Shown: one piece after another, positions 1 to 64,000 of the stretch
Numbering within the stretch: position 1 is the stretch's first letter
How the letters are laid out: every line of letters begins with the position of its first letter
Source: Haloplanus sp. XH21
GTDB lineage: Archaea; Halobacteriota; Halobacteria; Halobacteriales; Haloferacaceae
Length of the DNA: 64,000 nt
Reading direction: 5' to 3'
Assembly: GCF_023276355.1 (NCBI RefSeq)
Contig: NZ_JALLPL010000001.1
Coordinates: 744,001-808,000 of the forward strand
Program-made: the position numbers and the translations under genes
The notes under the pieces: model-generated
What the model saw: the letters and a program-made list of their open reading frames with translations, nothing else
Told to the model about the DNA's origin: nothing
The model's database searches: none

Positions 1-717
1 TTCACTCTCGGGTTCTGCCGTCTCCGCCCCTCCGCTCACCGTCTCCTCCTCTGTCGTCGGTGCGCCGTTCCCGGTCACGTCGGCGGCGGCCGCCGACGCG
101 CGGTCGACGGTCGTCGCCGACTCCCGATGGGTCGGCTCCGCGCGCTCGTCCCGTTCTCGCAGAACGGGCGTCGCCGTCGCCGAGAGCGCCCGCGGCGTCG
201 GCCGGCGATCCTGCGGCGACTTCTCGCTCGCCCGTCGTACGTCCGCGTCGGTGACGCGGTCCCGTTCGCCGGTGCCCGCCACGCGACTGGGGTCGACGCC
301 GAGTTCGCGCGCCAGGCGGCGGGTTCGCGGCGGGGCGAACGCGCGGGAGCGTTCGGCCGCCGTCGCGACCGACGCACTGCCGCTCGGTTCGCCGCCCTCG
401 ATCGGTCGTTCGGCCGCCTCGGTCGCCGGTGTCTCCTCCGGTTCGTCGCTAGTTCCGTCTGCCTCGTCGCCCTCATCCCCCACGTCGAGCGCGACGAGCG
501 GCGTCCCGACGGGCACCATGTTGCCGGCTTCGGCGTGGCGCTCTTGGACCGTCCCCGCCATCGGTGCCGGGACTTCGATCACGGCCTTGTCGGTCTCGAC
601 CTCGGCGAGTGGCTGGTCTTCGGTCACGTCGTCGCCCGGGTCGACCAGCCACTGGAGCAGTTCCGCCTCGACGACGCCCTCGCCTAAGTCCGGCAGGACG
701 ACGGTTTCGACGGTCAT
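1..717 (-). CDS. Dihydrolipoamide acyltransferase (E2) of a 2-oxoacid dehydrogenase complex, C-terminus beyond window
   Basis: This gene runs off the left edge, so only about 239 N-terminal residues are visible. E2 carries acyl groups on a lipoyl-lysine between E1 and E3. The N-terminus is a lipoyl domain: DLGEGVVEAELLQW is followed by the lipoyl-lysine motif ETDKAVIEV near residue 43. After an acidic linker comes a peripheral subunit-binding domain (RTRRLARELGVDPSRVAGTG, then RVTDADV). The catalytic domain is outside the window. The ATG at 717 is preceded by a GGAGG Shine-Dalgarno about 10 nt upstream. lipA, which supplies the lipoyl group, lies just upstream on the same strand. No E1 gene precedes it here, so the substrate (pyruvate or branched-chain 2-oxoacid) is unresolved. 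Confidence 0.88.
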   Translation of the reverse strand, partial: MTVETVVLPDLGEGVVEAELLQWLVDPGDDVTEDQPLAEVETDKAVIEVPAPMAGTVQERHAEAGNMVPVGTPLVALDVGDEGDEADGTSDEPEETPATEAAERPIEGGEPSGSASVATAAERSRAFAPPRTRRLARELGVDPSRVAGTGERDRVTDADVRRASEKSPQDRRPTPRALSATATPVLRERDERAEPTHRESATTVDRASAAAADVTGNGAPTTEEETVSGGAETAEPESE

Positions 718-827
718 GGTGTCGCCCCCTCCGCGCCGTCGACGTGCGTCGCGTCGATGTCGCTCCGTGAATCGGGGTCGGTCGGCTGTTCCTGCGGTGG
801 GTTCGTCGCCCGTGTGTTCGTGCTCAT
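714..827 (-). CDS. Possible 37-residue ORF overlapping the E2 start
   Basis: A short ORF beginning MSTNTRATNPPQEQPTD lies between lipA and the E2 gene and ends in an ATGA overlap with the E2 start. It is hydrophilic and proline/aspartate-rich, with no recognisable domain. The Shine-Dalgarno of E2 lies inside it, so its translation could couple to E2. No good ribosome site precedes its own ATG. It may be a real coupling peptide, the remnant of an E1 N-terminus (haloarchaeal E1-alpha proteins often begin MST), or chance. I do not recognise a function. Confidence 0.25.
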   Translation of the reverse strand: MSTNTRATNPPQEQPTDPDSRSDIDATHVDGAEGATP

Positions 828-873
828 GTCGAGGGTTCGTCGTGGTGGTCGTGCGGTCGGTTCGGTGTCCGCA

Positions 874-1803
874 TCACGTCGCGGCGTGTGCCTCGCGGCG
901 CGCCTCGTCGACGCTCCGGCCCTCCCGGAGCACCGCGTCGACGAACAGTTCGCCCGCCCGGTACGACGACCGGACCATCGGCCCGCTGGCACAGTAGAGG
1001 AAGCCGAGTTCCTCCTCCGCGACCCGGCGCCACGTCTCGAAGGCGTCGGGATGGACGTATTCGTACACGTCGAGATGTGAACGTGAGGGCTGGAGATACT
1101 GGCCGAGCGTCACCACGTCGACGCCGGCCTCGCGGCAGTCCGACAGCGTCCGGTAGCGTTCGTGGTCGTACTCGCCCACCCCGAGCATGAGGCTCGTTTT
1201 GGTGTACACGTCCGCCGTGTCGCTGGCGCGTTCGAGCACCGAGAGCGACTGCTCGTAGCCGGCCCGGCGGTCACGCACCGGCCACTGCAGGCGCTCGACG
1301 GTCTCGACGTTGTGCGCGAGGACGTCGGGACCGGCGTCGACGATGCGGTCGACGAGCGCCGGATCGCCCTGGAAGTCGGGGATGAGCACCTCCACCAGAA
1401 TCCCCGGATCCCGTGCTTTGATCGCCTCGATGGTCCGGGCGAAGTGGCCCGCGCCCTGGTCGGGCAGGTCGTCGCGGTCGACGCTCGTCAGGACGACGTA
1501 GTCCAGGCCGATTTCCGCGACGGCGTCGGCCACCTTCGCCGGCTCCTCGGGGTCGAGTGCGTCCATCCCGCCCGTCTCCACGTCACAGAAGTTACAGCCG
1601 CGGGAACAGCGGTCGCCCATCAGCATGAACGTGGCCGTCCCGGGGCCGTTGCGGCCGCTCCAGCACTCGCCCATGTTGGGACAGTTCGCCTCCTCGCACA
1701 CGGTGTGGAGGTCGCGGTCCCGGAGCGTCTCCTTGATCTCCGCGAACCGCTGGCCCGACGGTGGCTGGATCTTCAGCCAGTCGGGCTTGCGCCTGCGTGC
1801 CAT
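874..1803 (-). CDS. lipA: Lipoyl synthase
   Basis: A radical-SAM enzyme that inserts two sulfur atoms into protein-bound octanoyl groups to make lipoyl cofactors. The 309-residue protein has the auxiliary-cluster cysteines C36, C41 and C47 (motif CEEANCPNMGEC) and the radical-SAM cluster CSRGCNFC at residues 66-73, both diagnostic. Length is normal for the family. A TATA-like run (cgtttttgcc on the coding strand) about 27 nt before the ATG suggests a leaderless transcript. It sits immediately upstream of the E2 gene that would be its target, so the two are probably co-expressed. Confidence 0.96.
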   Translation of the reverse strand: MARRRKPDWLKIQPPSGQRFAEIKETLRDRDLHTVCEEANCPNMGECWSGRNGPGTATFMLMGDRCSRGCNFCDVETGGMDALDPEEPAKVADAVAEIGLDYVVLTSVDRDDLPDQGAGHFARTIEAIKARDPGILVEVLIPDFQGDPALVDRIVDAGPDVLAHNVETVERLQWPVRDRRAGYEQSLSVLERASDTADVYTKTSLMLGVGEYDHERYRTLSDCREAGVDVVTLGQYLQPSRSHLDVYEYVHPDAFETWRRVAEEELGFLYCASGPMVRSSYRAGELFVDAVLREGRSVDEARREAHAAT

Positions 1804-1914
1804 ACCCCATCCTTCGGCCTAGCGGGCAAAAACGTGTGGGGCAGATCTGTTCGATCATCGAACCGTCGCCGCGACCGACACGTCTATGGTCGTCGTTCGT
1901 GAACCCACGCCGGT

Positions 1915-3360
1915 ATGGCCGACAGGCGGGCGGACATCGTCGACGGATCGATCCCCCGGACGCTGGTCGGTCTCGCCCTGCCCCTCGTCGCCCAGAACGT
2001 CGTCCGCGTCGCCCAGCAGGTGATCGACACCTTCTGGCTGGGGCGTCTCGGCGAGACGGCCGTCGCCGCCGTCGGCCTCACGATACCCGTCATGGGCGTC
2101 CTCTTTGCCCTGCTGGTGACGCCCTTCGTCGGCACGCAGATCCTCGTCTCCCAGCGCGTCGGCGCCGACGACGGCGACGGCGCCACCCGGACGGTCGTCC
2201 ATGGGCTCGCCCTCGCGCTCGTGCTCGGTGCGGCCCTCGGTGTCGGCGTCTTCCTCGTTGCCCGTCCCATCGTCACCCTCGTCGGTGCCGGCCCCGACGT
2301 GGCGCCCGCCGCGGCGCTCTATCTCGGGGTCGTCGCGCTCGGTCTCCCGCTCGCGGCAGCCAGCGACGCGCTCGAAGCCGGCTTCGTCGGGCAGGGGGAC
2401 TCGCGGGCCTCGCTCTGGATCAACGTCGCCACCGTCGCCGTCAACGTCGTCCTCGACCCGATTCTCATCTTCGGTGTCGGACCGATCACCGCGATGGGGG
2501 TTCGCGGTGCGGCGCTGGCGACGGTCGCCGGCTACGCCGCCGGCCTCCTGCTGGCTCTCGCGCTCGCGCTCGGCCCGCGCATGACCCTCGCGCGCCGACA
2601 CCTCTCGCTCTCGGTCGACGACTTCCGCGCCCTGCTCTCGGTCGGCGCGCCGATCACGGGCCGACAGGTGGTGAGCCAAAGCGTCCGCGTCCTGCTGGTC
2701 GGTATCGTCGCCATCACCGGCGGGGCGGCGGGCCTCGCCGCCTACACCGTCGGCGCGCGGGTGGCGAGCGTAGCCGTACTGCCCTCCCAGGGGCTCGGGC
2801 AGGCCGCCCAGAGCATGGTCGGCCAGAACGTCGGCGCCGGCCGACCGGACCGCGCCGGGCGGACCACCCGCGTCGGCGTCGCCATCGCCGTCGCGGCGCT
2901 CGCCGCCCTCGGCGCCGTCCAGTGGGTCGTTCCCGGTCCCGTCGCCCGGATCTTCGTGCCAGACCTCTCCGGCGACGGCTTCGCGCTCACCGTCGACTAC
3001 CTCCGCATCCTGGCCTACGGCTACCCCGCCATCGGTGCGGTCGACCTCCTGCTCGCGGGGTTCAACGGCGCGAGTCGGACCCGGACGAGTTTCATCGCCG
3101 ACCTGGTGAAATACTGGGGGGTGCGCCTCCCGGTCGCCGCCCTCGCGCTGCCCGCGACGGCCGCAGTGGCCATCTTCGGTGTCACCCTCGCACCCGGCTT
3201 CGACCTGGGGATGCCCGCCGTCTTCTGGGCGGTCACGGGATCGAACGTTGCCGCCGCCGTCGGCGTCGCTGCCTACTACGCCCGCGCCGTTCGGGGCGGC
3301 CTGTTCGCCGACGCGGCGGTCGACGACTCGGCAAGCGGCGGCACCGACCCGTCCGACTGA
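1915..3360 (+). CDS. MATE-family multidrug/cation antiporter
   Basis: A 481-residue membrane protein with about twelve hydrophobic segments in two homologous halves, typical of MATE exporters that expel cationic compounds in exchange for Na+ or H+. The N-terminal stretch LVGLALPLVAQNVVRVAQQ followed by FWLGRLGETAVAAVGL is characteristic of the family, and the second half restarts near residue 240 (LLSVGAPITGRQVV). The substrate cannot be told from sequence. It is divergent from lipA with about 110 bp between them. A long hairpin follows directly at the stop codon. Confidence 0.92.
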   Translation: MADRRADIVDGSIPRTLVGLALPLVAQNVVRVAQQVIDTFWLGRLGETAVAAVGLTIPVMGVLFALLVTPFVGTQILVSQRVGADDGDGATRTVVHGLALALVLGAALGVGVFLVARPIVTLVGAGPDVAPAAALYLGVVALGLPLAAASDALEAGFVGQGDSRASLWINVATVAVNVVLDPILIFGVGPITAMGVRGAALATVAGYAAGLLLALALALGPRMTLARRHLSLSVDDFRALLSVGAPITGRQVVSQSVRVLLVGIVAITGGAAGLAAYTVGARVASVAVLPSQGLGQAAQSMVGQNVGAGRPDRAGRTTRVGVAIAVAALAALGAVQWVVPGPVARIFVPDLSGDGFALTVDYLRILAYGYPAIGAVDLLLAGFNGASRTRTSFIADLVKYWGVRLPVAALALPATAAVAIFGVTLAPGFDLGMPAVFWAVTGSNVAAAVGVAAYYARAVRGGLFADAAVDDSASGGTDPSD

Positions 3361-3441
3361 TACGGTGTATTGTAACTGTCTTCCGGTGGGTCCCCAAGAC
3401 GGGTCGGCGACCCACTGGTACTGACTTACAATACACCGTAT
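3360..3441. repeat. 82-nt palindromic hairpin element
   Basis: The outer arms are a perfect 16-bp inverted repeat: ATACGGTGTATTGTAA at 3360-3375 and its reverse complement at 3426-3441. Inner arms CCGGTGGGTC (3383-3392) and GACCCACTGG (3409-3418) pair with one G-T mismatch. The element starts on the last base of the MATE stop codon and ends before the helicase gene. It could terminate MATE transcription or be a small mobile palindromic repeat. A shorter related hairpin is seen at 43258-43303. Confidence 0.7.
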
Positions 3442-3567
3442 GAGGTGGCGCGCGCCACGACGGAAACGCCTTTGCCGTCACGGCCCCGCGACTCGGTACA
3501 TGACTCACGGCTCCACCCGCCACGGCACGCGCCGCGCTCCGATTCCGAGACGGGAGGTGCCGACCGC

Positions 3568-5913
3568 GTGAAGGTCGCCGACGCGATCCCCGAGTTCGCC
3601 GACGCGTTCGACTTCGAGGAGTTCAACGCGATGCAGCGGGAGGCCCTCCCGGTCATCGTCGAGACCGATCACAACGTCGTCGCCTCGGCACCGACGGCGA
3701 GCGGGAAGACCGCGCTGGCCGAACTCGCCATCTGTAAGACGCTCCGCGAGGGTGGCACAGCGCTCTTCATCGCCCCCATGCGCGCGCTGACCAACGAGAA
3801 GGAAAGCGAGTGGGAGCGCTTCGAGGAGATGGGCTACTCGGTGTACGTCGTCACCGGCGAACGCGACCTGAATCCGCGCCGCGCGCGTCACGCCGATGTC
3901 CTCGTGATGACGCCCGAGAAGGTCGACTCCGCGACCCGTAAACACGACTCCCGGCGCTACGACTTCGTGACCGACGTGGACTGTGTCATCATCGACGAGG
4001 TCCACCTGCTCGACTCCGAGCGACGCGGTGGCGTCCTCGAAGTCACCGTCTCGCGGCTCCGCCGACTCTGTGACCCCCGATTCGTCGCGCTCTCGGCGAC
4101 AATGCCCAACGTCGAGGACGTGGCCGCGTGGCTCGACGCCCCGCCCGAGGCGACCTTCGCCTTCGGCGACGACTACCGACCCGTCGACCTGCAGACGGGC
4201 GTGAAGACCTACACCCACGGCGAGAACGCCTTCGCCGACAAGTATCGCCGGCTCTACCGGGCCTTGGATCTCGCCGAACCGCACATCCGCGAGGACGGCC
4301 AGGCGCTCGTCTTCGTCGCCTCCCGACAGGACGCCGTCAGCGCCGCCGCCAAGACCCGCGACGAACTCGCGGAACGCGATGTCCCCGTCGGTTCGCGCGG
4401 CGACTACGACTTCCACACCGAAGCGAAGGAACTCGGCGACGACCGCCTCCGAAAGGCTGTCCTCGACGGCGTGGCCTTCCACCACGCCGGTCTCTCGAAA
4501 GCCGACCGCGACCGCATCGAGACCTGGTTCCGCGAGGGGAAGATCTCCATCCTCTTTTCGACGTCGACGCTGGCCTGGGGCGTCAATCTCCCCGCGCGGT
4601 GTGTCATCGTCCGCGACACCAAGTACCACGATCCGCTGGAGGGCGAGGTGGACATCAGCCCGCTTGACCTCCTCCAGATGCTCGGCCGGGCCGGGCGCCC
4701 CGGCTACGACGACGTGGGCTACGGCTGGATCGTCTGTGACCGCTCCGACGCCGACCGCTACCGTCGCCTTCTGCGGGAGGGCACCGAGATCGAGTCCCAC
4801 CTCGCGGCCGACCTCGACGCCCATCTCAACGCCGAAATCGCCATGGGGACCGTCGACGACCTGGACGACGTACTCTCGTGGCTGGAGACGACGTACTACT
4901 ACGTCCGCGCGGCGTCGGAACCGGCGGCCTACGACTTCGAGGGCCTCCGCGACCGGGTTCGCGAGACGCTGGAATCGCTCGTCGACCGCGGCTTCGTCGA
5001 GATGGGCGACGACCTCGCCATCCAGGCGACGTCGCTCGGCCGCCTCGCGTCGAAATACTACCTCCGACTCTCGACCGCAACGGCGTTTCACGACCTCGCT
5101 CAGCGTGACCGCATCGATGTCGACGCTATCTTGGAAACGGTCGCCGCCGCCGCCGAGTTCGACTCCGTCTCTGCCCGTCAGTCCGAGGCCGATGCCGTCG
5201 ACGCCGTTCTCGGCGACGCCGACGGCGAGGCCGCCCTCGACGACGGCGGACGGAAGGTCCTCGCCATCCTGCAGGCGAGCACCAGCGACTCCATTCCCTC
5301 GGATCTGCGGAGCGACGCATGGATCATCCGCCGGAACGCGCTTCGCCTGCTCGCGGCGCTCCGGGAGTTCCTCGACCGCTTTTCCGGCCCGCGGGCGGCC
5401 AACCTCTCGCGCCGCCTCGAAGCCCGCATCGAACACGGCGTCAGTCGCGACGCCGTCTCGCTGACGGCCATCGACGGCGTGGGTGCCGGCCGCGCCAGCA
5501 AGCTCGCCACCGGCGGCCTCTCGCGCCCCGCCGATCTGGTCGACGCCGGCGCGGCCGAACTCACGAACGCCGGCCTCGCCGAGGGCGTCGCCGAACGCGT
5601 CGTCGAGGCGGCCGCGGACCTCCCCGACATCTCGGTGTCGTGGGACGACCTTCCCGATACCGTTGCCCCCGGCGACAGCGAGATGTGCGAGGTGCGGGTC
5701 CGCAACGCGGGTGGTGGCGCCCGCGTGGGCGTCCGCGTCACCGTCAACGGCGTCGAGATGCACGAGAAGGCGGCGTATCTCACCGACGAGACGACGGCGC
5801 CGATCGGGGTGTTTGGGGCGGACGCCGACGAACTCGACTTCGAGGTGGAGGTGTCGTTCCCGGAGTTGCCGATTCGGCCGGTGGTGGCAGAGCGCGTGGT
5901 GCGGGTGGCGTAG
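3568..5913 (+). CDS. Ski2/Hel308-type ATP-dependent DNA helicase
   Basis: A superfamily 2 helicase of about 781 residues, expected to unwind DNA 3'-5' at stalled forks or recombination intermediates. Walker A is APTASGKT near residue 41, the DEAD-box motif is DEVH (IIDEVHLLDS), then SATMPN (motif III) and QMLGRAGRPGYD (motif VI). A helix-hairpin-helix segment near residue 640 (AIDGVGAGRASKLATGGL) precedes a C-terminal beta-rich domain. I chose GTG 3568 because GGAGGT lies 9 nt upstream and the product begins with the Hel308-like KVADAIPEF. The open frame reaches back to a GTG at 3445, but that start has no comparable site. It may be a second Hel308 paralogue rather than Hel308 itself. Confidence 0.88.
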   Translation: MKVADAIPEFADAFDFEEFNAMQREALPVIVETDHNVVASAPTASGKTALAELAICKTLREGGTALFIAPMRALTNEKESEWERFEEMGYSVYVVTGERDLNPRRARHADVLVMTPEKVDSATRKHDSRRYDFVTDVDCVIIDEVHLLDSERRGGVLEVTVSRLRRLCDPRFVALSATMPNVEDVAAWLDAPPEATFAFGDDYRPVDLQTGVKTYTHGENAFADKYRRLYRALDLAEPHIREDGQALVFVASRQDAVSAAAKTRDELAERDVPVGSRGDYDFHTEAKELGDDRLRKAVLDGVAFHHAGLSKADRDRIETWFREGKISILFSTSTLAWGVNLPARCVIVRDTKYHDPLEGEVDISPLDLLQMLGRAGRPGYDDVGYGWIVCDRSDADRYRRLLREGTEIESHLAADLDAHLNAEIAMGTVDDLDDVLSWLETTYYYVRAASEPAAYDFEGLRDRVRETLESLVDRGFVEMGDDLAIQATSLGRLASKYYLRLSTATAFHDLAQRDRIDVDAILETVAAAAEFDSVSARQSEADAVDAVLGDADGEAALDDGGRKVLAILQASTSDSIPSDLRSDAWIIRRNALRLLAALREFLDRFSGPRAANLSRRLEARIEHGVSRDAVSLTAIDGVGAGRASKLATGGLSRPADLVDAGAAELTNAGLAEGVAERVVEAAADLPDISVSWDDLPDTVAPGDSEMCEVRVRNAGGGARVGVRVTVNGVEMHEKAAYLTDETTAPIGVFGADADELDFEVEVSFPELPIRPVVAERVVRVA

Positions 5914-5976
5914 TCGTCGAGTTCTCGGCGGACGCCGACGAACTCGACTTTCGGGTGGTGGGGCGAACCTTCCGTG

Positions 5977-6306
5977 TTAGTCGGCCGCTCTGATGTGGAC
6001 GACGAACCCCGCGATCACGCCGATGTAGCCGAGGGCAGCCGCAAGGACCCCGACGTTTTGCACCGCCAGCGCCGCGTCCAGCGAGAGGACTGGGGCGAGA
6101 CGGAGGATCCCGACTGCGCCGAGGGCAGCGAGTTGACCGAGTGCCGCGAGCCCTGACCCGACGAGCACGAGACGGGTCCGCCGCCGCCGAACGGAGGGGT
6201 CTGCGACCGGATGACGGTGCCGGAGATAGGCGTAGACGACGCCGACAACGGCAAGTTGCAACACGACGGCGAGGGCACCGAGTCGGACGAACCCGGGGAG
6301 CGCCAT
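5977..6306 (-). CDS. Small three-helix membrane protein, haloarchaeal hypothetical
   Basis: A 109-residue protein with about three hydrophobic segments (residues 8-26, 48-68 and 82-104) separated by a basic loop (PSVRRRRTRL). It begins MALPGFVRLGALAVVLQL. The pattern fits a small integral membrane protein. No catalytic motif is visible and I do not recognise a named family. It converges on the helicase gene and is divergent from the NucS-like gene at 6362, with 55 bp between the two starts. Confidence 0.7.
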   Translation of the reverse strand: MALPGFVRLGALAVVLQLAVVGVVYAYLRHRHPVADPSVRRRRTRLVLVGSGLAALGQLAALGAVGILRLAPVLSLDAALAVQNVGVLAAALGYIGVIAGFVVHIRAAD

Positions 6307-6361
6307 TTCCTTCTACGACATCTGTCGCCACCTTAGGCGTTCGCCCGGAGCTTTTCATCCG

Positions 6362-7111
6362 ATGACGCGGCCCATCCGGGCCATGGCTGACGCCATTCGC
6401 GCCTTCGCCGGCGACTGTACCGTCGAAACCGACGACCAGACCCACCGGGGCCGCGTCCTCGTCCTCGTCAAGCCCGACCGGACCGTGCTGGTCCACGACG
6501 CCGAGGGCTACCAACCGGTGGCGTGGTTCACCCGCGCCGACGCCGTCACCGTCGAAACCGATGGCGACGGGTTCGGCCTCGTCGCTCGCCTCGACGGCCG
6601 GACGCTCCGGGTGACCGCCGACCGGATCCGGCGGTCGGTGTACCCCGTCACTCCCGCTGGCGTCCCCGTCGGGACGCATCCCGACACCGGCGGCACGCTG
6701 GTTCGCACCGGCGGTGCGGTGGTCGACCTCGCGACCGAGACGCGATATCCGCTCGTCGCCGGGGCGACCGTGCTCGACGAGCGGTGTCCGGACTGTGGCC
6801 TCCCGCGCATGCGCGTCGAACGCGGCGCCGTCTTCGAGGTGTGTCTGGACCGGGGATGTGAGCCCCTCGACGACGCGGTGCGCGACCGGTTCGACCGCGC
6901 CTGGACCTGTCCGGACTGTGGTGACGACCTGCGGATCATCCGCCGGAACGGGCGGCTGCTCGCCGGCTGTGACGCCTATCCCGACTGCGAGACGGCCTTC
7001 ACCATCCCCGCGGGTGTCGTCGTCGACGACTGCCCCTGTGGGCTGCCGGTCTTCGAAACCGCGGCAGGCCGTCGGTGCCTCGACGGGACTTGTGACCGAT
7101 TCTCGGGATGA
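6362..7111 (+). CDS. NucS-like N-terminal domain protein with topoisomerase-type zinc ribbons
   Basis: A 249-residue protein. Residues 8-110 resemble the N-terminal DNA-binding domain of NucS/DUF91 proteins (GDCTVET, then VLVKPDRTVLVHDAEGYQPVAWF). The RecB-like nuclease half of NucS is absent. In its place are zinc-binding clusters: CPDCGLPRM with a later CLDRGC, CPDCGDDL with GCDAYPDC, and CPCGLPVF with CLDGTC. The middle one resembles the C4 fingers at the C-terminus of type IA topoisomerases. It probably binds nucleic acid; no catalytic residues are evident. ATG 6362 follows an AT-rich box and may be leaderless; ATG 6383 is an in-frame alternative. Confidence 0.75.
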   Translation: MTRPIRAMADAIRAFAGDCTVETDDQTHRGRVLVLVKPDRTVLVHDAEGYQPVAWFTRADAVTVETDGDGFGLVARLDGRTLRVTADRIRRSVYPVTPAGVPVGTHPDTGGTLVRTGGAVVDLATETRYPLVAGATVLDERCPDCGLPRMRVERGAVFEVCLDRGCEPLDDAVRDRFDRAWTCPDCGDDLRIIRRNGRLLAGCDAYPDCETAFTIPAGVVVDDCPCGLPVFETAAGRRCLDGTCDRFSG

Positions 7112-7169
7112 GGCCCTGCCGTCTCACCGCACCGCAGGCCCTTTACCGCCGCCGCACCCCCACACGGAT

Positions 7170-8219
7170 ATGCAGGGGACCTTCGAGGAGGGTGTGGTCC
7201 GCGTCGGCGGCGACGCGCGCCAGCGCTTCTACGACGCCAGCGGCTACGGCCGGCCGCTCTCGGGCAACCGCATCGAACTCGCGCCCGTCGAGGCCGCCCA
7301 CCTCCTCTTTCGGGACGACCTCGACGCCGTCGCCGTCCCCGAAAGCGACGAGCGCCTGGGGTTCCGAGAGTTCCTCGTCGCGACCGATATCGCCCTCGAG
7401 TTCGTCGTCTACAAGGACCTTCGCGACCGGGGCTTCTACCTCTCGCCCGCCCGCGAGGAGTGGGTCGACGACCCCGTCGGCGCCGACTTCGTGGTCTATC
7501 CGCGCGGGCAAGGCCCCGCGGACGACGCCGTCGAACACCGGGTTCGTGTCGTCGGCGAGCGCGAATCCATCCGCGCCGACACGCTCGGCGGCGTGGTCCT
7601 CGCCGTCGTCGACGAGGAGGGAGAACTCACCTACTTCGAGACGACCCACGGTACGGCCGCGGGCGGGACCGACGCGACGGACGAGGAGCGCTACACTCCG
7701 CCGTCGGGGCAGGAGGCGTCGCTCCTGGCCGACCGGGCGATCGTCTGGGACCCGCCGGACGACCTCCACGATCGAGGGTTCTACGGCCAGCGGCTCCACG
7801 GGCGGAGCGCCGAAACCGGGCCGCTCCAGCTGTCGCTCGTCGAAGCGGCGTTTCTCGCCCGACGGGACGCCCTCCACCTGCCCGAACCACGCGTGGTCGA
7901 GCGCGGCCGGCAGGTCGAAGGCGAGCGGTTCGACCGCCGGCTTCGCGCCTACGCGGCGCTCCGAGCGGCCGGCAGCGTCCCGAAAAGCGGGTTCAAGTTC
8001 GGCGCTGACTTCCGCACCTACGACGCCTTCACCACCGTTGACGAGATGGACCACTCCACCCGCCTGATTCGCGTGGTGTCGCCCGATCACACGTTCCTGC
8101 CCCGCGACCTCTCGCTGGACGTCCGCCTCGCCGGTGGGGTCCGGAAGCGAATGGTTTTTGCGCTGACCGACGTGAACCAGGGGATAGACTGGCTCTCGGT
8201 CGCCCGACTCACGCCCTAA
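7170..8219 (+). CDS. endA: tRNA-splicing endonuclease (tRNA-intron lyase)
   Basis: EndA cuts bulge-helix-bulge structures in pre-tRNA and pre-rRNA. The 349-residue length fits the tandem-fused form of haloarchaea, with an N-terminal half lacking the triad and a catalytic C-terminal half. The C-terminal half carries GADFRTY (catalytic Tyr), SPDHTFLPRDLSLDVRLA (catalytic His) and GVRKRMVFAL (catalytic Lys). The ATG at 7170 follows an AT-rich stretch. The stop is one base before the trpS start, so the two form an operon. The rRNA operon in this window contains the bulge-helix-bulge stems that this enzyme is expected to process. Confidence 0.94.
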   Translation: MQGTFEEGVVRVGGDARQRFYDASGYGRPLSGNRIELAPVEAAHLLFRDDLDAVAVPESDERLGFREFLVATDIALEFVVYKDLRDRGFYLSPAREEWVDDPVGADFVVYPRGQGPADDAVEHRVRVVGERESIRADTLGGVVLAVVDEEGELTYFETTHGTAAGGTDATDEERYTPPSGQEASLLADRAIVWDPPDDLHDRGFYGQRLHGRSAETGPLQLSLVEAAFLARRDALHLPEPRVVERGRQVEGERFDRRLRAYAALRAAGSVPKSGFKFGADFRTYDAFTTVDEMDHSTRLIRVVSPDHTFLPRDLSLDVRLAGGVRKRMVFALTDVNQGIDWLSVARLTP

Positions 8220-8220
8220 C

Positions 8221-9834
8221 ATGACACGAGACACGCCGCGCGACGACTCCGACGAGGAGACACCCACCGACGACCCGGCGGCACGCCCCGCCACCGACGG
8301 CGGCAGCGACGTCGCCGCCGGCGCCGACGAGGTTGCGCTCGATCCGTGGGGGTCCTCGACCGTCTCCGACTACCGCAAACTCTTCGACGAGTTCGGCATC
8401 GAATCTTTCGACGAGTTGCTCCCCGAGGTGCCGAGTCCGCACTATCTGATGCGGCGGGGCGTCATCTTCGGCCACCGCGACTACCGTCCCGTCGCGCGAG
8501 CGCTCCGCGAGGGCGAGGACGCGGCCGTCCTCTCCGGATTCATGCCCACCGGCGACCCCCACATCGGCCACAAACTCGTCTTCGACGAGATCATCTGGCA
8601 TCAGGAGCGCGGCGCCGACGCCTACGGCCTCATCGCCGATCTGGAGGCCCACAGCGCCCGCGGCCTCTCGTGGGACGAAATCGACGAACACGCGCGCGAC
8701 TACCTGCTCTCCCTGCTCGCGCTCGGGTTCGACCCCGAGGAGGGCGAACTCTACCGGCAGTCCACCAACCGCGAGGTGCAGGACCTCGCCTTCGAACTCG
8801 GGTCGAAAGCGCGGTTCGCGGAGTTCGAGGGCATCTACGGCTTCGACGGCGAAACCTCCGTCTCCCACATGCAGTCCGTGGTGACCCAGATGGCGGACAT
8901 CCTCTATCCCCAGCTGGACGAGCCGAAGCCGACGGTCATCCCCGTCGGCCCCGACCAGGATCCGCACATGCGCCTCGCGCGAGACGTGGCCGCGCGGATG
9001 CGCTACTTCAAGGTGACCGAGGCGTACGCCTCCTTCGAGGCCAACGCGGCGGAACGTGACCACCTCGCGGCGGCGTACGCGGCGCTCCGGGACGGCGAGG
9101 ACGATTCTCCCGTCCGGTGTGCGGCGGCAGCCGACTGGATCGAAGCCGAGATGGCGGCCGACGCCGCTCACGATTCGGTCGTCGACAAACTCCGCGCCGC
9201 CGGGAAGGAACCGCTCCGGCCCCGGGTACGCTTCCTCGACCGCAACGCGACGCCCGAGGCCTTCGACGCCCTCATCGAGGCGATTCCGGGCGAGAAGCGG
9301 CGCTACGAGGAACATATCGACGCCTTCGACATGGACCGCGCGGACGCCGAGGACCTCGCCCGCGAGGTCGAAGTCGACCACGGCGGCTTCGGGTTCATGG
9401 CACCCTCCTCCATCTACCACCGGTTCATGACTGGCCTCACCGGCGGGAAGATGTCGTCGTCGGTGCCCGCGAGCCACATCTCGCTGCTCGACGACCCCGA
9501 GGACGGCTACGACAAGGTGAAGTCGGCGACCACCGGCGGCCGCGAGACGGCGGAGAAACAGCGCGAACTCGGCGGCGAGGCCGACGACTGTCCCGTCTAC
9601 GAACTGTACGCCTACCTGCTCGCCGGCGACGACGACGAGTTCGCGACCGAGGTGTACGAGGAATGTGTCGGTGGGGAACGCCTCTGTGGCGGGTGTAAGG
9701 AACAGGCCGCCGAACTCATGCGCGAGTTCCTCGAAGACCACCAGGAGAAACGCGAGGAGATGGAGGCCGTCCTCGACGACCTGGATATCGACCTCGACAC
9801 CGATCGTCGGGGCGTCGCTGGCGACGGGCACTAG
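8221..9834 (+). CDS. trpS: Tryptophan--tRNA ligase
   Basis: A class I aminoacyl-tRNA synthetase that charges tRNA-Trp. The 537-residue protein has an acidic N-terminal extension of about 45 residues. The HIGH-type motif is PTGDPHIGHKL near residue 115 and the KMSKS-type motif is GGKMSSSVPASHI near residue 408. The central text resembles archaeal TrpRS (FGHRDYRPV, FGFMAPSSIYHRFMTGL). It begins one base after the endA stop. The gap of about 265 bp to pheS holds the Phe-rich leader ORF. Confidence 0.96.
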   Translation: MTRDTPRDDSDEETPTDDPAARPATDGGSDVAAGADEVALDPWGSSTVSDYRKLFDEFGIESFDELLPEVPSPHYLMRRGVIFGHRDYRPVARALREGEDAAVLSGFMPTGDPHIGHKLVFDEIIWHQERGADAYGLIADLEAHSARGLSWDEIDEHARDYLLSLLALGFDPEEGELYRQSTNREVQDLAFELGSKARFAEFEGIYGFDGETSVSHMQSVVTQMADILYPQLDEPKPTVIPVGPDQDPHMRLARDVAARMRYFKVTEAYASFEANAAERDHLAAAYAALRDGEDDSPVRCAAAADWIEAEMAADAAHDSVVDKLRAAGKEPLRPRVRFLDRNATPEAFDALIEAIPGEKRRYEEHIDAFDMDRADAEDLAREVEVDHGGFGFMAPSSIYHRFMTGLTGGKMSSSVPASHISLLDDPEDGYDKVKSATTGGRETAEKQRELGGEADDCPVYELYAYLLAGDDDEFATEVYEECVGGERLCGGCKEQAAELMREFLEDHQEKREEMEAVLDDLDIDLDTDRRGVAGDGH

Positions 9835-9857
9835 TCGCCCGCGAGCCGGGTTTGCAG

Positions 9858-9870
9858 AACGCTTTTGCCG
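9858..9870 (+). promoter_or_regulatory. Putative promoter box for the Phe-rich leader ORF / pheST
   Basis: A T-rich core gcttttgcc (9861-9869) lies about 26 nt upstream of the ATG at 9892. That is the spacing expected of a haloarchaeal TATA box serving a leaderless transcript. It resembles the boxes before several other genes here, for example lipA. If it is the pheST promoter, transcription starts at or next to the leader ORF and the pheS mRNA carries a 5' region of about 210 nt. Confidence 0.45.
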
Positions 9871-9891
9871 CCCGCCACGCATCGAACGCGT

Positions 9892-9978
9892 ATGGCGACC
9901 GACCCCGCCACGGCCGACTCGCTTGCCCGCGAAGCGACTGCACAGGGGTTCGGTTTCGGATTCTTTTTCGACGCGTAG
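9892..9978 (+). CDS. Candidate Phe-rich leader peptide upstream of pheST
   Basis: A 28-codon ORF, ATG to TAG, begins MATDPATADSLAREATA and ends QGFGFGFFFDA. Five of its last nine residues are phenylalanine (codons TTC, TTC, TTC, TTT, TTC). It lies alone upstream of pheS-pheT, which encode the enzyme that charges tRNA-Phe. A TATA-like box stands 26 nt before the ATG and a GC-rich hairpin begins right after the stop codon. The arrangement mirrors bacterial attenuator leader peptides such as PheM, where stalling at Phe codons reports low charged tRNA-Phe. The sequence facts are direct; the regulatory role is inferred, and I know of no described archaeal counterpart. Confidence 0.6.
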   Translation: MATDPATADSLAREATAQGFGFGFFFDA

Positions 9979-9996
9979 GGGCGGCGGACTCCGCCC
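9979..9996 (+). promoter_or_regulatory. GC-rich hairpin directly after the leader stop codon
   Basis: GGGCGG (9979-9984) pairs perfectly with CCGCCC (9991-9996) around a 6-nt loop. The stem begins on the base after the leader TAG, so a ribosome at the Phe codons or the stop would cover or abut it. No T-tract follows, so it does not look like a simple intrinsic terminator. Downstream, GGCTACGC occurs twice in tandem (10028-10043), followed by GGCTGCGT (10044-10051), which could offer alternative pairing. Confidence 0.4.
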
Positions 9997-10100
9997 GCGG
10001 TGGGTGACGAAACCGGTCCGTTCGACGGGCTACGCGGCTACGCGGCTGCGTGGGGCTTCGGAACTGCTAACTAACTTCGGTGGCCGTGAACAAGACAAGA

Positions 10101-11606
10101 ATGCGACTTCCGGAATCACAGGCCGCGGTGTTGGAAGCCGCGAGCGCGACGGAGGATCGAACGATCGAACAGCTAAGCGAGGCGACGAATCTCAAATCGG
10201 AGACGGTGACCGGTGCGGCGTTCGACCTCGAAGACGCGGGGCTGGTGACCGTCTCGGAGGCCGAAGCCGTCTCTCACGCGGTGACGGCGGAGGGCGAGGC
10301 CTACGCCGAGTCGGGACTGCCCGAGGTCCGTCTCTACCGCGCCGCCCTCTCGGCCGGTGCCGACGCGGAGCCAGTCTCCCTGGGCGAGGTCATCGGCGAC
10401 GCCGACCTCGACGGCGACGCGGTCGACATCGCCCTCGCCAACTACGCCCGCAAGGGGTACGGCGACATCGAGTCGGGACAGATCACCGCGGATCCGGACG
10501 CCGACCCGGACGACGACGAAGAGGCCGAGGCGCTTCACGCCCTCGTCGCCGGCGAATCGGTCGACTCGTCGGACGCGATCGACCAACTCGTGCGTCGTGG
10601 GCTGGTCGATCGACAGGAGCGATCCGTCCGGTCGGTGACGCTCACGGACGAGGGGGTGACCGCGCTGATGGAGGGCGTCGACGTCGCCGAGACGGTCGAC
10701 CGCCTCACGCCCGAGATGCTCGCCTCGGGCGAGTGGCGCGACGTGGAGTTCACCGCGTACAACGTCGAGGCCGACGCGCCCGAGACCCAGGGCGGCAAGG
10801 TCCACATCCTCCGCCAGACCGCCGAGCGCGTGAAGGACACGCTCGTCGGGATGGGGTTCCAGGAGATGGACGGCCCCCACGCCGACTCGGAGTTCTGGAT
10901 CAACGACTGCCTGTTCATGCCCCAGGACCACCCGGCGCGCACCCACTGGGACCAGTTCGCCCTCGACGTACCGCCGATGCAGGACATCCCTGACGACCTC
11001 CTCGACCGCGTTCGTGCCGCGCATCTGGACGGCGTCGGCGAGGACGGCCAGGGGTACCACTCGCCGTGGACCGAGGAGGTGGCCCGCGAGGTCGACCTCC
11101 GGGGGCACACCACCTCGCTGTCGATGCGCTACCTCTCCGGGCACGAAATCGGCGACCTCGAACCCCCGGAGCGGTTCTTCAGCGTCGAGAAGGTGTACCG
11201 CAACGACACGCTCGACCCGACGCATCTGCTGGAGTTCTTCCAGATCGAGGGCTGGGTGATGGCCGAAGATCTCTCCGTGCGCGACCTGATGGGCACGTTC
11301 GAGGAGTTCTACCAGCAGTTCGGTATCACCGACCTGCAGTTCAAGCCGCATTACAACCCCTACACCGAACCGTCGTTCGAACTGTTCGGGACGCATCCGG
11401 AGACGGGCGAACTCATCGAAATCGGCAACAGCGGGATGTTCCGCGAGGAAGTCCTCCGTCCACTCGGCGTCGAGTGTGACGTGATGGCTTGGGGGCTGGC
11501 GCTCGAACGACTCCTGATGCTCATGTACGGCTTCGACGACATCCGCGACGTGCACGGGACGCTCTGTGACCTCGAACTCCTGCGGGAGACGGAGGTGCTT
11601 CACTGA
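10101..11606 (+). CDS. pheS: Phenylalanine--tRNA ligase alpha subunit
   Basis: The catalytic subunit of the heterotetrameric class II enzyme. The 501-residue protein has N-terminal winged-helix-like repeats (RLPESQAAVLEAAS, then LSEATNLKSETV) typical of the archaeal/eukaryotic form. Its class II core includes DSEFWINDCLFMPQDHPAR (motif 1/2 region) and MAWGLALERLLMLMYG (motif 3). I chose ATG 10101, since MRLPES matches the usual start, over the upstream in-frame GTG at 10080. Its stop overlaps the pheT start (TGATG), implying translational coupling. A Phe-rich leader ORF lies upstream. Confidence 0.96.
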   Translation: MRLPESQAAVLEAASATEDRTIEQLSEATNLKSETVTGAAFDLEDAGLVTVSEAEAVSHAVTAEGEAYAESGLPEVRLYRAALSAGADAEPVSLGEVIGDADLDGDAVDIALANYARKGYGDIESGQITADPDADPDDDEEAEALHALVAGESVDSSDAIDQLVRRGLVDRQERSVRSVTLTDEGVTALMEGVDVAETVDRLTPEMLASGEWRDVEFTAYNVEADAPETQGGKVHILRQTAERVKDTLVGMGFQEMDGPHADSEFWINDCLFMPQDHPARTHWDQFALDVPPMQDIPDDLLDRVRAAHLDGVGEDGQGYHSPWTEEVAREVDLRGHTTSLSMRYLSGHEIGDLEPPERFFSVEKVYRNDTLDPTHLLEFFQIEGWVMAEDLSVRDLMGTFEEFYQQFGITDLQFKPHYNPYTEPSFELFGTHPETGELIEIGNSGMFREEVLRPLGVECDVMAWGLALERLLMLMYGFDDIRDVHGTLCDLELLRETEVLH

Positions 11607-13360
11607 TGCCCGTCGTCGACATCGACCCCGACGAACTGCGGGACCTGACGGGCCACGAGGAGAAATCGGACGAGGAGTTCATCGACGACCTGTTCGCGCT
11701 CGGATTGGAGTACGAGGGCGAGACGGAGGACGGCGAACTCCAGTTGGAGTTCGGTCCGGACCGCCTTGACCGCCTCTCCGTCGAGGGAGTCGCCCGCTCG
11801 CTTCGCTACCAGTACGGCGACGACCGCGGCGTCTACACCCCGAGTACGAACGACGCGGACTGGACCATCGTCGTCGACGAGTCGGTGCCCGACGAGCGCC
11901 CGTACGTCACCGGCGCGGTGATTCGCGGTGTCGACCTCGACGAGGCGGCGCTGGACTCCCTGATCCAGTTACAGGAGAAACTCCACGCCACGATGGGGCG
12001 CAAACGCGCCAAAGGCGCCATCGGTATCCACGACCTGACGATGCTCAAGGGCGCGGGCTACGACGCCGAGGAGATGGACGAAGGCCCCGACAGCAGTAGC
12101 GGCGGCGGGCGCCGCAACTCCATCACGTACCGCGGTATCGACCCCGAGGGCGACCGGTTCGTCCCCCTCGACGCCGACCGGGAGATGACGCCGGTCGACG
12201 TCCTCGACGACCACCCGACTGGCGAAGAGTACGCCCCCATCGTCCGCGAGTACGGCCGCTACCCCGCCATCTACGACGAAATCGGCCTGTTCTCGTTCCC
12301 GCCGGTCATCAACGGCCGCCGGACCGAGGTGTCGACCGACTCGCGGAACCTCTTCGTCGAACTCACGGGCACCGATCAGTGGACCATCGACCGGATGTGT
12401 AACGTCATCTGTTACGCGCTGGACGCCCGCGGGGCGACCATCGAATCCGTCGAGGTGGACTACCCCGACGAACGGCTGGTCCGCCCCGATTTCGACACTG
12501 AGGAGAAAACCGTCGTCCACGACCGCATCGAAGGGCTGCTCGGCATCGACCTCGGCGTCGAGGAGGCGGTCGACCTCTTCGAGCGGTCGGGACTGGACGC
12601 CATCCACGAGGAGCAAGACGACGGGACCGTCACCTACGAGGTTTCGGTGCCGCCGTACCGAACGGACGTGCTCCATCCGCTCGACTTGGTCGACGACGTG
12701 GGCCGCGCCTACGGGTTCAACGAACTCGACCCGAGCTACCCTGACGTGGCGACGGTCGGCGGCCGTCACGACCGCTCGACGCTCGAAGCCGCCGCCCGAA
12801 CGTCACTCGTCGGTCTCGGCTTCGAGGACCTGCTCAACTTCCATATGATCTCCGAGCGGGAGAACTACGAGCGGATGCGGGTCGATCCCGACACCGCCGT
12901 CGTCGGCGGCGGCGACCCCGTGACCATCACCGAACCGTACAGCGAGGACTACACGATGCTCCGGACGTGGGCGCTCCCCTCCTTGCTGATGGTCCTCGAA
13001 AACAACACCCACCGCGCGTACCCCCAGGATCTCGCGGAGATCGGCCTGGCGGCCGACGCGGACGACACGGCGAACACGGGCGTCGCGGAACACCGCACCG
13101 TCGCCGCGGCGCTCGCGCGCCACGACGCCTCCTACGAGGATGTCAAATCGCGTCTCGCGGCGCTCTGTGACGACTTCGATGTCGAGCTGGCGACGCCGGC
13201 GACGGACCATCCGACGTTCATCGACGGGCGCGCAGCCGATGTCGTCATCGACGGCGAGGCGGTCGGCGTCATCGGCGAGGTTCACCCCCAGGTGCTGGTC
13301 GACCACGATCTGGAACTCCCCGTTGCGGCGTTCGAGTTCCGGCTGGACGCGCTGGCGTAA
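11606..13360 (+). CDS. pheT: Phenylalanine--tRNA ligase beta subunit
   Basis: The beta subunit of PheRS; its B3/B4 domain normally edits mischarged Tyr-tRNA-Phe. The 584-residue length and start (MPVVDIDPDELRDLTG) fit the archaeal/eukaryotic type. The B3/B4 region is around residues 115-280 (GRKRAKGAIGIHDLTML, then INGRRTEVSTDSRNLFVELTGT). A B5-type segment follows (VPPYRTDVLHPLDLVDDVGRAYGFN), then a catalytic-like C-terminal domain. The start overlaps the pheS stop by one base. The CRISPR array begins within 90 bp after its stop. Confidence 0.95.
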   Translation: MPVVDIDPDELRDLTGHEEKSDEEFIDDLFALGLEYEGETEDGELQLEFGPDRLDRLSVEGVARSLRYQYGDDRGVYTPSTNDADWTIVVDESVPDERPYVTGAVIRGVDLDEAALDSLIQLQEKLHATMGRKRAKGAIGIHDLTMLKGAGYDAEEMDEGPDSSSGGGRRNSITYRGIDPEGDRFVPLDADREMTPVDVLDDHPTGEEYAPIVREYGRYPAIYDEIGLFSFPPVINGRRTEVSTDSRNLFVELTGTDQWTIDRMCNVICYALDARGATIESVEVDYPDERLVRPDFDTEEKTVVHDRIEGLLGIDLGVEEAVDLFERSGLDAIHEEQDDGTVTYEVSVPPYRTDVLHPLDLVDDVGRAYGFNELDPSYPDVATVGGRHDRSTLEAAARTSLVGLGFEDLLNFHMISERENYERMRVDPDTAVVGGGDPVTITEPYSEDYTMLRTWALPSLLMVLENNTHRAYPQDLAEIGLAADADDTANTGVAEHRTVAAALARHDASYEDVKSRLAALCDDFDVELATPATDHPTFIDGRAADVVIDGEAVGVIGEVHPQVLVDHDLELPVAAFEFRLDALA

Positions 13361-13378
13361 TCGCCGTCTCTCCGTTCG

Positions 13379-13408
13379 GCGTCGACTTCGTGAGGTCCCG
13401 TCTGAAAC
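13379..13408 (-). repeat. Degenerate terminal CRISPR repeat
   Basis: Aligned to the 30-nt repeat, this segment matches at about 21 positions, including the whole plus-strand end CCGTCTGAAAC. The other half has decayed. Such a decayed copy marks the old, leader-distal end, which supports a leader at the opposite (valS) end. It is followed by a 37-nt spacer-length segment (13409-13445) before the first intact repeat. Confidence 0.75.
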
Positions 13409-13445
13409 TCGCCGTTCGCGATGACGATGGTGCGCTCCTCGCGAC

Positions 13446-16400
13446 GCTTCAACCCCACAAGGGTCCGTCTGAAACACGGTGGGCATGGGTCACACCCCGA
13501 CGACTTCGAGGAGCTTCAACCCCACAAGGGTCCGTCTGAAACTACCGCTTGTCCCCGTCGTTCCCCGAGAGGTCGGGGCTTCAACCCCACAAGGGTCCGT
13601 CTGAAACTGCACCTTCGCGACGAGATTACGATGGCCGACGCCGCTTCAACCCCACAAGGGTCCGTCTGAAACGATCTCGACGACGGCGAACGGCTTACTG
13701 TACTCGTGCTTCAACCCCACAAGGGTCCGTCTGAAACCTTTGATTTCCTCCACGCGTTCGGGTTCGACATCCTCGCTTCAACCCCACAAGGGTCCGTCTG
13801 AAACGCGATGAGCTTGCCGTCCTCCAGTTCCTCGTACTCGCTTCAACCCCACAAGGGTCCGTCTGAAACGCCACCGTCTGTCACCCGTTGCACCGTCGCC
13901 TCGGGGCTTCAACCCCACAAGGGTCCGTCTGAAACGATTCGGAGTCGCACCTACTCCACGCCGAGACGCGAGCTTCAACCCCACAAGGGTCCGTCTGAAA
14001 CAGCAGTCACGCAGGAGTTCCACCTTCTGGTAGTGGGCGCTTCAACCCCACAAGGGTCCGTCTGAAACCCAACGGCACCCGAGACCGGCGACTTCCATGA
14101 TGTCGCTTCAACCCCACAAGGGTCCGTCTGAAACCCTCGACGACTACCGTCTCGACACATTCGTAGTGGCTTCAACCCCACAAGGGTCCGTCTGAAACTG
14201 ATCGCGAGGGTCGGTGCGGCCTCCGGTGGCGGCTTCAACCCCACAAGGGTCCGTCTGAAACGATTGAAAATCGCCTGCCGGACCGCGTGTATGATTGCTT
14301 CAACCCCACAAGGGTCCGTCTGAAACTGGATCTATCCGATCCTCGTTGGTATCGTGATGGGCTTCAACCCCACAAGGGTCCGTCTGAAACCAACCACCGG
14401 ATCAGGATGTCACCATCCAGATGACCGCTTCAACCCCACAAGGGTCCGTCTGAAACAAGCAGGCGGTGGGCGCGAAAGGGCGATCCACACGGCTTCAACC
14501 CCACAAGGGTCCGTCTGAAACCTGCCCCGGGCATCCAACCTCACCACTCACCACCATGCTTCAACCCCACAAGGGTCCGTCTGAAACGACGACGTAGTGG
14601 GTCACATCGAGCATCCCTGGCGGGCTTCAACCCCACAAGGGTCCGTCTGAAACGCGAGTACATCGATGTCAGGGACATTCACCCTGACCGAGCTTCAACC
14701 CCACAAGGGTCCGTCTGAAACGAACTGTCCCAACAAGCAACAAGCCGTGAGCAGCAGCTTCAACCCCACAAGGGTCCGTCTGAAACCCAAGACTGGCGCG
14801 TCCACGTCGAGATGGTCACGCTCGCTTCAACCCCACAAGGGTCCGTCTGAAACAGCTGCGAGGACTGTGGCGTGCCCAGACTCTGGTCGCTTCAACCCCA
14901 CAAGGGTCCGTCTGAAACCAGCGCTGCATGGGCTGTGGGAAGAGCTATCCACAAGCTTCAACCCCACAAGGGTCCGTCTGAAACCGGCGACGGGGCGCTG
15001 GATGTCGCGGGGACGACCTCGCTTCAACCCCACAAGGGTCCGTCTGAAACCCCGAGCTGCATCCGATCAGCGTCGACGACGCCCAGCTTCAACCCCACAA
15101 GGGTCCGTCTGAAACTACTGGTGACTACCCTGCGGCCGAGATTCATGATGCTTCAACCCCACAAGGGTCCGTCTGAAACTACTGGTGACTACCCTGCGGC
15201 CGAGATTCATGATGCTTCAACCCCACAAGGGTCCGTCTGAAACGCCGACACCTGTTCGTCGATGTCGTCACTGTTGTCGCTTCAACCCCACAAGGGTCCG
15301 TCTGAAACCGGCGACGACCTCCCGGACGGTGAGCCGTACCGAGCTTCAACCCCACAAGGGTCCGTCTGAAACCGTTGACCGGCGTCCACAGATACGCGTG
15401 CGAGGACCGCTTCAACCCCACAAGGGTCCGTCTGAAACGCGTCGTCTACAGAGGCTCCTGCCCCCTCGTGGAGGCAGCTTCAACCCCACAAGGGTCCGTC
15501 TGAAACGCCGCGGAGGTTAACGGCCACGGACAGCCGACGTCGCTTCAACCCCACAAGGGTCCGTCTGAAACAAATGGTGCCGTTTCCGAGTGGCTCCAGA
15601 CATGGAAGGCTTCAACCCCACAAGGGTCCGTCTGAAACACCCCGGCAACCCAGAGCATAAACAGCGCCTCGCGGCTTCAACCCCACAAGGGTCCGTCTGA
15701 AACGACGGGGATATTCGAGATTGCCTGGAGCAGCACGCGCTTCAACCCCACAAGGGTCCGTCTGAAACTTCGGCGCTCTGGCGTCGGGCGACCTCGCCGT
15801 TGGGCTTCAACCCCACAAGGGTCCGTCTGAAACAGCTCTGGACAGTACAGGCCGACGCTCTCCAGGAGGCTTCAACCCCACAAGGGTCCGTCTGAAACAA
15901 GACCTCGGCGTCGAGCTGGCGCCGGGTATCAGCGAGCTTCAACCCCACAAGGGTCCGTCTGAAACCGGGCACGGGGGCGCCGCCCGATTCGGGTTCTCGC
16001 TTCAACCCCACAAGGGTCCGTCTGAAACCTGTTGCTCCGCCGACTGACGGGCGCTTTCACCGAGATGCTTCAACCCCACAAGGGTCCGTCTGAAACGGGT
16101 AGCCAACGATGCGGGGGTAGCCATCCTCCGAGGCTTCAACCCCACAAGGGTCCGTCTGAAACTCATCGGGAGTATCCGACGACCCACGAGTTTGCAGATG
16201 GCTTCAACCCCACAAGGGTCCGTCTGAAACGGGTTCCACGCGATCATCCCGGCCGACACGCTCGCGCTTCAACCCCACAAGGGTCCGTCTGAAACTCAGT
16301 CATCGTCTATTCTGATTTCGTGTTCTCGTGCTTCAACCCCACAAGGGTCCGTCTGAAACACTCGGGTCCAGAGGGCGCGAGCGAACAGTGGCGGCTTCAA

Positions 16401-18985
16401 CCCCACAAGGGTCCGTCTGAAACCGGTATCGTATGCTTCTGGTTGGACTAGGGCACGGAGCTTCAACCCCACAAGGGTCCGTCTGAAACCCCCAGGAGGA
16501 CGTCGAGGGCAACGACTACAACCCGCTTCAACCCCACAAGGGTCCGTCTGAAACGACAAGACCTATCGCGTCGACACGTCGGGGTATGCGCTTCAACCCC
16601 ACAAGGGTCCGTCTGAAACAGTGCCACCGCGTAGGGTCATGTCTATGGCTATAGGCTTCAACCCCACAAGGGTCCGTCTGAAACGCGAATATCGGGAGCG
16701 GGGGTGGCAATTCTTTCGACGCTTCAACCCCACAAGGGTCCGTCTGAAACGCGAATATCGGGAGCGGGGGTGGCAATTCTTTCGACGCTTCAACCCCACA
16801 AGGGTCCGTCTGAAACGCGCTCGCCCAGAGTTGCGCCGTGCGGATCGCCGGCTTCAACCCCACAAGGGTCCGTCTGAAACGAGGATGGCGATCAACTGGC
16901 GGGCCGAATAGCTCCCGCTTCAACCCCACAAGGGTCCGTCTGAAACCAGGTCGACCGTGTCGACGTCCATCACCGCGACGGGCTTCAACCCCACAAGGGT
17001 CCGTCTGAAACCCACCGAGAGATAGCTGATAACTTCGATGTCTCCTCGCTTCAACCCCACAAGGGTCCGTCTGAAACATGCGCTCGATCCAGCCGATCGG
17101 CGCCGTGTCGCTCGGCTTCAACCCCACAAGGGTCCGTCTGAAACCAACCCGTTCGGAGTCGATCCGTCGGTGCCGACGGAGGCTTCAACCCCACAAGGGT
17201 CCGTCTGAAACCCGAGTCAACTACGTATCGCCGCGGACTCCCCGACCGCTTCAACCCCACAAGGGTCCGTCTGAAACCCGCCGCTGTTCGCGACGGCGCC
17301 GCATCGCTGGACCGGCTTCAACCCCACAAGGGTCCGTCTGAAACGCGCTCGATCCAGCCGATCGGCGCCGTGTCGCTCGGCTTCAACCCCACAAGGGTCC
17401 GTCTGAAACAGCGACGGGACCCGGTCGATATCTCGGACCAACACGCTTCAACCCCACAAGGGTCCGTCTGAAACGACATGTCGCAGGCGGCCGGGAGACA
17501 GCACGCGAGGCTTCAACCCCACAAGGGTCCGTCTGAAACACGAGGTGCCACAACCGCCGCCTCTACCCGCACGCGCTTCAACCCCACAAGGGTCCGTCTG
17601 AAACGCTGACACATGGGACAGCGCGACGAACAGTACTACGAGCTTCAACCCCACAAGGGTCCGTCTGAAACTCGGGCTGGGGGTCGTAACTCCGGCTGGT
17701 CTGGCCCGCTTCAACCCCACAAGGGTCCGTCTGAAACGAAGCGCGTCGGCAGTGGTCGCGTCGGTGGTGATTCGCTTCAACCCCACAAGGGTCCGTCTGA
17801 AACCGGCGGCGTTCGCGTCGGCCTCGGCCTGGATCGGGAGGCTTCAACCCCACAAGGGTCCGTCTGAAACGGGCACGATGCGGGAGCCCGTGGCTCCGTT
17901 GTCCGGCTTCAACCCCACAAGGGTCCGTCTGAAACTCACGAGGTGCCACAACCGCCGCCTCTACCCGCACGCGCTTCAACCCCACAAGGGTCCGTCTGAA
18001 ACTGCCCCAGATCGTGTTCGCATCAAGCCCGAGGGAGCTTCAACCCCACAAGGGTCCGTCTGAAACCTGTGGGCCTCCTCGTCGGTGCCTTCGCCGCGCT
18101 GCTTCAACCCCACAAGGGTCCGTCTGAAACTCGCCCGGGATCGACCCCACGCTGACGCCCTGGGTGCGCTTCAACCCCACAAGGGTCCGTCTGAAACTCG
18201 AGAGTCTCGACCCCGAGGCCACCACCAGTCGCGAGCTTCAACCCCACAAGGGTCCGTCTGAAACGCGTGGGTCTGCTACAACTGCGGCGCCGAGTTCGAC
18301 GCTTCAACCCCACAAGGGTCCGTCTGAAACGGGCGTCGACGACGGCACCGAGCTCGTCGAGGACGCTTCAACCCCACAAGGGTCCGTCTGAAACGAGGCG
18401 GCGAAGGACTACAATCGTCAATTCTTCCAGCTTCAACCCCACAAGGGTCCGTCTGAAACGGGAAACCCGAACGCTCGGTTGGTGTAGTCCGGCCAATGCT
18501 TCAACCCCACAAGGGTCCGTCTGAAACGGATTCACTGCCGACGAGCGGGCGAAAGTCACGGAGCTTCAACCCCACAAGGGTCCGTCTGAAACTACCAACC
18601 TAAACCGAGGGCGCTGGCGGCTGGCATCGCTTCAACCCCACAAGGGTCCGTCTGAAACGCGATCGTCCACGACGAGGACTGTGACCTCGCCGATGCTTCA
18701 ACCCCACAAGGGTCCGTCTGAAACGAAGCCCACAGATCATGCACGACTCCGACGCCGCGGGCTTCAACCCCACAAGGGTCCGTCTGAAACCCGCCGTGTG
18801 GGGTCGCTGGAGTACGACAATGAGCTTCAACCCCACAAGGGTCCGTCTGAAACCGCACAAAGAGCCGCCGCGATGGCCATTGCGAGGTTGCTTCAACCCC
18901 ACAAGGGTCCGTCTGAAACCAGCAGGGGAGCGGTTTGTCGCCAACCGAGCGGCGCGCTTCAACCCCACAAGGGTCCGTCTGAAAC
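13446..18985 (-). CRISPR. CRISPR array, 85 full repeats, type I-B-like repeat, no cas genes nearby
   Basis: I count 85 full 30-nt repeats, starting at 13446 and ending at 18985, with 84 spacers of 33-38 nt and a repeat period of 63-68 nt. On the plus strand each repeat begins GCTTCAACCCCACAAGGG and ends TCCGTCTGAAAC. I noticed no variant copy. On the minus strand it reads GTTTCAGACGG...GGTTGAAGC, close to the Haloferax type I-B repeat whose crRNA handle ends TTGAAGC, so crRNAs should come from the minus strand. Two adjacent spacer pairs are identical (15116-15149 with 15180-15213; 16685-16720 with 16751-16786). Two distant pairs are near-identical (17078-17114 with 17345-17379; 17540-17574 with 17936-17972). 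Cas proteins must be encoded elsewhere. Confidence 0.99.
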
Positions 18986-19130
18986 CATGCCCCATACTGG
19001 GCACACAGGTTCCCTATCTGTCGACTTCGACAAAGAACTTCCGTCGACCCTCGATAGTCTACTATCCCCCAGGGGTCGACTGAGAACCACGGCGACGCTC
19101 GGATCGGCCCTGCAAACTGCTAACCGAGGC
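18986..19130 (-). promoter_or_regulatory. Probable CRISPR leader, shared with the valS upstream region
   Basis: The repeat orientation and the decayed repeat at 13379 place the leader here. The region contains a nested inverted repeat: GTCGACCC (19043-19050) with GGGGTCGAC (19072-19080) around GATAGT (19052-19057) with ACTATC (19060-19065). Leaders carry the pre-crRNA promoter and the integration signals for new spacers. I cannot pick a clear minus-strand TATA box. The valS promoter (gtttaac near 19131) lies at its far end, so the two units are divergent. Confidence 0.5.
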
Positions 19131-19167
19131 GTTTAACATCGGTCACTCCGGTAGCGTCAGGCGAGCA

Positions 19168-21771
19168 ATGCCGAGCGGAGAATACGACCCGGAGACGGTC
19201 GAACGACAGTGGCAGGAGCGGTGGGTGGCGGAGGACCTCTACGCCTACGAGGGCGGGGGAGAGGTAGATCCGGACACCGTCTTCTCCATCGACTCGCCGC
19301 CGCCGACCGTGTCCGGTGACCTCCACTGGGGCCACGTATACGGGTTCACGCTGCAGGACTTCGTCGCCCGCTACAACCGGATGCAGGGCAAGGATGTCTT
19401 CTTCCCGTTCGGCTACGACGACAACGGCATCGCCTCGGAGCGTCTCACCGAGGGCGAACTCGACGTCCAGCACCAGGAGTACGACCGCGACATCTTCCAG
19501 GAGATGTGTCGCGGCGTCTGTGCGAAATACGAGGCGGACTTCACGGAGAAGATGCAGGCGCTTGGCATCTCCATCGACTGGACCGAGACCTACCAGACGA
19601 TCGAACCGCGCGTCCAGCGCATCTCGCAACTCTCCTTCATCGACCTCTACGAGAAGGGACGCGAGTACCGCCAGCGCGCGCCCGCCATCTGGTGCCCGGA
19701 CTGCCAGACCGCCATCTCCCAGGTCGAGATGGAGGACTCCGAGCAGGACTCGCATTTCCACGACATCGAGTTCGACGTCGCGGGCGACGACGAGACGTTC
19801 ACCATCTCGACGACCCGCCCCGAACTCCTCCCCGCCTGCGTGGCGGTCTTCGTCCATCCTGACGACGACGACAACCAGTATCTCGTGGGCGGGGAGGCCG
19901 AAATCCCGATTTTCGGCCAGACGGTACCGATCATCGCGGACGAACGCGTCGACATGGAGACGGGCTCCGGCGTCGTGATGTGTTGTACGTTCGGCGACCA
20001 GACCGACATCGAGTGGTATCAGGCCCACGACCTGCCGCTCCGCATCGCCATCGACGAGTCGGGGACGATGACCGATGTCGCGGGCGACTACGAGGGGCTC
20101 TCCGCCGACGAGGCCCGGGAGGCCATCGTCGAGGACCTCTATGACGACGGGGCGCTCCTGGACCGCCGACCCATCACCCACGTCGTCAACGTCCACGAGC
20201 GGTGTGATACGGAAGTCGAGTTCCTGGTCACCGAGCAGTGGTACATCGAACTCCTCGATAAGACCGAGGAGTATCTGGAGGCGGGCCGGTCGATGGACTG
20301 GATCCCGGAGAAGATGTTCACGCGGTACAAAAACTGGATCGAGGGGCTTCAGTGGGACTGGGCCATCTCGCGCCAGCGCTCCTCGGGCATTCCGTTCCCG
20401 GTCTGGTACTGCGACGAGTGCGACGCGGAGGTCATCGCCGACCGCGACCAGCTGCCGGTCGACCCGCTCTCTGACGACCCGCCTGTCGACCACTGCCCGG
20501 AGTGTGGCCACGAGGACTTGGTGCCCGAGGAGGACGTGTTCGACACGTGGGCCACCTCGTCGCTGACGCCGCTCATCAACGCGGGTTGGGAGTGGAACCC
20601 CGAGACCGAGGAGATGGAGATCGAACGGCCCGAACTCTACTCGATGAACCTGCGCCCGCAGGGCCACGACATCATCTCGTTCTGGCTGTTCCACACCGTC
20701 GTCAAGTGTTACGAGCACACGGGCGAGGTGCCCTTCGACAGCGTGATGATCAACGGGATGGTGCTCGACGAGAACCGTGAGAAGATGTCGAAATCCAAGG
20801 GCAACGTCGTCACGCCCGACGAGGTGCTTGACGAGTTCCCGGTCGACGCCGCCCGCTACTGGGCTGCCGGAAGCGCCGTCGGCGACGACCTGCCGTACAA
20901 GGAGAAAGGGCTCCGGGCCGGCGAGCGCCTGATCCGCAAGCTCTGGAACGCGTCGAAACTCGTCGACGACCTCACGCCGGAGAAACGACTCTCGCGGCCC
21001 AACCTCCGCGAAATCGACCGCTGGCTGCTGGCCGAACTCGACGAGCGCATCGAAACCGCGACCCAGCAGTTCGAGCGCCGGGAGTTCTCGAAGGCCCGCG
21101 ACGGCCTCCGGTCGTTCTTCTGGCATACGTTCTGTGACGACTACCTCGAAATCGCCAAACAGCGGCTCCGCGACGGCGACGACGAGTCGGCGGCGTACAC
21201 GCTCCAGATCGCTCACCGGCGGTTCTGTAAGCTGTTTGCTCCCATCCTCGCCCACGTCACCGAGGAACTCTGGCGGGAGATGTACAGCGAGGGGAGCGTC
21301 CACACGGCCGACTGGCCCGAACCGCTCGGCGTGGAGGCCGACCTCGACGCTGGCGAACGGGCGATGGCCGTCGTCGGTGCGCTCCGGAAGTACAAGACGG
21401 ATCACCAGCTGTCGATGAACGCGAGCGTCGACACGGTCCGGGTGTACGGCGACGTCGCGGCCTTCGCCGACGACATTCGGCGCGTGATGCACGTCGACGA
21501 GCTCGAATCGGTCGGCGAAAAGCCGCCGGTGGAGGCCGTCGTGACCGGCGTCGACCTCGATTACTCGCTGGTCGGCCCCGAGTTCGGGAATCAGGTGTCC
21601 GACATCGAGGCCGCCATCGCCGAGGGCGAGTACGAGGTGGTCGACGGCCACCTCCACGCCGCCGGCGTCGAACTCGGTCCAGACATGTTCGAAATCGAGG
21701 AGGAGCGGCAGTACACGGGCGACGGCGAAATGGTCGAAGCCGACGAGACGGTCGTCATCGTCCAGAACTGA
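19168..21771 (+). CDS. valS: Valine--tRNA ligase
   Basis: A class I synthetase that charges tRNA-Val and edits Thr. The 867-residue protein has the HIGH-type motif SGDLHWGHVYGF near residue 50, an editing (CP1) insertion with TTRPELLPACVAVFVHPDD, the KMSKS motif EKMSKSKGNVVTPDE near residue 540, and an anticodon-binding domain near residues 640-780. A cysteine pattern (CPDCQTAIS) fits the archaeal zinc-binding insertion. A TATA-like gtttaac about 30 nt upstream suggests a leaderless mRNA. It lies beside the leader end of the CRISPR array. Confidence 0.97.
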   Translation: MPSGEYDPETVERQWQERWVAEDLYAYEGGGEVDPDTVFSIDSPPPTVSGDLHWGHVYGFTLQDFVARYNRMQGKDVFFPFGYDDNGIASERLTEGELDVQHQEYDRDIFQEMCRGVCAKYEADFTEKMQALGISIDWTETYQTIEPRVQRISQLSFIDLYEKGREYRQRAPAIWCPDCQTAISQVEMEDSEQDSHFHDIEFDVAGDDETFTISTTRPELLPACVAVFVHPDDDDNQYLVGGEAEIPIFGQTVPIIADERVDMETGSGVVMCCTFGDQTDIEWYQAHDLPLRIAIDESGTMTDVAGDYEGLSADEAREAIVEDLYDDGALLDRRPITHVVNVHERCDTEVEFLVTEQWYIELLDKTEEYLEAGRSMDWIPEKMFTRYKNWIEGLQWDWAISRQRSSGIPFPVWYCDECDAEVIADRDQLPVDPLSDDPPVDHCPECGHEDLVPEEDVFDTWATSSLTPLINAGWEWNPETEEMEIERPELYSMNLRPQGHDIISFWLFHTVVKCYEHTGEVPFDSVMINGMVLDENREKMSKSKGNVVTPDEVLDEFPVDAARYWAAGSAVGDDLPYKEKGLRAGERLIRKLWNASKLVDDLTPEKRLSRPNLREIDRWLLAELDERIETATQQFERREFSKARDGLRSFFWHTFCDDYLEIAKQRLRDGDDESAAYTLQIAHRRFCKLFAPILAHVTEELWREMYSEGSVHTADWPEPLGVEADLDAGERAMAVVGALRKYKTDHQLSMNASVDTVRVYGDVAAFADDIRRVMHVDELESVGEKPPVEAVVTGVDLDYSLVGPEFGNQVSDIEAAIAEGEYEVVDGHLHAAGVELGPDMFEIEEERQYTGDGEMVEADETVVIVQN

Positions 21772-21835
21772 CTGCGCGGCGTCGCCCGGCGAGCGGGCAC
21801 CTATGTTTAATATCTCACACGTCGTCTTGACCGTC

Positions 21836-22270
21836 GTGACACGGCACCTACTCGTCCCGTTCGACGACTCCGATCTTTCGACACGGGCACTCGAATTCGC
21901 CTGTTCGACGTTTCCGGATGACCGGATCACGGTCATGCACGTTATCGACTCCCACACCGACGAGACGGCAGCCATCGGGTGGGGGAACACGACCGACCAG
22001 TACGAGCAGTGGATCAACTCCCGGCGTGAGTTCGCCGACGAACTGTATCGACACGCGGAGACCATCGCCGACGAGCATGGGGCGACCATCGAAACCGTCA
22101 CCGCCATCGGCCGCGTCCACCGCGCCATCATCGACTTCTACGACGACAACGATGTCGACCTAGTCGTGATGGGCTTTCACCCGCGCTCGCGGCTCTCGGC
22201 GTATCTCGCCGGCGAATTCTCCGATCGGGTTATCCGCACCTCGGACATCCCGGTTGCGCTCGTGAAATGA
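21836..22270 (+). CDS. Universal stress protein (UspA-like), first of two
   Basis: A single-domain Usp of about 144 residues with the nucleotide-binding alpha/beta fold: N-terminal HLLVPFDDSDLSTRAL and C-terminal VDLVVMGFHPRSRLSAYLAGEFSDRVIRTSDIPVALVK. I chose GTG 21836 because the product then starts MTRHLLVPFDDS, matching MTRHHLVVVNDG of the next gene. The upstream ATG at 21803 sits inside the sequence tatgtttaatat, which looks like the TATA box at leaderless spacing. The client and signal are unknown. Twenty-two bases separate it from its paralogue. Confidence 0.85.
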   Translation: MTRHLLVPFDDSDLSTRALEFACSTFPDDRITVMHVIDSHTDETAAIGWGNTTDQYEQWINSRREFADELYRHAETIADEHGATIETVTAIGRVHRAIIDFYDDNDVDLVVMGFHPRSRLSAYLAGEFSDRVIRTSDIPVALVK

Positions 22271-22292
22271 TCCCCATTCACTCATCCCACCA

Positions 22293-22721
22293 ATGACTCG
22301 ACATCACCTCGTCGTCGTCAACGACGGCCACAACCTGCACAGCGGTCTCGATTACGCCTGCGAGACGTTCCCGAAGGATACGATCACCGCGATGTACGTC
22401 GACTCGGCCGCCGACGATCTCGGATCAGTCCGATTCGAAGACTCCGAGACGGCGACGGACGATTGGATGAACGGCCACCGCGAACGGGCCCAGCGCGCGT
22501 TCGACGACGCCCGTGCGGTCGCCGACGAACACGGCGTTACGCTGGAGACGGTCGTCGCGTTCGGCCCGTTCGCTGACACTATCCGAGAGTACTGTTCCCA
22601 CAACGATGTCGACACCGTTATCGTCGGAAGTAGCGACCGCGACGCCTTCACGTCCTACGTCGTCGCCGACGATGTCGAACGCATCGCCAACACGGCGCCG
22701 GTGCCGGTCGTCGTCGTCTAA
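22293..22721 (+). CDS. Universal stress protein (UspA-like), second of two
   Basis: A 142-residue Usp-fold protein paralogous to the gene just upstream. It begins MTRHHLVVVNDGHNLHSGL and ends VDTVIVGSSDRDAFTSYVVADDVERIANTAPVPVVVV. The usual G-x2-G-x9-G(S/T) nucleotide loop is altered (VGSSDRDAFTSYVVADDVERI), so ATP binding is doubtful. It is likely co-transcribed with the first usp gene. Its stop lies two bases from the end of convergent pyrD. Confidence 0.82.
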   Translation: MTRHHLVVVNDGHNLHSGLDYACETFPKDTITAMYVDSAADDLGSVRFEDSETATDDWMNGHRERAQRAFDDARAVADEHGVTLETVVAFGPFADTIREYCSHNDVDTVIVGSSDRDAFTSYVVADDVERIANTAPVPVVVV

Positions 22722-22723
22722 GA

Positions 22724-23779
22724 TCACAGATCGGCGCCGACCGCGTCGGCGACGGAACCGAAGCCGTCGCGCTCGAGCAGTTCGAGCAGCCCCCGATTGA
22801 TGTCGCGGGCGAGGCTCGGCCCCTCGTACACTAGGCCGGTGTACAACTGGACGACGCTCGCGCCTGCCCGGATCTTTCTGTAGGCGCCTGCGGCGTCGGT
22901 GATTCCGCCGACGCCGATGATCGGCGCGTCCGTTCGTTCGGCGATGAAGCGGATGGTTCCGGTGGCGCGTTCCTCGATGGGCTTGCCCGAGAGGCCGCCG
23001 CGTTCGGCCCGGTTCGGGTTGCGCAGGCCCGACGGGCGCTCGACCGTCGTGTTGGTCGCGACGACGCCGGCGAGGTCTAAGTCGTCGACGACGGCGAGTG
23101 CCTCCTCGATGGCAGGCGCCGCGAGGTCCGGCGAGAGTTTCACCAGCAGCGGGTCGGCGCCGGCGTCGACGAGGCCGCCTAGGATGCGTTCGAGCGACTC
23201 GCGGTGCTGGAGTTCGCGCAGGCCCGGCGTGTTCGGACTGGAGACGTTCACGACGAAGTAGTCGCCGGCGTCGGCCACGCGTTCGTAGGTGTAGCGGTAG
23301 TCGTCGGGAGCCTCGTCGAGGGGCGTCGACTTCGACTTGCCGATGTTTATCCCGACCGGCGCAGCCGGCAGGTCGGCGTCGTCGAGGCGGGCGCCGATGG
23401 CGTCGGCGCCCTCGTTGTTGAACCCCATGCGGTTGATGAGCGCGCCGTCCTCGGGGAGGCGAAAGAGGCGTGGCCGGGCGTTGCCCGGTTGCCGTTCCGC
23501 GGTGACGCCGCCGACTTCGACGTGACCGAAGCCGAGCGCCGTCAGGATCGACGGGAGTTCGGCGTTCTTATCGAAGCCAGCGGCGACACCGACTGGGTTG
23601 TCGAACGTGAGACCGAAGGTCTCGGTCGTGAGGCGGTCGTCGTCGACGTGATACTGCGCGCGGAGTACGTCTTCGACCCGCGTGTGCTGGACGGTCCGAA
23701 GTAGTCGGTGGGTGGCCCGGTGGGCCGTCTCGGCAGGCAGTGCGAACAGCGCCGGTTTGAGTAGTTCGTATGGGTTCAT
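22724..23779 (-). CDS. pyrD: Dihydroorotate dehydrogenase (quinone), class 2
   Basis: A membrane-associated flavoenzyme that oxidises dihydroorotate to orotate in pyrimidine synthesis and passes electrons to the quinone pool. The 351-residue protein has the class 2 N-terminal helix extension (MNPYELLKPALFALPAETAHRAT), the FMN-site motifs NPVGVAAGFDKN and NVSSPNTPGLR (serine as catalytic base), and the phosphate-binding loop IGVGGITDAAGAYRKIRAGASVVQLYTGLVYEGP. A TATA-rich stretch precedes the start. carA lies elsewhere in the window, so the pathway genes are not clustered. Confidence 0.95.
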   Translation of the reverse strand: MNPYELLKPALFALPAETAHRATHRLLRTVQHTRVEDVLRAQYHVDDDRLTTETFGLTFDNPVGVAAGFDKNAELPSILTALGFGHVEVGGVTAERQPGNARPRLFRLPEDGALINRMGFNNEGADAIGARLDDADLPAAPVGINIGKSKSTPLDEAPDDYRYTYERVADAGDYFVVNVSSPNTPGLRELQHRESLERILGGLVDAGADPLLVKLSPDLAAPAIEEALAVVDDLDLAGVVATNTTVERPSGLRNPNRAERGGLSGKPIEERATGTIRFIAERTDAPIIGVGGITDAAGAYRKIRAGASVVQLYTGLVYEGPSLARDINRGLLELLERDGFGSVADAVGADL

Positions 23780-23842
23780 CGGCCATCGTTCCGCGCTATA
23801 TCGCGTCTACGGCGGGTTCTGCCCCGGTCGTGAGCCATCGGA

Positions 23843-24040
23843 TCAGAAGTCGTGTTCGACGTCGTCCTGATCGGCTTTCTGGATGATGATCTTGCTGTCT
23901 CGCACCCGGACGAACACCTCGTCGCCGATGTCCATCCCGGCCACGGAGAGTTCGTCCTCGTGCAGATTGACATGGACGTTATGGTATTCGCCGTCTTCGT
24001 CCTTGGCACCGCTTGGACTGAGCTTCTTTTTCCGGACCAT
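23843..24040 (-). CDS. AbrB/MazE-fold small protein
   Basis: A 65-residue protein with a basic N-terminus (MVRKKKLSPSGAKDEDG), then a segment typical of the swapped-hairpin AbrB fold: VNLHEDELSVAGMDIGDEVFVRVRDSKIIIQKA. It is likely a DNA-binding dimer; no partner toxin is adjacent. A box reading tatatcc on the coding strand lies about 30 nt upstream. It is divergent from the MC1 gene, with about 195 bp holding both promoters. Its target is unknown. Confidence 0.72.
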   Translation of the reverse strand: MVRKKKLSPSGAKDEDGEYHNVHVNLHEDELSVAGMDIGDEVFVRVRDSKIIIQKADQDDVEHDF

Positions 24041-24236
24041 CGGGGGTCTCTAGCCGTCTTTCGCTACAGGATATACATAAGTGTTGGTTACTTGTGGGTC
24101 GGTTCGTCGTCATGTTGTCCCGCCGAGAGGCGGGTCGCTGCCGCCCTGCATTTATACGTCCCCGCCGATAGAGCCCTCGATTTGCCGATATATTTATGTT
24201 GTGGCATGTGCTCGGTTCCCACAGAGGTGCAAAATC

Positions 24237-24548
24237 ATGGTACGAGAGGACGGTAAGCGAAACTTCGTGATGCGCGAGGACGGTGAAGAGGACAGTGTGT
24301 TCTCGGGGAACATGCCACGGCAGGCCGCGTTGAAGGCGGCGCGCCGACTCGAACCGGAGGACTCCGAGGATGCAGCCGAGGAGGACGCCGAGGAAATCCG
24401 GCTTCGGGAGAAAGGGACCGACAAGGTCCACATCTTCGAGGCCTGGGCCTGGGAAGAGGAGGCACCGGAGGACAAGCCTGACTGGATGGGTGCGGAGATC
24501 ACGAAGGGGAACGTCTCGAAGAAAGGCATCGAGCATATCGAGGAGTAA
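24237..24548 (+). CDS. Chromosomal protein MC1
   Basis: A small architectural DNA-bending protein of archaeal chromatin. The 103 residues begin MVREDGKRNFVMREDGEEDS and include NMPRQAALKAARRLEP and RLREKGTDKVHIFEAWAWEE, all characteristic of the MC1 family, and end in a basic/acidic tail. An excellent promoter (gatatatttatg near 24187) and a GAGGTG ribosome site 7 nt before the ATG suggest strong expression. It lies directly upstream of the rRNA operon. Confidence 0.93.
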   Translation: MVREDGKRNFVMREDGEEDSVFSGNMPRQAALKAARRLEPEDSEDAAEEDAEEIRLREKGTDKVHIFEAWAWEEEAPEDKPDWMGAEITKGNVSKKGIEHIEE

Positions 24549-24556
24549 CCGCGCCG

Positions 24557-24574
24557 GAGCGTCGGGGCGCTCCC
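24557..24574 (+). terminator. Possible terminator hairpin after MC1
   Basis: GGAGCG (24557-24562) pairs with CGCTCC (24569-24574), followed by a C-run rather than a T-run. It could end the MC1 transcript but lacks the T-tract usual for archaeal termination. Confidence 0.3.
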
Positions 24575-24750
24575 CCCGACGAGTGCCGACAGGGCTTTAC
24601 TCGTTCGTCGCGCATCGGTGACCGCGTGGCCGCTCCCCGGCGAGACCGACCGTGCAAGCGAGGGATGACCGACCGGCCTCCAGCCACGCGACATTCTACT
24701 GACGGATCGTAATGCGCCCCCCATGGAATCGCTTGACGAAGCGGTCCCAC

Positions 24751-24892
24751 TTCGACGGCCTTATCTATCACACCGGTTTGTGTTGTAGTACACACGTCGT
24801 CGGCGTCGATGACGGCGGCCGGAGTCGGTTCGGTCGACCGCTAATCGACGGCCGGCGTCGGAACGCTTCCGACGACCTTAAGTGGTCAAGGG
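24751..24892 (+). promoter_or_regulatory. rRNA operon promoters
   Basis: The stretch between MC1 and the 16S gene has no credible ORF. Two candidate promoters are seen: ttcgacggccttatctatcac near 24752, and ccgacgaccttaagtggtcaaggg at 24869-24892. The 16-nt core CTTAAGTGGTCAAGGG recurs exactly in the 16S-23S spacer at 26924-26939, which marks it as a functional promoter element. Multiple tandem promoters are known for halophile rRNA operons. Confidence 0.7.
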
Positions 24893-25071
24893 CGTTCGGT
24901 GGTAATGCGAAGAAGCGAGGGCACGAACGCCCTCGGCCCGGACTGGAACGCCGATGAACTGGCCGCCCGTCAACGCCCGATCAACGGGTTTATGATGGTC
25001 GCCGTCTTCGGTTCAGGTCCGGACGAAACATGAGGATCCCACCCCTGCGGTCCGCCGTAAGACGGGATCTG

Positions 25072-25115
25072 ATGTGAGCCATGGTGGTTCGGTGTCACCC
25101 GGTCGACGCGGTGGA
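25072..25115 (+). other. Pre-16S processing stem, 5' strand
   Basis: The sequence starting ATGTGAGCCATGGTGGTTC is nearly the reverse complement of 26746-26788, downstream of 16S. Together they form the long stem enclosing 16S, with internal mismatches consistent with a bulge-helix-bulge motif. EndA, encoded at 7170, is the expected processing enzyme. The remaining leader (24893-25071 and 25116-25203) shows no other feature I can name. Confidence 0.8.
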
Positions 25116-25203
25116 CCGAACCGCCACCTTGGACCTCAGTGGTCTATACGACGAGAAGACAACGAGTCTTCCCGCCACCCCTCACTCCACACGGAGTGAG
25201 CCC

Positions 25204-26674
<1,471 letters not shown>

Positions 26675-26745
26675 ACTGATCGGGACTCTCCCTTCTGGGG
26701 AGAGCCCACCACGTCCCACTGACGGTACCACAGGTGGCCGTTCGC

Positions 26746-26788
26746 CCACCACGCCGACCGGGCACCGAAGAACCACCATGGCTCACAT
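26746..26788 (+). other. Pre-16S processing stem, 3' strand
   Basis: This segment ends AACCACCATGGCTCACAT and pairs with 25072-25115 upstream of 16S, closing the loop around the mature rRNA. It lies between 16S and tRNA-Ala. Confidence 0.8.
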
Positions 26789-26813
26789 ATTACGCTCGTC
26801 CCAGGAAGGGACA

Positions 26814-26885
26814 GGGCCCGTAGCTCAGCGGTAGAGCACCTCCTTTGCAAGGAGGACGCCCTGGGTTCAAATCCCAGCGGGTCCA
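26814..26885 (+). tRNA. tRNA-Ala (anticodon TGC)
   Basis: A 72-nt cloverleaf: acceptor GGGCCCG with CGGGTCC, D-arm TAGCTCAGCGGTAGAGCA, anticodon stem CCTCC/GGAGG around TTTGCAA (anticodon TGC), T-arm CTGGG-TTCAAAT-CCCAG, discriminator A. CCA is not encoded. Its place in the 16S-23S spacer is standard for halophilic archaea. Confidence 0.98.
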
Positions 26886-26917
26886 TGCCGGACCGGGAAA
26901 ATCGCCCGACGCGAACC

Positions 26918-26942
26918 ACGCTGCTTAAGTGGTCAAGGGGGA
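26918..26942 (+). promoter_or_regulatory. Internal promoter before 23S in the spacer
   Basis: CTTAAGTGGTCAAGGG at 26924-26939 is identical to the core of the main rRNA promoter at 24877-24892. Internal promoters in this spacer are known in haloarchaea and would let 23S and 5S be made independently of 16S. Confidence 0.65.
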
Positions 26943-27029
26943 TAGAACTGGTCCAGACCGATGCACCATCCCGTGCGAACGCGGATGGGAAGGGTCGAAC
27001 GCTCGCGCAACCCACGAGAGCGTGATGAC

Positions 27030-27088
27030 GACCGTATGTACGTGCGATTCCAGGCGTCCACTGGACCCGACAGTCAAACCGGGTCACT
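27030..27088 (+). other. Pre-23S processing stem, 5' strand
   Basis: The segment starting GACCGTATGTACGTGCGATT pairs with 30042-30104 after 23S. The central part (CCAGGCGTCCACTGG here, CCAGGCGTTAACTGG in the partner) leaves unpaired bases consistent with a bulge-helix-bulge cleavage site for EndA. Confidence 0.8.
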
Positions 27089-27102
27089 AGTGTGACAAAC
27101 CA

Positions 27103-30020
<2,918 letters not shown>

Positions 30021-30041
30021 ACATTCATTGGATTTCGCACT

Positions 30042-30104
30042 GTGACCCGATTCGATTTGACTATCGGGTCCAGGCGTTAACTGGAATCGCACGGATATAC
30101 GGTC
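30042..30104 (+). other. Pre-23S processing stem, 3' strand
   Basis: This segment, GTGACCCGATTCG through TATACGGTC, is the partner of 27030-27088. Together they enclose the 23S gene in a long stem with a bulge-helix-bulge-like centre. Confidence 0.8.
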
Positions 30105-30115
30105 GTTTTGACCCA

Positions 30116-30154
30116 CCGACGCTGGCATTGCAACGGTTCGATTCCGTTGGTCGG
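30116..30154 (+). other. tRNA-like element (t-element) upstream of 5S
   Basis: A perfect T-arm (AACGG, loop TTCGATT, CCGTT at 30132-30148) is flanked by CCGAC (30116-30120) and GTCGG (30150-30154), which pair like a short acceptor. In Haloferax volcanii a mini-tRNA of this kind before 5S is cut by tRNase Z to make the 5S 5' end. This copy ends 2-3 nt before the predicted 5S start, as that role requires. Confidence 0.7.
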
Positions 30155-30156
30155 CA

Positions 30157-30279
30157 TGAAGGCGGCCATAGCGGCAGGGACACACCCGTACCCATCCCGA
30201 ACACGGACGTTAAGCCTGCCTGCGTATCGGGCAGTACTGGAGTGGGCGACCCTCTGGGAGTGCCGATTCGCCGCCTCCC
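30157..30279 (+). rRNA. 5S ribosomal RNA
   Basis: The gene starts near TGAAGGCGGCCATAGCGG, contains CCCGTACCCATCCCGAACAC and ends GATTCGCCGCCTCCCA, whose terminal bases pair with the 5' end. It is about 122 nt and last in the operon. No tRNA-Cys follows it, unlike several haloarchaeal operons. Confidence 0.96.
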
Positions 30280-30298
30280 ATTCATACTTCATTCACCC

Positions 30299-30335
30299 GC
30301 CGAGCACTGCGTGTACTCACAGTCGCTCGGCTTTT
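30299..30335 (+). terminator. rRNA operon terminator
   Basis: GCCGAGC (30299-30305) and GCTCGGC (30325-30331) form a 7-bp perfect stem followed directly by TTTT. It lies 20 nt beyond 5S, as expected for the operon terminator. Confidence 0.75.
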
Positions 30336-30389
30336 CTCATATCGAACGCCACCGCGTCCTTTCCGGCCTGTCCTGCCGCCGTCGGCCGA

Positions 30390-30453
30390 ATTAAACCGGG
30401 TTTAATCGGGATGAATCGGCCCCAACCCGGGTTCAGCGAGTTCCCGATTTAAT
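30390..30453 (+). promoter_or_regulatory. Palindromic operator and promoter of the secreted repeat protein
   Basis: ATTAAACC-G-GGTTTAAT (30390-30406) is a perfect inverted repeat followed by CGGGA. A TATA-like GATTTAAT sits at 30446-30453, about 34 nt further on. The same motif (TTAAAC, GGG, TTAATCGGGA) stands 35 nt before the TATA box of the gene at 50051-50281, and intervening bases such as AGCGAGTTC also match. It is probably the site of a shared regulator. Confidence 0.65.
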
Positions 30454-30480
30454 GGGATGCCAGTCGTCCTCCCGAACGGA

Positions 30481-32244
30481 ATGAACACGAAACGACTCGG
30501 CGCGCTACTGGTGGCGACACTGCTGCTCGTGTCGGCGGTTGCGCCGCCGGCGCTGGCACAGTCAGACTCGGATTCCCTGTCTGTCGGCGTCTCACAGGAC
30601 GCTGAGACAGGTGACGTGACCGCGACGGTCACGAGCAACGGCACGGCCGTTCAGAACGCGACGGTGAACGTGACGGCGGACGGCAACGCTTCGTACGCGG
30701 GTGCGGGTGAGTACGAGACCGACGCGAACGGGACTGTTTCGCTCCCTGCCCCCAACGAATCGGTGACAATCACGGTCGTGGCGAGCCACGATGGCGCGAA
30801 CGCGACGACGACGGCTGACATCGAACCGACGCTCGGCGTCGCTATCGCCGAGAACGACGATGGCTCGGCCGTCGTGACGGTTACGAGCGCGAATTCGACA
30901 GTCGAGAACGCGACGGTCAACGTGACCACGAGCGGGAACGACTCCTACGCCGGCACCGGCGAGTACGACACTGACGCGAACGGCACGGTGTCGCTCCCGG
31001 CGCCGGACGATCCGGTGACCGTCACCATCGAAGCGAGCCACGACGGCATGGTCGCGACGACGACCGCTGATCTCAACCCGGCGCTCGATGTCGCCGTCGA
31101 GGGCGCCGACGACGGATCGGTCGTGGTGACGGTCACGCGCGGGAGTTCGACGGTCGAGAACGCCACGGTGAACGTGACGGCGAACACGACGTACGCCGAC
31201 ACGGGCGAGTTCACGACCGACGAGAACGGCACGGTCACGCTCGCGAACCCGTCCGAACCGGTCGAACTCACGATCACCGCGACGGATGACAACGAGTCGG
31301 CGACCACCTCGGTCGTCGTCAACCCGGTCGAGACGCTGGCCGTCGGCGTCGAACAGGCGAGTGACGGATCGGTGACCATCTCGGTCGGTCGTCTCGGTGA
31401 CCCCGTCGCGAACGCGACGGTGACCGTGACGGCGGACGGCAACGACTCCTACGCGGGTGCGGGCGAGTACGACACTGACGATAGCGGAACGGTCGTCCTC
31501 CCCGCGCCGAGCGAGAACGTCACGGTGACGGTGACGGCGACGGACGACAACGAGACGGCGACCACGACGGCCGAACTGACGCCGCCCGAATCGACGGGAC
31601 CGTTCGGTCAGATCGTCTCGTCGTTCGTCGAGTCGCTGAAGAGCGCGGGCTTCAGTGGCCCGCTCGGTGAGCAGGTCTCCGACTTCGTGACGAACAACAA
31701 CCCGTCGAACGAGAACGCAAACGCGAACGCATCCGAGCGCGGCCCGCCGGAACACGCGGGCCCACCGTCGGACGACGGGAACGAAACCGACGACAACGAG
31801 ACGGCCGAGAACGACTCCCGCGTCGTCCCGGCTGATCCTCCGGTCGACGGTGACAACGAGAGCGACGCGCCCGGTAACTCGGGCGACGCTCCGGGGCAGT
31901 CCAGCGGCGAGGATGACGACAGTGATGCGCCCGGCAACTCGGGTGCGGCACCGGGTCAGTCCGACGACGGTGACGACGACAGTGACGCGCCCGGCAACTC
32001 GGGCGACGCGCCCGGCCGCTCCGACAATGGTGACGACGAAAGCGACGATGAAGAGAGCGAGAGTGACGATGAAGAGAGCGAGAGCGACGACGAAGAGACC
32101 GAGAGCGACGGTGATGACGGAAGCGACGCCGGGAGTAACGGAAACGGCAACGCCGGTAGCAACGGAAACGGCAACGCCGGTAGCAACGGAAACGGCAACG
32201 CCGGCGGCAGCGGTAACGGCAACGCCGGTGGCAACGGCCGGTAA
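30481..32244 (+). CDS. Secreted surface protein with four Ig-like repeats and acidic/Gly-Asn tail
   Basis: A 587-residue exported protein. A Sec-type signal peptide (MNTKRLGALLVATLLLVSAV, cut near ALAQ) is followed by four repeats of about 84 residues, each with NATV(N/T)VT and a SYAG-type turn before GEY-T/D-x-NGTV. They look like carboxypeptidase-regulatory or invasin-type beta sandwiches. About 25 N-x-S/T sequons suggest heavy AglB glycosylation. A hydrophobic/amphipathic stretch (FGQIVSSFVESLKSAGFSG) precedes low-complexity tails of DAPGNSGDAPGQS, SDDEESE and GSNGNGNA repeats. There is no PGF-CTERM anchor. I chose ATG 30481 because the signal peptide begins there. Its role is unknown; it may be a cell-surface or matrix protein. 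Confidence 0.8.
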   Translation: MNTKRLGALLVATLLLVSAVAPPALAQSDSDSLSVGVSQDAETGDVTATVTSNGTAVQNATVNVTADGNASYAGAGEYETDANGTVSLPAPNESVTITVVASHDGANATTTADIEPTLGVAIAENDDGSAVVTVTSANSTVENATVNVTTSGNDSYAGTGEYDTDANGTVSLPAPDDPVTVTIEASHDGMVATTTADLNPALDVAVEGADDGSVVVTVTRGSSTVENATVNVTANTTYADTGEFTTDENGTVTLANPSEPVELTITATDDNESATTSVVVNPVETLAVGVEQASDGSVTISVGRLGDPVANATVTVTADGNDSYAGAGEYDTDDSGTVVLPAPSENVTVTVTATDDNETATTTAELTPPESTGPFGQIVSSFVESLKSAGFSGPLGEQVSDFVTNNNPSNENANANASERGPPEHAGPPSDDGNETDDNETAENDSRVVPADPPVDGDNESDAPGNSGDAPGQSSGEDDDSDAPGNSGAAPGQSDDGDDDSDAPGNSGDAPGRSDNGDDESDDEESESDDEESESDDEETESDGDDGSDAGSNGNGNAGSNGNGNAGSNGNGNAGGSGNGNAGGNGR

Positions 32245-32253
32245 CCGACCCCG

Positions 32254-32598
32254 TTAGATCGGTTTTTCGCGGCAACGCTGTTTTTCGACCGCTGCGGGCG
32301 CACAGTCGGCGAGCGCGGCCGCTCGGTCGAGTGAAATGTCTCGCAGTCTGACGGCCGCTGCGGCGCCGGCCACGGCCAGCGGTGCGGCGCTGGTTCCGGG
32401 AGTCCACGCTCTCTCGTCGAACGGACGGTCGTCGTCGATAGCGGCCACCGTGACGGCGAGCATCGCGGCGGTGAACGGATCGGCCCGGCCGCCGTCGGCA
32501 GCGATATCGGCGGCGCCGGCGATGGCGAGTGCCGGTTCGGGGTCGTCCCCGCCCAGCGCTCGGTCGATGGCGGCTGCCCGCATCTCCGCGAACGTCAC
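32254..32598 (-). CDS. Haloarchaeal hypothetical, alanine-rich helical protein
   Basis: A protein of about 114 residues with VTFAEMRAAAIDRALGGDD at its start and a helical Ala-rich middle (GAADIAADGGRADPFTAAML). The GTG at 32598 overlaps the stop of the upstream gene (GTGA), which argues for coupling; ATG 32583 is an alternative. I recognise no domain. It converges on the secreted repeat protein gene, with about 10 bp between the stops. Confidence 0.6.
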   Translation of the reverse strand: MTFAEMRAAAIDRALGGDDPEPALAIAGAADIAADGGRADPFTAAMLAVTVAAIDDDRPFDERAWTPGTSAAPLAVAGAAAAVRLRDISLDRAAALADCAPAAVEKQRCREKPI

Positions 32599-32912
32599 GG
32601 CGTCGGTACCGAGAGGGAGTGGTCGACGACGGTGCCGTCGGGCGCCACCGTCACCGTGCCGAGATCGACGCGTTCGCCGGACTCGGCGCCCCGATCGACC
32701 GTGCGGAGCACCCGCTCGCGGTCGAGACGTTCCCAGACGACGCGCTCGACGAGTTGCTGGAACGCGTCGCGGTCGCTCCAGGCGGCGTCGAGATTCGACG
32801 GCACGTGGACCAGAAACCGGAACGCGTCGTCGTCGACGCCGATGCTCACGCCGAACGTGTCGGCGGTCGACTCCCCTGCTTCCCTCCCTCCGCCGTCGGG
32901 GTCGTCGGTCAT
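32595..32912 (-). CDS. Haloarchaeal hypothetical protein
   Basis: A 105-residue acidic protein beginning MTDDPDGGGREAGESTADT and containing FRFLVHVPSNLDAAWSDRDAF and VTVAPDGTVVDHSLSVP. It looks like a small alpha/beta domain of a family restricted to halophiles. No catalytic motif is visible. It is the first gene of a two-gene unit with the overlapping downstream gene and is divergent from the GTPase at 33025. Confidence 0.65.
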   Translation of the reverse strand: MTDDPDGGGREAGESTADTFGVSIGVDDDAFRFLVHVPSNLDAAWSDRDAFQQLVERVVWERLDRERVLRTVDRGAESGERVDLGTVTVAPDGTVVDHSLSVPTP

Positions 32913-33024
32913 ACGCGCGCTCCGTGGCCCGGACGCATAAGCGAGACGGTCGTCGCGCGTGAGACTGACTGGCAGACCGCGACCGGATGGCGTCGTTTTT
33001 GGCCGCTGCCCGCGCAGTCCCGCC

Positions 33025-34215
33025 ATGAGCTACTCCATCGGTCTGGTCGGGAAGCCCTCCGTGGGCAAATCGACCTTCTTCAACGCGGCGACGATGAACG
33101 ACGTACCCGAAGGGGCCTACCCCTTCACGACGATCGATCCGAGCGTCGGCGAGGCCTACGTCCGCGTGGAGTGTGCGGCCCCCGAGTTCGGCGAGACGTG
33201 TACCCCGAGCGTGGGCAACTGCGACGATGGCAGGCGATTCGTCCCCGTGAAACTCGTCGACGTCGCTGGCCTGATCCCGGGCGCTCACGAAGGGAAGGGG
33301 CTCGGCAACCAGTTCCTGAGCGACCTCAACGAGGCGGACGTGTTGATCCACGTCGTGGACTTCTCGGGCAAGACAGACAGCAAGGGAGAAGCGACCGAGG
33401 GGCACGATCCCCGCGACGACATCGACTTCCTCGAAGACGAACTCGACATGTGGTATCTGGGGATCCTGGAGAAAGGGATCGAGCGGTTCGAGACGAAATA
33501 CCACGGCGCCGACGCGAGCATCGTCGACGACCTCGCCGAGCAGATGAGCGCGTTCCGGACGGACGAAGACGAAATCGAGCGGATCATTCGCTCGGAGGAG
33601 CTGGATCCCGACCCGGCGACGTGGGACGAGGCGGACCGCGAGTCGCTGGCGCGGGAGATCCGCAAGCGCACCAAGCCGATGGTGATCGCCGCGAACAAGA
33701 TCGACGACCCCGCGGCCGCGGCGAACTTCGAAGAGATATCGACCGATCCGGACTACGACCACCTCTCCTTCGTCCCGACGAGCGCGCACGCGGAGAAGGC
33801 GCTCAAGGCCGCCGACGAGGCGGGAACGGTCGACTACCGACCCGGCGACGGGGGATTTGATGTCGTCGGCGACGTGAGCGACGAGCAGGCCACGGGTCTC
33901 GAACAGATCCGCTCGCTCGTCGACGAGTACGGCGGCACGGGCGTCCAGTCGTCGCTCGAGGCGGCGCTGTTCGACGCGCTGGATCGCATCGCCGTCTTCC
34001 CGGGGAGCGACGACGGATCCACCTCCGAGAAGGGCGTCTTCCGCGACTGTTTCCTCCTGCCGTCGGGGTCGACGACGGCGGATTTCGCGTACCACATCCA
34101 CACCGACCTCGGCGACGGCCTGCTCCACGGCATCGACTGTCGCTCGTCGCGACAGATCGGTGGCGACCACGAACTCTCGGACCGCGACGTGGTCGAACTC
34201 GTGACGACGAACTAG
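33025..34215 (+). CDS. OBG-type/YchF-like P-loop GTPase (ATPase)
   Basis: A 396-residue translation-factor-class NTPase. G1 is GLVGKPSVGKSTFFNAAT (residues 6-23) and G3 is DVAGLIPGAHEGKGLGNQFL, with G4 as ANKID. A C-terminal TGS-like domain contains FPGSDDG and TADFAYHIHTDLGDGLLHGID. The archaeal YchF/OLA1-related group is thought to act on ribosomes. NKxD-type specificity is present as NKID, so GTP use is plausible. Its stop overlaps the convergent cinA stop in a shared CTAG. Confidence 0.9.
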   Translation: MSYSIGLVGKPSVGKSTFFNAATMNDVPEGAYPFTTIDPSVGEAYVRVECAAPEFGETCTPSVGNCDDGRRFVPVKLVDVAGLIPGAHEGKGLGNQFLSDLNEADVLIHVVDFSGKTDSKGEATEGHDPRDDIDFLEDELDMWYLGILEKGIERFETKYHGADASIVDDLAEQMSAFRTDEDEIERIIRSEELDPDPATWDEADRESLAREIRKRTKPMVIAANKIDDPAAAANFEEISTDPDYDHLSFVPTSAHAEKALKAADEAGTVDYRPGDGGFDVVGDVSDEQATGLEQIRSLVDEYGGTGVQSSLEAALFDALDRIAVFPGSDDGSTSEKGVFRDCFLLPSGSTTADFAYHIHTDLGDGLLHGIDCRSSRQIGGDHELSDRDVVELVTTN

Positions 34216-34757
34216 TCGGCCGCTTCGAGGACGGCTTCGAGCGCCTGTTTCGCGCTCTTGCCCTTCACCGTCCAGCGGTCGCCGTCGAAGACGTACCGCT
34301 CGGCGTGGACGAAGGACTCCCCGCTCCCCCAGGGGGCGGCGTAGGCGACGCCGATGAAGACGAGACCGACGGGCTTCTCCTCGGTGCCGCCGGTGGGCCC
34401 GGCGATTCCGGTCGTGGAGACGCCCCACGTCGTCCTCGCCCGGTCGCGCACCCCTTGGGCCATCTCGCGGGCGACGGGGGCCGAGACGGCGCCGTGGGCG
34501 TCGAGCGATTCGCGGGAGACGCCGAGCGCGTCCAGTTTGGCGTCGTTCGAGTACGTCACCATCCCGCGGTCGAAGTAGTCGCTCGACCCGGGAACGTCGG
34601 TCAGCAGCGACCCGATCAAGCCACCCGTGAGCGATTCCGCGGTGGCGATGGTGTCGTCGCGCTCCCGCAGGTGGTCGCCGAGCCGCCGTTCGATGGCGTC
34701 CTCGCCTGCGGGTGCAGGTCCGATCCGATCGGTCGCCTCGGCATCAGCGTCGGTCAT
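34212..34757 (-). CDS. CinA C-terminal-domain protein, nicotinamide-nucleotide amidase
   Basis: A stand-alone CinA C-terminal (PncC-type) domain, 181 residues, that deamidates NMN to nicotinate mononucleotide in NAD salvage. Motifs are TIATAESLTGGLIGSLLTDVPGSSDYF, VTYSNDAK and STTGIAGPTGGTEEKPVGLVFIGV, all typical. I chose ATG 34757 (MTDADAEATDR); the frame remains open for 45 codons upstream. It converges on the YchF-like gene with a 4-base overlap and is divergent from the dehydrogenase at 34852. Confidence 0.9.
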   Translation of the reverse strand: MTDADAEATDRIGPAPAGEDAIERRLGDHLRERDDTIATAESLTGGLIGSLLTDVPGSSDYFDRGMVTYSNDAKLDALGVSRESLDAHGAVSAPVAREMAQGVRDRARTTWGVSTTGIAGPTGGTEEKPVGLVFIGVAYAAPWGSGESFVHAERYVFDGDRWTVKGKSAKQALEAVLEAAD

Positions 34758-34851
34758 GGCCACCGGTTGGGCGGCGCGCCCCATCAAATGGCCGCCGAAC
34801 GGAATGCCGGTTTTCCGACCCTTTATGTCGGCCGAGCGGAGTGAACTGGAT

Positions 34852-35754
34852 ATGGCAGACGAGACGATCGCCTTCGTCGGACTGGGTATCATGGGTGGAC
34901 CGATGGCGAAGAACCTCCTCGATGCGGGCTACACCGTGATCGGCCACAACCGGTCGCAGGGGCCGGTCGACGAACACGTCGAAGCGGGTGGCGAGGCGGC
35001 GGAGACGCCGAAGGAAGCCGCCGAACGTGCCGACGTGACCATCATGTGCCTGCCCGATTCGGACGTGGTGTCCGAGGTGATGCGGCAGGAGGACGGCGTG
35101 CTCGCGGGCCTGAGCGAGGGCGACGTGGTCATCGACAACTCCACCATCTCGCCGATGGTGACCGAGGACCTCGCCGAAGAGGTGCGCGACCGCGGCGCGC
35201 GGATGCTCGACGCCCCCATCAGCGGCGGCGAGGAGGGCGCCATCGAGGCGTCGCTGTCGATCATGGTCGGTGGCGACGAGGACGTTCTCGACCGCTGTCG
35301 TCCCATCCTCGAAGTGATGGGCGAGACGATCACGTACTGCGGCGACAACGGCGCGGGCCAGGTCACCAAGGCCTGTAACCAGATCGTCGTTGCGGGCACG
35401 ATGGAGGCCGTCAGCGAGGCGCTCGTGTTCGCGTACAAGGCCGACGCGGACCTCGAAGCCGTCGTCGACGCCATCAGCGGCGGCGCCGCCGGCTGCTGGA
35501 CGCTCGACAACCGCGCGCCGAACATGATCCACGGCGACTTCGAACCCGGCTTCTTCGCCGACTACCAGTACAAGGACCTCCGCATCGCGACCGACGCCGG
35601 CGAGGCGTACGGCTCGCCGATGCCCCAGACCGAACTCGTCCACGAGATGTACAAGTCGATGGTCGAGACGGGGCGTGGCAAAGACGACAACTCCGGCGTG
35701 ATGCAGGTCATCGAGGATCTGGCGGGTGTCGAGGCGCGAGTCGAAGACGATTGA
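34852..35754 (+). CDS. Beta-hydroxyacid dehydrogenase (3-hydroxyisobutyrate/tartronate semialdehyde reductase family)
   Basis: A 300-residue NAD(P)-dependent oxidoreductase. The Rossmann motif is FVGLGIMGGPMAKNLLDAGY at residues 8-27. The substrate-binding signature DAPISGGEEGAIEASL, the catalytic lysine region GAGQVTKACNQIVVAG and the C-terminal motif KDLRIATDAGEAYGSPMP are all family hallmarks. It could reduce tartronate semialdehyde (GarR-like) or oxidise 3-hydroxyisobutyrate; sequence alone does not decide. A TATA-like ctttatg stands about 30 nt upstream. Confidence 0.92.
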   Translation: MADETIAFVGLGIMGGPMAKNLLDAGYTVIGHNRSQGPVDEHVEAGGEAAETPKEAAERADVTIMCLPDSDVVSEVMRQEDGVLAGLSEGDVVIDNSTISPMVTEDLAEEVRDRGARMLDAPISGGEEGAIEASLSIMVGGDEDVLDRCRPILEVMGETITYCGDNGAGQVTKACNQIVVAGTMEAVSEALVFAYKADADLEAVVDAISGGAAGCWTLDNRAPNMIHGDFEPGFFADYQYKDLRIATDAGEAYGSPMPQTELVHEMYKSMVETGRGKDDNSGVMQVIEDLAGVEARVEDD

Positions 35755-35822
35755 ATACTCTTCGAGTCCGCCGAGCGAAGGCGCAGGTCGAAGACGACGA
35801 CTGAGGCTGTCGGCTGCGGCCG

Positions 35823-36254
35823 CTACTCGATGTCGTCGTGGTCCAGCAGTCGCCGCTCGCGATCCTCGGGCGCAGGGTCGTACGTGACGATTTCGAGCAG
35901 GTTCCCCGACGGATCTAGGAAGTAGAACCCCTCGAACTCGCCCCAGTCGTAGGGGCCCTGCATCGGAAACTGGTCGTCGAGTTCGTCCATCAGGGCCTGG
36001 TAGGTGTCGCGATCCGTCTCAAAGGCAATATGGGCCTTATCGAGCGGGTGATCCAGATCCGCCTCGTCCCACTTCTCCGCGCGTCCCGTCTCCATGAGCG
36101 TGACGACCGTGCCGCCGCCCGTCTCGAACATGACGTGCGCGCCCTGGAAGTCCTCCGGCGGGCGCAACAGGTCGAGATCGAGGATGTCTCGGTAGAAGGC
36201 GTACGCGTCGTCCAGATCGTCCACGTCGATGTTGATGTGGTCGATGGCGTCCAT
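35823..36254 (-). CDS. VOC-family (glyoxalase/bleomycin resistance fold) protein
   Basis: A 143-residue protein with paired beta-alpha-beta-beta-beta units. It begins MDAIDHINIDVDDLDDAYAFY (metal-site His), has a second His in KAHIAFE and ends with FYFLDPSGNLLEIV (metal-site Glu), so a metal centre is plausible. The reaction is unknown; candidates are lyase, dioxygenase or binding protein. Start 36254 gives the canonical N-terminus. It is divergent from moeA1, with about 90 bp between. Confidence 0.88.
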   Translation of the reverse strand: MDAIDHINIDVDDLDDAYAFYRDILDLDLLRPPEDFQGAHVMFETGGGTVVTLMETGRAEKWDEADLDHPLDKAHIAFETDRDTYQALMDELDDQFPMQGPYDWGEFEGFYFLDPSGNLLEIVTYDPAPEDRERRLLDHDDIE

Positions 36255-36342
36255 GCCCTCACTGGCGAGTGTGGGGCGAAATAGGTTTCCCCGCCCCGCC
36301 GCACAGCTACGGGTTTTTGTATGCGCGAACGCAAGGGCGGCT

Positions 36343-37569
36343 ATGAGCCACGACGACCTCGAACACGCGGGATTCAAGGATCGAACCCGCGTCGACGAGG
36401 CCCTGGAGACGATTCTGCACGCCGTGTCGGGCCACGACCGAACCGAGCGCATCGCCTTGGGACGGGTCGACGGCCGGACGCTCGCTGAGACGGTGACCGC
36501 GCCGACGCCCGTCCCCGGCTATGACCGGGCGGCGATGGACGGCTACGCGGTGCGCGCCGAGGACACCTTCGGCGCGACGGGTCGGTCACCCACGGTGCTC
36601 CGCGAGGCCGACGGTGAGGTCGCCCCCGGCGAGGCCGTCCGCGTCCACACGGGCAGTGACCTCCCCGACGGCGCCGACGCCGTCGTCATGGTCGAGGAGA
36701 CGGAGATCGTCGGCGACGAGATAGAGGTGTTCGACGCCGTCGCCGAGGGTGAGAACGTCGGCGAAGTAGGCGAGGACGTCGCCGAGGGCGAGGAACTCTA
36801 CCAGCCGGGCCACCGGATCCGCCCCTCCGATCTCGGCCTGCTGAAATCCGTCGGCATCGATCAGGTCGAGGTGTACGACCCGCCGACGGTCGGCGTCATC
36901 CCGACGGGCGAGGAACTCGTCCAGCGCGACCCCGCGCCCGGCGAAGTCATCGAAACCAACGGGCTCACCGTCTCGCGCCTCGCCAACCGCTGGGGCGCCA
37001 TCCCCACGTATCGAAACGTCGTCGACGACGACCCGCACGCCATCCGCGCCGCGATCCAGCGGGATCTGGCCAAGGACGTGGTGGTCACCACGGGCGGGTC
37101 GTCGGTCGGCGAACGCGACTACACGCCCGAAGTCGTCGACGACATCGGCGAGGTGCTGGTCCACGGCGTCGCGCTCAAACCCGGCCATCCCGTCGCCCTC
37201 GGCGTCGTCGAAGACACGCCGGTGATCATGCTCCCGGGCTACCCCGTCGCCTGCATCATCAACGCCGTCCAGTTCCTCCGACCGATCCTCAAGACCGTGG
37301 GCAACATGCCCGTCCCCGACCACCCGACCGTCGAGGCCCGGTTGACGCGAAAGATTTCCAGCGAACCCGGAACCCGGACGTTCGCCCGCGTTCGGTTGAC
37401 CGAGGACGGCGAGGACGACACGCCCGCCGCCGAACCCACTCGCGCGAGCGGTGCGGGCGTCCTCTCCAGCGTCGCGCTGGCGGATGGCTGGGTCGTCGTC
37501 CCCGAGGAACGCGAGGGGTACGACGCGGGTGACCACGTCGCCGTCGAGAACTGGGAGTGGTCGGCATGA
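36343..37569 (+). CDS. moeA: Molybdopterin molybdenumtransferase MoeA, first copy
   Basis: It inserts molybdate (or tungstate) into adenylated molybdopterin. The 408-residue protein shows GYDRAAMDGYAVRAEDTF (residues 59-76), TGSDLPDGADAVVMVEE, TVGVIPTGEELVQ, TTGGSSVGERDYTPE and LPGYPVACIINAVQFLRP, in the standard MoeA domain order ending with domain IV. The ATG at 36343 follows an AT-rich box (gggtttttgtatg). Its stop overlaps the second moeA start (ATGA), so the two are coupled. Tandem moeA genes often serve Mo versus W or different acceptors; that is not resolved here. Confidence 0.95.
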   Translation: MSHDDLEHAGFKDRTRVDEALETILHAVSGHDRTERIALGRVDGRTLAETVTAPTPVPGYDRAAMDGYAVRAEDTFGATGRSPTVLREADGEVAPGEAVRVHTGSDLPDGADAVVMVEETEIVGDEIEVFDAVAEGENVGEVGEDVAEGEELYQPGHRIRPSDLGLLKSVGIDQVEVYDPPTVGVIPTGEELVQRDPAPGEVIETNGLTVSRLANRWGAIPTYRNVVDDDPHAIRAAIQRDLAKDVVVTTGGSSVGERDYTPEVVDDIGEVLVHGVALKPGHPVALGVVEDTPVIMLPGYPVACIINAVQFLRPILKTVGNMPVPDHPTVEARLTRKISSEPGTRTFARVRLTEDGEDDTPAAEPTRASGAGVLSSVALADGWVVVPEEREGYDAGDHVAVENWEWSA

Positions 37570-39452
37570 GTGACGGCCGACAGGAGTTCCACGACCTCAA
37601 ATCCCCCGCGGAGGCCCGGGACGCCATCGACTCGCTCGACCTGTCGCCCGCCGACGAGACGGTTCCGCTCGACGAGGCGCGGGGCCGCGTCCTCGCGGAG
37701 CGCATCGACGCCGGCCTCGACGTGCCAGGGTTCGACCGCGCGAGCATGGACGGCTACGCGGTGCGCGCCGAGGACACCTTCGGTGCCGACGAGGCCGACC
37801 CCGCTGTCCTCGAACAGGTCGGCTCGGTCCACGCCGGCGCCGAACCCGACGTGCGCGTCGACCCAGGCACCTGCGCCGAGATTTCGACGGGGGCGGTGAT
37901 GCCACCCGGCGCCGACGCCGTCGTCATGGTCGAGCGAACGGACGAGACGGCCGACGGCGTGGCGATCCGCACCTCGGTCGCGCCCGGCGACAACGTGATG
38001 GTCGCGGGCGCTGACGTGGCCGCGGGGTCACGTGCGCTCGGCCCCGGCACCCTGCTCACGCCGCGCGAAATCGGATTGCTGTCGGCGCTCGGCGTCGACG
38101 AGGTCCCCGTCCGCGGCACGCCGACGGTCGGTATCGTCTCCACCGGCGACGAACTCGTCCGCCCCGGTGAGACGCTCCGCAGCGAGGCCGGACAGATCTA
38201 CGATGTCAACTCCTACACCATCGCCGCGGGCGTCGAGGAAGCGGGCGGCGAGGCCGTCCTCTACCCCCACGCCGGCGACGATTACGACGAGATGGAGCGC
38301 CTCTTGGTCGAGGCTGCCGAGGAGTGTGATCTCGTGCTCTCCTCGGGGTCGACCTCCGCCAGCGCCGTCGATGTCATCTACCGCGTCATCGAGAGCGAGG
38401 GCGAACTCCTGCTGCACGGCGTCTCGGTCAAGCCGGGCAAGCCGATGCTCGTCGGGCACCTGGAGGACTCGGCGTACGTCGGCCTCCCCGGCTACCCCGT
38501 CTCCGCGCTCACCATCTTCCGAACCTTCGTCGCGCCGGCGATTCGCGCCGCGGCCGGCCTCCCCGCCCCTCAGACGGCGGCCGTCGAGGGGCGGATGGCC
38601 GTCCAGGAGCGATACGGCGAGGGGCGCACCAGACTCATGCCCGTCGGCCTCGTCGAAACCGACGAGGGAACGCTTGTCTACCCCGTCGACAAGGGAAGCG
38701 GGGCGACGACGAGTCTGGTCGAGGCCGACGGCGTCGTCGAAGTGGACGCCGACACCGCCTACCTCGCCGAGGGCGAGTCCGTGACGGTGCAGTTGTTCTC
38801 GCCCGACGTGCGCGCGCCGACCCTCCTCGGTGTCGGCGAGGACGACCCCGCGCTCTCGCGCTTGCTCGATCATCTGGAGCGCCCCCGCTATCTCGATGTC
38901 GGAAGCCGCCAGGCTCGGCGCCGCCTCCGCGACGGCGTCCCCGACGTGGCCGTCGTCACCGGCCCCAGCGACCGCGACGTGTCGGCCGTCGACCTCGGCG
39001 GGTGGCGTCGGGAGTGGGGTCTCGTCGTCCCCGATGGCAACCCCGACGCCATCACCGGCGTCGCCGACCTGGTGGACCGCGACCTCCGAGTCAGCAACCG
39101 CTCGCGGGATTCCGGGCTCCGGGCCAGCCTCGACGCCGAACTCGACGCCCTCGCGTCGGATCGCGGCGTCGACCGCCGGGACCTGACCGACGCCATCGAC
39201 GGCTACGAGCTGACGGTCAAGGGCTTCGAGAGCCCCGCGCGGAAGGTACTGGCCGGCGACGCCGACGCCGGACTCGGCCTGCGGGCGACGGCGCAAGCCC
39301 TCGACTGCGGGTTCGTTCCGCTCGGTACCGAGTCGGTTCGCGTCCTGGCGAACCCGGATCGAACCGAGAAAACGGGAGTCAAACAGCTCGAATCTGCCCT
39401 CGATACGCATTTCGACGACATCGTGGCGTCGCTCGCGGGCGTCGAACGCTAG
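37566..39452 (+). CDS. MoeA fused to a C-terminal periplasmic-binding-like (PBP) domain
   Basis: A 628-residue fusion. Residues 1-405 are MoeA: FDRASMDGYAVRAEDTFGAD, ISTGAVMPPGADAVVMVE, VGIVSTGDELVR, LSSGSTSASAVDVIY and LPGYPVSALTIFRTFVAP. After domain IV, residues 420-620 form a substrate-binding-like domain (ALSRLLDHLERPRYLDVGSR, then GNPDAITGVADLVDRDLRVSNRSRDSGLR, then DADAGLGLRATAQALDCGFVPLG), related to ModA/PBP-type folds. The fusion is known in archaea and may sense or deliver oxyanion or cofactor. It overlaps the upstream moeA by ATGA and shares a CTAG with the convergent HAD gene. Confidence 0.92.
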   Translation: MSDGRQEFHDLKSPAEARDAIDSLDLSPADETVPLDEARGRVLAERIDAGLDVPGFDRASMDGYAVRAEDTFGADEADPAVLEQVGSVHAGAEPDVRVDPGTCAEISTGAVMPPGADAVVMVERTDETADGVAIRTSVAPGDNVMVAGADVAAGSRALGPGTLLTPREIGLLSALGVDEVPVRGTPTVGIVSTGDELVRPGETLRSEAGQIYDVNSYTIAAGVEEAGGEAVLYPHAGDDYDEMERLLVEAAEECDLVLSSGSTSASAVDVIYRVIESEGELLLHGVSVKPGKPMLVGHLEDSAYVGLPGYPVSALTIFRTFVAPAIRAAAGLPAPQTAAVEGRMAVQERYGEGRTRLMPVGLVETDEGTLVYPVDKGSGATTSLVEADGVVEVDADTAYLAEGESVTVQLFSPDVRAPTLLGVGEDDPALSRLLDHLERPRYLDVGSRQARRRLRDGVPDVAVVTGPSDRDVSAVDLGGWRREWGLVVPDGNPDAITGVADLVDRDLRVSNRSRDSGLRASLDAELDALASDRGVDRRDLTDAIDGYELTVKGFESPARKVLAGDADAGLGLRATAQALDCGFVPLGTESVRVLANPDRTEKTGVKQLESALDTHFDDIVASLAGVER

Positions 39453-40135
39453 TCGCTGCCCGTCGGCGTCGCGGCGCGACCGACCGCGTCGTCGGATGTC
39501 GTCATCCTTCGCAGTTCGTCGAGCGACTCGACCCGATAGTCGCCGAGGACACACCGCCCGCGGCGGTCCGGGCCGTGGCGTTCGACGTGAACGCCGTCGA
39601 GGCCGGCGTTCCACGCGGCGCCGATGTCGTTCGGCCCGTCGCCGGCGAGGATGCCGTCGTCCTCGTCGTCGACGCCGATATCGGACATGGCGAGATAGAC
39701 GGGGGCAGGATCGGGTTTCCATCCAATCTCACCGGTACAGGAGACGACCGTATCGAACCAGTCGCGGATGCCGACGTGATCGAGCACCGGGTCGACGAGA
39801 TACTCCTGGCAGTGGGTGACGAGACCGACGGGCCGATCGAGGTCCGCAACGAACGCGGCGTCGTCGTGGAGGTAGGTCGCCTCGGCGCGGTCGGCCGGAT
39901 TCTCCGCGTCATGTAGGGCGTCCCAGAAGGTGTCGGGGTCGACGCCCCACTCCACCAACTGCGCCTCGCGGGCGCCCGAGAGACCGTGCCAGAGCACTTC
40001 GACCTCGTGGTCGGAGAAGGTGCGGTCGATCCGATCTCCGACGCGGTCGAACACGTCGCGGGCGTACGATGGTTCCACGTCCACGAGCGTTCCGTCGAGG
40101 TCGAACAGCCAGAAATCGTAGGCGTGTGCGACCAT
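39449..40135 (-). CDS. HAD-superfamily hydrolase
   Basis: A 228-residue HAD phosphatase-like protein. Motif I is FWLFDLDGTLVDVEPSYA (nucleophile Asp), motif II is the Thr of LVTHCQEYL, and motif III/IV are KPDPAPVYLAM (Lys) and LAGDGPNDIGAAWNAGL (Asp pair). A helical cap lies between motifs I and II. It resembles phosphoglycolate phosphatase-like enzymes, but the substrate is undetermined. Start 40135 places motif I near the N-terminus. Convergent with moeA2, with a 4-base overlap. Confidence 0.9.
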   Translation of the reverse strand: MVAHAYDFWLFDLDGTLVDVEPSYARDVFDRVGDRIDRTFSDHEVEVLWHGLSGAREAQLVEWGVDPDTFWDALHDAENPADRAEATYLHDDAAFVADLDRPVGLVTHCQEYLVDPVLDHVGIRDWFDTVVSCTGEIGWKPDPAPVYLAMSDIGVDDEDDGILAGDGPNDIGAAWNAGLDGVHVERHGPDRRGRCVLGDYRVESLDELRRMTTSDDAVGRAATPTGSD

Positions 40136-40178
40136 TCGAATACGGCTAGACGGGGGTGAAACAAGTGTGTTCCGCCCG

Positions 40179-40535
40179 TCACTCGACGCGGATCGAACTC
40201 CCCAGATGCGCGTGCAGCACTTCCCGCGGCGCGTCGTCGAAGTCGTCGGCGTCGGCGATGGCCTCGCGGAGGGCGTCGCGATACGCCTCGGCGGTGCGCA
40301 GTTCACTGAACGTGATGTCGGTGACGGTGACGCCGAGCCACTCCTCGGCCCGCCGGCGGAGGTAGTCCTCGTCGCTCACCTCGCCGTGCCACAGCGCGTC
40401 GCGGAAGAACAGCCAGCCGTCAGTCCCCGGTTCGGCGGCGGGTTTCGTGACCACCGTCTCGAAGGTGTCGGGGTCGGCGTCGACGCCGACGGGGTCGAGG
40501 CGAAAGGTCACGCGGAAGACGTAGGTGGCGCTCAT
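40179..40535 (-). CDS. LWR-salt family protein
   Basis: A 118-residue acidic protein that matches the haloarchaeal LWR-salt family as I recall it: MSATYVFRVTFRLDP, then FFRDALWHGEVSDEDYLRRR, then VTVTDITFSELRTAEAYRDAL. The function of the family is unknown. Its start overlaps the stop of the pterin dehydratase gene by one base (TGATG), so they are co-translated. Confidence 0.75.
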   Translation of the reverse strand: MSATYVFRVTFRLDPVGVDADPDTFETVVTKPAAEPGTDGWLFFRDALWHGEVSDEDYLRRRAEEWLGVTVTDITFSELRTAEAYRDALREAIADADDFDDAPREVLHAHLGSSIRVE

Positions 40536-40810
40536 CAGCGCTCGGCGTCGAACAGTTTGGCGAGGCGGATGTCGGTGTCGGTGATGCCGCCCGCCTCGTG
40601 GCTGGTCAGTCGCACTTCCACCTCGTCGTACCGGATGCAGATCTCCGGATGATGGAACTCTTCGTCGGCCACTTCCCCAACCCGGGTGGCGAAGGTGACG
40701 CCGTCGAGGTAGTTATCGAAGGGGTAGACGCGGACGATTTCGTTGCCGTCGCGCTCCCACTCCGGCGGAAGCCGTCGCTCGATTTCGTCGTCGTCGAGAC
40801 GTTCGGCCAT
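40535..40810 (-). CDS. Pterin-4a-carbinolamine dehydratase (4a-hydroxytetrahydrobiopterin dehydratase)
   Basis: A 91-residue PCD/DCoH-fold protein. The active-site signature (E/D)-x3-H-H-P-E is present as EEFHHPEICIRYDEVEVRLTSHEAGGITDTDIRLA, including the third histidine. PCDs recycle carbinolamine pterins and in other prokaryotes have been linked to molybdopterin; moeA genes are 1 kb away, a possible link only. Start 40810 gives MAERLDDDEIER. Confidence 0.93.
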   Translation of the reverse strand: MAERLDDDEIERRLPPEWERDGNEIVRVYPFDNYLDGVTFATRVGEVADEEFHHPEICIRYDEVEVRLTSHEAGGITDTDIRLAKLFDAER

Positions 40811-40855
40811 ACGGATACGTCCATCGGACACCGGATAATGATTGGGGTGGGTGTC

Positions 40856-42190
40856 TCAGTCCTCGCGCAACCGCTCGCGGACGTGCCGTGGGGCGTCGCT
40901 GCCCTCGATCCCCTCCCGGGGCGCCTCCGCCGTCGTTGGCGACGGGTGATCGCCGAACTCGGGATCGAACAGGCTGAGCGCGGTCTGGATCGTTTCCCAG
41001 TCGTCCTCGGCGGCGGCGTCGCGGAGGCTCTTGGTCGGCGCCGAGAGCAACTGCCCGACGAGGGCGTCCGCGAGCGCCGCGACCGTCTCGCGTTGCTCGT
41101 CGGTCAACTCGCCCTGGGCCTCCAGTTGGGAGTACGCCGTGCGGAGTTCTCGCTCTTTGACCATCTCCGCGCTCTCGTACATCGCGGCGATGGCCTCGTC
41201 GGCCTGCTGGCGCTTGAACGAGTCGAGCAGGCGGTCGAACTCCTCGTCGATCATGCGCTCGACGGTGGCCGCAGCCTCCCGGCGCCGTTCGCGCGTGTCG
41301 GCGGTGATGGATTCGAGCGAGTCGATGTCGAACGCGTCGACGGCCGCCAGCTCCACGACCGCGGGGTCGACGTCCCGTGGCTGGGCGAGGTCGATGACGA
41401 GCGTCTCGCCCGCCGTCGCGAGATCCGATCGATCGAGGACGTGGTCGGGGCTGTTCGTGGCCGTGACGAGTACGTCGGCCCGTTCGGCGGCCGCGGCGGC
41501 GGCGTCGAGGGCGACAGCCGAGGCCGTCGTCTCCACGTCTTCGGCGAGGTGGGTGGCGTGCGGGACCGTCCGGTTGGCGACGACGATGTTCGTGACCGGC
41601 GTGTCGTCGAAGGCGCGGGCCGCGAGTCGGCCCATCTCGCCGGCGCCGACGACCATCGCCGTCGCACCGTCGAGGTCGCGCTCCTGCGCGGCGAGTTCGA
41701 CGGCCGCGCTGCCGAGCGAGACGACGCCCTCGTTGATCGTCGTCTCGGTGCGTGCGCGCTCGCCGACGTGGATCGCTTTCGTGATGGCGGGCTCGAGTAC
41801 CGGACCGACTCCGCCGACGCCGCGTGCCGTCTCGAACGCCGTCCGGAGTTGGCCGATGATCTGGTTCTCGCCGAGAACGAGGGATTCCAGCCCGGCCGCG
41901 ACACGCATCAGGTGGCGGAGGCTGGTCTCGTGGTTGAGTTCCCGGACGGCGTCCCCGTCGACCGGCGCTGCGAAGTCGGCCAGTGCCTCGCGGCCGACCG
42001 TAGCGTCCGCGGTCACGACGTACGCCTCGGCCCGGTTACAGGTCTGGAGCGCGAACGCCTCGTCGACGCCGTCGCTCGCCAGCAGGTCACGCACGACGGC
42101 TGCCTCGTCGTCGCCCGCGACGGCCTCGATCTCGTCCACGGTGGCGTGCTGGTGGGATACCGTGACGCCCTGGAGGACACCCGTCTTCAT
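40856..42190 (-). CDS. hemA: Glutamyl-tRNA reductase
   Basis: It reduces Glu-tRNA to glutamate-1-semialdehyde, the first committed step of C5-route tetrapyrrole synthesis. The 444-residue protein has the catalytic cysteine in FALQTCNRAEAYVV (about C50), ESLVLGENQIIGQLR, the NADPH Rossmann segment AMVVGAGEMGRLAARAF and a C-terminal dimerisation helix region (ERMIDEEFDRLLDSFKRQQADEAI). In several haloarchaea sirC precedes hemA; here no such gene is upstream. Confidence 0.95.
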   Translation of the reverse strand: MKTGVLQGVTVSHQHATVDEIEAVAGDDEAAVVRDLLASDGVDEAFALQTCNRAEAYVVTADATVGREALADFAAPVDGDAVRELNHETSLRHLMRVAAGLESLVLGENQIIGQLRTAFETARGVGGVGPVLEPAITKAIHVGERARTETTINEGVVSLGSAAVELAAQERDLDGATAMVVGAGEMGRLAARAFDDTPVTNIVVANRTVPHATHLAEDVETTASAVALDAAAAAAERADVLVTATNSPDHVLDRSDLATAGETLVIDLAQPRDVDPAVVELAAVDAFDIDSLESITADTRERRREAAATVERMIDEEFDRLLDSFKRQQADEAIAAMYESAEMVKERELRTAYSQLEAQGELTDEQRETVAALADALVGQLLSAPTKSLRDAAAEDDWETIQTALSLFDPEFGDHPSPTTAEAPREGIEGSDAPRHVRERLRED

Positions 42191-42503
42191 CGTCGCTCCG
42201 TTCGAGATACGTAGATCATGCGCTCCGATTCGGCCGAGGATTCGGGACGGCGCTACCTAAACTCTTCCACTGCCGTGTCGCCCGCCGCGCGCGTGCCGTC
42301 GGGCGGTCGAACCCGTGAGTCCGCCCGTCCTGCTGGGCCGAGCGCGCTCTCGTTGGAGCGCGCTCCGTCGCTCGGCGCGGCGCGTGGTCTCCCTGGGTCC
42401 GGTGCATACACTTCCGTCCTCGATACGGCGCCTTAAACGTCTCGTCGTCTCCCGAGGCGTGGGGACGGAAGGCTCATGCGCATCCGCTCCGTACGCGGCG
42501 CCG
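42191..42503. other. 313-bp noncoding interval between hemA and the rhodanese gene
   Basis: I see no credible ORF or tRNA. It holds both divergent promoters and two perfect palindromes, GAGCGCGCTC (42340-42349) and GGAGCGCGCTCC (42355-42366), five bases apart, which look like a dimeric operator. An AT-rich ccttaaacg near 42430-42438 may be the promoter box for the rhodanese gene. Confidence 0.45.
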
Positions 42504-43232
42504 ATGACGACCTCTCGACGGACCTTCCTCGCCGCAGCGAGCGTGACGCTGGGTGGCGTCGCCGGCTGTCTCGGCGGCGGTGGCGGCAGCGGTAGCGCAT
42601 CGAACCTCGGCGGCTACGAGTCGACGACGACCGACGGACAGGTCGTTCCGCTGGCGCCGCTCTCGGATGTGGTCGAGTGGTACAACAACGGCGACGCCCG
42701 CTTCGCGGACGCCCGCTCTCGGACCGCCTACGAGGAGTCACACATCGAGGGCGCCGTCTGGAGTCCCGCTCGCCACGGTCAGCGCACCGACGACCCGGTC
42801 GAGGCCTGGGACACCGACACGCTGATCGTCACGTACTGTGGCTGCCCCCATCACCTCTCGTCGATGCGGGCGGCGTCGCTCATCGACTCGGGGTACGAGC
42901 GCGTGGCCGCCCTCGACGAGGGATTCTGGGCGTGGCAGGACGGCGGCTATCCGGTGACAGGGTCCAGCGCCGACGTGGAACCGACCCTTCGTGTCGTGGA
43001 GGGGCGCACCGATCCGACCTTCGCCGGCGAGTGGGCGTGGGCGCGTCACGACCCCTCCGGACAGCGCGAGGTCGCCCCCATCGCCGACGACGGGTCGTAC
43101 GCGCTCAACGTCCGCTTTGCCGACGTGGGTCCCGACGACCCGATCCGGATCACGACGCCGGCCTACGAACTCTCGGCGGCGGCCGCGTCGTTGGCGGCGG
43201 GCGTCATCGGCGCCGACGGCCGACTCATATGA
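42504..43232 (+). CDS. Exported rhodanese-domain lipoprotein
   Basis: A 242-residue protein with a Tat/lipoprotein signal (SRRTFLAAASVTLGGVAGC, lipobox Cys at about residue 22), so probably membrane-anchored outside the cell. Residues 50-150 form a rhodanese domain: ARFADARSRTAYEESHIEGA, then the active-site loop VTYCGCPHHLSSMRAA with catalytic Cys, then DEGFWAWQDGGYPV. A C-terminal domain of about 80 residues (AWARHDPSGQREVAP) is unassigned. It may act in sulfur transfer or redox signalling at the cell surface. Confidence 0.87.
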   Translation: MTTSRRTFLAAASVTLGGVAGCLGGGGGSGSASNLGGYESTTTDGQVVPLAPLSDVVEWYNNGDARFADARSRTAYEESHIEGAVWSPARHGQRTDDPVEAWDTDTLIVTYCGCPHHLSSMRAASLIDSGYERVAALDEGFWAWQDGGYPVTGSSADVEPTLRVVEGRTDPTFAGEWAWARHDPSGQREVAPIADDGSYALNVRFADVGPDDPIRITTPAYELSAAAASLAAGVIGADGRLI

Positions 43233-43253
43233 AGTAGCGGAAGTCAGCAGCTA

Positions 43254-43304
43254 CGGGTTATTGTAAGCCAGTCCCGGCGAGAATCTCTGGACAGTTACGA
43301 TAAT
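43254..43304. repeat. Imperfect hairpin between convergent genes
   Basis: TTATTGTAA (43258-43266) pairs with TTACGATAA (43295-43303) with one mismatch, and CCAG (43268-43271) pairs with CTGG (43287-43290). It resembles a degenerate, shorter version of the 3360-3441 palindrome, sharing ATTGTAA and the inner CCAG/CTGG. It lies between the ends of the rhodanese and DUF5778-like genes and may act as a bidirectional terminator. Confidence 0.45.
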
Positions 43305-43310
43305 TCCTTA

Positions 43311-43742
43311 TCAGTTGGACCGCTCGGCGGTCATGTCGTCGTTCTCGTCGAGGACGACGCTCGTCACGTCGTAGCCGCGGTCGCGGAGGGCCGCGACCAG
43401 CGCTTCTTGGTCCAGGTCGGCTTCGTAGTAGAACACGATGTCGAACGTTCCCTCACGGAGGAGTTGCTGACACTCCCAGACGAACTCCTCGCCGTCGACC
43501 GTGAGCCCCTGAAACTGGTTCGAGGAGAAGTCGGCGTCGTCGTTGCCGGCGTAGATGTACGTCTCGCCCTTGCCGGCGTGGTCGGCGATGACCTCGTTGA
43601 GTTCGACCGTGAGTTCGTGCATCTCGAGGTCCTCTTGGCCCGTCAGGTCGGTGTGGACGATGGCGCCGGCGAGATCGATATCGCCCGGTTCGAGCAGCGC
43701 TTTCGTCCGCTGGTAGAGGTCGTGGTCGAGTACGTCGCTCAT
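43311..43742 (-). CDS. DUF5778-family haloarchaeal protein
   Basis: A 143-residue acidic protein matching what I recall of the DUF5778 family: SDVLDHDLYQRTKALLEPGD, then GETYIYAGNDDADFSSNQFQ, then EGTFDIVFYYEADLDQEALV. The function is unknown; no catalytic motif stands out. It is on the same strand as, and 44 bp downstream of, the Lrp-type regulator. Confidence 0.75.
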   Translation of the reverse strand: MSDVLDHDLYQRTKALLEPGDIDLAGAIVHTDLTGQEDLEMHELTVELNEVIADHAGKGETYIYAGNDDADFSSNQFQGLTVDGEEFVWECQQLLREGTFDIVFYYEADLDQEALVAALRDRGYDVTSVVLDENDDMTAERSN

Positions 43743-43786
43743 GGCCGTTCGTATGCTGGCGCGGATTTACCGCTGGCGGTTTCGCG

Positions 43787-44200
43787 CTACCCCAGGCGCT
43801 CGTCGAGAATGAGCCGCGTTTTCGTGTTCTGCACCTCGTCTAAGTCCCGCGTCTTCGTGATGAGTTCGTTGACGGCGCGGGTGTCGGTGGCGTCGACGAC
43901 CATGACGATGTCCTCCTCACCCGAGACCTGCCAGACGAAGTCCACCTCGTCCCACTCGGCGATCCGGTCGGAGACGCCCGTGGTGTCCACGTCGACGGCG
44001 ACGGAGACCTCGATCATCGCTTTTACGTTGCCGGTGTGTGTCGCGACGGTGAAGCGCTCGATGATCCCCTCGTCGACGAGGCGTTCGACCCGGTTGCGGA
44101 CCGTTCCCTCCGACGTGTCGACCCGGTCGGCGATCTCGGTGTAGGGCGTCCGCGAATCCCGCCGGAGGATGCTCAGAATCCGCCGGTCCAGTTCGTCCAT
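43787..44200 (-). CDS. Lrp/AsnC-family transcriptional regulator
   Basis: A 137-residue protein with an N-terminal winged HTH (MDELDRRILSILRRDSRTPY, TEIADRVDTSEGTVRNRVERL) and a C-terminal RAM ligand-binding domain (KAMIEVSVAVDVDTTGVSDRI, then GEEDIVMVVDATDTRAVNELI). It is divergent from carA with 97 bp between, so it may regulate carA in response to an amino acid; this is inferred from position only. Confidence 0.92.
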   Translation of the reverse strand: MDELDRRILSILRRDSRTPYTEIADRVDTSEGTVRNRVERLVDEGIIERFTVATHTGNVKAMIEVSVAVDVDTTGVSDRIAEWDEVDFVWQVSGEEDIVMVVDATDTRAVNELITKTRDLDEVQNTKTRLILDERLG

Positions 44201-44297
44201 GCGCTCCCTTGATCCGTTGGCCCCTTACCGATTGCGAATTTCGTAACGTGGCTTCGAAAGGAAGGCTTATTGGTGGCGCTTCCCTGTGTTTCTCGTA

Positions 44298-45365
44298 ATG
44301 TCGGACGCCTATCTCGCACTGGAGGACGGCCGCGTCGTGGAAGCGCGCGGTCGTGCTCCGGGTCGGACGCGCGGCGAACTGGTCTTTACGACCGCGTACA
44401 CGGGGTACGAGGAGAGCCTCACCGATCCCTCGTACGCCGAGCAGGTACTGACGTTCTCCTACCCCCTGATCGGCAACTACGGCGTCCGATCCGAGCGGTT
44501 CGAATCGGATCACATCCAGCCCCAGGCCGCCATCGCGCGAGAGTTCACCGAGGAGGTCGTCGAGTGGTGTGAGTCGGAGGACGTCCCCGCCATCGACCAC
44601 CTCGACACTCGCGACCTCGTCACCTCCATCCGCGAGGAGGGTGCGATGAAATGCGGGCTGGCTGTCGGCCCCGACGCGACGCCCGAAGCGGCGAAGGAAG
44701 AACTCGACGCCTGCAAGGGCATGAGCGAGCACACCGACATCGGCGCGCAGGTGAGCGTCGACGACCCAGAGGTCTACGAGGGCGGCGCGGCCGCGACGGT
44801 CGCCCTCATCGACTGCGGCGCCAAGGGATCGATCATCGACTCCCTGGTCGAGCGCAACGCCACGGTTCACGTCCTGCCGTACGACGCGACGCCGGCGGAC
44901 GTGGCCGCCGTCGACCCCGACGTGCTCTTCATCTCGAACGGCCCCGGCGACCCCGTCAACTTCGAGGCCGCCGAACAGCTGGTGTCGGAGTATCTCGGCG
45001 ACCTGCCCGTCGCCGGCATCTGTCTCGGCCAGCAGGTCGTCGCCAACGCCCTCGGCGGCAGCACCGAGAAGATGGCCTTCGGCCACCGCGGCGTCAACCA
45101 GCCCGTCCGTGACCTGGAGACCGACCGCGTCGTCATGACGACCCAGAACCACGGCTACACGGTCGGCGACCCCGGCGACCGCCTCGACGTGACTCAGGTG
45201 AACGTCAACGACGGCACCGCGGAAGGCCTTGCCAACGAGGACCTGGGCGTCATCACCCGGCAGTACCACCCCGAGGCCAACCCCGGTCCCCACGACTCCC
45301 TCGATTTCTTCGACGACGTCCTCGACCTGGTGTCGGCGGACGCTCCAGTCGCCGCCTCGGACTAA
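44298..45365 (+). CDS. carA: Carbamoyl-phosphate synthase small subunit
   Basis: The glutaminase subunit that feeds ammonia to CarB for arginine and pyrimidine synthesis. The 355-residue protein starts MSDAYLALEDGRVVEARGRA, has the CarA domain (TAYTGYEESLTDPSYAEQVLTFSYPLIGNYG) and a class I GATase domain with SNGPGDP, the nucleophile Cys in GICLGQQVVANALGG and the His-Glu pair in RQYHPEANPGP. carB is not adjacent here. A box gcttattgg about 30 nt upstream suggests a leaderless mRNA. Confidence 0.96.
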   Translation: MSDAYLALEDGRVVEARGRAPGRTRGELVFTTAYTGYEESLTDPSYAEQVLTFSYPLIGNYGVRSERFESDHIQPQAAIAREFTEEVVEWCESEDVPAIDHLDTRDLVTSIREEGAMKCGLAVGPDATPEAAKEELDACKGMSEHTDIGAQVSVDDPEVYEGGAAATVALIDCGAKGSIIDSLVERNATVHVLPYDATPADVAAVDPDVLFISNGPGDPVNFEAAEQLVSEYLGDLPVAGICLGQQVVANALGGSTEKMAFGHRGVNQPVRDLETDRVVMTTQNHGYTVGDPGDRLDVTQVNVNDGTAEGLANEDLGVITRQYHPEANPGPHDSLDFFDDVLDLVSADAPVAASD

Positions 45366-45371
45366 CCGCGG

Positions 45372-46700
45372 TCACTCCGTCACCGTCTCTTCACGTGCGA
45401 TCCGCCGGAGGAGCACCACGATCACTGGCAGGACGACCACTGCGCCAGCGACGAAGGGTGACCAGTAGACCAACGCGTACAGCGCCGCTGCCGCGGGCGG
45501 GCCGACCGTCCGGCCGAGACTCCCCGCGCCCTGTGTAACGCCGAAGGCAGTGCCCTGTTCCGCCGGTCCGGCACTCACCGAGACGAGCGCCGCCAGCGAC
45601 GGGTTGAGGAGGCCGTTTCCCAGCGAAAGTAGCCCCAACACGCCAAGCAGGGCCACGAGTTCGCGGGTGAGCCACGCCGGACCCCCCGGCGCCGGTACGA
45701 CGCTCCCGAGTTCCGGGGCGAACGGGAGGGCGGCAAGCGAAACGAGCAGGAGCGCTGCGCCCACGACGGCGAGGCGTCCGGAGCCGATGCGGTCGGAGAG
45801 GCGCCCCACGAGCACCCCCTGATTCACTGCGCCGAGTACGCCGACGTAGGTGAGCAACAGCGCCGCTCCGGTGGCGTCGAACCGGTACGCGCTCGCGTCG
45901 GCGACGAAGGGGATGAACATGACCTGCACGCCGGCGAAGGCGACGGAGATGAGAAAGAACGCGAGCACGAGGCCCCGAAGTCGCGGATCACGGAGGGCGT
46001 CGACGAACTGCGAGACGAGCGTGGTTCGCTCCGCCGGCGCGCGGTGGCGGTCGGGTTCGTCGAGGGCGACGCATGCGACCCCGAGGGCGACGAGGCTCAT
46101 CCCCGCCGCGCCGAACGCGGGTAGCGAGAACCGCGTCGCCGGGATGGGGAGCGTCGACGCCATCCGAACCGCCGTCTCGCTCGCCAGCGCGCCGCCGATG
46201 GCCGGGCCGAAGATGAACCCCAGACTGAACGCGGCGCCGACGAGGCCGAGCGCCCGCGTCCGGCGCTCCGGTGGCGTCACGTCCGCCACGTACGCCTGCG
46301 CCGCGGCGATGTTGCCGCCCATCGCTCCGGCGAGGGCGCGGGCGAGAAAGAGCGTCGCGACGCCGCCGACGACGCCCCCGGCGGTACCGGCCTGGTCCGC
46401 GAGGCCGAAGACGGTCCACGCGACGGCGCTGCCCGCGAGCGAGAACAGGATCACCGGTCGCCGTCCCCAGCGGTCGGAGTACCGACCCAGCGCGGGGGCG
46501 GCGAGAAACTGCGTCAGCGAGTACGTCGCCGCCAACAGGCCGATGAACACGTCGCCGACGCCGAAACTCCGGACGTAGTACGGGAGGATGGGAACAACAA
46601 TGCCGAAGCCGACGAGGTCGAGGAAGACGACGAACACCACGGTCGCCACCGCCCGGCGAGGTCGAGCAACGACGCCCGCCGCTCCGCTGGGGACGCTCAT
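45372..46700 (-). CDS. MFS transporter, TetA-like drug exporter group
   Basis: A 442-residue protein with about twelve hydrophobic segments and the MFS signature between TM2 and TM3 (GRYSDRWGRRPVILFSL), repeated at the second half (GRLSDRIGSGRLAVVG). TM5 carries the antiporter motif region GAAFSLGFIFGPAIGGALA. It resembles TetA-type proton antiporters; the substrate is unknown. It converges on carA with 6 bp between and is divergent from thrB, with an inverted repeat in the shared promoter region. Confidence 0.9.
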   Translation of the reverse strand: MSVPSGAAGVVARPRRAVATVVFVVFLDLVGFGIVVPILPYYVRSFGVGDVFIGLLAATYSLTQFLAAPALGRYSDRWGRRPVILFSLAGSAVAWTVFGLADQAGTAGGVVGGVATLFLARALAGAMGGNIAAAQAYVADVTPPERRTRALGLVGAAFSLGFIFGPAIGGALASETAVRMASTLPIPATRFSLPAFGAAGMSLVALGVACVALDEPDRHRAPAERTTLVSQFVDALRDPRLRGLVLAFFLISVAFAGVQVMFIPFVADASAYRFDATGAALLLTYVGVLGAVNQGVLVGRLSDRIGSGRLAVVGAALLLVSLAALPFAPELGSVVPAPGGPAWLTRELVALLGVLGLLSLGNGLLNPSLAALVSVSAGPAEQGTAFGVTQGAGSLGRTVGPPAAAALYALVYWSPFVAGAVVVLPVIVVLLRRIAREETVTE

Positions 46701-46731
46701 ACCGGCAGGGGTGGGGCCAGCCACCTCTCGC

Positions 46732-46802
46732 AGCCTTTGTAAGTCATCGCACACCTGATTGCACGCGATCTGGCGATCAGGTGTGCAAACAGTTCAAAGG
46801 CT
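46732..46802. promoter_or_regulatory. Nested inverted repeat between MFS and thrB
   Basis: GCACACCTGAT (46749-46759) and ATCAGGTGTGC (46776-46786) form a perfect 11-bp inverted repeat, nested inside AGCCTTTG near 46732 and CAAAGGCT near 46794. It occupies the divergent promoter region 30-55 bp before the MFS start and about 75 bp before thrB. It could be an operator or a hairpin in either transcript. Confidence 0.5.
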
Positions 46803-46874
46803 ACTATAACTGTTGGGTCGTGGGCACCTCTCCCCTTCGGCAGGTTTTTGACCCGACTCGCGCAACTCGGTGGC

Positions 46875-47750
46875 ATGGTTACGGTCAGGGCTCCCGCTAC
46901 GAGTGCGAACCTCGGCAGCGGTTTCGATGTCTTCGGCGCCGCCCTCGACCGCCCCGCGGACGTCGTCAGGGTCGAGAAAGCAGATCGGACGACCATCGAT
47001 GTCGTCGGCTACGGCAGCGAGTTCATCCCCGAAGACCCGGCGAACAACACCGTCGGCGCCGTCGCGGAGGCGCTCGACGCGCCGGCACACATCCAGATCG
47101 ACAAGGGGATTCGGCCCTCGTCGGGGCTCGGCTCCTCGGGAGCGAGCGCCGCCGCCGCCGCGCTCGCCCTCAACGAACTCTACGATCGCGGCCTCACGCG
47201 GGAGGAACTGGTCCCGATCGCGGGCAAGGGCGAGGCCACCGTCTCCGGCGAGGTCCACCTCGACAACGTCGCTCCCGCGCTCCTCGGCGGATTCACCGTC
47301 GCCACCGGCCGCGACGTGACGACGGTCGATGCCGACATCCCGCTCGTGGCCTGCCTGCCGGAAATCGCCATCTCGACGCGTGACGCGCGGGATGTCGTCC
47401 CAGCGGGCGCGACGATGGAACAACTCATCTACACCGTCGGCCGGGCGGCGACGCTCACGACGGGGATGTGCCGGGACGACCCGCGCCTCGTCGGCAAAGG
47501 GATGCACGACCGTCTGGTCACGCCCGCCCGGGCTGACCTCATCTCGGGATACGATCTGGTCCGCGAGGCGGCGCTCGACGCGGGCGCGACGGGCGTCACC
47601 GTCAGCGGCGCTGGCCCGGGCGTGCTCGCCGCGTGTTACCCGGACGACCGCCGCGAGATCGCGGCCGCGATGGTCGCCGGCTTCGACGAGGCCGGCGTCG
47701 ACGCGCGGGCCTACCAGACGAAAATCGGGACCGGCGCGACGCTCTATTAG
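46875..47750 (+). CDS. thrB: Homoserine kinase
   Basis: A GHMP kinase that phosphorylates homoserine in threonine synthesis. The 291-residue protein has [20 protein letters not shown] at the N-terminus, the GHMP ATP loop [21 protein letters not shown] (near residue 85) and the C-terminal GHMP motif [17 protein letters not shown] tttttgacc box upstream may be the promoter. Its stop overlaps the convergent pdxS stop (TTAG). Confidence 0.95.
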
Positions 47751-48646
47751 ACGCCGCGGCCCTGCAGCTGCTCGTCTTCCGGCATGTCGACGTTCGACTG
47801 CCCTTTCATCCCCTTGCCGACGTTCGTGGCGATTTCGGTCAGCCGTTCGGGGTCGTCCCAGTTGTTGACGGCCTCGACGATGGCCGTCCCCATCGCTTCG
47901 GGGTTTTCCGCGCCGAAGATGCCCGAGCCGACGAAGATGCCGTCACAGCCGTGATGCATCATGAGCGCCGCGTCGGCGGGCGTCGCGATGCCGCCCGCGG
48001 CGAAGTTGACGACCGGGAGCCGCCCCATCTCGGCGGTTTCGTGGACGAGTTCGCGCGGTGCGCCGTGTTCGCGCGCCCAGCGCTCGCGCTCCTCGTAGGC
48101 CATGCCCTCCAGCTGCCGGATGGCCCCCTTGATGGCGCGCTGGTGGGTGACGGCCTGATTCACGTCGCCCGTGCCCGCCTCGCCCTTGGTGCGGATCATC
48201 GCCGCGCCCTCGTCGATGCGACGGAGCGCCTCGCCGAGGTTGCGCGCGCCACAGACGAAGGGAGAGGTGAACTCCCGCTTGTCGATGTGGTACTCGTCGT
48301 CGGCGGGGGTCAACACCTCGCTCTCGTCGACCATGTCGGCGCCCGCGGCCTCCAGGATCTCGGCTTCCTTGGTGTGGCCGATGCGCGCTTTCCCCATCAC
48401 CGGAATCGACACCTCGTCGAGGATCTCCTGCAGCGTTCCGGGATCCGCCATCCGGGCGACGCCCCCGCGCTTGCGGATGTCGGCAGGCACGGCTTCGAGG
48501 CTCATCACCGCGACGGCGCCGCAGTCCTCCGCGATGCGCGCCTGCTCGGCGTTGACGACGTCCATGATGACGCCCCCCTTCTGCATCTGGGCGAAACCGC
48601 GTTTCACTAGGTCCGTCCCGCGCCGCAGGTCTTCGAGGTCGGTCAT
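47747..48646 (-). CDS. pdxS: Pyridoxal 5'-phosphate synthase, synthase subunit
   Basis: PdxS forms PLP from ribose 5-phosphate, glyceraldehyde 3-phosphate and ammonia supplied by PdxT. The 299-residue TIM barrel begins [23 protein letters not shown], with [12 protein letters not shown], the catalytic-lysine region [17 protein letters not shown], and [16 protein letters not shown], then FVGSGIFG. pdxT is not adjacent. I chose ATG 48646 ([11 protein letters not shown]) over an in-frame upstream ATG. Confidence 0.97.
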
Positions 48647-48746
48647 ACCTCTCGTTACGAGGGTATCCACTTAACGGCGGTCTTTCGGTAGATGTTGCCA
48701 CCGCCTCACCGTCACCGATTTACCGGACCGCGTCTTGCTCACGACC

Positions 48747-49499
48747 ATGAGTTCCGGGCCCACGTCGGACACGCTCGCTCGCCGCATCGGTGCGCTGTTC
48801 GACGGCGCCGGCCTGCCCGCTGCCGACCCGCTTCCGCGATGGCTCGCCCCCCTCCCGCGGGCCGTCGAGAACCTCGGCCTGTCGCTCGCCTGGGTCGTCG
48901 TCCTCACCAACCTCGTCGGCACCGCCTTCGGCTTCTGGTACTACCGCTTCCAGTTCGCGGCCGAACCGGTCGTCGCGTGGCCGCTCGTCCCCGACAGCCC
49001 CGTCGCCACGCTCTTCATCGCGTGCTCGCTCGGCCTCTGGAAACTGGGGCGGTCGAACGAGGTGGTGAACGCGCTCGCCTTCTTCGGCTGCTGGAAACTC
49101 GGCCTCTGGACGCCCTTCGTCCTCCTGGCTTTTGCCGACGGCTTCCTCGCGACGACGCCGCTCCCCATGTATCTCTTCCTCCTCGGCAGCCACCTCATGA
49201 TGGCCGTCGAGGCGTTTCTCCTCCACCGCTACAGCGACTTCCCCGTCGGCGCCGTCGCCGTCGCCGTCGCGTGGTACGGCCTGAACGACGTGGTGGACTA
49301 CTTCGTGCCCGTCGTGGGCACGCCCCACCACACGCTCCTGCCGGGCCAGCGCATCGTTGAGGGGGGGATCACGCATCTCGCGCCGATCCACGAGGTCGCC
49401 GCCGCGGGCGCCGTCGTCCTGACGCTCACGGCCACGTTTCTGACGCTCGCGACGCGGGTGAAAACGCTCGAATCGTGGGCGAACGCCGAGGACGGTTAG
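48747..49499 (+). CDS. DUF1405-type membrane protein
   Basis: A 250-residue protein with about six to seven hydrophobic segments. It begins with a soluble stretch (MSSGPTSDTLARRIGALFDG), then TM text LAWVVVLTNLVGTAFGFWYY, LGLWKLGRSN, and a conserved GLNDVVDYFVPVVGTPHHTLLPGQ loop typical of the DUF1405 family. The function is unknown. It overlaps the convergent gene at its stop by four bases (TTAG). Confidence 0.82.
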   Translation: MSSGPTSDTLARRIGALFDGAGLPAADPLPRWLAPLPRAVENLGLSLAWVVVLTNLVGTAFGFWYYRFQFAAEPVVAWPLVPDSPVATLFIACSLGLWKLGRSNEVVNALAFFGCWKLGLWTPFVLLAFADGFLATTPLPMYLFLLGSHLMMAVEAFLLHRYSDFPVGAVAVAVAWYGLNDVVDYFVPVVGTPHHTLLPGQRIVEGGITHLAPIHEVAAAGAVVLTLTATFLTLATRVKTLESWANAEDG

Positions 49500-50044
49500 C
49501 CGACGTTCCGGCGCTCGGTGAACACGACCGTCTTCTGGTCGGACTCGATGGCCGTCCGGACGGTGATCCATCCGCCGGCCTGTCGGACCGCGTACGCCTC
49601 CGTCACCGACAGCTCGACCCGCTTTGTCGCCGTATGCGACGCGCCCGCATCCAAGGATCCGACGGCTTCGGTGCCCTCCCAGACGACGTCGCCGTCGGTG
49701 CCGTTCCCGGCGTAGATCCGGGTGTAGACGGTCACGCCCGTCGCCGATTCGCCGTCGTTCGACAGCGTCGTCGTCACGTCACGACACGTCTCTCCACACC
49801 TGTCGATCCGGTCGACGGTGAACTCGAACGCCGGCCCGGAGGGACCGGTGGCCGTCCCGGTCGTGTCGCTGCTCGCCTCGTCGTTCGTCCCGCCATCCGC
49901 CGTCGCCGTCGGTTCGGTCGCCGTGGGGAACGACTCGATCTCCGTTCCGGAGTCGGCACCGCCCACGAGTCCGAGGCCGAACGCTGCCCCCGCGCCGACG
50001 ACCACCACGATGGCGAGGCCAATCAGCAGCGCGCGCGTTCGCAT
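49496..50044 (-). CDS. Membrane-anchored haloarchaeal protein with extracellular beta domain
   Basis: A 182-residue protein with one N-terminal hydrophobic anchor (RALLIGLAIVVVVGAGAAFG), a Thr/Ala-rich linker, and a C-terminal domain with a cysteine pair (DRCGETCRDV) and Ig-like strands (TTTLSNDGESATGVTVYTRI). Such CARDB-like or FxLYD-like domains are usual in exported haloarchaeal proteins. Its function is unknown. It lies 6 bp downstream of the small secreted protein gene and is probably co-transcribed with it. Confidence 0.65.
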   Translation of the reverse strand: MRTRALLIGLAIVVVVGAGAAFGLGLVGGADSGTEIESFPTATEPTATADGGTNDEASSDTTGTATGPSGPAFEFTVDRIDRCGETCRDVTTTLSNDGESATGVTVYTRIYAGNGTDGDVVWEGTEAVGSLDAGASHTATKRVELSVTEAYAVRQAGGWITVRTAIESDQKTVVFTERRNVG

Positions 50045-50050
50045 CGGTGA

Positions 50051-50281
50051 TCACCTCACACCGGCGGCGGACACGACGCCGACGACCGATCGAATCGCGC
50101 CGAGCAGTTGCTCGACGAACGCCGGCACCGATCCGGGCAGATCCACGGGCTGCTCTGCCCCGTCGGCGGCGTTACTTGCGACCGTTCCGTCCGTCGTCGC
50201 CGCCGCGGCGACCGGTGACGCGACGGCGCTTCCGATCAGCGCCACCACCGCAAGAGCCATGATCGCCCTGCTTGCGTTCAT
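50051..50281 (-). CDS. Small secreted protein, haloarchaeal
   Basis: A 76-residue protein with a signal peptide (MNASRAIMALAVVALIGSAV, cut near VAAA) and a short mature part ending PGSVPAFVEQLLGAIRSVVG, an amphipathic helix. A similar hydrophobic helix (FGQIVSSFVESLKSAGFSG) occurs in the secreted protein at 30481. The two genes also share promoter architecture: a TATA box here at 50310-50317 and an upstream palindrome at 50352-50372. Start 50281 is chosen because the TATA spacing and signal peptide fit. Confidence 0.65.
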   Translation of the reverse strand: MNASRAIMALAVVALIGSAVASPVAAAATTDGTVASNAADGAEQPVDLPGSVPAFVEQLLGAIRSVVGVVSAAGVR

Positions 50282-50309
50282 CGTAGTCCACCGAACGGGA
50301 CGGACACGC

Positions 50310-50372
50310 ATATAAATCGAACTCGCTAAACCCCGATATCGTCGGCTTTGGTCCCGATTAAGCCCAGTTTAA
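50310..50372 (-). promoter_or_regulatory. Palindromic operator and promoter of the small secreted protein
   Basis: On the coding strand, TTAAACTGGGCTTAATCGGGA (50372-50352) is followed 35 nt later by the TATA box GATTTATA (50317-50310). The motif matches the element at 30391-30411 at all but two positions, with the same spacing to TATA. The sequence between (TTTAGCGAGTTC) also matches the other promoter (TTCAGCGAGTTC). Confidence 0.65.
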
Positions 50373-50431
50373 CGACGAGCCGTTCTCGGACCGAACCATA
50401 CGGTTTTCCGCCCGGGGCACCTGTTCTGACC

Positions 50432-51490
50432 ATGGCCGACTACGCCCGCCTTGCGTCGCTCCCCCTCCGTATCGACGCCACCGCGCGCACCCGGAACGAA
50501 CGCGAGACATCGAGCGACTTCACCCGCGTGACGACCGTCTTCGAACTCCACGGCGACGGCGCGGTCGGTCGCGGCGAGGACGTGACCTACGACGCCGTGG
50601 ATCACGATGCGCTCGCCGACGTACCCGATCAGGTCTTCGACGACGCCCTCGCGGGAACGCACACGTTCGGGGAGTTTTCGACGGCACTGGACGATATCGA
50701 CCTCTTCCCGACGAAGGCACCAGCCCAGGCGTCCGCGTACAAGTACCGCCGGTGGGCCGTCGAGAGCGCGGCCCTGGACCTGGCGCTCCGGCAGGCGGAG
50801 ACCGATTTCGCGTCGGCGCTCGGCCGCGAGCGCGACCCCGTCGAGTTCGTCGTCAGTACCCGCCTCGGTGATCCGCCGACGACGGACCGCGTCGAGGCCA
50901 TCCTCGACCGTCACCCCGAGATGGGGCTGAAACTCGACCCGACGAGCGACTGGACCGCCGGTCTGATCAGTGACCTCGCGGCGACGGACGCCGTTCGCGT
51001 CCTCGACTTGAAGGGTCACTACGAGGGGACGACCGTCGACCAGCCGCCCGACTCCACCCTCTACGAACGGGTGCTATCGGGGTTTCCGCACGCGGTGATC
51101 GAGGATCCCGCGATCACCGACGAGACGCGCCCGCTGATCGAGGGGGGACGCGACCGCATCTCGTGGGATGCGCCGATAACCGGGGTCGAGAGCGTTCGCG
51201 GCCTGCCGTTCGACCCCAACTGGCTCAATATCAAGCCCTCCCGCTTCGGCACCGTTCGGTCGCTCCTCGAAACGATCGAATACGCGACGGGCCGGGGCAT
51301 GACGTTGTACGGCGGCGGTCAGTTCGAACTCGGCGTGGGACGCGAGCACATCCAGACCATCGCCGCGACGTTCTATCCCGACGCGCCGAACGACGTGGCT
51401 CCCGGCGGCTACAACCTGCCCGACCTGCCCTCGGACCTCCCCGACTCGCCGCTCGAACCCACCGCCGACCCGCGCGGTCTCGGATTCTAG
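50432..51490 (+). CDS. Enolase-superfamily (mandelate racemase/muconate lactonising-like) enzyme
   Basis: A 352-residue protein with an N-terminal capping domain and a C-terminal barrel. Metal-ligand positions are plausible: Asp in VRVLDLKGHYEG, Glu in HAVIEDPAIT and Asp in ISWDAPIT. A lysine in WLNIKPSRFG could be the general base, and the glycine-rich strand TLYGGGQFELGVGREH closes the barrel. The reaction is unknown; the KxK motif seen in typical muconate cycloisomerases appears as GLKLD. Its stop shares a CTAG with the convergent regulator. Confidence 0.8.
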   Translation: MADYARLASLPLRIDATARTRNERETSSDFTRVTTVFELHGDGAVGRGEDVTYDAVDHDALADVPDQVFDDALAGTHTFGEFSTALDDIDLFPTKAPAQASAYKYRRWAVESAALDLALRQAETDFASALGRERDPVEFVVSTRLGDPPTTDRVEAILDRHPEMGLKLDPTSDWTAGLISDLAATDAVRVLDLKGHYEGTTVDQPPDSTLYERVLSGFPHAVIEDPAITDETRPLIEGGRDRISWDAPITGVESVRGLPFDPNWLNIKPSRFGTVRSLLETIEYATGRGMTLYGGGQFELGVGREHIQTIAATFYPDAPNDVAPGGYNLPDLPSDLPDSPLEPTADPRGLGF

Positions 51491-52395
51491 TCCTCGCGGT
51501 CGGCGTGGGCGCGCACCCAGAGTTCGCCGATCCGCGAGAGGCGGGTCCGGTAGGACTTCCCGTGTTCCTCCTGCTCGATGTAACCCTTGCCGCCGGGGCC
51601 CAGTCGGTCGACGTTGTAGATGACCTTCGACCGGAAACTGTCGGTGTACTCCTCGCCGAGTTCGACCGCGAGCGCCTCCGCGAGTTCCGAGACGGACTCG
51701 AACTCGCCGTGTTCGCCGAGTTCGAACAGGATCACCTCCTCGAAGGGCTTGACGTTCGAGAACGAGGCGACGGGGAGTTCGACGATGTGATCGTCGCCGA
51801 TGCGCTTGGCGCCGATGGTCGTCCCGCGCTCGTCGAACTCGTCGAGGAGTTCGGCCGTCGCGTCGAGTCGCGCCGCGATGCGTCCGTCGTCGGGGTCGTC
51901 CGTCTCGTCGAGGAGGTCAGATAGGAGCTCGCGGTTCGCCCGGAGTTCCTCCGCGAGCTCCGTCTCCAGATACTTCTCTGGCGCCGTGTAGTAGGTGTGG
52001 ATGCGGTCGCGGTCGGTCTGGCGTTCGAGCGTGATGGAGTGGGCGGCGGTGGCGAAGGCGAAACTCACGGGGCGGGGCATCGAACTCACGTTGACCCACA
52101 CCTCGCCGTCGGGCGCGCCCTCGTCCAACTGGTCGTTGATGAGGTCGAACGCGTGTTCGAAGGCGGCGTCGTAGTCGTAGACGTCATCGATGACGACCCG
52201 CCGAGTCTCGGCGCCGAGCAAATTCTGGAAATCCTGTTCGAGTTTGGCCGAGAGGTCCCGCGAATACTCCACGTTGGCCTCGCTCCCGACGGCACCCTCC
52301 AGCAGAATCACCCGGTCTACGTCGAACTGGTCGCGGATCAACGGCGCGATCAGCCGGTCGTAGTCGAACCCGACCGGGACGATGTGGGTCTGCAT
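51487..52395 (-). CDS. CARF-like N-terminal domain plus winged-helix regulator (HFX_2341/DUF6293-type)
   Basis: A 302-residue protein. The N-terminus (MQTHIVPVGFDYDRLIAPLI, then RVILLEG and EVWVNVSSMPRPVSFAFATAA) has the Rossmann-like pattern of CARF-type ligand-binding domains. A linker rich in acidic helices follows, then a C-terminal winged helix (FEEVILFELGEHGEFESVSELAEAL, SKVIYNVDRLGPGGKGYIEQEE). It matches what I recall as the HFX_2341 family of transcriptional regulators. CARF domains often bind cyclic oligoadenylates and regulate defence, but no effector or cas gene is adjacent, so a CRISPR role is only a possibility. Confidence 0.75.
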   Translation of the reverse strand: MQTHIVPVGFDYDRLIAPLIRDQFDVDRVILLEGAVGSEANVEYSRDLSAKLEQDFQNLLGAETRRVVIDDVYDYDAAFEHAFDLINDQLDEGAPDGEVWVNVSSMPRPVSFAFATAAHSITLERQTDRDRIHTYYTAPEKYLETELAEELRANRELLSDLLDETDDPDDGRIAARLDATAELLDEFDERGTTIGAKRIGDDHIVELPVASFSNVKPFEEVILFELGEHGEFESVSELAEALAVELGEEYTDSFRSKVIYNVDRLGPGGKGYIEQEEHGKSYRTRLSRIGELWVRAHADRED

Positions 52396-52562
52396 ACCCG
52401 ACCCACCGGGCCGAGACGGTATAAAATCCCTCAGACGCCTTCGGAGATGCTGACTCCGCACGGCGTTGGTCGTTCCGCATGTTCAACGTGGCGACAAGAA
52501 GTTGAGCAGCGCCCCGAGTACTGGGGGCTCGTCGCCGCTGCTGTCCCGTTCGAACGGAACTG

Positions 52563-52580
52563 AAAAAAGAGCCGATCGCC
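52563..52580 (-). terminator. T-rich terminator after the PhoX-like gene
   Basis: On the minus strand a six-T run (plus-strand A-run 52563-52568) follows GCGATCGGCTC about 60 nt after the stop of the gene at 52636. The stem is weak, but T-runs alone can terminate archaeal transcription. Confidence 0.35.
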
Positions 52581-52635
52581 GTGGTACCGCGCCGACGGTC
52601 GGTCAGGGTCGGAACTGAGGCATGCCGTCGCGACG

Positions 52636-54771
52636 CTAGTCGCCGCCGTTTCGCCCACGGCCCGGATTGCCGCCACCCTGTCCGGGGGCGTCCCCGCTCT
52701 GCCCGGGCGCCTCACTGCTCCGTCCGCGCGAGGCGTCCTCCGCGGGATCGAAGACGTACATGCAGTCGTTGGGGTACGACCGGCTGAACTGGTCGGCGTC
52801 CTCACAGCAGAGGACGCGGCCGTCGTCCATCACCCACACGTTGTCGATGTTGAGGAGTGCGTCGTCGGCGACTTCGGCCCGATCGGTGGCGTCCGGGCCG
52901 ACGATGACCGGTTCGAGCGTCGAGATGTTGTAGTCGGGCTCGAGTTCGGCGCGGTAGACCATCCCGCCGTCGACGCGCTGGGTCTGAATCTTCCCCTCAT
53001 CGTCGACGAAGCCGTCGTTGACCTCCGAGAGGCCGATGTAGACGTAGTCCCCGGGTGTGGCGTTCTCGACGCTGTCGATGCCTTCGGCCTTCCGGAACTC
53101 GATGGTCGCACCGATTTCCTTGGCGGCGGCGCGCGTCTCGAGGAACGGGACGCGCCGCAGGTCCTCGTCGACGCCGTCGGGGCCGTTCGCCTCGTACTGT
53201 TCGGCCCAGTCGACGATCTCTTGGTCCGTGATGTAGTTCTGGTTGCCGTTTTCGATGACATCGCGGTCGGCCTCTTCGAGCGCCGTCTCCAGGTCGGTCT
53301 CCCAGTCGGTGTCGGCGTGCGTTTCGAGGTAGTCGACCTGACTCACGTCGTCGTAGGCGGCGATCCATGCGGCCACCTCACCGTTCGTCGCGTGCCCGAG
53401 TTCGAGCCATTCGAGTTCCAGGTCGATGTCGGCGGGTGGGTTGTTCTGGGCCGCCTCCGTGTTCGTCACGAGCGGTGCGTAGAGCGTTCCAGCGATATCC
53501 ATCGGGTCGCTGTAACTCGGAATCGGCCGGTCCGCGACGAACTTGTAGATTCCCTTGTTCGAGCCGTCGGAGGTGAGATACGCCGTCTTCCGGTCGTGCT
53601 GGATGTCGGGCGCTTCCCACGCTCCGCGACCCATGACGTAGTATTTGACGGGGTCGATATCCGCGGCGTCCGCAGCCTCCGGATTCCGGAAGTCGACGAT
53701 GTAGCCGTAGTCGTAGCGGTTCGGATACGACTCGGCTATCGGCGTCGTGGTGTTCGTGTCGCCGTCCTGGTCGATCGGGTCGGCGCCCAGATAGTACGCG
53801 AGGAGTTCGGTGCCGGCGAGGGCGAAGGTGCCCTGTGGATACCAGCTAGTGTCGTAATACTCCCCGACGAGGCCCGAAATCCGGGTCGGGTTCGGGCGGT
53901 TCCAGAACGCCGCCCCGCCGCGGCGCCCGACGCCGCCGTCTTCGACCATCTCGCCGACCGTCGCGGTCAGCGAGACGCGCGTGTGGGCGTACTCCTCTTC
54001 GGCCGACAGGGGCGTTCCCCACGGACTCAGGTCGCCGTAGCAGTTGATCTTCGTCCCGCCGAGACTTCGGAACGCCTCGGTGTCGGCGAGATTGACCGTC
54101 TGGTCGAGGGCCGGGGTCAGGGACCCGCCCTCGATGGTGAGTGGCATCCTGCTGAGCGTCCCCGGCGTCTGCTCGAAGTTGGTGAACAGATAGCCGTCGT
54201 ACTCACCCGCCGGTGTGGCGACGAACTGGTTCATGTCCGGGTCGTTCCCGAACGCGGAGTATTTCGAGCCGCTGAACGAATCGATGGGGGTCCCGTCCGG
54301 CGTGTTCGGCACGCCGAGTCGGGCGTCGCCGCCATCAATTGGATCCTTCTCTCGGGCTAGCAGCTCGTACTCCCCGCCGGCCGTCCGCACGCGCCCCTGC
54401 TCGTCCGCCGTCTGTGGGGTCGAGAGTTCGTCGAACTCGTCGTTGGACCCGTCGCCGTCGAACTGGAACCCGGAGACGTAGCCGACGCCGCCGTCTTGGA
54501 ACTCCTCGGCGTTGGTGACGCTCGGGGTGCCCGACACCTCGGCGGGGTCCGTCGGATGCTGGAGACTGAAAATCAGCGTCCCGCTGTCGAGGACGAACGG
54601 TCCCGTCACCTCGGCGCCGAACGCCGTCGTGGCGAACCGTTTGAGATCTCCGTCTACCCAGGGGGCCCCGTCGGTGTCCGTATCCTCGGCGCTCGCCACG
54701 CCCATGACGCTCGCACCTACTGCCGCTGCGACTGATGTCCGCATCAGATTGCGTCGGTTGAGTTGTGCCAT
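52636..54771 (-). CDS. Exported PhoX-like (DUF839) protein
   Basis: A 711-residue protein with a twin-arginine-type signal (LNRRNLMRTSVAAAVGASVM). Family text includes TNFEQTPGTLSRMPLTIEGG, DLSPWGTPLSAEEEYAH and YGYIVDFRNPEA. Later it has KYYVMGRGAWEAPDIQHDRKTAYLTSDGSNKGIYKFV and LNIDNVWVMDDGRVLCCEDAD. These fit the DUF839/PhoX beta-propeller group, some members of which are Ca/Fe phosphatases, so phosphate scavenging is plausible. The tail EAPGQSGDAPGQGGGNPGRG is low complexity and resembles the tail of the protein at 30481. Confidence 0.87.
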   Translation of the reverse strand: MAQLNRRNLMRTSVAAAVGASVMGVASAEDTDTDGAPWVDGDLKRFATTAFGAEVTGPFVLDSGTLIFSLQHPTDPAEVSGTPSVTNAEEFQDGGVGYVSGFQFDGDGSNDEFDELSTPQTADEQGRVRTAGGEYELLAREKDPIDGGDARLGVPNTPDGTPIDSFSGSKYSAFGNDPDMNQFVATPAGEYDGYLFTNFEQTPGTLSRMPLTIEGGSLTPALDQTVNLADTEAFRSLGGTKINCYGDLSPWGTPLSAEEEYAHTRVSLTATVGEMVEDGGVGRRGGAAFWNRPNPTRISGLVGEYYDTSWYPQGTFALAGTELLAYYLGADPIDQDGDTNTTTPIAESYPNRYDYGYIVDFRNPEAADAADIDPVKYYVMGRGAWEAPDIQHDRKTAYLTSDGSNKGIYKFVADRPIPSYSDPMDIAGTLYAPLVTNTEAAQNNPPADIDLELEWLELGHATNGEVAAWIAAYDDVSQVDYLETHADTDWETDLETALEEADRDVIENGNQNYITDQEIVDWAEQYEANGPDGVDEDLRRVPFLETRAAAKEIGATIEFRKAEGIDSVENATPGDYVYIGLSEVNDGFVDDEGKIQTQRVDGGMVYRAELEPDYNISTLEPVIVGPDATDRAEVADDALLNIDNVWVMDDGRVLCCEDADQFSRSYPNDCMYVFDPAEDASRGRSSEAPGQSGDAPGQGGGNPGRGRNGGD

Positions 54772-54917
54772 GTCGCGCCTGAGTCGAGGCGCAGCCGGCG
54801 GATAACTGCTTATATTACTGATATGTGGCGCTCATATTCGACAGAGCTGTCACCGGCAGTCAGTACCCCAATTGACCGACAATCACCGCTACATACTGCC
54901 CGGTAGTTTCCCAGCCG

Positions 54918-55376
54918 TCATGATTCTCCCCTCTCCGCCTGCTGTTCGACGACCCCGCCGCGAATCTCGTCGGCGCGGGCCCGCACCATCGACAGGTACG
55001 CCTCGATTTTCCCCGGTTTGCGCCCGAAAAACGACGCCACCCAGTTCGTATCGACGCCGGGCTGTGAGACCAGATACGCGGCAAGGGTGTCCTTTCCGGC
55101 CTGTACGACCGCCGGTGGCAGCCCCCGATCGCCGGTTCCCGCCTCGACGAAGCCGTTCACGTCGAAATACACGTCGGCGTAGAGTTCGGCCGCCTCGGAA
55201 TCAGCGAACTCGGTCCGTTCGTGATCAGGGGCGTCGAACCGGTACACCGTCTCGTCGGCCGACGATTCGAAGATTCGAACGCCCAGCACATACTCTCGGT
55301 AGACGCTCCATTCCTCCTTGTTCGGTGAGTGCTGTTTCGACATCGCTGTAACTGGTGTCGGATTTCCCTTCGGCAT
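54918..55376 (-). CDS. Haloarchaeal hypothetical protein
   Basis: A 152-residue hydrophilic protein. A box reading GGTATATAGG on the coding strand (about 55397-55406) lies about 25 nt upstream of ATG 55376, so I favour that start and a leaderless mRNA; MSKQHSPNKEEW at 55343 is an alternative. The C-terminal helices (NWVASFFGRKPGKIEAYLSM) resemble a DNA-binding or sigma-like helical region but no clear family is seen. It is a single gene between the PhoX-like and MOSC genes. Confidence 0.6.
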   Translation of the reverse strand: MPKGNPTPVTAMSKQHSPNKEEWSVYREYVLGVRIFESSADETVYRFDAPDHERTEFADSEAAELYADVYFDVNGFVEAGTGDRGLPPAVVQAGKDTLAAYLVSQPGVDTNWVASFFGRKPGKIEAYLSMVRARADEIRGGVVEQQAERGES

Positions 55377-55463
55377 AGTAAAGCCGTGCTAATGGGCCTA
55401 TATACCGATATATTCGCCACGTCGGATGGACGGGCGACGCTCGAGTTCGGGGTCCTGTGGCGG

Positions 55464-56288
55464 TCAGTCCCGCACGGTGACGCTCTCCCCGGCCCTGAGC
55501 GTCCGACCCCGTGACGCCTCGGGCACCCGCGAGATGAGCATGAGCGTGTAGTAGTGATCGAACGCGTCGCAGTCGGCCCATTCGGGGAACGTGGCCTCTC
55601 GGCGCTCGATGAACCGCTCGCGGAACTCGGGTAGGGGGTCGCCCGTCTCCGGGTCACGTGACGGGACGACACATCGCGCGCAGGGTTCGGCCCCCTCGAA
55701 CCGAACCGCGCCGTCGCCACTGCCGGCGACGAACGCCGGGGCGTCGGCGCCGACGAAGCAGTCCTCCCAGAACGCGGGGACGCCGCTCACCTCGACGTTG
55801 GCGCGGAGACGCCGACGCGCCCCCTCGACGGTCATCTCGTCGAACCAGCCGGCGACGGTTTCCAGCGTCGCCGTGCTGATGACCGACGGGCCGGCCTCCG
55901 GGCGGTCGACGAACGCCGGTGGTTCGTGCCGTCTGAGGGTCACGTCGTCGCCGATGAGGTCGCTGAACCACGTGCTCGCGTCGGTACGTCCGGATTCGGT
56001 CGTGAGATCGAACCGCCGGCGCTCGCCCCCCGCTTTCGGTTCCACAGTCAGGACGTGGGTCTCGGGATCGAACGTCGTCCGCACGTCGTGGATGCGGTCG
56101 GTCTGCTTGCCGTTGTACGCGAGCGTCTGCATGTCGTCGCCCGTCTCGATGCGGTCGGCGTCCGGATCACAGAGGGCGTACTCGCGGTCGCCAGCGACCG
56201 TCCCCGCCGCGCTTATCTCCGCGGCGTCCACGTCGATCCCGTCGAGTCCCTTGATCGGATAGCGTCGGATGCGCTCGATCTTCGCCAT
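55464..56288 (-). CDS. MOSC-domain protein (mARC/YcbX-like)
   Basis: A 274-residue protein with an N-terminal MOSC beta-barrel (IERIRRYPIKGLDGIDVDAAEIS) and a MOSC core whose cysteine region reads RFEGAEPCARCVVPSRDPETGDP, the site that binds molybdenum cofactor in mARC/YcbX reductases. It may reduce N-hydroxylated compounds or transfer sulfur. It connects functionally, though not by operon, with the moeA pair at 36343-39452. Confidence 0.9.
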   Translation of the reverse strand: MAKIERIRRYPIKGLDGIDVDAAEISAAGTVAGDREYALCDPDADRIETGDDMQTLAYNGKQTDRIHDVRTTFDPETHVLTVEPKAGGERRRFDLTTESGRTDASTWFSDLIGDDVTLRRHEPPAFVDRPEAGPSVISTATLETVAGWFDEMTVEGARRRLRANVEVSGVPAFWEDCFVGADAPAFVAGSGDGAVRFEGAEPCARCVVPSRDPETGDPLPEFRERFIERREATFPEWADCDAFDHYYTLMLISRVPEASRGRTLRAGESVTVRD

Positions 56289-56460
56289 CGCCGACCGATA
56301 GACCGGCCGGCGTCATAACCGTTTCTGACGGATACCCCTTCGCCGTCCGCCGACGCTGGAATACGACAGGTATTTCCCGCCCGCCCGAAAAATATATAGG
56401 CGTACATGGGACGCTCCGTGTACTCATCATCACCATCATCACCCCACGAGGGGATCATCA

Positions 56461-57807
56461 ATGGACGACACAGCCAAATATCTCATTCACGCATCCATCG
56501 CGGCCGACGGCGTCGTCGAACGGAGCGACGTCGTGGGAGCCGTCTTCGGGCAGACCGAGGGTCTGCTCGGCGACGAACTCGACCTTCGGGACCTCCAGCA
56601 GTCCTCGAAGGTGGGGCACATCGACGTACAGATCGACAGCGAAAACGGCCAGTCGTTCGGCCACATCACCATCGCCAGCAGCCTCGATAAGGTCGAAACG
56701 GCCATCCTCGCGGCGTCGCTCGAAACCATCGACCGCGTCGGGCCGTGTCAGGCTTCCGTCGAAGTAACGGACATCGAGGACGTGCGCGAGGCCAAACGCC
56801 GGAAGGTCATCGACCGCGCCAAGGAACTCCTCGCCGGCTCGTTCGACGAGAGCGTCATGGACTCCTCGAAGATCCTCGCGGAGGTCCGCGAGAGCGTCCG
56901 CATCGACGACATCACCGAGTACCAGGGGTTCCCGGCGGGGCCGCGCGTCGGCGACTCCGACGCCATCATCGTCGTCGAAGGGCGCTCGGACGTGCTCACG
57001 CTCCTCCAGTACGGCATCAAAAACGCCATCGCCGTCGAGGGGACGAACGTGCCGGACGCCATCGCCGACCTCACCGAGGAACGGACGGTCACGGCTTTCC
57101 TCGACGGGGATCGCGGCGGCGAACTCATCCTGCGCGAACTCGCCCAGGTCGGCGATGTCGACTACGTCGTCTTCGCCCCCGAGGACCGGTCCGTCGAGGA
57201 CCTCGATCGCCACGAGATCATGACCGCGCTCCGCGACAAGACGCCGTATGGCGACCTCTTCGATGGCGACGAGCCGCCCCGACCGTCGGCACCGGACGAG
57301 AGCGACGTGGCGTCGACCGCGTCCACCGCCGAATCGGTGGCGCCCGCCGTCCCGGTGGGCGAGACGCCCGTTGCGACGGCCGGCAACGGTGCGGACGCGT
57401 CGTCGGAACCGGATACGTCGGCGGGCGAAGCAGGCGAGTCGGATGACGGCGACGAATCCGATGCACCGCCGACCGACGGTTCGGAGGCCACGGCACCCGA
57501 CACGCCGCCGACGCTCCGTGGGCACGTCCGTGATGTCATCGACGGTGAGACGGGAACGGCTCGCCTCCTCGATGCGGACTGCTCGCTGCTCGACACCGTC
57601 GACGCGAGCGAGACCTTCGACGCGGTGTCTGGGGCCGAGACGACGCCGTACGCCGTCGTCCTTGACGGCGAGGTGACCCAGCGGCTCCTCGACGTGGCGG
57701 CCCAGCGCGGCGTCGAACAGATCGTCGCACGGTCGGCCGGCGAGATGGTCAAAACTCCCGTCGATGTCCGCGTTCGGACGGCCGATCAGTTCGCGGCCGC
57801 CGACTGA
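56461..57807 (+). CDS. dnaG: DnaG-type primase
   Basis: Archaeal DnaG, a TOPRIM-fold primase that also associates with the exosome. The 448-residue protein begins MDDTAKYLIHASIAADGVVE; the TOPRIM motifs are IIVVEGRSDVLTLLQYG (catalytic Glu, near residue 172) and TVTAFLDGDRGGELILREL (Asp pair). Residues 275-350 are a low-complexity acidic/Thr/Ala linker, then a C-terminal domain (LRGHVRDVIDGETGTARLLD). A TATA box (aaatatatagg near 56390) and a GAGGGG ribosome site precede the ATG. Its end overlaps the convergent acetyltransferase by 22 bp. Confidence 0.95.
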   Translation: MDDTAKYLIHASIAADGVVERSDVVGAVFGQTEGLLGDELDLRDLQQSSKVGHIDVQIDSENGQSFGHITIASSLDKVETAILAASLETIDRVGPCQASVEVTDIEDVREAKRRKVIDRAKELLAGSFDESVMDSSKILAEVRESVRIDDITEYQGFPAGPRVGDSDAIIVVEGRSDVLTLLQYGIKNAIAVEGTNVPDAIADLTEERTVTAFLDGDRGGELILRELAQVGDVDYVVFAPEDRSVEDLDRHEIMTALRDKTPYGDLFDGDEPPRPSAPDESDVASTASTAESVAPAVPVGETPVATAGNGADASSEPDTSAGEAGESDDGDESDAPPTDGSEATAPDTPPTLRGHVRDVIDGETGTARLLDADCSLLDTVDASETFDAVSGAETTPYAVVLDGEVTQRLLDVAAQRGVEQIVARSAGEMVKTPVDVRVRTADQFAAAD

Positions 57808-58220
57808 TCCCGGCGGTACAGAACCGCATCTCCGTTCTCGAAGAACTCCGGCAGGCGTTCGACGCGCTCGAAGCCACAGCGCCGATACAGCGACTGTGCC
57901 GCCTCGTTGTCCGGCTCGACGGTGACCGTCACCTGCTCGGCGTCGGCGGCACACGCCTCCAGCAACGCCCGCGCCCGCCCTTCCCGGCGGTGGTCGGGTG
58001 CGACGACGAGTTCCGCCACGTACACCGTTCCGTCGCCGGGTACGGCAAGGAGGTAGCCGACCGGGGGGCCGTCGGCCGGCGCCGTCGTGACCAGGATGTC
58101 TGCCGGCGAGGCGCGCGTCGGGTCGATGGCGCTGTCGAGCAGCTCGGGACTCGGCGCCGTCAGATGCGACTGGAGGTCTTCGAGTACCGGCGCATCGGCG
58201 GGGATTCCGGGACGGATCAC
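57786..58220 (-). CDS. GNAT-family N-acetyltransferase
   Basis: A 144-residue GNAT-fold protein with the acetyl-CoA loop VVAPDHRREGRARALLEACAA (motif A) and the C-terminal motif B region PDNEAAQSLYRRCGFERVERLPEF. The N-terminus (MIRPGIPADAPVLEDLQSHL) is typical. The GTG start at 58220 overlaps the DUF92 stop (GTGA), so it is translationally coupled. The substrate is unknown. Confidence 0.9.
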   Translation of the reverse strand: MIRPGIPADAPVLEDLQSHLTAPSPELLDSAIDPTRASPADILVTTAPADGPPVGYLLAVPGDGTVYVAELVVAPDHRREGRARALLEACAADAEQVTVTVEPDNEAAQSLYRRCGFERVERLPEFFENGDAVLYRRDQSAAAN

Positions 58221-59530
58221 AGTAGTAGCGCCGCGAGCGCGGCGCTCACGATGGCGCCACCGAGGGTGCCGAGGAAGTTGACCGTCTGATTGCCGACGCG
58301 GCCGCCCTCCAGCGTCGCCCCGAGGAGGCTGTCGACGGTCATGCCCGCGATGCCGCCACAGACGATGGCGAGGGCGGCGAGCCCCGGCGATCCGAAGGCG
58401 AACACACCGACCGCGACGCCGGCGACCACGAGAGCGCCGACGGCACCCACCAGATACCCCTGCCAGGTCACTCCGCCGTCGGTGCCGGGATCGACACGTT
58501 CGAGCGTCGTGATGAGTCGCGGATCGTCGAACAGGACGCCGATTTCGCTGGAGAGCGTATCGCTCATCGCGGCGGCGAGCGATCCCGTGAACGCGAAACG
58601 GAAGAGCGCGCTGTCTATCGGGAGACCGCCGCTGGCCGCGAACCCGATGACGGCCACGAGACCCACCGCGGCGTTGCCGAGGACGTTTCCGCTCCCGCGT
58701 GCGCCTTCGTTCTCCTCGGCGACGCCGCGGTCGGCTTTCTCCTCATAGCGGTATTTCGCCGACAGGCCGCCGATGCCGAAGAAGGCGATGAGGACGGCGA
58801 ACCACCCGGCGCCCCCGAAGACGATGGTGAGCAGGCCGAGCAGCACGCCGGTCACCATCCCCGGCACCGACGCGGTGCCGGTGCGGTAGGAGACGTAGCC
58901 GAGCGCCACCGTCACCGCGAGTGCGACGCTCACTTCGCCGAGACCCGACTCGACGCCGATGGTCCGGAACAGCCACAGCAACAGGCCGGTCGAGAGCATC
59001 ACGATGGGGTCGTCGCGCTGATACAGCATGGATCGCAAGAGGGCGGCGACCAGCGCGCCGGCGGCGGCGAGGAAGATGATCGTGGGAAGCGGCGGGAGCG
59101 CTCCCAGATTCCAGCCGACGATCACCTGTCCGGCGACGGCGGCGAGGAAGGCGACGAGGCTGAACCCCGCGACCGTTCGTGCCGGATCCGTCTCGACGCG
59201 TTCGACGGCGCGAGCGCCGAGGTTGCCGTAGGACACGACGAGAACTGCGGCGACGAAGACGTCCGTGGGCATGGATGCGCGAGGGGCGGTCGAGAGGAGT
59301 GCGAGGCCGGTCGCGGCCAGCGCGAAGCCGGCGAGACCGTTGAGTCGGCCGTCCCGCCGGTCCTGGGGTCGCGCGAACAGCTCGAACACCGGCCCCTCGT
59401 CCACGACGAACGCGGCGAGAAGCGCCACGGCGGCGAAGGGGGCGGCGGCCGCGCGCCCGAGCTCGGGGGCGGCGAGGGCGAGTGTTCCGACGGCAGCGAA
59501 CCCTCCTGCCCGTCGAAGGGTGGACGTCAC
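58217..59530 (-). CDS. DUF92-family membrane protein
   Basis: A 437-residue polytopic protein. The C-terminal half has the conserved DUF92 text GNVLGNAAVGLVAVIGFA, FAFTGSLAAAMSDTLSSEIG, PGTDGGVTWQGYLVGAVGAL and GMTVDSLLGATLEG. Members include plant phytyl-phosphate kinase-like (VTE6-type) proteins, so a role in polyprenyl-phosphate metabolism is conceivable, and two cis-prenyltransferase-type genes lie within 3.5 kb. The N-terminal half adds about six extra membrane segments. It is divergent from the UppS-like gene, with 107 bp between. Confidence 0.85.
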   Translation of the reverse strand: MTSTLRRAGGFAAVGTLALAAPELGRAAAAPFAAVALLAAFVVDEGPVFELFARPQDRRDGRLNGLAGFALAATGLALLSTAPRASMPTDVFVAAVLVVSYGNLGARAVERVETDPARTVAGFSLVAFLAAVAGQVIVGWNLGALPPLPTIIFLAAAGALVAALLRSMLYQRDDPIVMLSTGLLLWLFRTIGVESGLGEVSVALAVTVALGYVSYRTGTASVPGMVTGVLLGLLTIVFGGAGWFAVLIAFFGIGGLSAKYRYEEKADRGVAEENEGARGSGNVLGNAAVGLVAVIGFAASGGLPIDSALFRFAFTGSLAAAMSDTLSSEIGVLFDDPRLITTLERVDPGTDGGVTWQGYLVGAVGALVVAGVAVGVFAFGSPGLAALAIVCGGIAGMTVDSLLGATLEGGRVGNQTVNFLGTLGGAIVSAALAALLL

Positions 59531-59637
59531 ACCCTCCGCTACCTGCGACGGCCACTTAACGCTCCCGACACGCCCCGATTCCGCCCGTCAGTCCGCGAAC
59601 CCGTGGCGTTTTGGGTCACGACCGCCTGGTAGCGGCC

Positions 59638-60246
59638 GTGGGACTGTACGACCGATATCTCGCCCTCAGACAGCGCGTCCACGGCGGCGACCCGCCCGCC
59701 CACGTCGCCCTCGTGCTCACCGAGCGCGACCTGCTGGAACAGGGGGCGTACGACCGTCTCGAACGCGTCCTCCGTTGGGCGTTCGAGTACGGCGCCGAAC
59801 GCGTCACTGTGTCGGTGAGCGTCCTCGACGAGGCGGTGGTGCCGACGCTGGAGCGCGAACTCCGCGCGCTCGATGCGCCCCGCCGGGTCGCCGTTCGCGC
59901 CCCCGACGACACGGAACCCGTCGAAGCGCCGATCCAGGTGAACGTCGGTCTCGGTGGCAAAGGCGAGTTCGCGGCCGCCGTCCGCTCGCTCGCCGAGGAC
60001 GTCGACGACGACGAGTTGGATCCGGAAGACGTGGACGAGACCGACATCGAGCGGCGACTCGTCTTTCCCGACGAACCCGACTTGCTGGTCAAGACGGGCG
60101 CCGAACGCCTCTCCGATTTCCTCATCTGGCAGTCCGTCTACTCCGAACTCTACTTCACCGACGTGAACTGGCGTGACTTTCGCAAGCGAGACTACCTCCG
60201 CGCCGTGTTGGATTACCAGAACCGTCAGCGACGGTTCGGCCGCTGA
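59638..60246 (+). CDS. Non-catalytic cis-prenyltransferase-like subunit (NgBR/Nus1-like)
   Basis: A 202-residue homologue of undecaprenyl diphosphate synthase. The C-terminal half has the substrate-site text TGAERLSDFLIWQSVYSELYF and ends NRQRRFGR, an RxG motif like that at the C-terminus of bacterial UppS. The N-terminal catalytic motif DGN(R/G)R is missing: the corresponding strand reads HVALVLTERDLLEQGAYDRL, without the essential Asp-Gly-Asn. I infer that it pairs with the catalytic gene at 61974. GTG 59638 is preceded by a cgttttggg box at leaderless spacing. Confidence 0.8.
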   Translation: MGLYDRYLALRQRVHGGDPPAHVALVLTERDLLEQGAYDRLERVLRWAFEYGAERVTVSVSVLDEAVVPTLERELRALDAPRRVAVRAPDDTEPVEAPIQVNVGLGGKGEFAAAVRSLAEDVDDDELDPEDVDETDIERRLVFPDEPDLLVKTGAERLSDFLIWQSVYSELYFTDVNWRDFRKRDYLRAVLDYQNRQRRFGR

Positions 60247-60248
60247 TC

Positions 60249-60938
60249 TTATGCTTCGGCCTCGGTTTCGGTTTCGCTCTCAACCGGCTCGTATTCGACG
60301 CTCGTCCCCCTCGCGACCGGCTGGAGGAGATACCGACCGGTCTGGCCGCGGCGAACGGGCGTGAAGTCGGCGGTGAACACGGTCCGCGTGTTCGCCCGGA
60401 TCTCGAAGGCGTGTTTGAACTGGAGCGGCGCGTTCCCCGGCGTGTCGACGGTCGCATCGCTGCCGTCGTCGAGCGTCGCGTCGACGTTCGTCACGTCCAA
60501 CTGGAGGTAGGCGTACTCGCCGGTTTCGAGTTCGTGTTCGCCGACCAGCGCCGTGTTCGACCCCTGCAGGTCGACCAGGTCGGCCTCCTGTGGCTCGTCG
60601 AACTCGTGGTATTCGCGCTCGTCGCTCTCGTCGGGCGTCTCGGTCGCCGTCTCTTCCGTCTCCGTCGTCGCGGTCGTCTCGGTTTCCGTCGTCTCGTCGT
60701 CTTCGTCGTCCGATTCCGTGCCCGGCTTCACCCAGATGCCCTCGATGGTGACGATACAGGACTCGAAGTCGCCGATGTCCCCGGGCTGGTCCGTCACCTG
60801 CGTCGCGAGGACGCCCGTCTCGCCGTCGCTGCCGCCGGCACAGCCGGCCAGACCGGCCATCCCCGCGGCTGCCAGGCCGCCCGTCGCTCGGAGGTAGTCG
60901 CGTCGCGATGCGAGCCGTCGACCGTCGGATTCGGTCAT
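60249..60938 (-). CDS. DUF4382-type Tat lipoprotein
   Basis: A 229-residue exported lipoprotein. The signal has a twin arginine (SRRDYLRATGGLAAAGMAGL) and lipobox LAGC. The mature part carries a Thr/Glu-rich linker (residues 75-110) and DUF4382-like strands (VLATQVTDQPGDIGDFESCI, DLVDLQGSNTALVGEHELE, GEYAYLQLDVTNVDATLDDG). It probably sits on the outer face of the membrane; the function is unknown. Its end lies two bases from the convergent prenyltransferase-like gene. Confidence 0.82.
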   Translation of the reverse strand: MTESDGRRLASRRDYLRATGGLAAAGMAGLAGCAGGSDGETGVLATQVTDQPGDIGDFESCIVTIEGIWVKPGTESDDEDDETTETETTATTETEETATETPDESDEREYHEFDEPQEADLVDLQGSNTALVGEHELETGEYAYLQLDVTNVDATLDDGSDATVDTPGNAPLQFKHAFEIRANTRTVFTADFTPVRRGQTGRYLLQPVARGTSVEYEPVESETETEAEA

Positions 60939-61021
60939 GGTGACCGAGAGTCCCCGCTCGGGCATAAAGCCGGGAAGCCGTTCCCCTCGAATCAACCCGA
61001 ATTCAGGCGAGTTGCCCCGCC

Positions 61022-61915
61022 TTACTTCTGCTCATCCGCGTCCGCGACTTCGATTCGTCCCTCAAGTTCGCGTTTCGACGCGGGGCTGATGGTGATGCCC
61101 GCGTCGTCGAGTCGGGTCTTGAGCGCCCGGGCGTACGCCGACCGGAGGGAGAACACGTCACGGCGCCGGGGGTCTCCAACCCAGTAATGCGCCCGGAGGA
61201 TGACCGCATCCGAGCCGAACTCGTCGACGTACGCCTTCGGTGTCGGCTCCGATTCGATACCGTCGACTTCCGCCGCTACCGCCGTGAGATGATCGAGCGC
61301 CTCGGTCAGATCCGCCTCGTATGAGAGGCCGACGCGCTCGACGATGCGCTGCCGTTTCCGCCCGTACGGCCGCGTGATTTCCTGCCCCGTGAGCACCGTG
61401 TTCGGAACCGTGATGAGTTCGCCGTCCGGCGTGAGGACGCGCGTGACCCGGAGCGTGATCGACTGGACGGTGCCCTCGCCGCCCGCCCACTCGATGTAGT
61501 TGCCGACGTTGAACTCAGGATCCACGACGAGCACCAGACCGCTGACGATGGAGCCGATGACCGTCTGCCCGGCGACGCCGATGGCCAGCGTCCCGGCGGC
61601 GATGACGAGCGCCGAATCCCCGATGAAGTCGGCGTAGCCGGCGGTTCCGGCCGCGACGAAAAACGCCACGACGACGACGAACAGGCGGAGGTACCGCGAC
61701 AGCGCCTCCTGTAGCGTCGGATTGTTGCGGTTTCGACGGTTGATGGCGCGCCCGACGAGCGGTTCGACGACGAACCAACCCACGACGACGACGGCGATGA
61801 AGCCGGCGAGAAACCACCCGGCGCGAACGAGCGCCGGCCAGTAGGCTGCGACCGCTTCGGGACCGATGCCGGGTACGGGCGTCGGTGTCGCTGTCTGGAG
61901 TGCGGCGACGTGCAT
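61022..61915 (-). CDS. MscS-type mechanosensitive channel
   Basis: A 297-residue channel protein. About three hydrophobic segments are seen (VRAGWFLAGFIAVVVVGWFV, LRLFVVVVAFFVAAGTAGYA, and the pore-lining IAAGTLAIGVAGQTVIGSIV), followed by the MscS beta domain (VGNYIEWAGGEGTVQSITLRVTRV, then DGELITVPNTVL) and a cytoplasmic alpha/beta domain. It would release solutes under hypo-osmotic shock. Confidence 0.94.
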   Translation of the reverse strand: MHVAALQTATPTPVPGIGPEAVAAYWPALVRAGWFLAGFIAVVVVGWFVVEPLVGRAINRRNRNNPTLQEALSRYLRLFVVVVAFFVAAGTAGYADFIGDSALVIAAGTLAIGVAGQTVIGSIVSGLVLVVDPEFNVGNYIEWAGGEGTVQSITLRVTRVLTPDGELITVPNTVLTGQEITRPYGRKRQRIVERVGLSYEADLTEALDHLTAVAAEVDGIESEPTPKAYVDEFGSDAVILRAHYWVGDPRRRDVFSLRSAYARALKTRLDDAGITISPASKRELEGRIEVADADEQK

Positions 61916-61973
61916 ACCCGCTCATCGGCGGCCGCCGATACAAAGCCCCCGCTCCCGTGAACGCGACTCGGGA

Positions 61974-62906
61974 TCAGTCCGCGGTGCTGTCCTGTCGGTC
62001 CAGTTCGAGTTCCGCCGACAGTTCCTCGGCCCCCCGCCGCGACAACTGGTCCCGCAGCCGCCCGGCCACGTCGCGGGCCTCGACCAGCGACGATCCGGCG
62101 ACGGCCCGAACCAGTGCGACGGCCCGATCCGAACGAGTGTGGCGCCACGACGCCTCGCGCGCCTCGTACGTGCGGATCGCCCGCAGGAAATCCACCTTCG
62201 AGAACTCGGGCCAGTAGGGCGCACAGAAAAAGACCGCGGCCTCGTTGCCGTTGGCGTGCCACGGGAGGAAGTTGCTCGTGCGCTCGTCGCCGCCCGTACG
62301 CACGATGAGGTCGACGTCGCGGACCGGGCGGGCGTAGAGACGGTCTTCGATCTCCGTGGCGTCGACTTCCGCGGGCGCGAGGCGACCGTCGGCGACGGCG
62401 TTCAACGTGTCGCGGGCGGCGCCTAGGAGCTCCGCGCGGCCGCCGTACGCCACCGCGACGTTCAACCGGAAGCGGCCGTAGGATGCGGTGCGGCGCTCGG
62501 CGTAGGCAACGGCCTCCCGAACCCGCTCGGGGAGGCGCTGTACCTCGCCGATCGCGTGGATGCACACCTCGTTCTCGTGGACCTGCTCCGAGTCGGCGAA
62601 CTCCCGGAGTTTCGTCTCGATGAGGTCGAACAGGTGTTCGCGTTCCTCGCGCGGCCGCTCGAAGTTCTCGGTCGAGAAGGCGTACACGGTGAGTTCTTCG
62701 ACGCCGAGGTCCTGACACCACCGCAACACCTGCTCGGTGGTCTGGGCGCCCTCGCGGTGACCGTCGGCGGCGTCCGCGCCGCGCTCTCTGGCATACCGCC
62801 GGTTGCCGTCCTGGATGATGGCGACGTGGTCGGGGCCGTCGTCGATATCGCGTCGGAGCACGCGCTCGTAGGCGCGGTCGATCCAGCGACGGACCCGTGA
62901 CTGCAT
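61974..62906 (-). CDS. uppS: Catalytic cis-prenyltransferase (undecaprenyl diphosphate synthase family)
   Basis: It elongates allylic diphosphates in cis to make long polyprenyl (dolichol-type) carriers for glycosylation. The 310-residue protein has the catalytic motif VAIIQDGNRRYARERGAD near residue 35 (Asp nucleophile site), the motif LTVYAFSTENFERP and the C-terminal substrate motif LIVRTGGDERTSNFLPWH. It then diverges (ANGNEAAVFFCAPYWPEF) and lacks a terminal RxG, ending in a helical tail (RDQLSRRGAEELSAELELDR). RxG is instead carried by the gene at 59638. Confidence 0.93.
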   Translation of the reverse strand: MQSRVRRWIDRAYERVLRRDIDDGPDHVAIIQDGNRRYARERGADAADGHREGAQTTEQVLRWCQDLGVEELTVYAFSTENFERPREEREHLFDLIETKLREFADSEQVHENEVCIHAIGEVQRLPERVREAVAYAERRTASYGRFRLNVAVAYGGRAELLGAARDTLNAVADGRLAPAEVDATEIEDRLYARPVRDVDLIVRTGGDERTSNFLPWHANGNEAAVFFCAPYWPEFSKVDFLRAIRTYEAREASWRHTRSDRAVALVRAVAGSSLVEARDVAGRLRDQLSRRGAEELSAELELDRQDSTAD

Positions 62907-63007
62907 GTTCGTGGTCTCGCTGCCGACCGGTATGGGTCTTTTGACACGCACCCCCTGAAACCGGCTGACGATAACCCCTATTAGTCTCGGGCGTCGATGA
63001 TACCGCG

Positions 63008-64000
63008 ATGACCGACCCGTCCGACGCCGCGGCCGCGGTCGAGGATTTCGACCATGTTCCCGAGACCGATCAGACGTTCGAGAACGCACTGGCCAAGGCC
63101 CGGGACGGCCGCCGCCTCACCATCGACGACGGCGTCGAACTCCTGACGACCGGCACCGACCGCGCGGGCATCGACCCCGTTCGGAAAGAGCGGGTGCTGG
63201 AGGCGGCAGACCAGCGACGGGCGGAGGTGGTCGGCGACGACGTGACGTTCGTCGCCAACCTCAACAACAACGTCACGACGGCGTGCGATACGGGCTGTCT
63301 GTTCTGCAATTTCAAGGACCGCGCGTCCGAGTTCGAGGTCGACGCGCCCGACGACCACGGTGGGTTCACCAAGACGCCCGCGGAGTCTCGCCGGGCCGTC
63401 GAGGACGCCGTCGAACGCGGCATCTCGGAGGTGTGCTCCGTCAGCGGCCTCCATCCCGCCTTTGCGCTGGACGACGACCACCGCAAACGCCTGGAGGCTC
63501 ATCCCGATCCCGAGCAGGTGAACTACCGATCGCCGGACGCCTACACCACCTCGCCGGGTACCTACGTCGACCAGATACGCGCCATGTCCGTCGACGGCGT
63601 CCACGTTCACTCCATCACGCCGGAGGAGGCCTACCACGCCCGCCGCGGCACGGACCGGTCCTACGAGTCGATCTATCGCCGCCTGCGCGCCGCCGGCCTC
63701 GACAGCGCACCCGGCACCGCGGCCGAAATCCTCGTCGACGAGGTGCGCGACGTGATCTGTCCCGCCAAAATCGACACCCAGGAGTGGCTCGCCGCGATGG
63801 AGGGCGCGATGGCCGCCGGCCTACCCGTCACCGCGACCATCATGTACGGCCACGTCGAGAACGAGAAACACCGCGTCATGCATCTGAAGCGGGTGCGCGA
63901 CCTCCAGGACCGCACCGGCGGCATCACCGAGTTCGTCCCGCTCTCCTTCATCCACCAGCAGACGCCGCTGTACGAACACGGCCTCGTCGACGGCGGGGCG
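63008..64000 (+). CDS. cofH: CofH, 5-amino-6-(D-ribitylamino)uracil--L-tyrosine 4-hydroxyphenyl transferase (C-terminus beyond window)
   Basis: A radical-SAM enzyme of F420 (deazaflavin) synthesis. The first 331 residues are visible. The cluster motif is CDTGCLFC (residues 95-102, after TFVANLNNNVTTA). HSITPEEAYHARRGTDRSYE and FVPLSFIHQQTPLYEHG are CofH-like, the latter distinguishing it from CofG. The start ATG 63008 gives MTDPSDAAAAVEDFDH. It runs off the right edge. It is divergent from uppS, with 101 bp between. Confidence 0.93.
   Translation, partial: MTDPSDAAAAVEDFDHVPETDQTFENALAKARDGRRLTIDDGVELLTTGTDRAGIDPVRKERVLEAADQRRAEVVGDDVTFVANLNNNVTTACDTGCLFCNFKDRASEFEVDAPDDHGGFTKTPAESRRAVEDAVERGISEVCSVSGLHPAFALDDDHRKRLEAHPDPEQVNYRSPDAYTTSPGTYVDQIRAMSVDGVHVHSITPEEAYHARRGTDRSYESIYRRLRAAGLDSAPGTAAEILVDEVRDVICPAKIDTQEWLAAMEGAMAAGLPVTATIMYGHVENEKHRVMHLKRVRDLQDRTGGITEFVPLSFIHQQTPLYEHGLVDGGA

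Follow-up and report, generated by a model that had tools for sequence, protein, structure and literature searches.

Leader peptides that sense amino acids are textbook regulators in bacteria, and to our knowledge none is known in archaea. The closest comparators for the locus considered here are the pheM-pheST attenuator of E. coli and the ribosome-mediated attenuators of trp, his and pheA; bacterial auxiliary trpS genes likewise have leaders with Trp codons. The haloarchaeal pheST leader resembles pheM-pheST in that the 5′ leader of an aminoacyl-tRNA synthetase (aaRS) operon holds a short ORF rich in cognate codons, followed by a fold whose 5′ strand a stalled ribosome would leave exposed and a ribosome at the stop codon would occlude. 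It differs in being archaeal, with leaderless initiation, no SD sequence and no hairpin-plus-U-tract terminator, and in that a single conserved fold, its internal loop nearly invariant, takes the place of a clear terminator/antiterminator pair. An aaRS gene context and a proposed link to tRNA charging are shared with the T-box riboswitch, and GGUGGANCC in some species resembles the T-box sequence, but in the haloarchaeal leader specificity is carried by a coding ORF. We rejected a T-box riboswitch because the key position of the UGGN motif is C or T and there is no Rfam match; UGG–CCA pairing is lost because the pairing base is C in many species. We consider it probable that the locus is a ribosome-dependent, attenuator-like leader that matches pheST expression to the availability of charged tRNA-Phe.

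The window (the whole 64,000-nucleotide stretch of Haloplanus sp. XH21 DNA that was analysed) contains a 28-codon Phe-rich upstream ORF (uORF) between trpS, which ends at 9834, and pheS, which starts at 10101. Its translation is MATDPATADSLAREATAQGFGFGFFFDA followed by the stop, with the C-terminus GFGFGFFFDA, and both its coordinates and the five Phe among the final nine residues are as the original prediction described them. The features of the locus are as follows.

9855..9866, + strand: leader promoter, BRE/TATA-like CAGAACGCTTTT; consensus CRNAACGYTTTT at fixed spacing
9892..9978, + strand: leaderless Phe-rich leader ORF, 28 codons, stop TAG; has homologues and profile matches
9949..9969, + strand: Phe codons 20, 22, 24, 25 and 26, the predicted stall site; codon positions 1 and 2 conserved, third C or T
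9979..9984, + strand: P1 5′ strand; covariation, 63 distinct sequences
9985..9989, + strand: internal loop 5′ side, YGGAY; nearly invariant in the alignment
9990..10007, + strand: variable hairpin P2; five pairs with double changes across loci, weak in the window
10008..10012, + strand: internal loop 3′ side, YGAAA; nearly invariant
10013..10018, + strand: P1 3′ strand, CCGGTC; covariation
10060..10075, + strand: second promoter-like box GGAACTGCTAACTAAC, 41 nt before pheS; consensus GGAACYGYTAACTNAC
10101..11606, + strand: pheS, Phe-tRNA synthetase alpha; 66–83% identity to homologues in 80 haloarchaeal loci
11606..13360, + strand: pheT, beta subunit, same operon as pheS; start codon overlaps the pheS stop

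The nearest pheS among the loci compared is that of a Haloplanus MAG (83%). The tandem GGCTACGC repeats that had been noted 3′ of the leader are present in the window (10028–10051) but are not seen in relatives.

We compared the pheS loci of 80 haloarchaea from GTDB genomes with that of the window (81 in total), counting as a homologue any short ORF upstream of pheS with at least two Phe in its last nine residues. Absence of the ORF or its Phe run from relatives had been named as grounds for refutation; instead, homologues ending approximately in GFGFFF are found in 68 of the 81 loci, with the typical peptide reading M-A-S-E-P ... G-F-G-F-F-F-x(0–3). A peptide profile search gave matches in 89 of 145 Halobacteria genomes at E<0.0035, and in all 17 genomes with a known pheS position the match lies just upstream of that gene. 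Genuine copies also occur at scores weaker than this cut (L152, L161 and L162). A match in G260 (E=0.0035), a second match in G169 and a weak match in G213 were rejected, there being no such ORF at these places. The leader is present in several GTDB families of Halobacteria. Outside the haloarchaea, neither 20 regions 5′ of pheS nor the four nearest outgroup genomes (L112–L115) yielded a copy. Within the class, Halonotius, several Halorubrum and some MAGs lack it, with a decayed remnant in one case (L060); the absence in Halonotius, several Halorubrum and others is leader loss.

Two features of the peptide bear on what is under selection: (i) the middle is variable in sequence and length, and only the first residues and the Phe run are kept; and (ii) in the GFGFFF block the last three Phe codons hardly vary at positions 1 and 2, and position 3 is T in 47 of 153 codons. 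This interchange of TTC and TTT across the pheS upstream regions is the synonymous drift that the original prediction had named as support. TTT makes up 54 of 246 Phe codons in the uORFs (22%) versus 49 of 1273 in pheS (4%; Fisher p ~7e-19), an enrichment that is suggestive only, because GC3 is lower in the uORFs in general (74% versus 89% in pheS). Judged by these substitution patterns, selection acts on the amino acids of the Phe run. The run of cognate codons in a short upstream ORF, as in an attenuator, is thus conserved at the amino-acid level.

The claim that the Phe cluster exceeds chance is borne out by a stricter count. At least three Phe per 10 residues in a short forward ORF are found in 61 of the 81 pheS upstream regions, versus 0/81 on the opposite strand and 0/30 upstream of trpS2. 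The Phe run is T-rich (TTCTTTTTC), as it would be if the codons were a by-product of a T-rich terminator of the upstream gene; however, many species have TTC TTC TTC TTC, which interrupts the T run without changing the amino acids, and together with the empty opposite strand the amino-acid-level conservation already contradicts such an origin, or plain chance, to which we assign a negligible probability. It is also highly improbable that the uORF encodes a functional micropeptide. The N-terminus M-A-x-E-P/S is conserved as that idea would have it, but the leaderless start-codon context can account for this, the middle varies freely and the location of the RNA fold follows the Phe codons. Among 12 other aaRS matches in the window's genome, two or three of them without a cleanly located gene start, there is no evident cognate-rich uORF.

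The leader promoter has a rigid geometry. The box CRNAACGYTTTT starts 37 nt 5′ of the uORF ATG in 53 of 62 loci and 36–38 nt 5′ in 60 of 62; in the window, CAGAACGCTTTT starts 37 nt 5′ of the ATG, in agreement with the TATA-like box at leaderless spacing proposed originally. At this distance the transcript start falls on the ATG itself. For comparison, the haloarchaeal BRE is given as CGAAA and the TATA box as TTWT in PMC4983044. The data of that H. volcanii dRNA-Seq study list a 26-aa ORF (pI 5.9, 2772 Da) before HVO_2948 pheS (Babski et al. 2016, PMC4983044, Table 2 row 13), place pheS in the 5′-UTR class of 150–250 nt and give no additional TSS at pheS. A start upstream of the ORF and none at pheS indicate that the leader is co-transcribed with pheS; a pheS transcript start downstream of the uORF, which would have counted against the original prediction, is thus not what was mapped in H. 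volcanii. The Haloferax leaders in our locus set are 26 aa long (2792–2850 Da, with pI 5.94 in three of the five computed) and presumably match the tabulated ORF, an indirect assignment because H. volcanii is absent from the loci.

A second box, also written GGAACYGYTAAC, lies closer to pheS. Its consensus, GGAACYGYTAACTNAC, is found in 66 of 81 loci, including most of those lacking the leader, and mostly 36–46 nt 5′ of pheS. Its retention where the leader is lost suggests that a second pheS promoter may bypass the leader, and it may serve as a second promoter for other conditions; we take the box to be a promoter or regulator site, although no H. volcanii TSS is reported at pheS. A sequence similar to GGAACYGYTAACTNAC, AAACTGCTAAC, lies upstream of valS in L140. 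The frequency and promoter-like spacing of the second box would fit an arrangement in which the promoter at 10060–10075 is the usual one for pheST, with the leader transcript being either a small RNA in its own right or a minor route, as would the fact that some Halorubrum uORF promoters share the form of this box (CGAAACCGTTAAC). We regard this arrangement as unlikely, since H. volcanii dRNA-Seq detects no pheS TSS besides that of the uORF and two genomes carry the leader promoter only. In the latter, G008 and G060 (one genus; loci L108 and L106), the uORF stops ~36 nt 5′ of pheS; as the second box is missing, transcription of pheS must come through the leader. The fold and the usual spacing described below are also absent, and the leader mechanism there would have to differ or be simpler. 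The evidence for a single transcript thus comes from published H. volcanii dRNA-Seq and from these two genomes without another promoter-like box, rather than from the window's organism.

A conserved RNA element begins at, or a few bases from, the uORF stop. It consists of helix P1 (for example GGUCGG/CCGACC), a symmetric internal loop (YGGAY/YGAAA) and the variable hairpin P2. When 63 distinct sequences are aligned by fitting to the model, standard pairs fill 90.7% of the pair cells and 147 cells are double changes, compared with at most 47.4% paired when the partner strands are slid; P1 in an unfitted MAFFT alignment is 80.8% paired versus at most 45.1% slid. Rfam holds no relevant match to the element, and no further convincing copy was found in the genome, where the next-best model matches score far lower and are apparently coding sequence. 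A kink-turn was rejected for this element because the internal loop is symmetric and lacks a 3-nt bulge. In the window, P1 has one mismatch and is absent from the MFE structure, and a local hairpin at 9979–9996 (GGGCGG-CGGACT-CCGCCC), directly after the stop, competes with P2. This is the GC hairpin drawn in the original prediction. It is real but confined to the window, and it shares the P1 5′ strand with the larger helix–loop–hairpin, which is the conserved fold; the expectation of a conserved stem among relatives therefore held for the covarying P1/P2 element but not for the hairpin first proposed.

The YGGAY/YGAAA loop is nearly invariant beyond the needs of pairing, as would be expected for a protein or tertiary contact, and this could point to autoregulation in which PheRS or another protein binds the fold, with the uORF chiefly gating access to it. 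Such a scheme leaves the Phe codons unexplained, however, and G008 and G060 retain the Phe ORF without the fold; we find it distinctly unlikely.

The position of the fold is better described by its distance from the Phe codons than from the stop. After exclusion of two loci with a mis-assigned motif, the last Phe codon lies 15–20 nt from the loop in 65 loci (SD 1.5). The stop follows the last Phe after zero to three codons, and the stop-to-loop distance compensates (r=-0.78). None of 20,000 permutations is as tight (p<5e-5), and the result holds on the 13 unique combinations (p=0.00075). Given this distance, the footprint of a ribosome on the Phe run would reach about to the base of P1, and P1 would be covered by a ribosome at the stop. 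Together with the covariation, the distance constraint speaks to the placement of the fold; an effect of the ribosome on folding is our extrapolation. In a masking calculation P1 has a mean probability of 0.38 when the ribosome is stalled; the value of 0 for a ribosome at the stop is imposed by the masking itself. Downstream pairing of the P1 3′ strand has a probability of 0.13 in the stalled state versus 0.37 at the stop, where the loss of P1 again follows from the masking.

These elements suggest the following model of an attenuator-like leader. RNA polymerase would start at the uORF ATG and a ribosome would initiate at the leaderless end of the transcript. Under a shortage of Phe-tRNA, this ribosome would stall on the Phe run, leaving the downstream RNA free to form P1, the internal loop and P2; once the fold has formed, transcription would proceed into pheST or the leader RNA would be spared. 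When Phe-tRNA is plentiful, the ribosome would reach the stop, its leading edge would cover the P1 5′ strand and the fold would be blocked. The output of pheST would then drop, most likely because transcription terminates in the untranslated gap with the help of a factor (FttA/aCPSF1) or a hairpin. We infer the stalling on the Phe run, the state that is ON and termination as the output. Transcription–translation coupling is supported in H. volcanii.

The locus departs from a pheM-type attenuator at the output step. A conserved, co-transcribed Phe-codon leader is present, but the longest T run from the uORF stop to pheS is at most 3 in all 68 loci, and no hairpin plus U-tract intrinsic terminator was found in these intervals. 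Among H. volcanii terminators are T stretches, a further motif and, in one case put to the test, a hairpin (59% termination; PMC7237163). According to one proposal, aCPSF1/FttA terminates transcription in a factor-dependent way that competes with ribosome coupling (PMC8116511). It is possible, though we would not expect it, that the leader peptide is a sensor with a post-transcriptional output, in which the stalled ribosome or the fold alters pheS translation, processing or stability and no termination takes place. The lack of a terminator-like T run in 68/68 leaders would agree with this, and the two genomes in which the uORF stops 36 nt from pheS without a fold would suit translational coupling. 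In most loci, however, the distance from uORF to pheS is 93 to 236 nt, which argues against tight coupling, and the fold adjoins the uORF and not the pheS start. SD sequestration is not the route, because SD motifs are reported to be non-functional at H. volcanii 5′-UTRs.

We favor the attenuator-like leader because the alignments point to (i) a conserved GFGFFF run with synonymous drift and a variable middle; (ii) a leaderless promoter at a fixed 37-nt spacing; and (iii) a covarying fold with a constrained distance from the last Phe to the loop. The H. volcanii TSS at the leader and none at pheS, the two genomes without the second box, the support for transcription–translation coupling in H. 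volcanii and the Trp-rich trpS2 leaders described below, as an independent second case, add to this preference. Against it weigh the lack of a U-tract terminator, the promoter-like box kept without the leader, the loss of the leader in some lineages, the two leader genomes without the fold or the usual spacing, and the mismatched window P1 that is absent from the MFE structure.

Auxiliary trpS2 genes on haloarchaeal plasmids and chromosomes are preceded by leaderless ORFs with Trp clusters (MVSTSHANCWRWHAFREVDSIAV, MQSAPAWRWRTQTPGADSV..., MTTAPWRWWSPASGADSP...), such as CWRW and APWRWW. Leaders with at least two Trp are found in 26 of 30 loci (L164–L166, L174–L203), compared with 7/30 on the opposite strand under a criterion looser than that used for Phe. 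The promoter box lies mostly at 37–38 nt, and in many loci an inverted repeat surrounds the Trp codons, its sequence changing while pairing is kept. As in the bacterial auxiliary trpS leaders, the Trp clusters lie within a hairpin; the haloarchaeal leaders differ in being archaeal and leaderless. The window's genome has no trpS2. The Trp-rich leader is likely the 23-aa ORF before the Trp-tRNA ligase HVO_A0127 of H. volcanii (Babski et al. 2016, PMC4983044, Table 2 row 12). We lean toward a haloarchaeal class of leader-peptide attenuators for aminoacyl-tRNA synthetases, including at least pheST and trpS2, with leaderless mRNAs and no intrinsic terminator.

Rows 12 and 13 of that table are evidently the same objects as the Trp and Phe leaders, and the table itself mentions no Phe or Trp enrichment, conservation, RNA fold or regulatory reading (PMC4983044). 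The existence of the H. volcanii pheS uORF was thus on record in 2016. What appears to be new, as far as the open-access literature searched goes, is the reading given to it here, its conservation, the fold and the parallel with trpS2. In that literature we found no description of a leader-peptide attenuator in archaea and, as the original prediction supposed, none for an archaeal pheST. If the proposal is correct, it would be the first leader-peptide attenuation in archaea and a direct use of transcription–translation coupling. According to PMC8576121, nearly nothing is known of functional coupling in archaea. A leader whose Phe codons, leaderless start and 3′ fold persist across haloarchaeal families would be a ready natural reporter for it, and the genetics available in H. 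volcanii make a direct test feasible.

On the far side of the operon the window holds a large CRISPR array (~13446–18600), with pheT on one side and a valS-like gene on the other. Its repeat is GCTTCAACCCCACAAGGGTCCGTCTGAAAC with a spacing of ~65 nt, and some adjacent spacers are duplicated (16655–16786 and 15086–15215).
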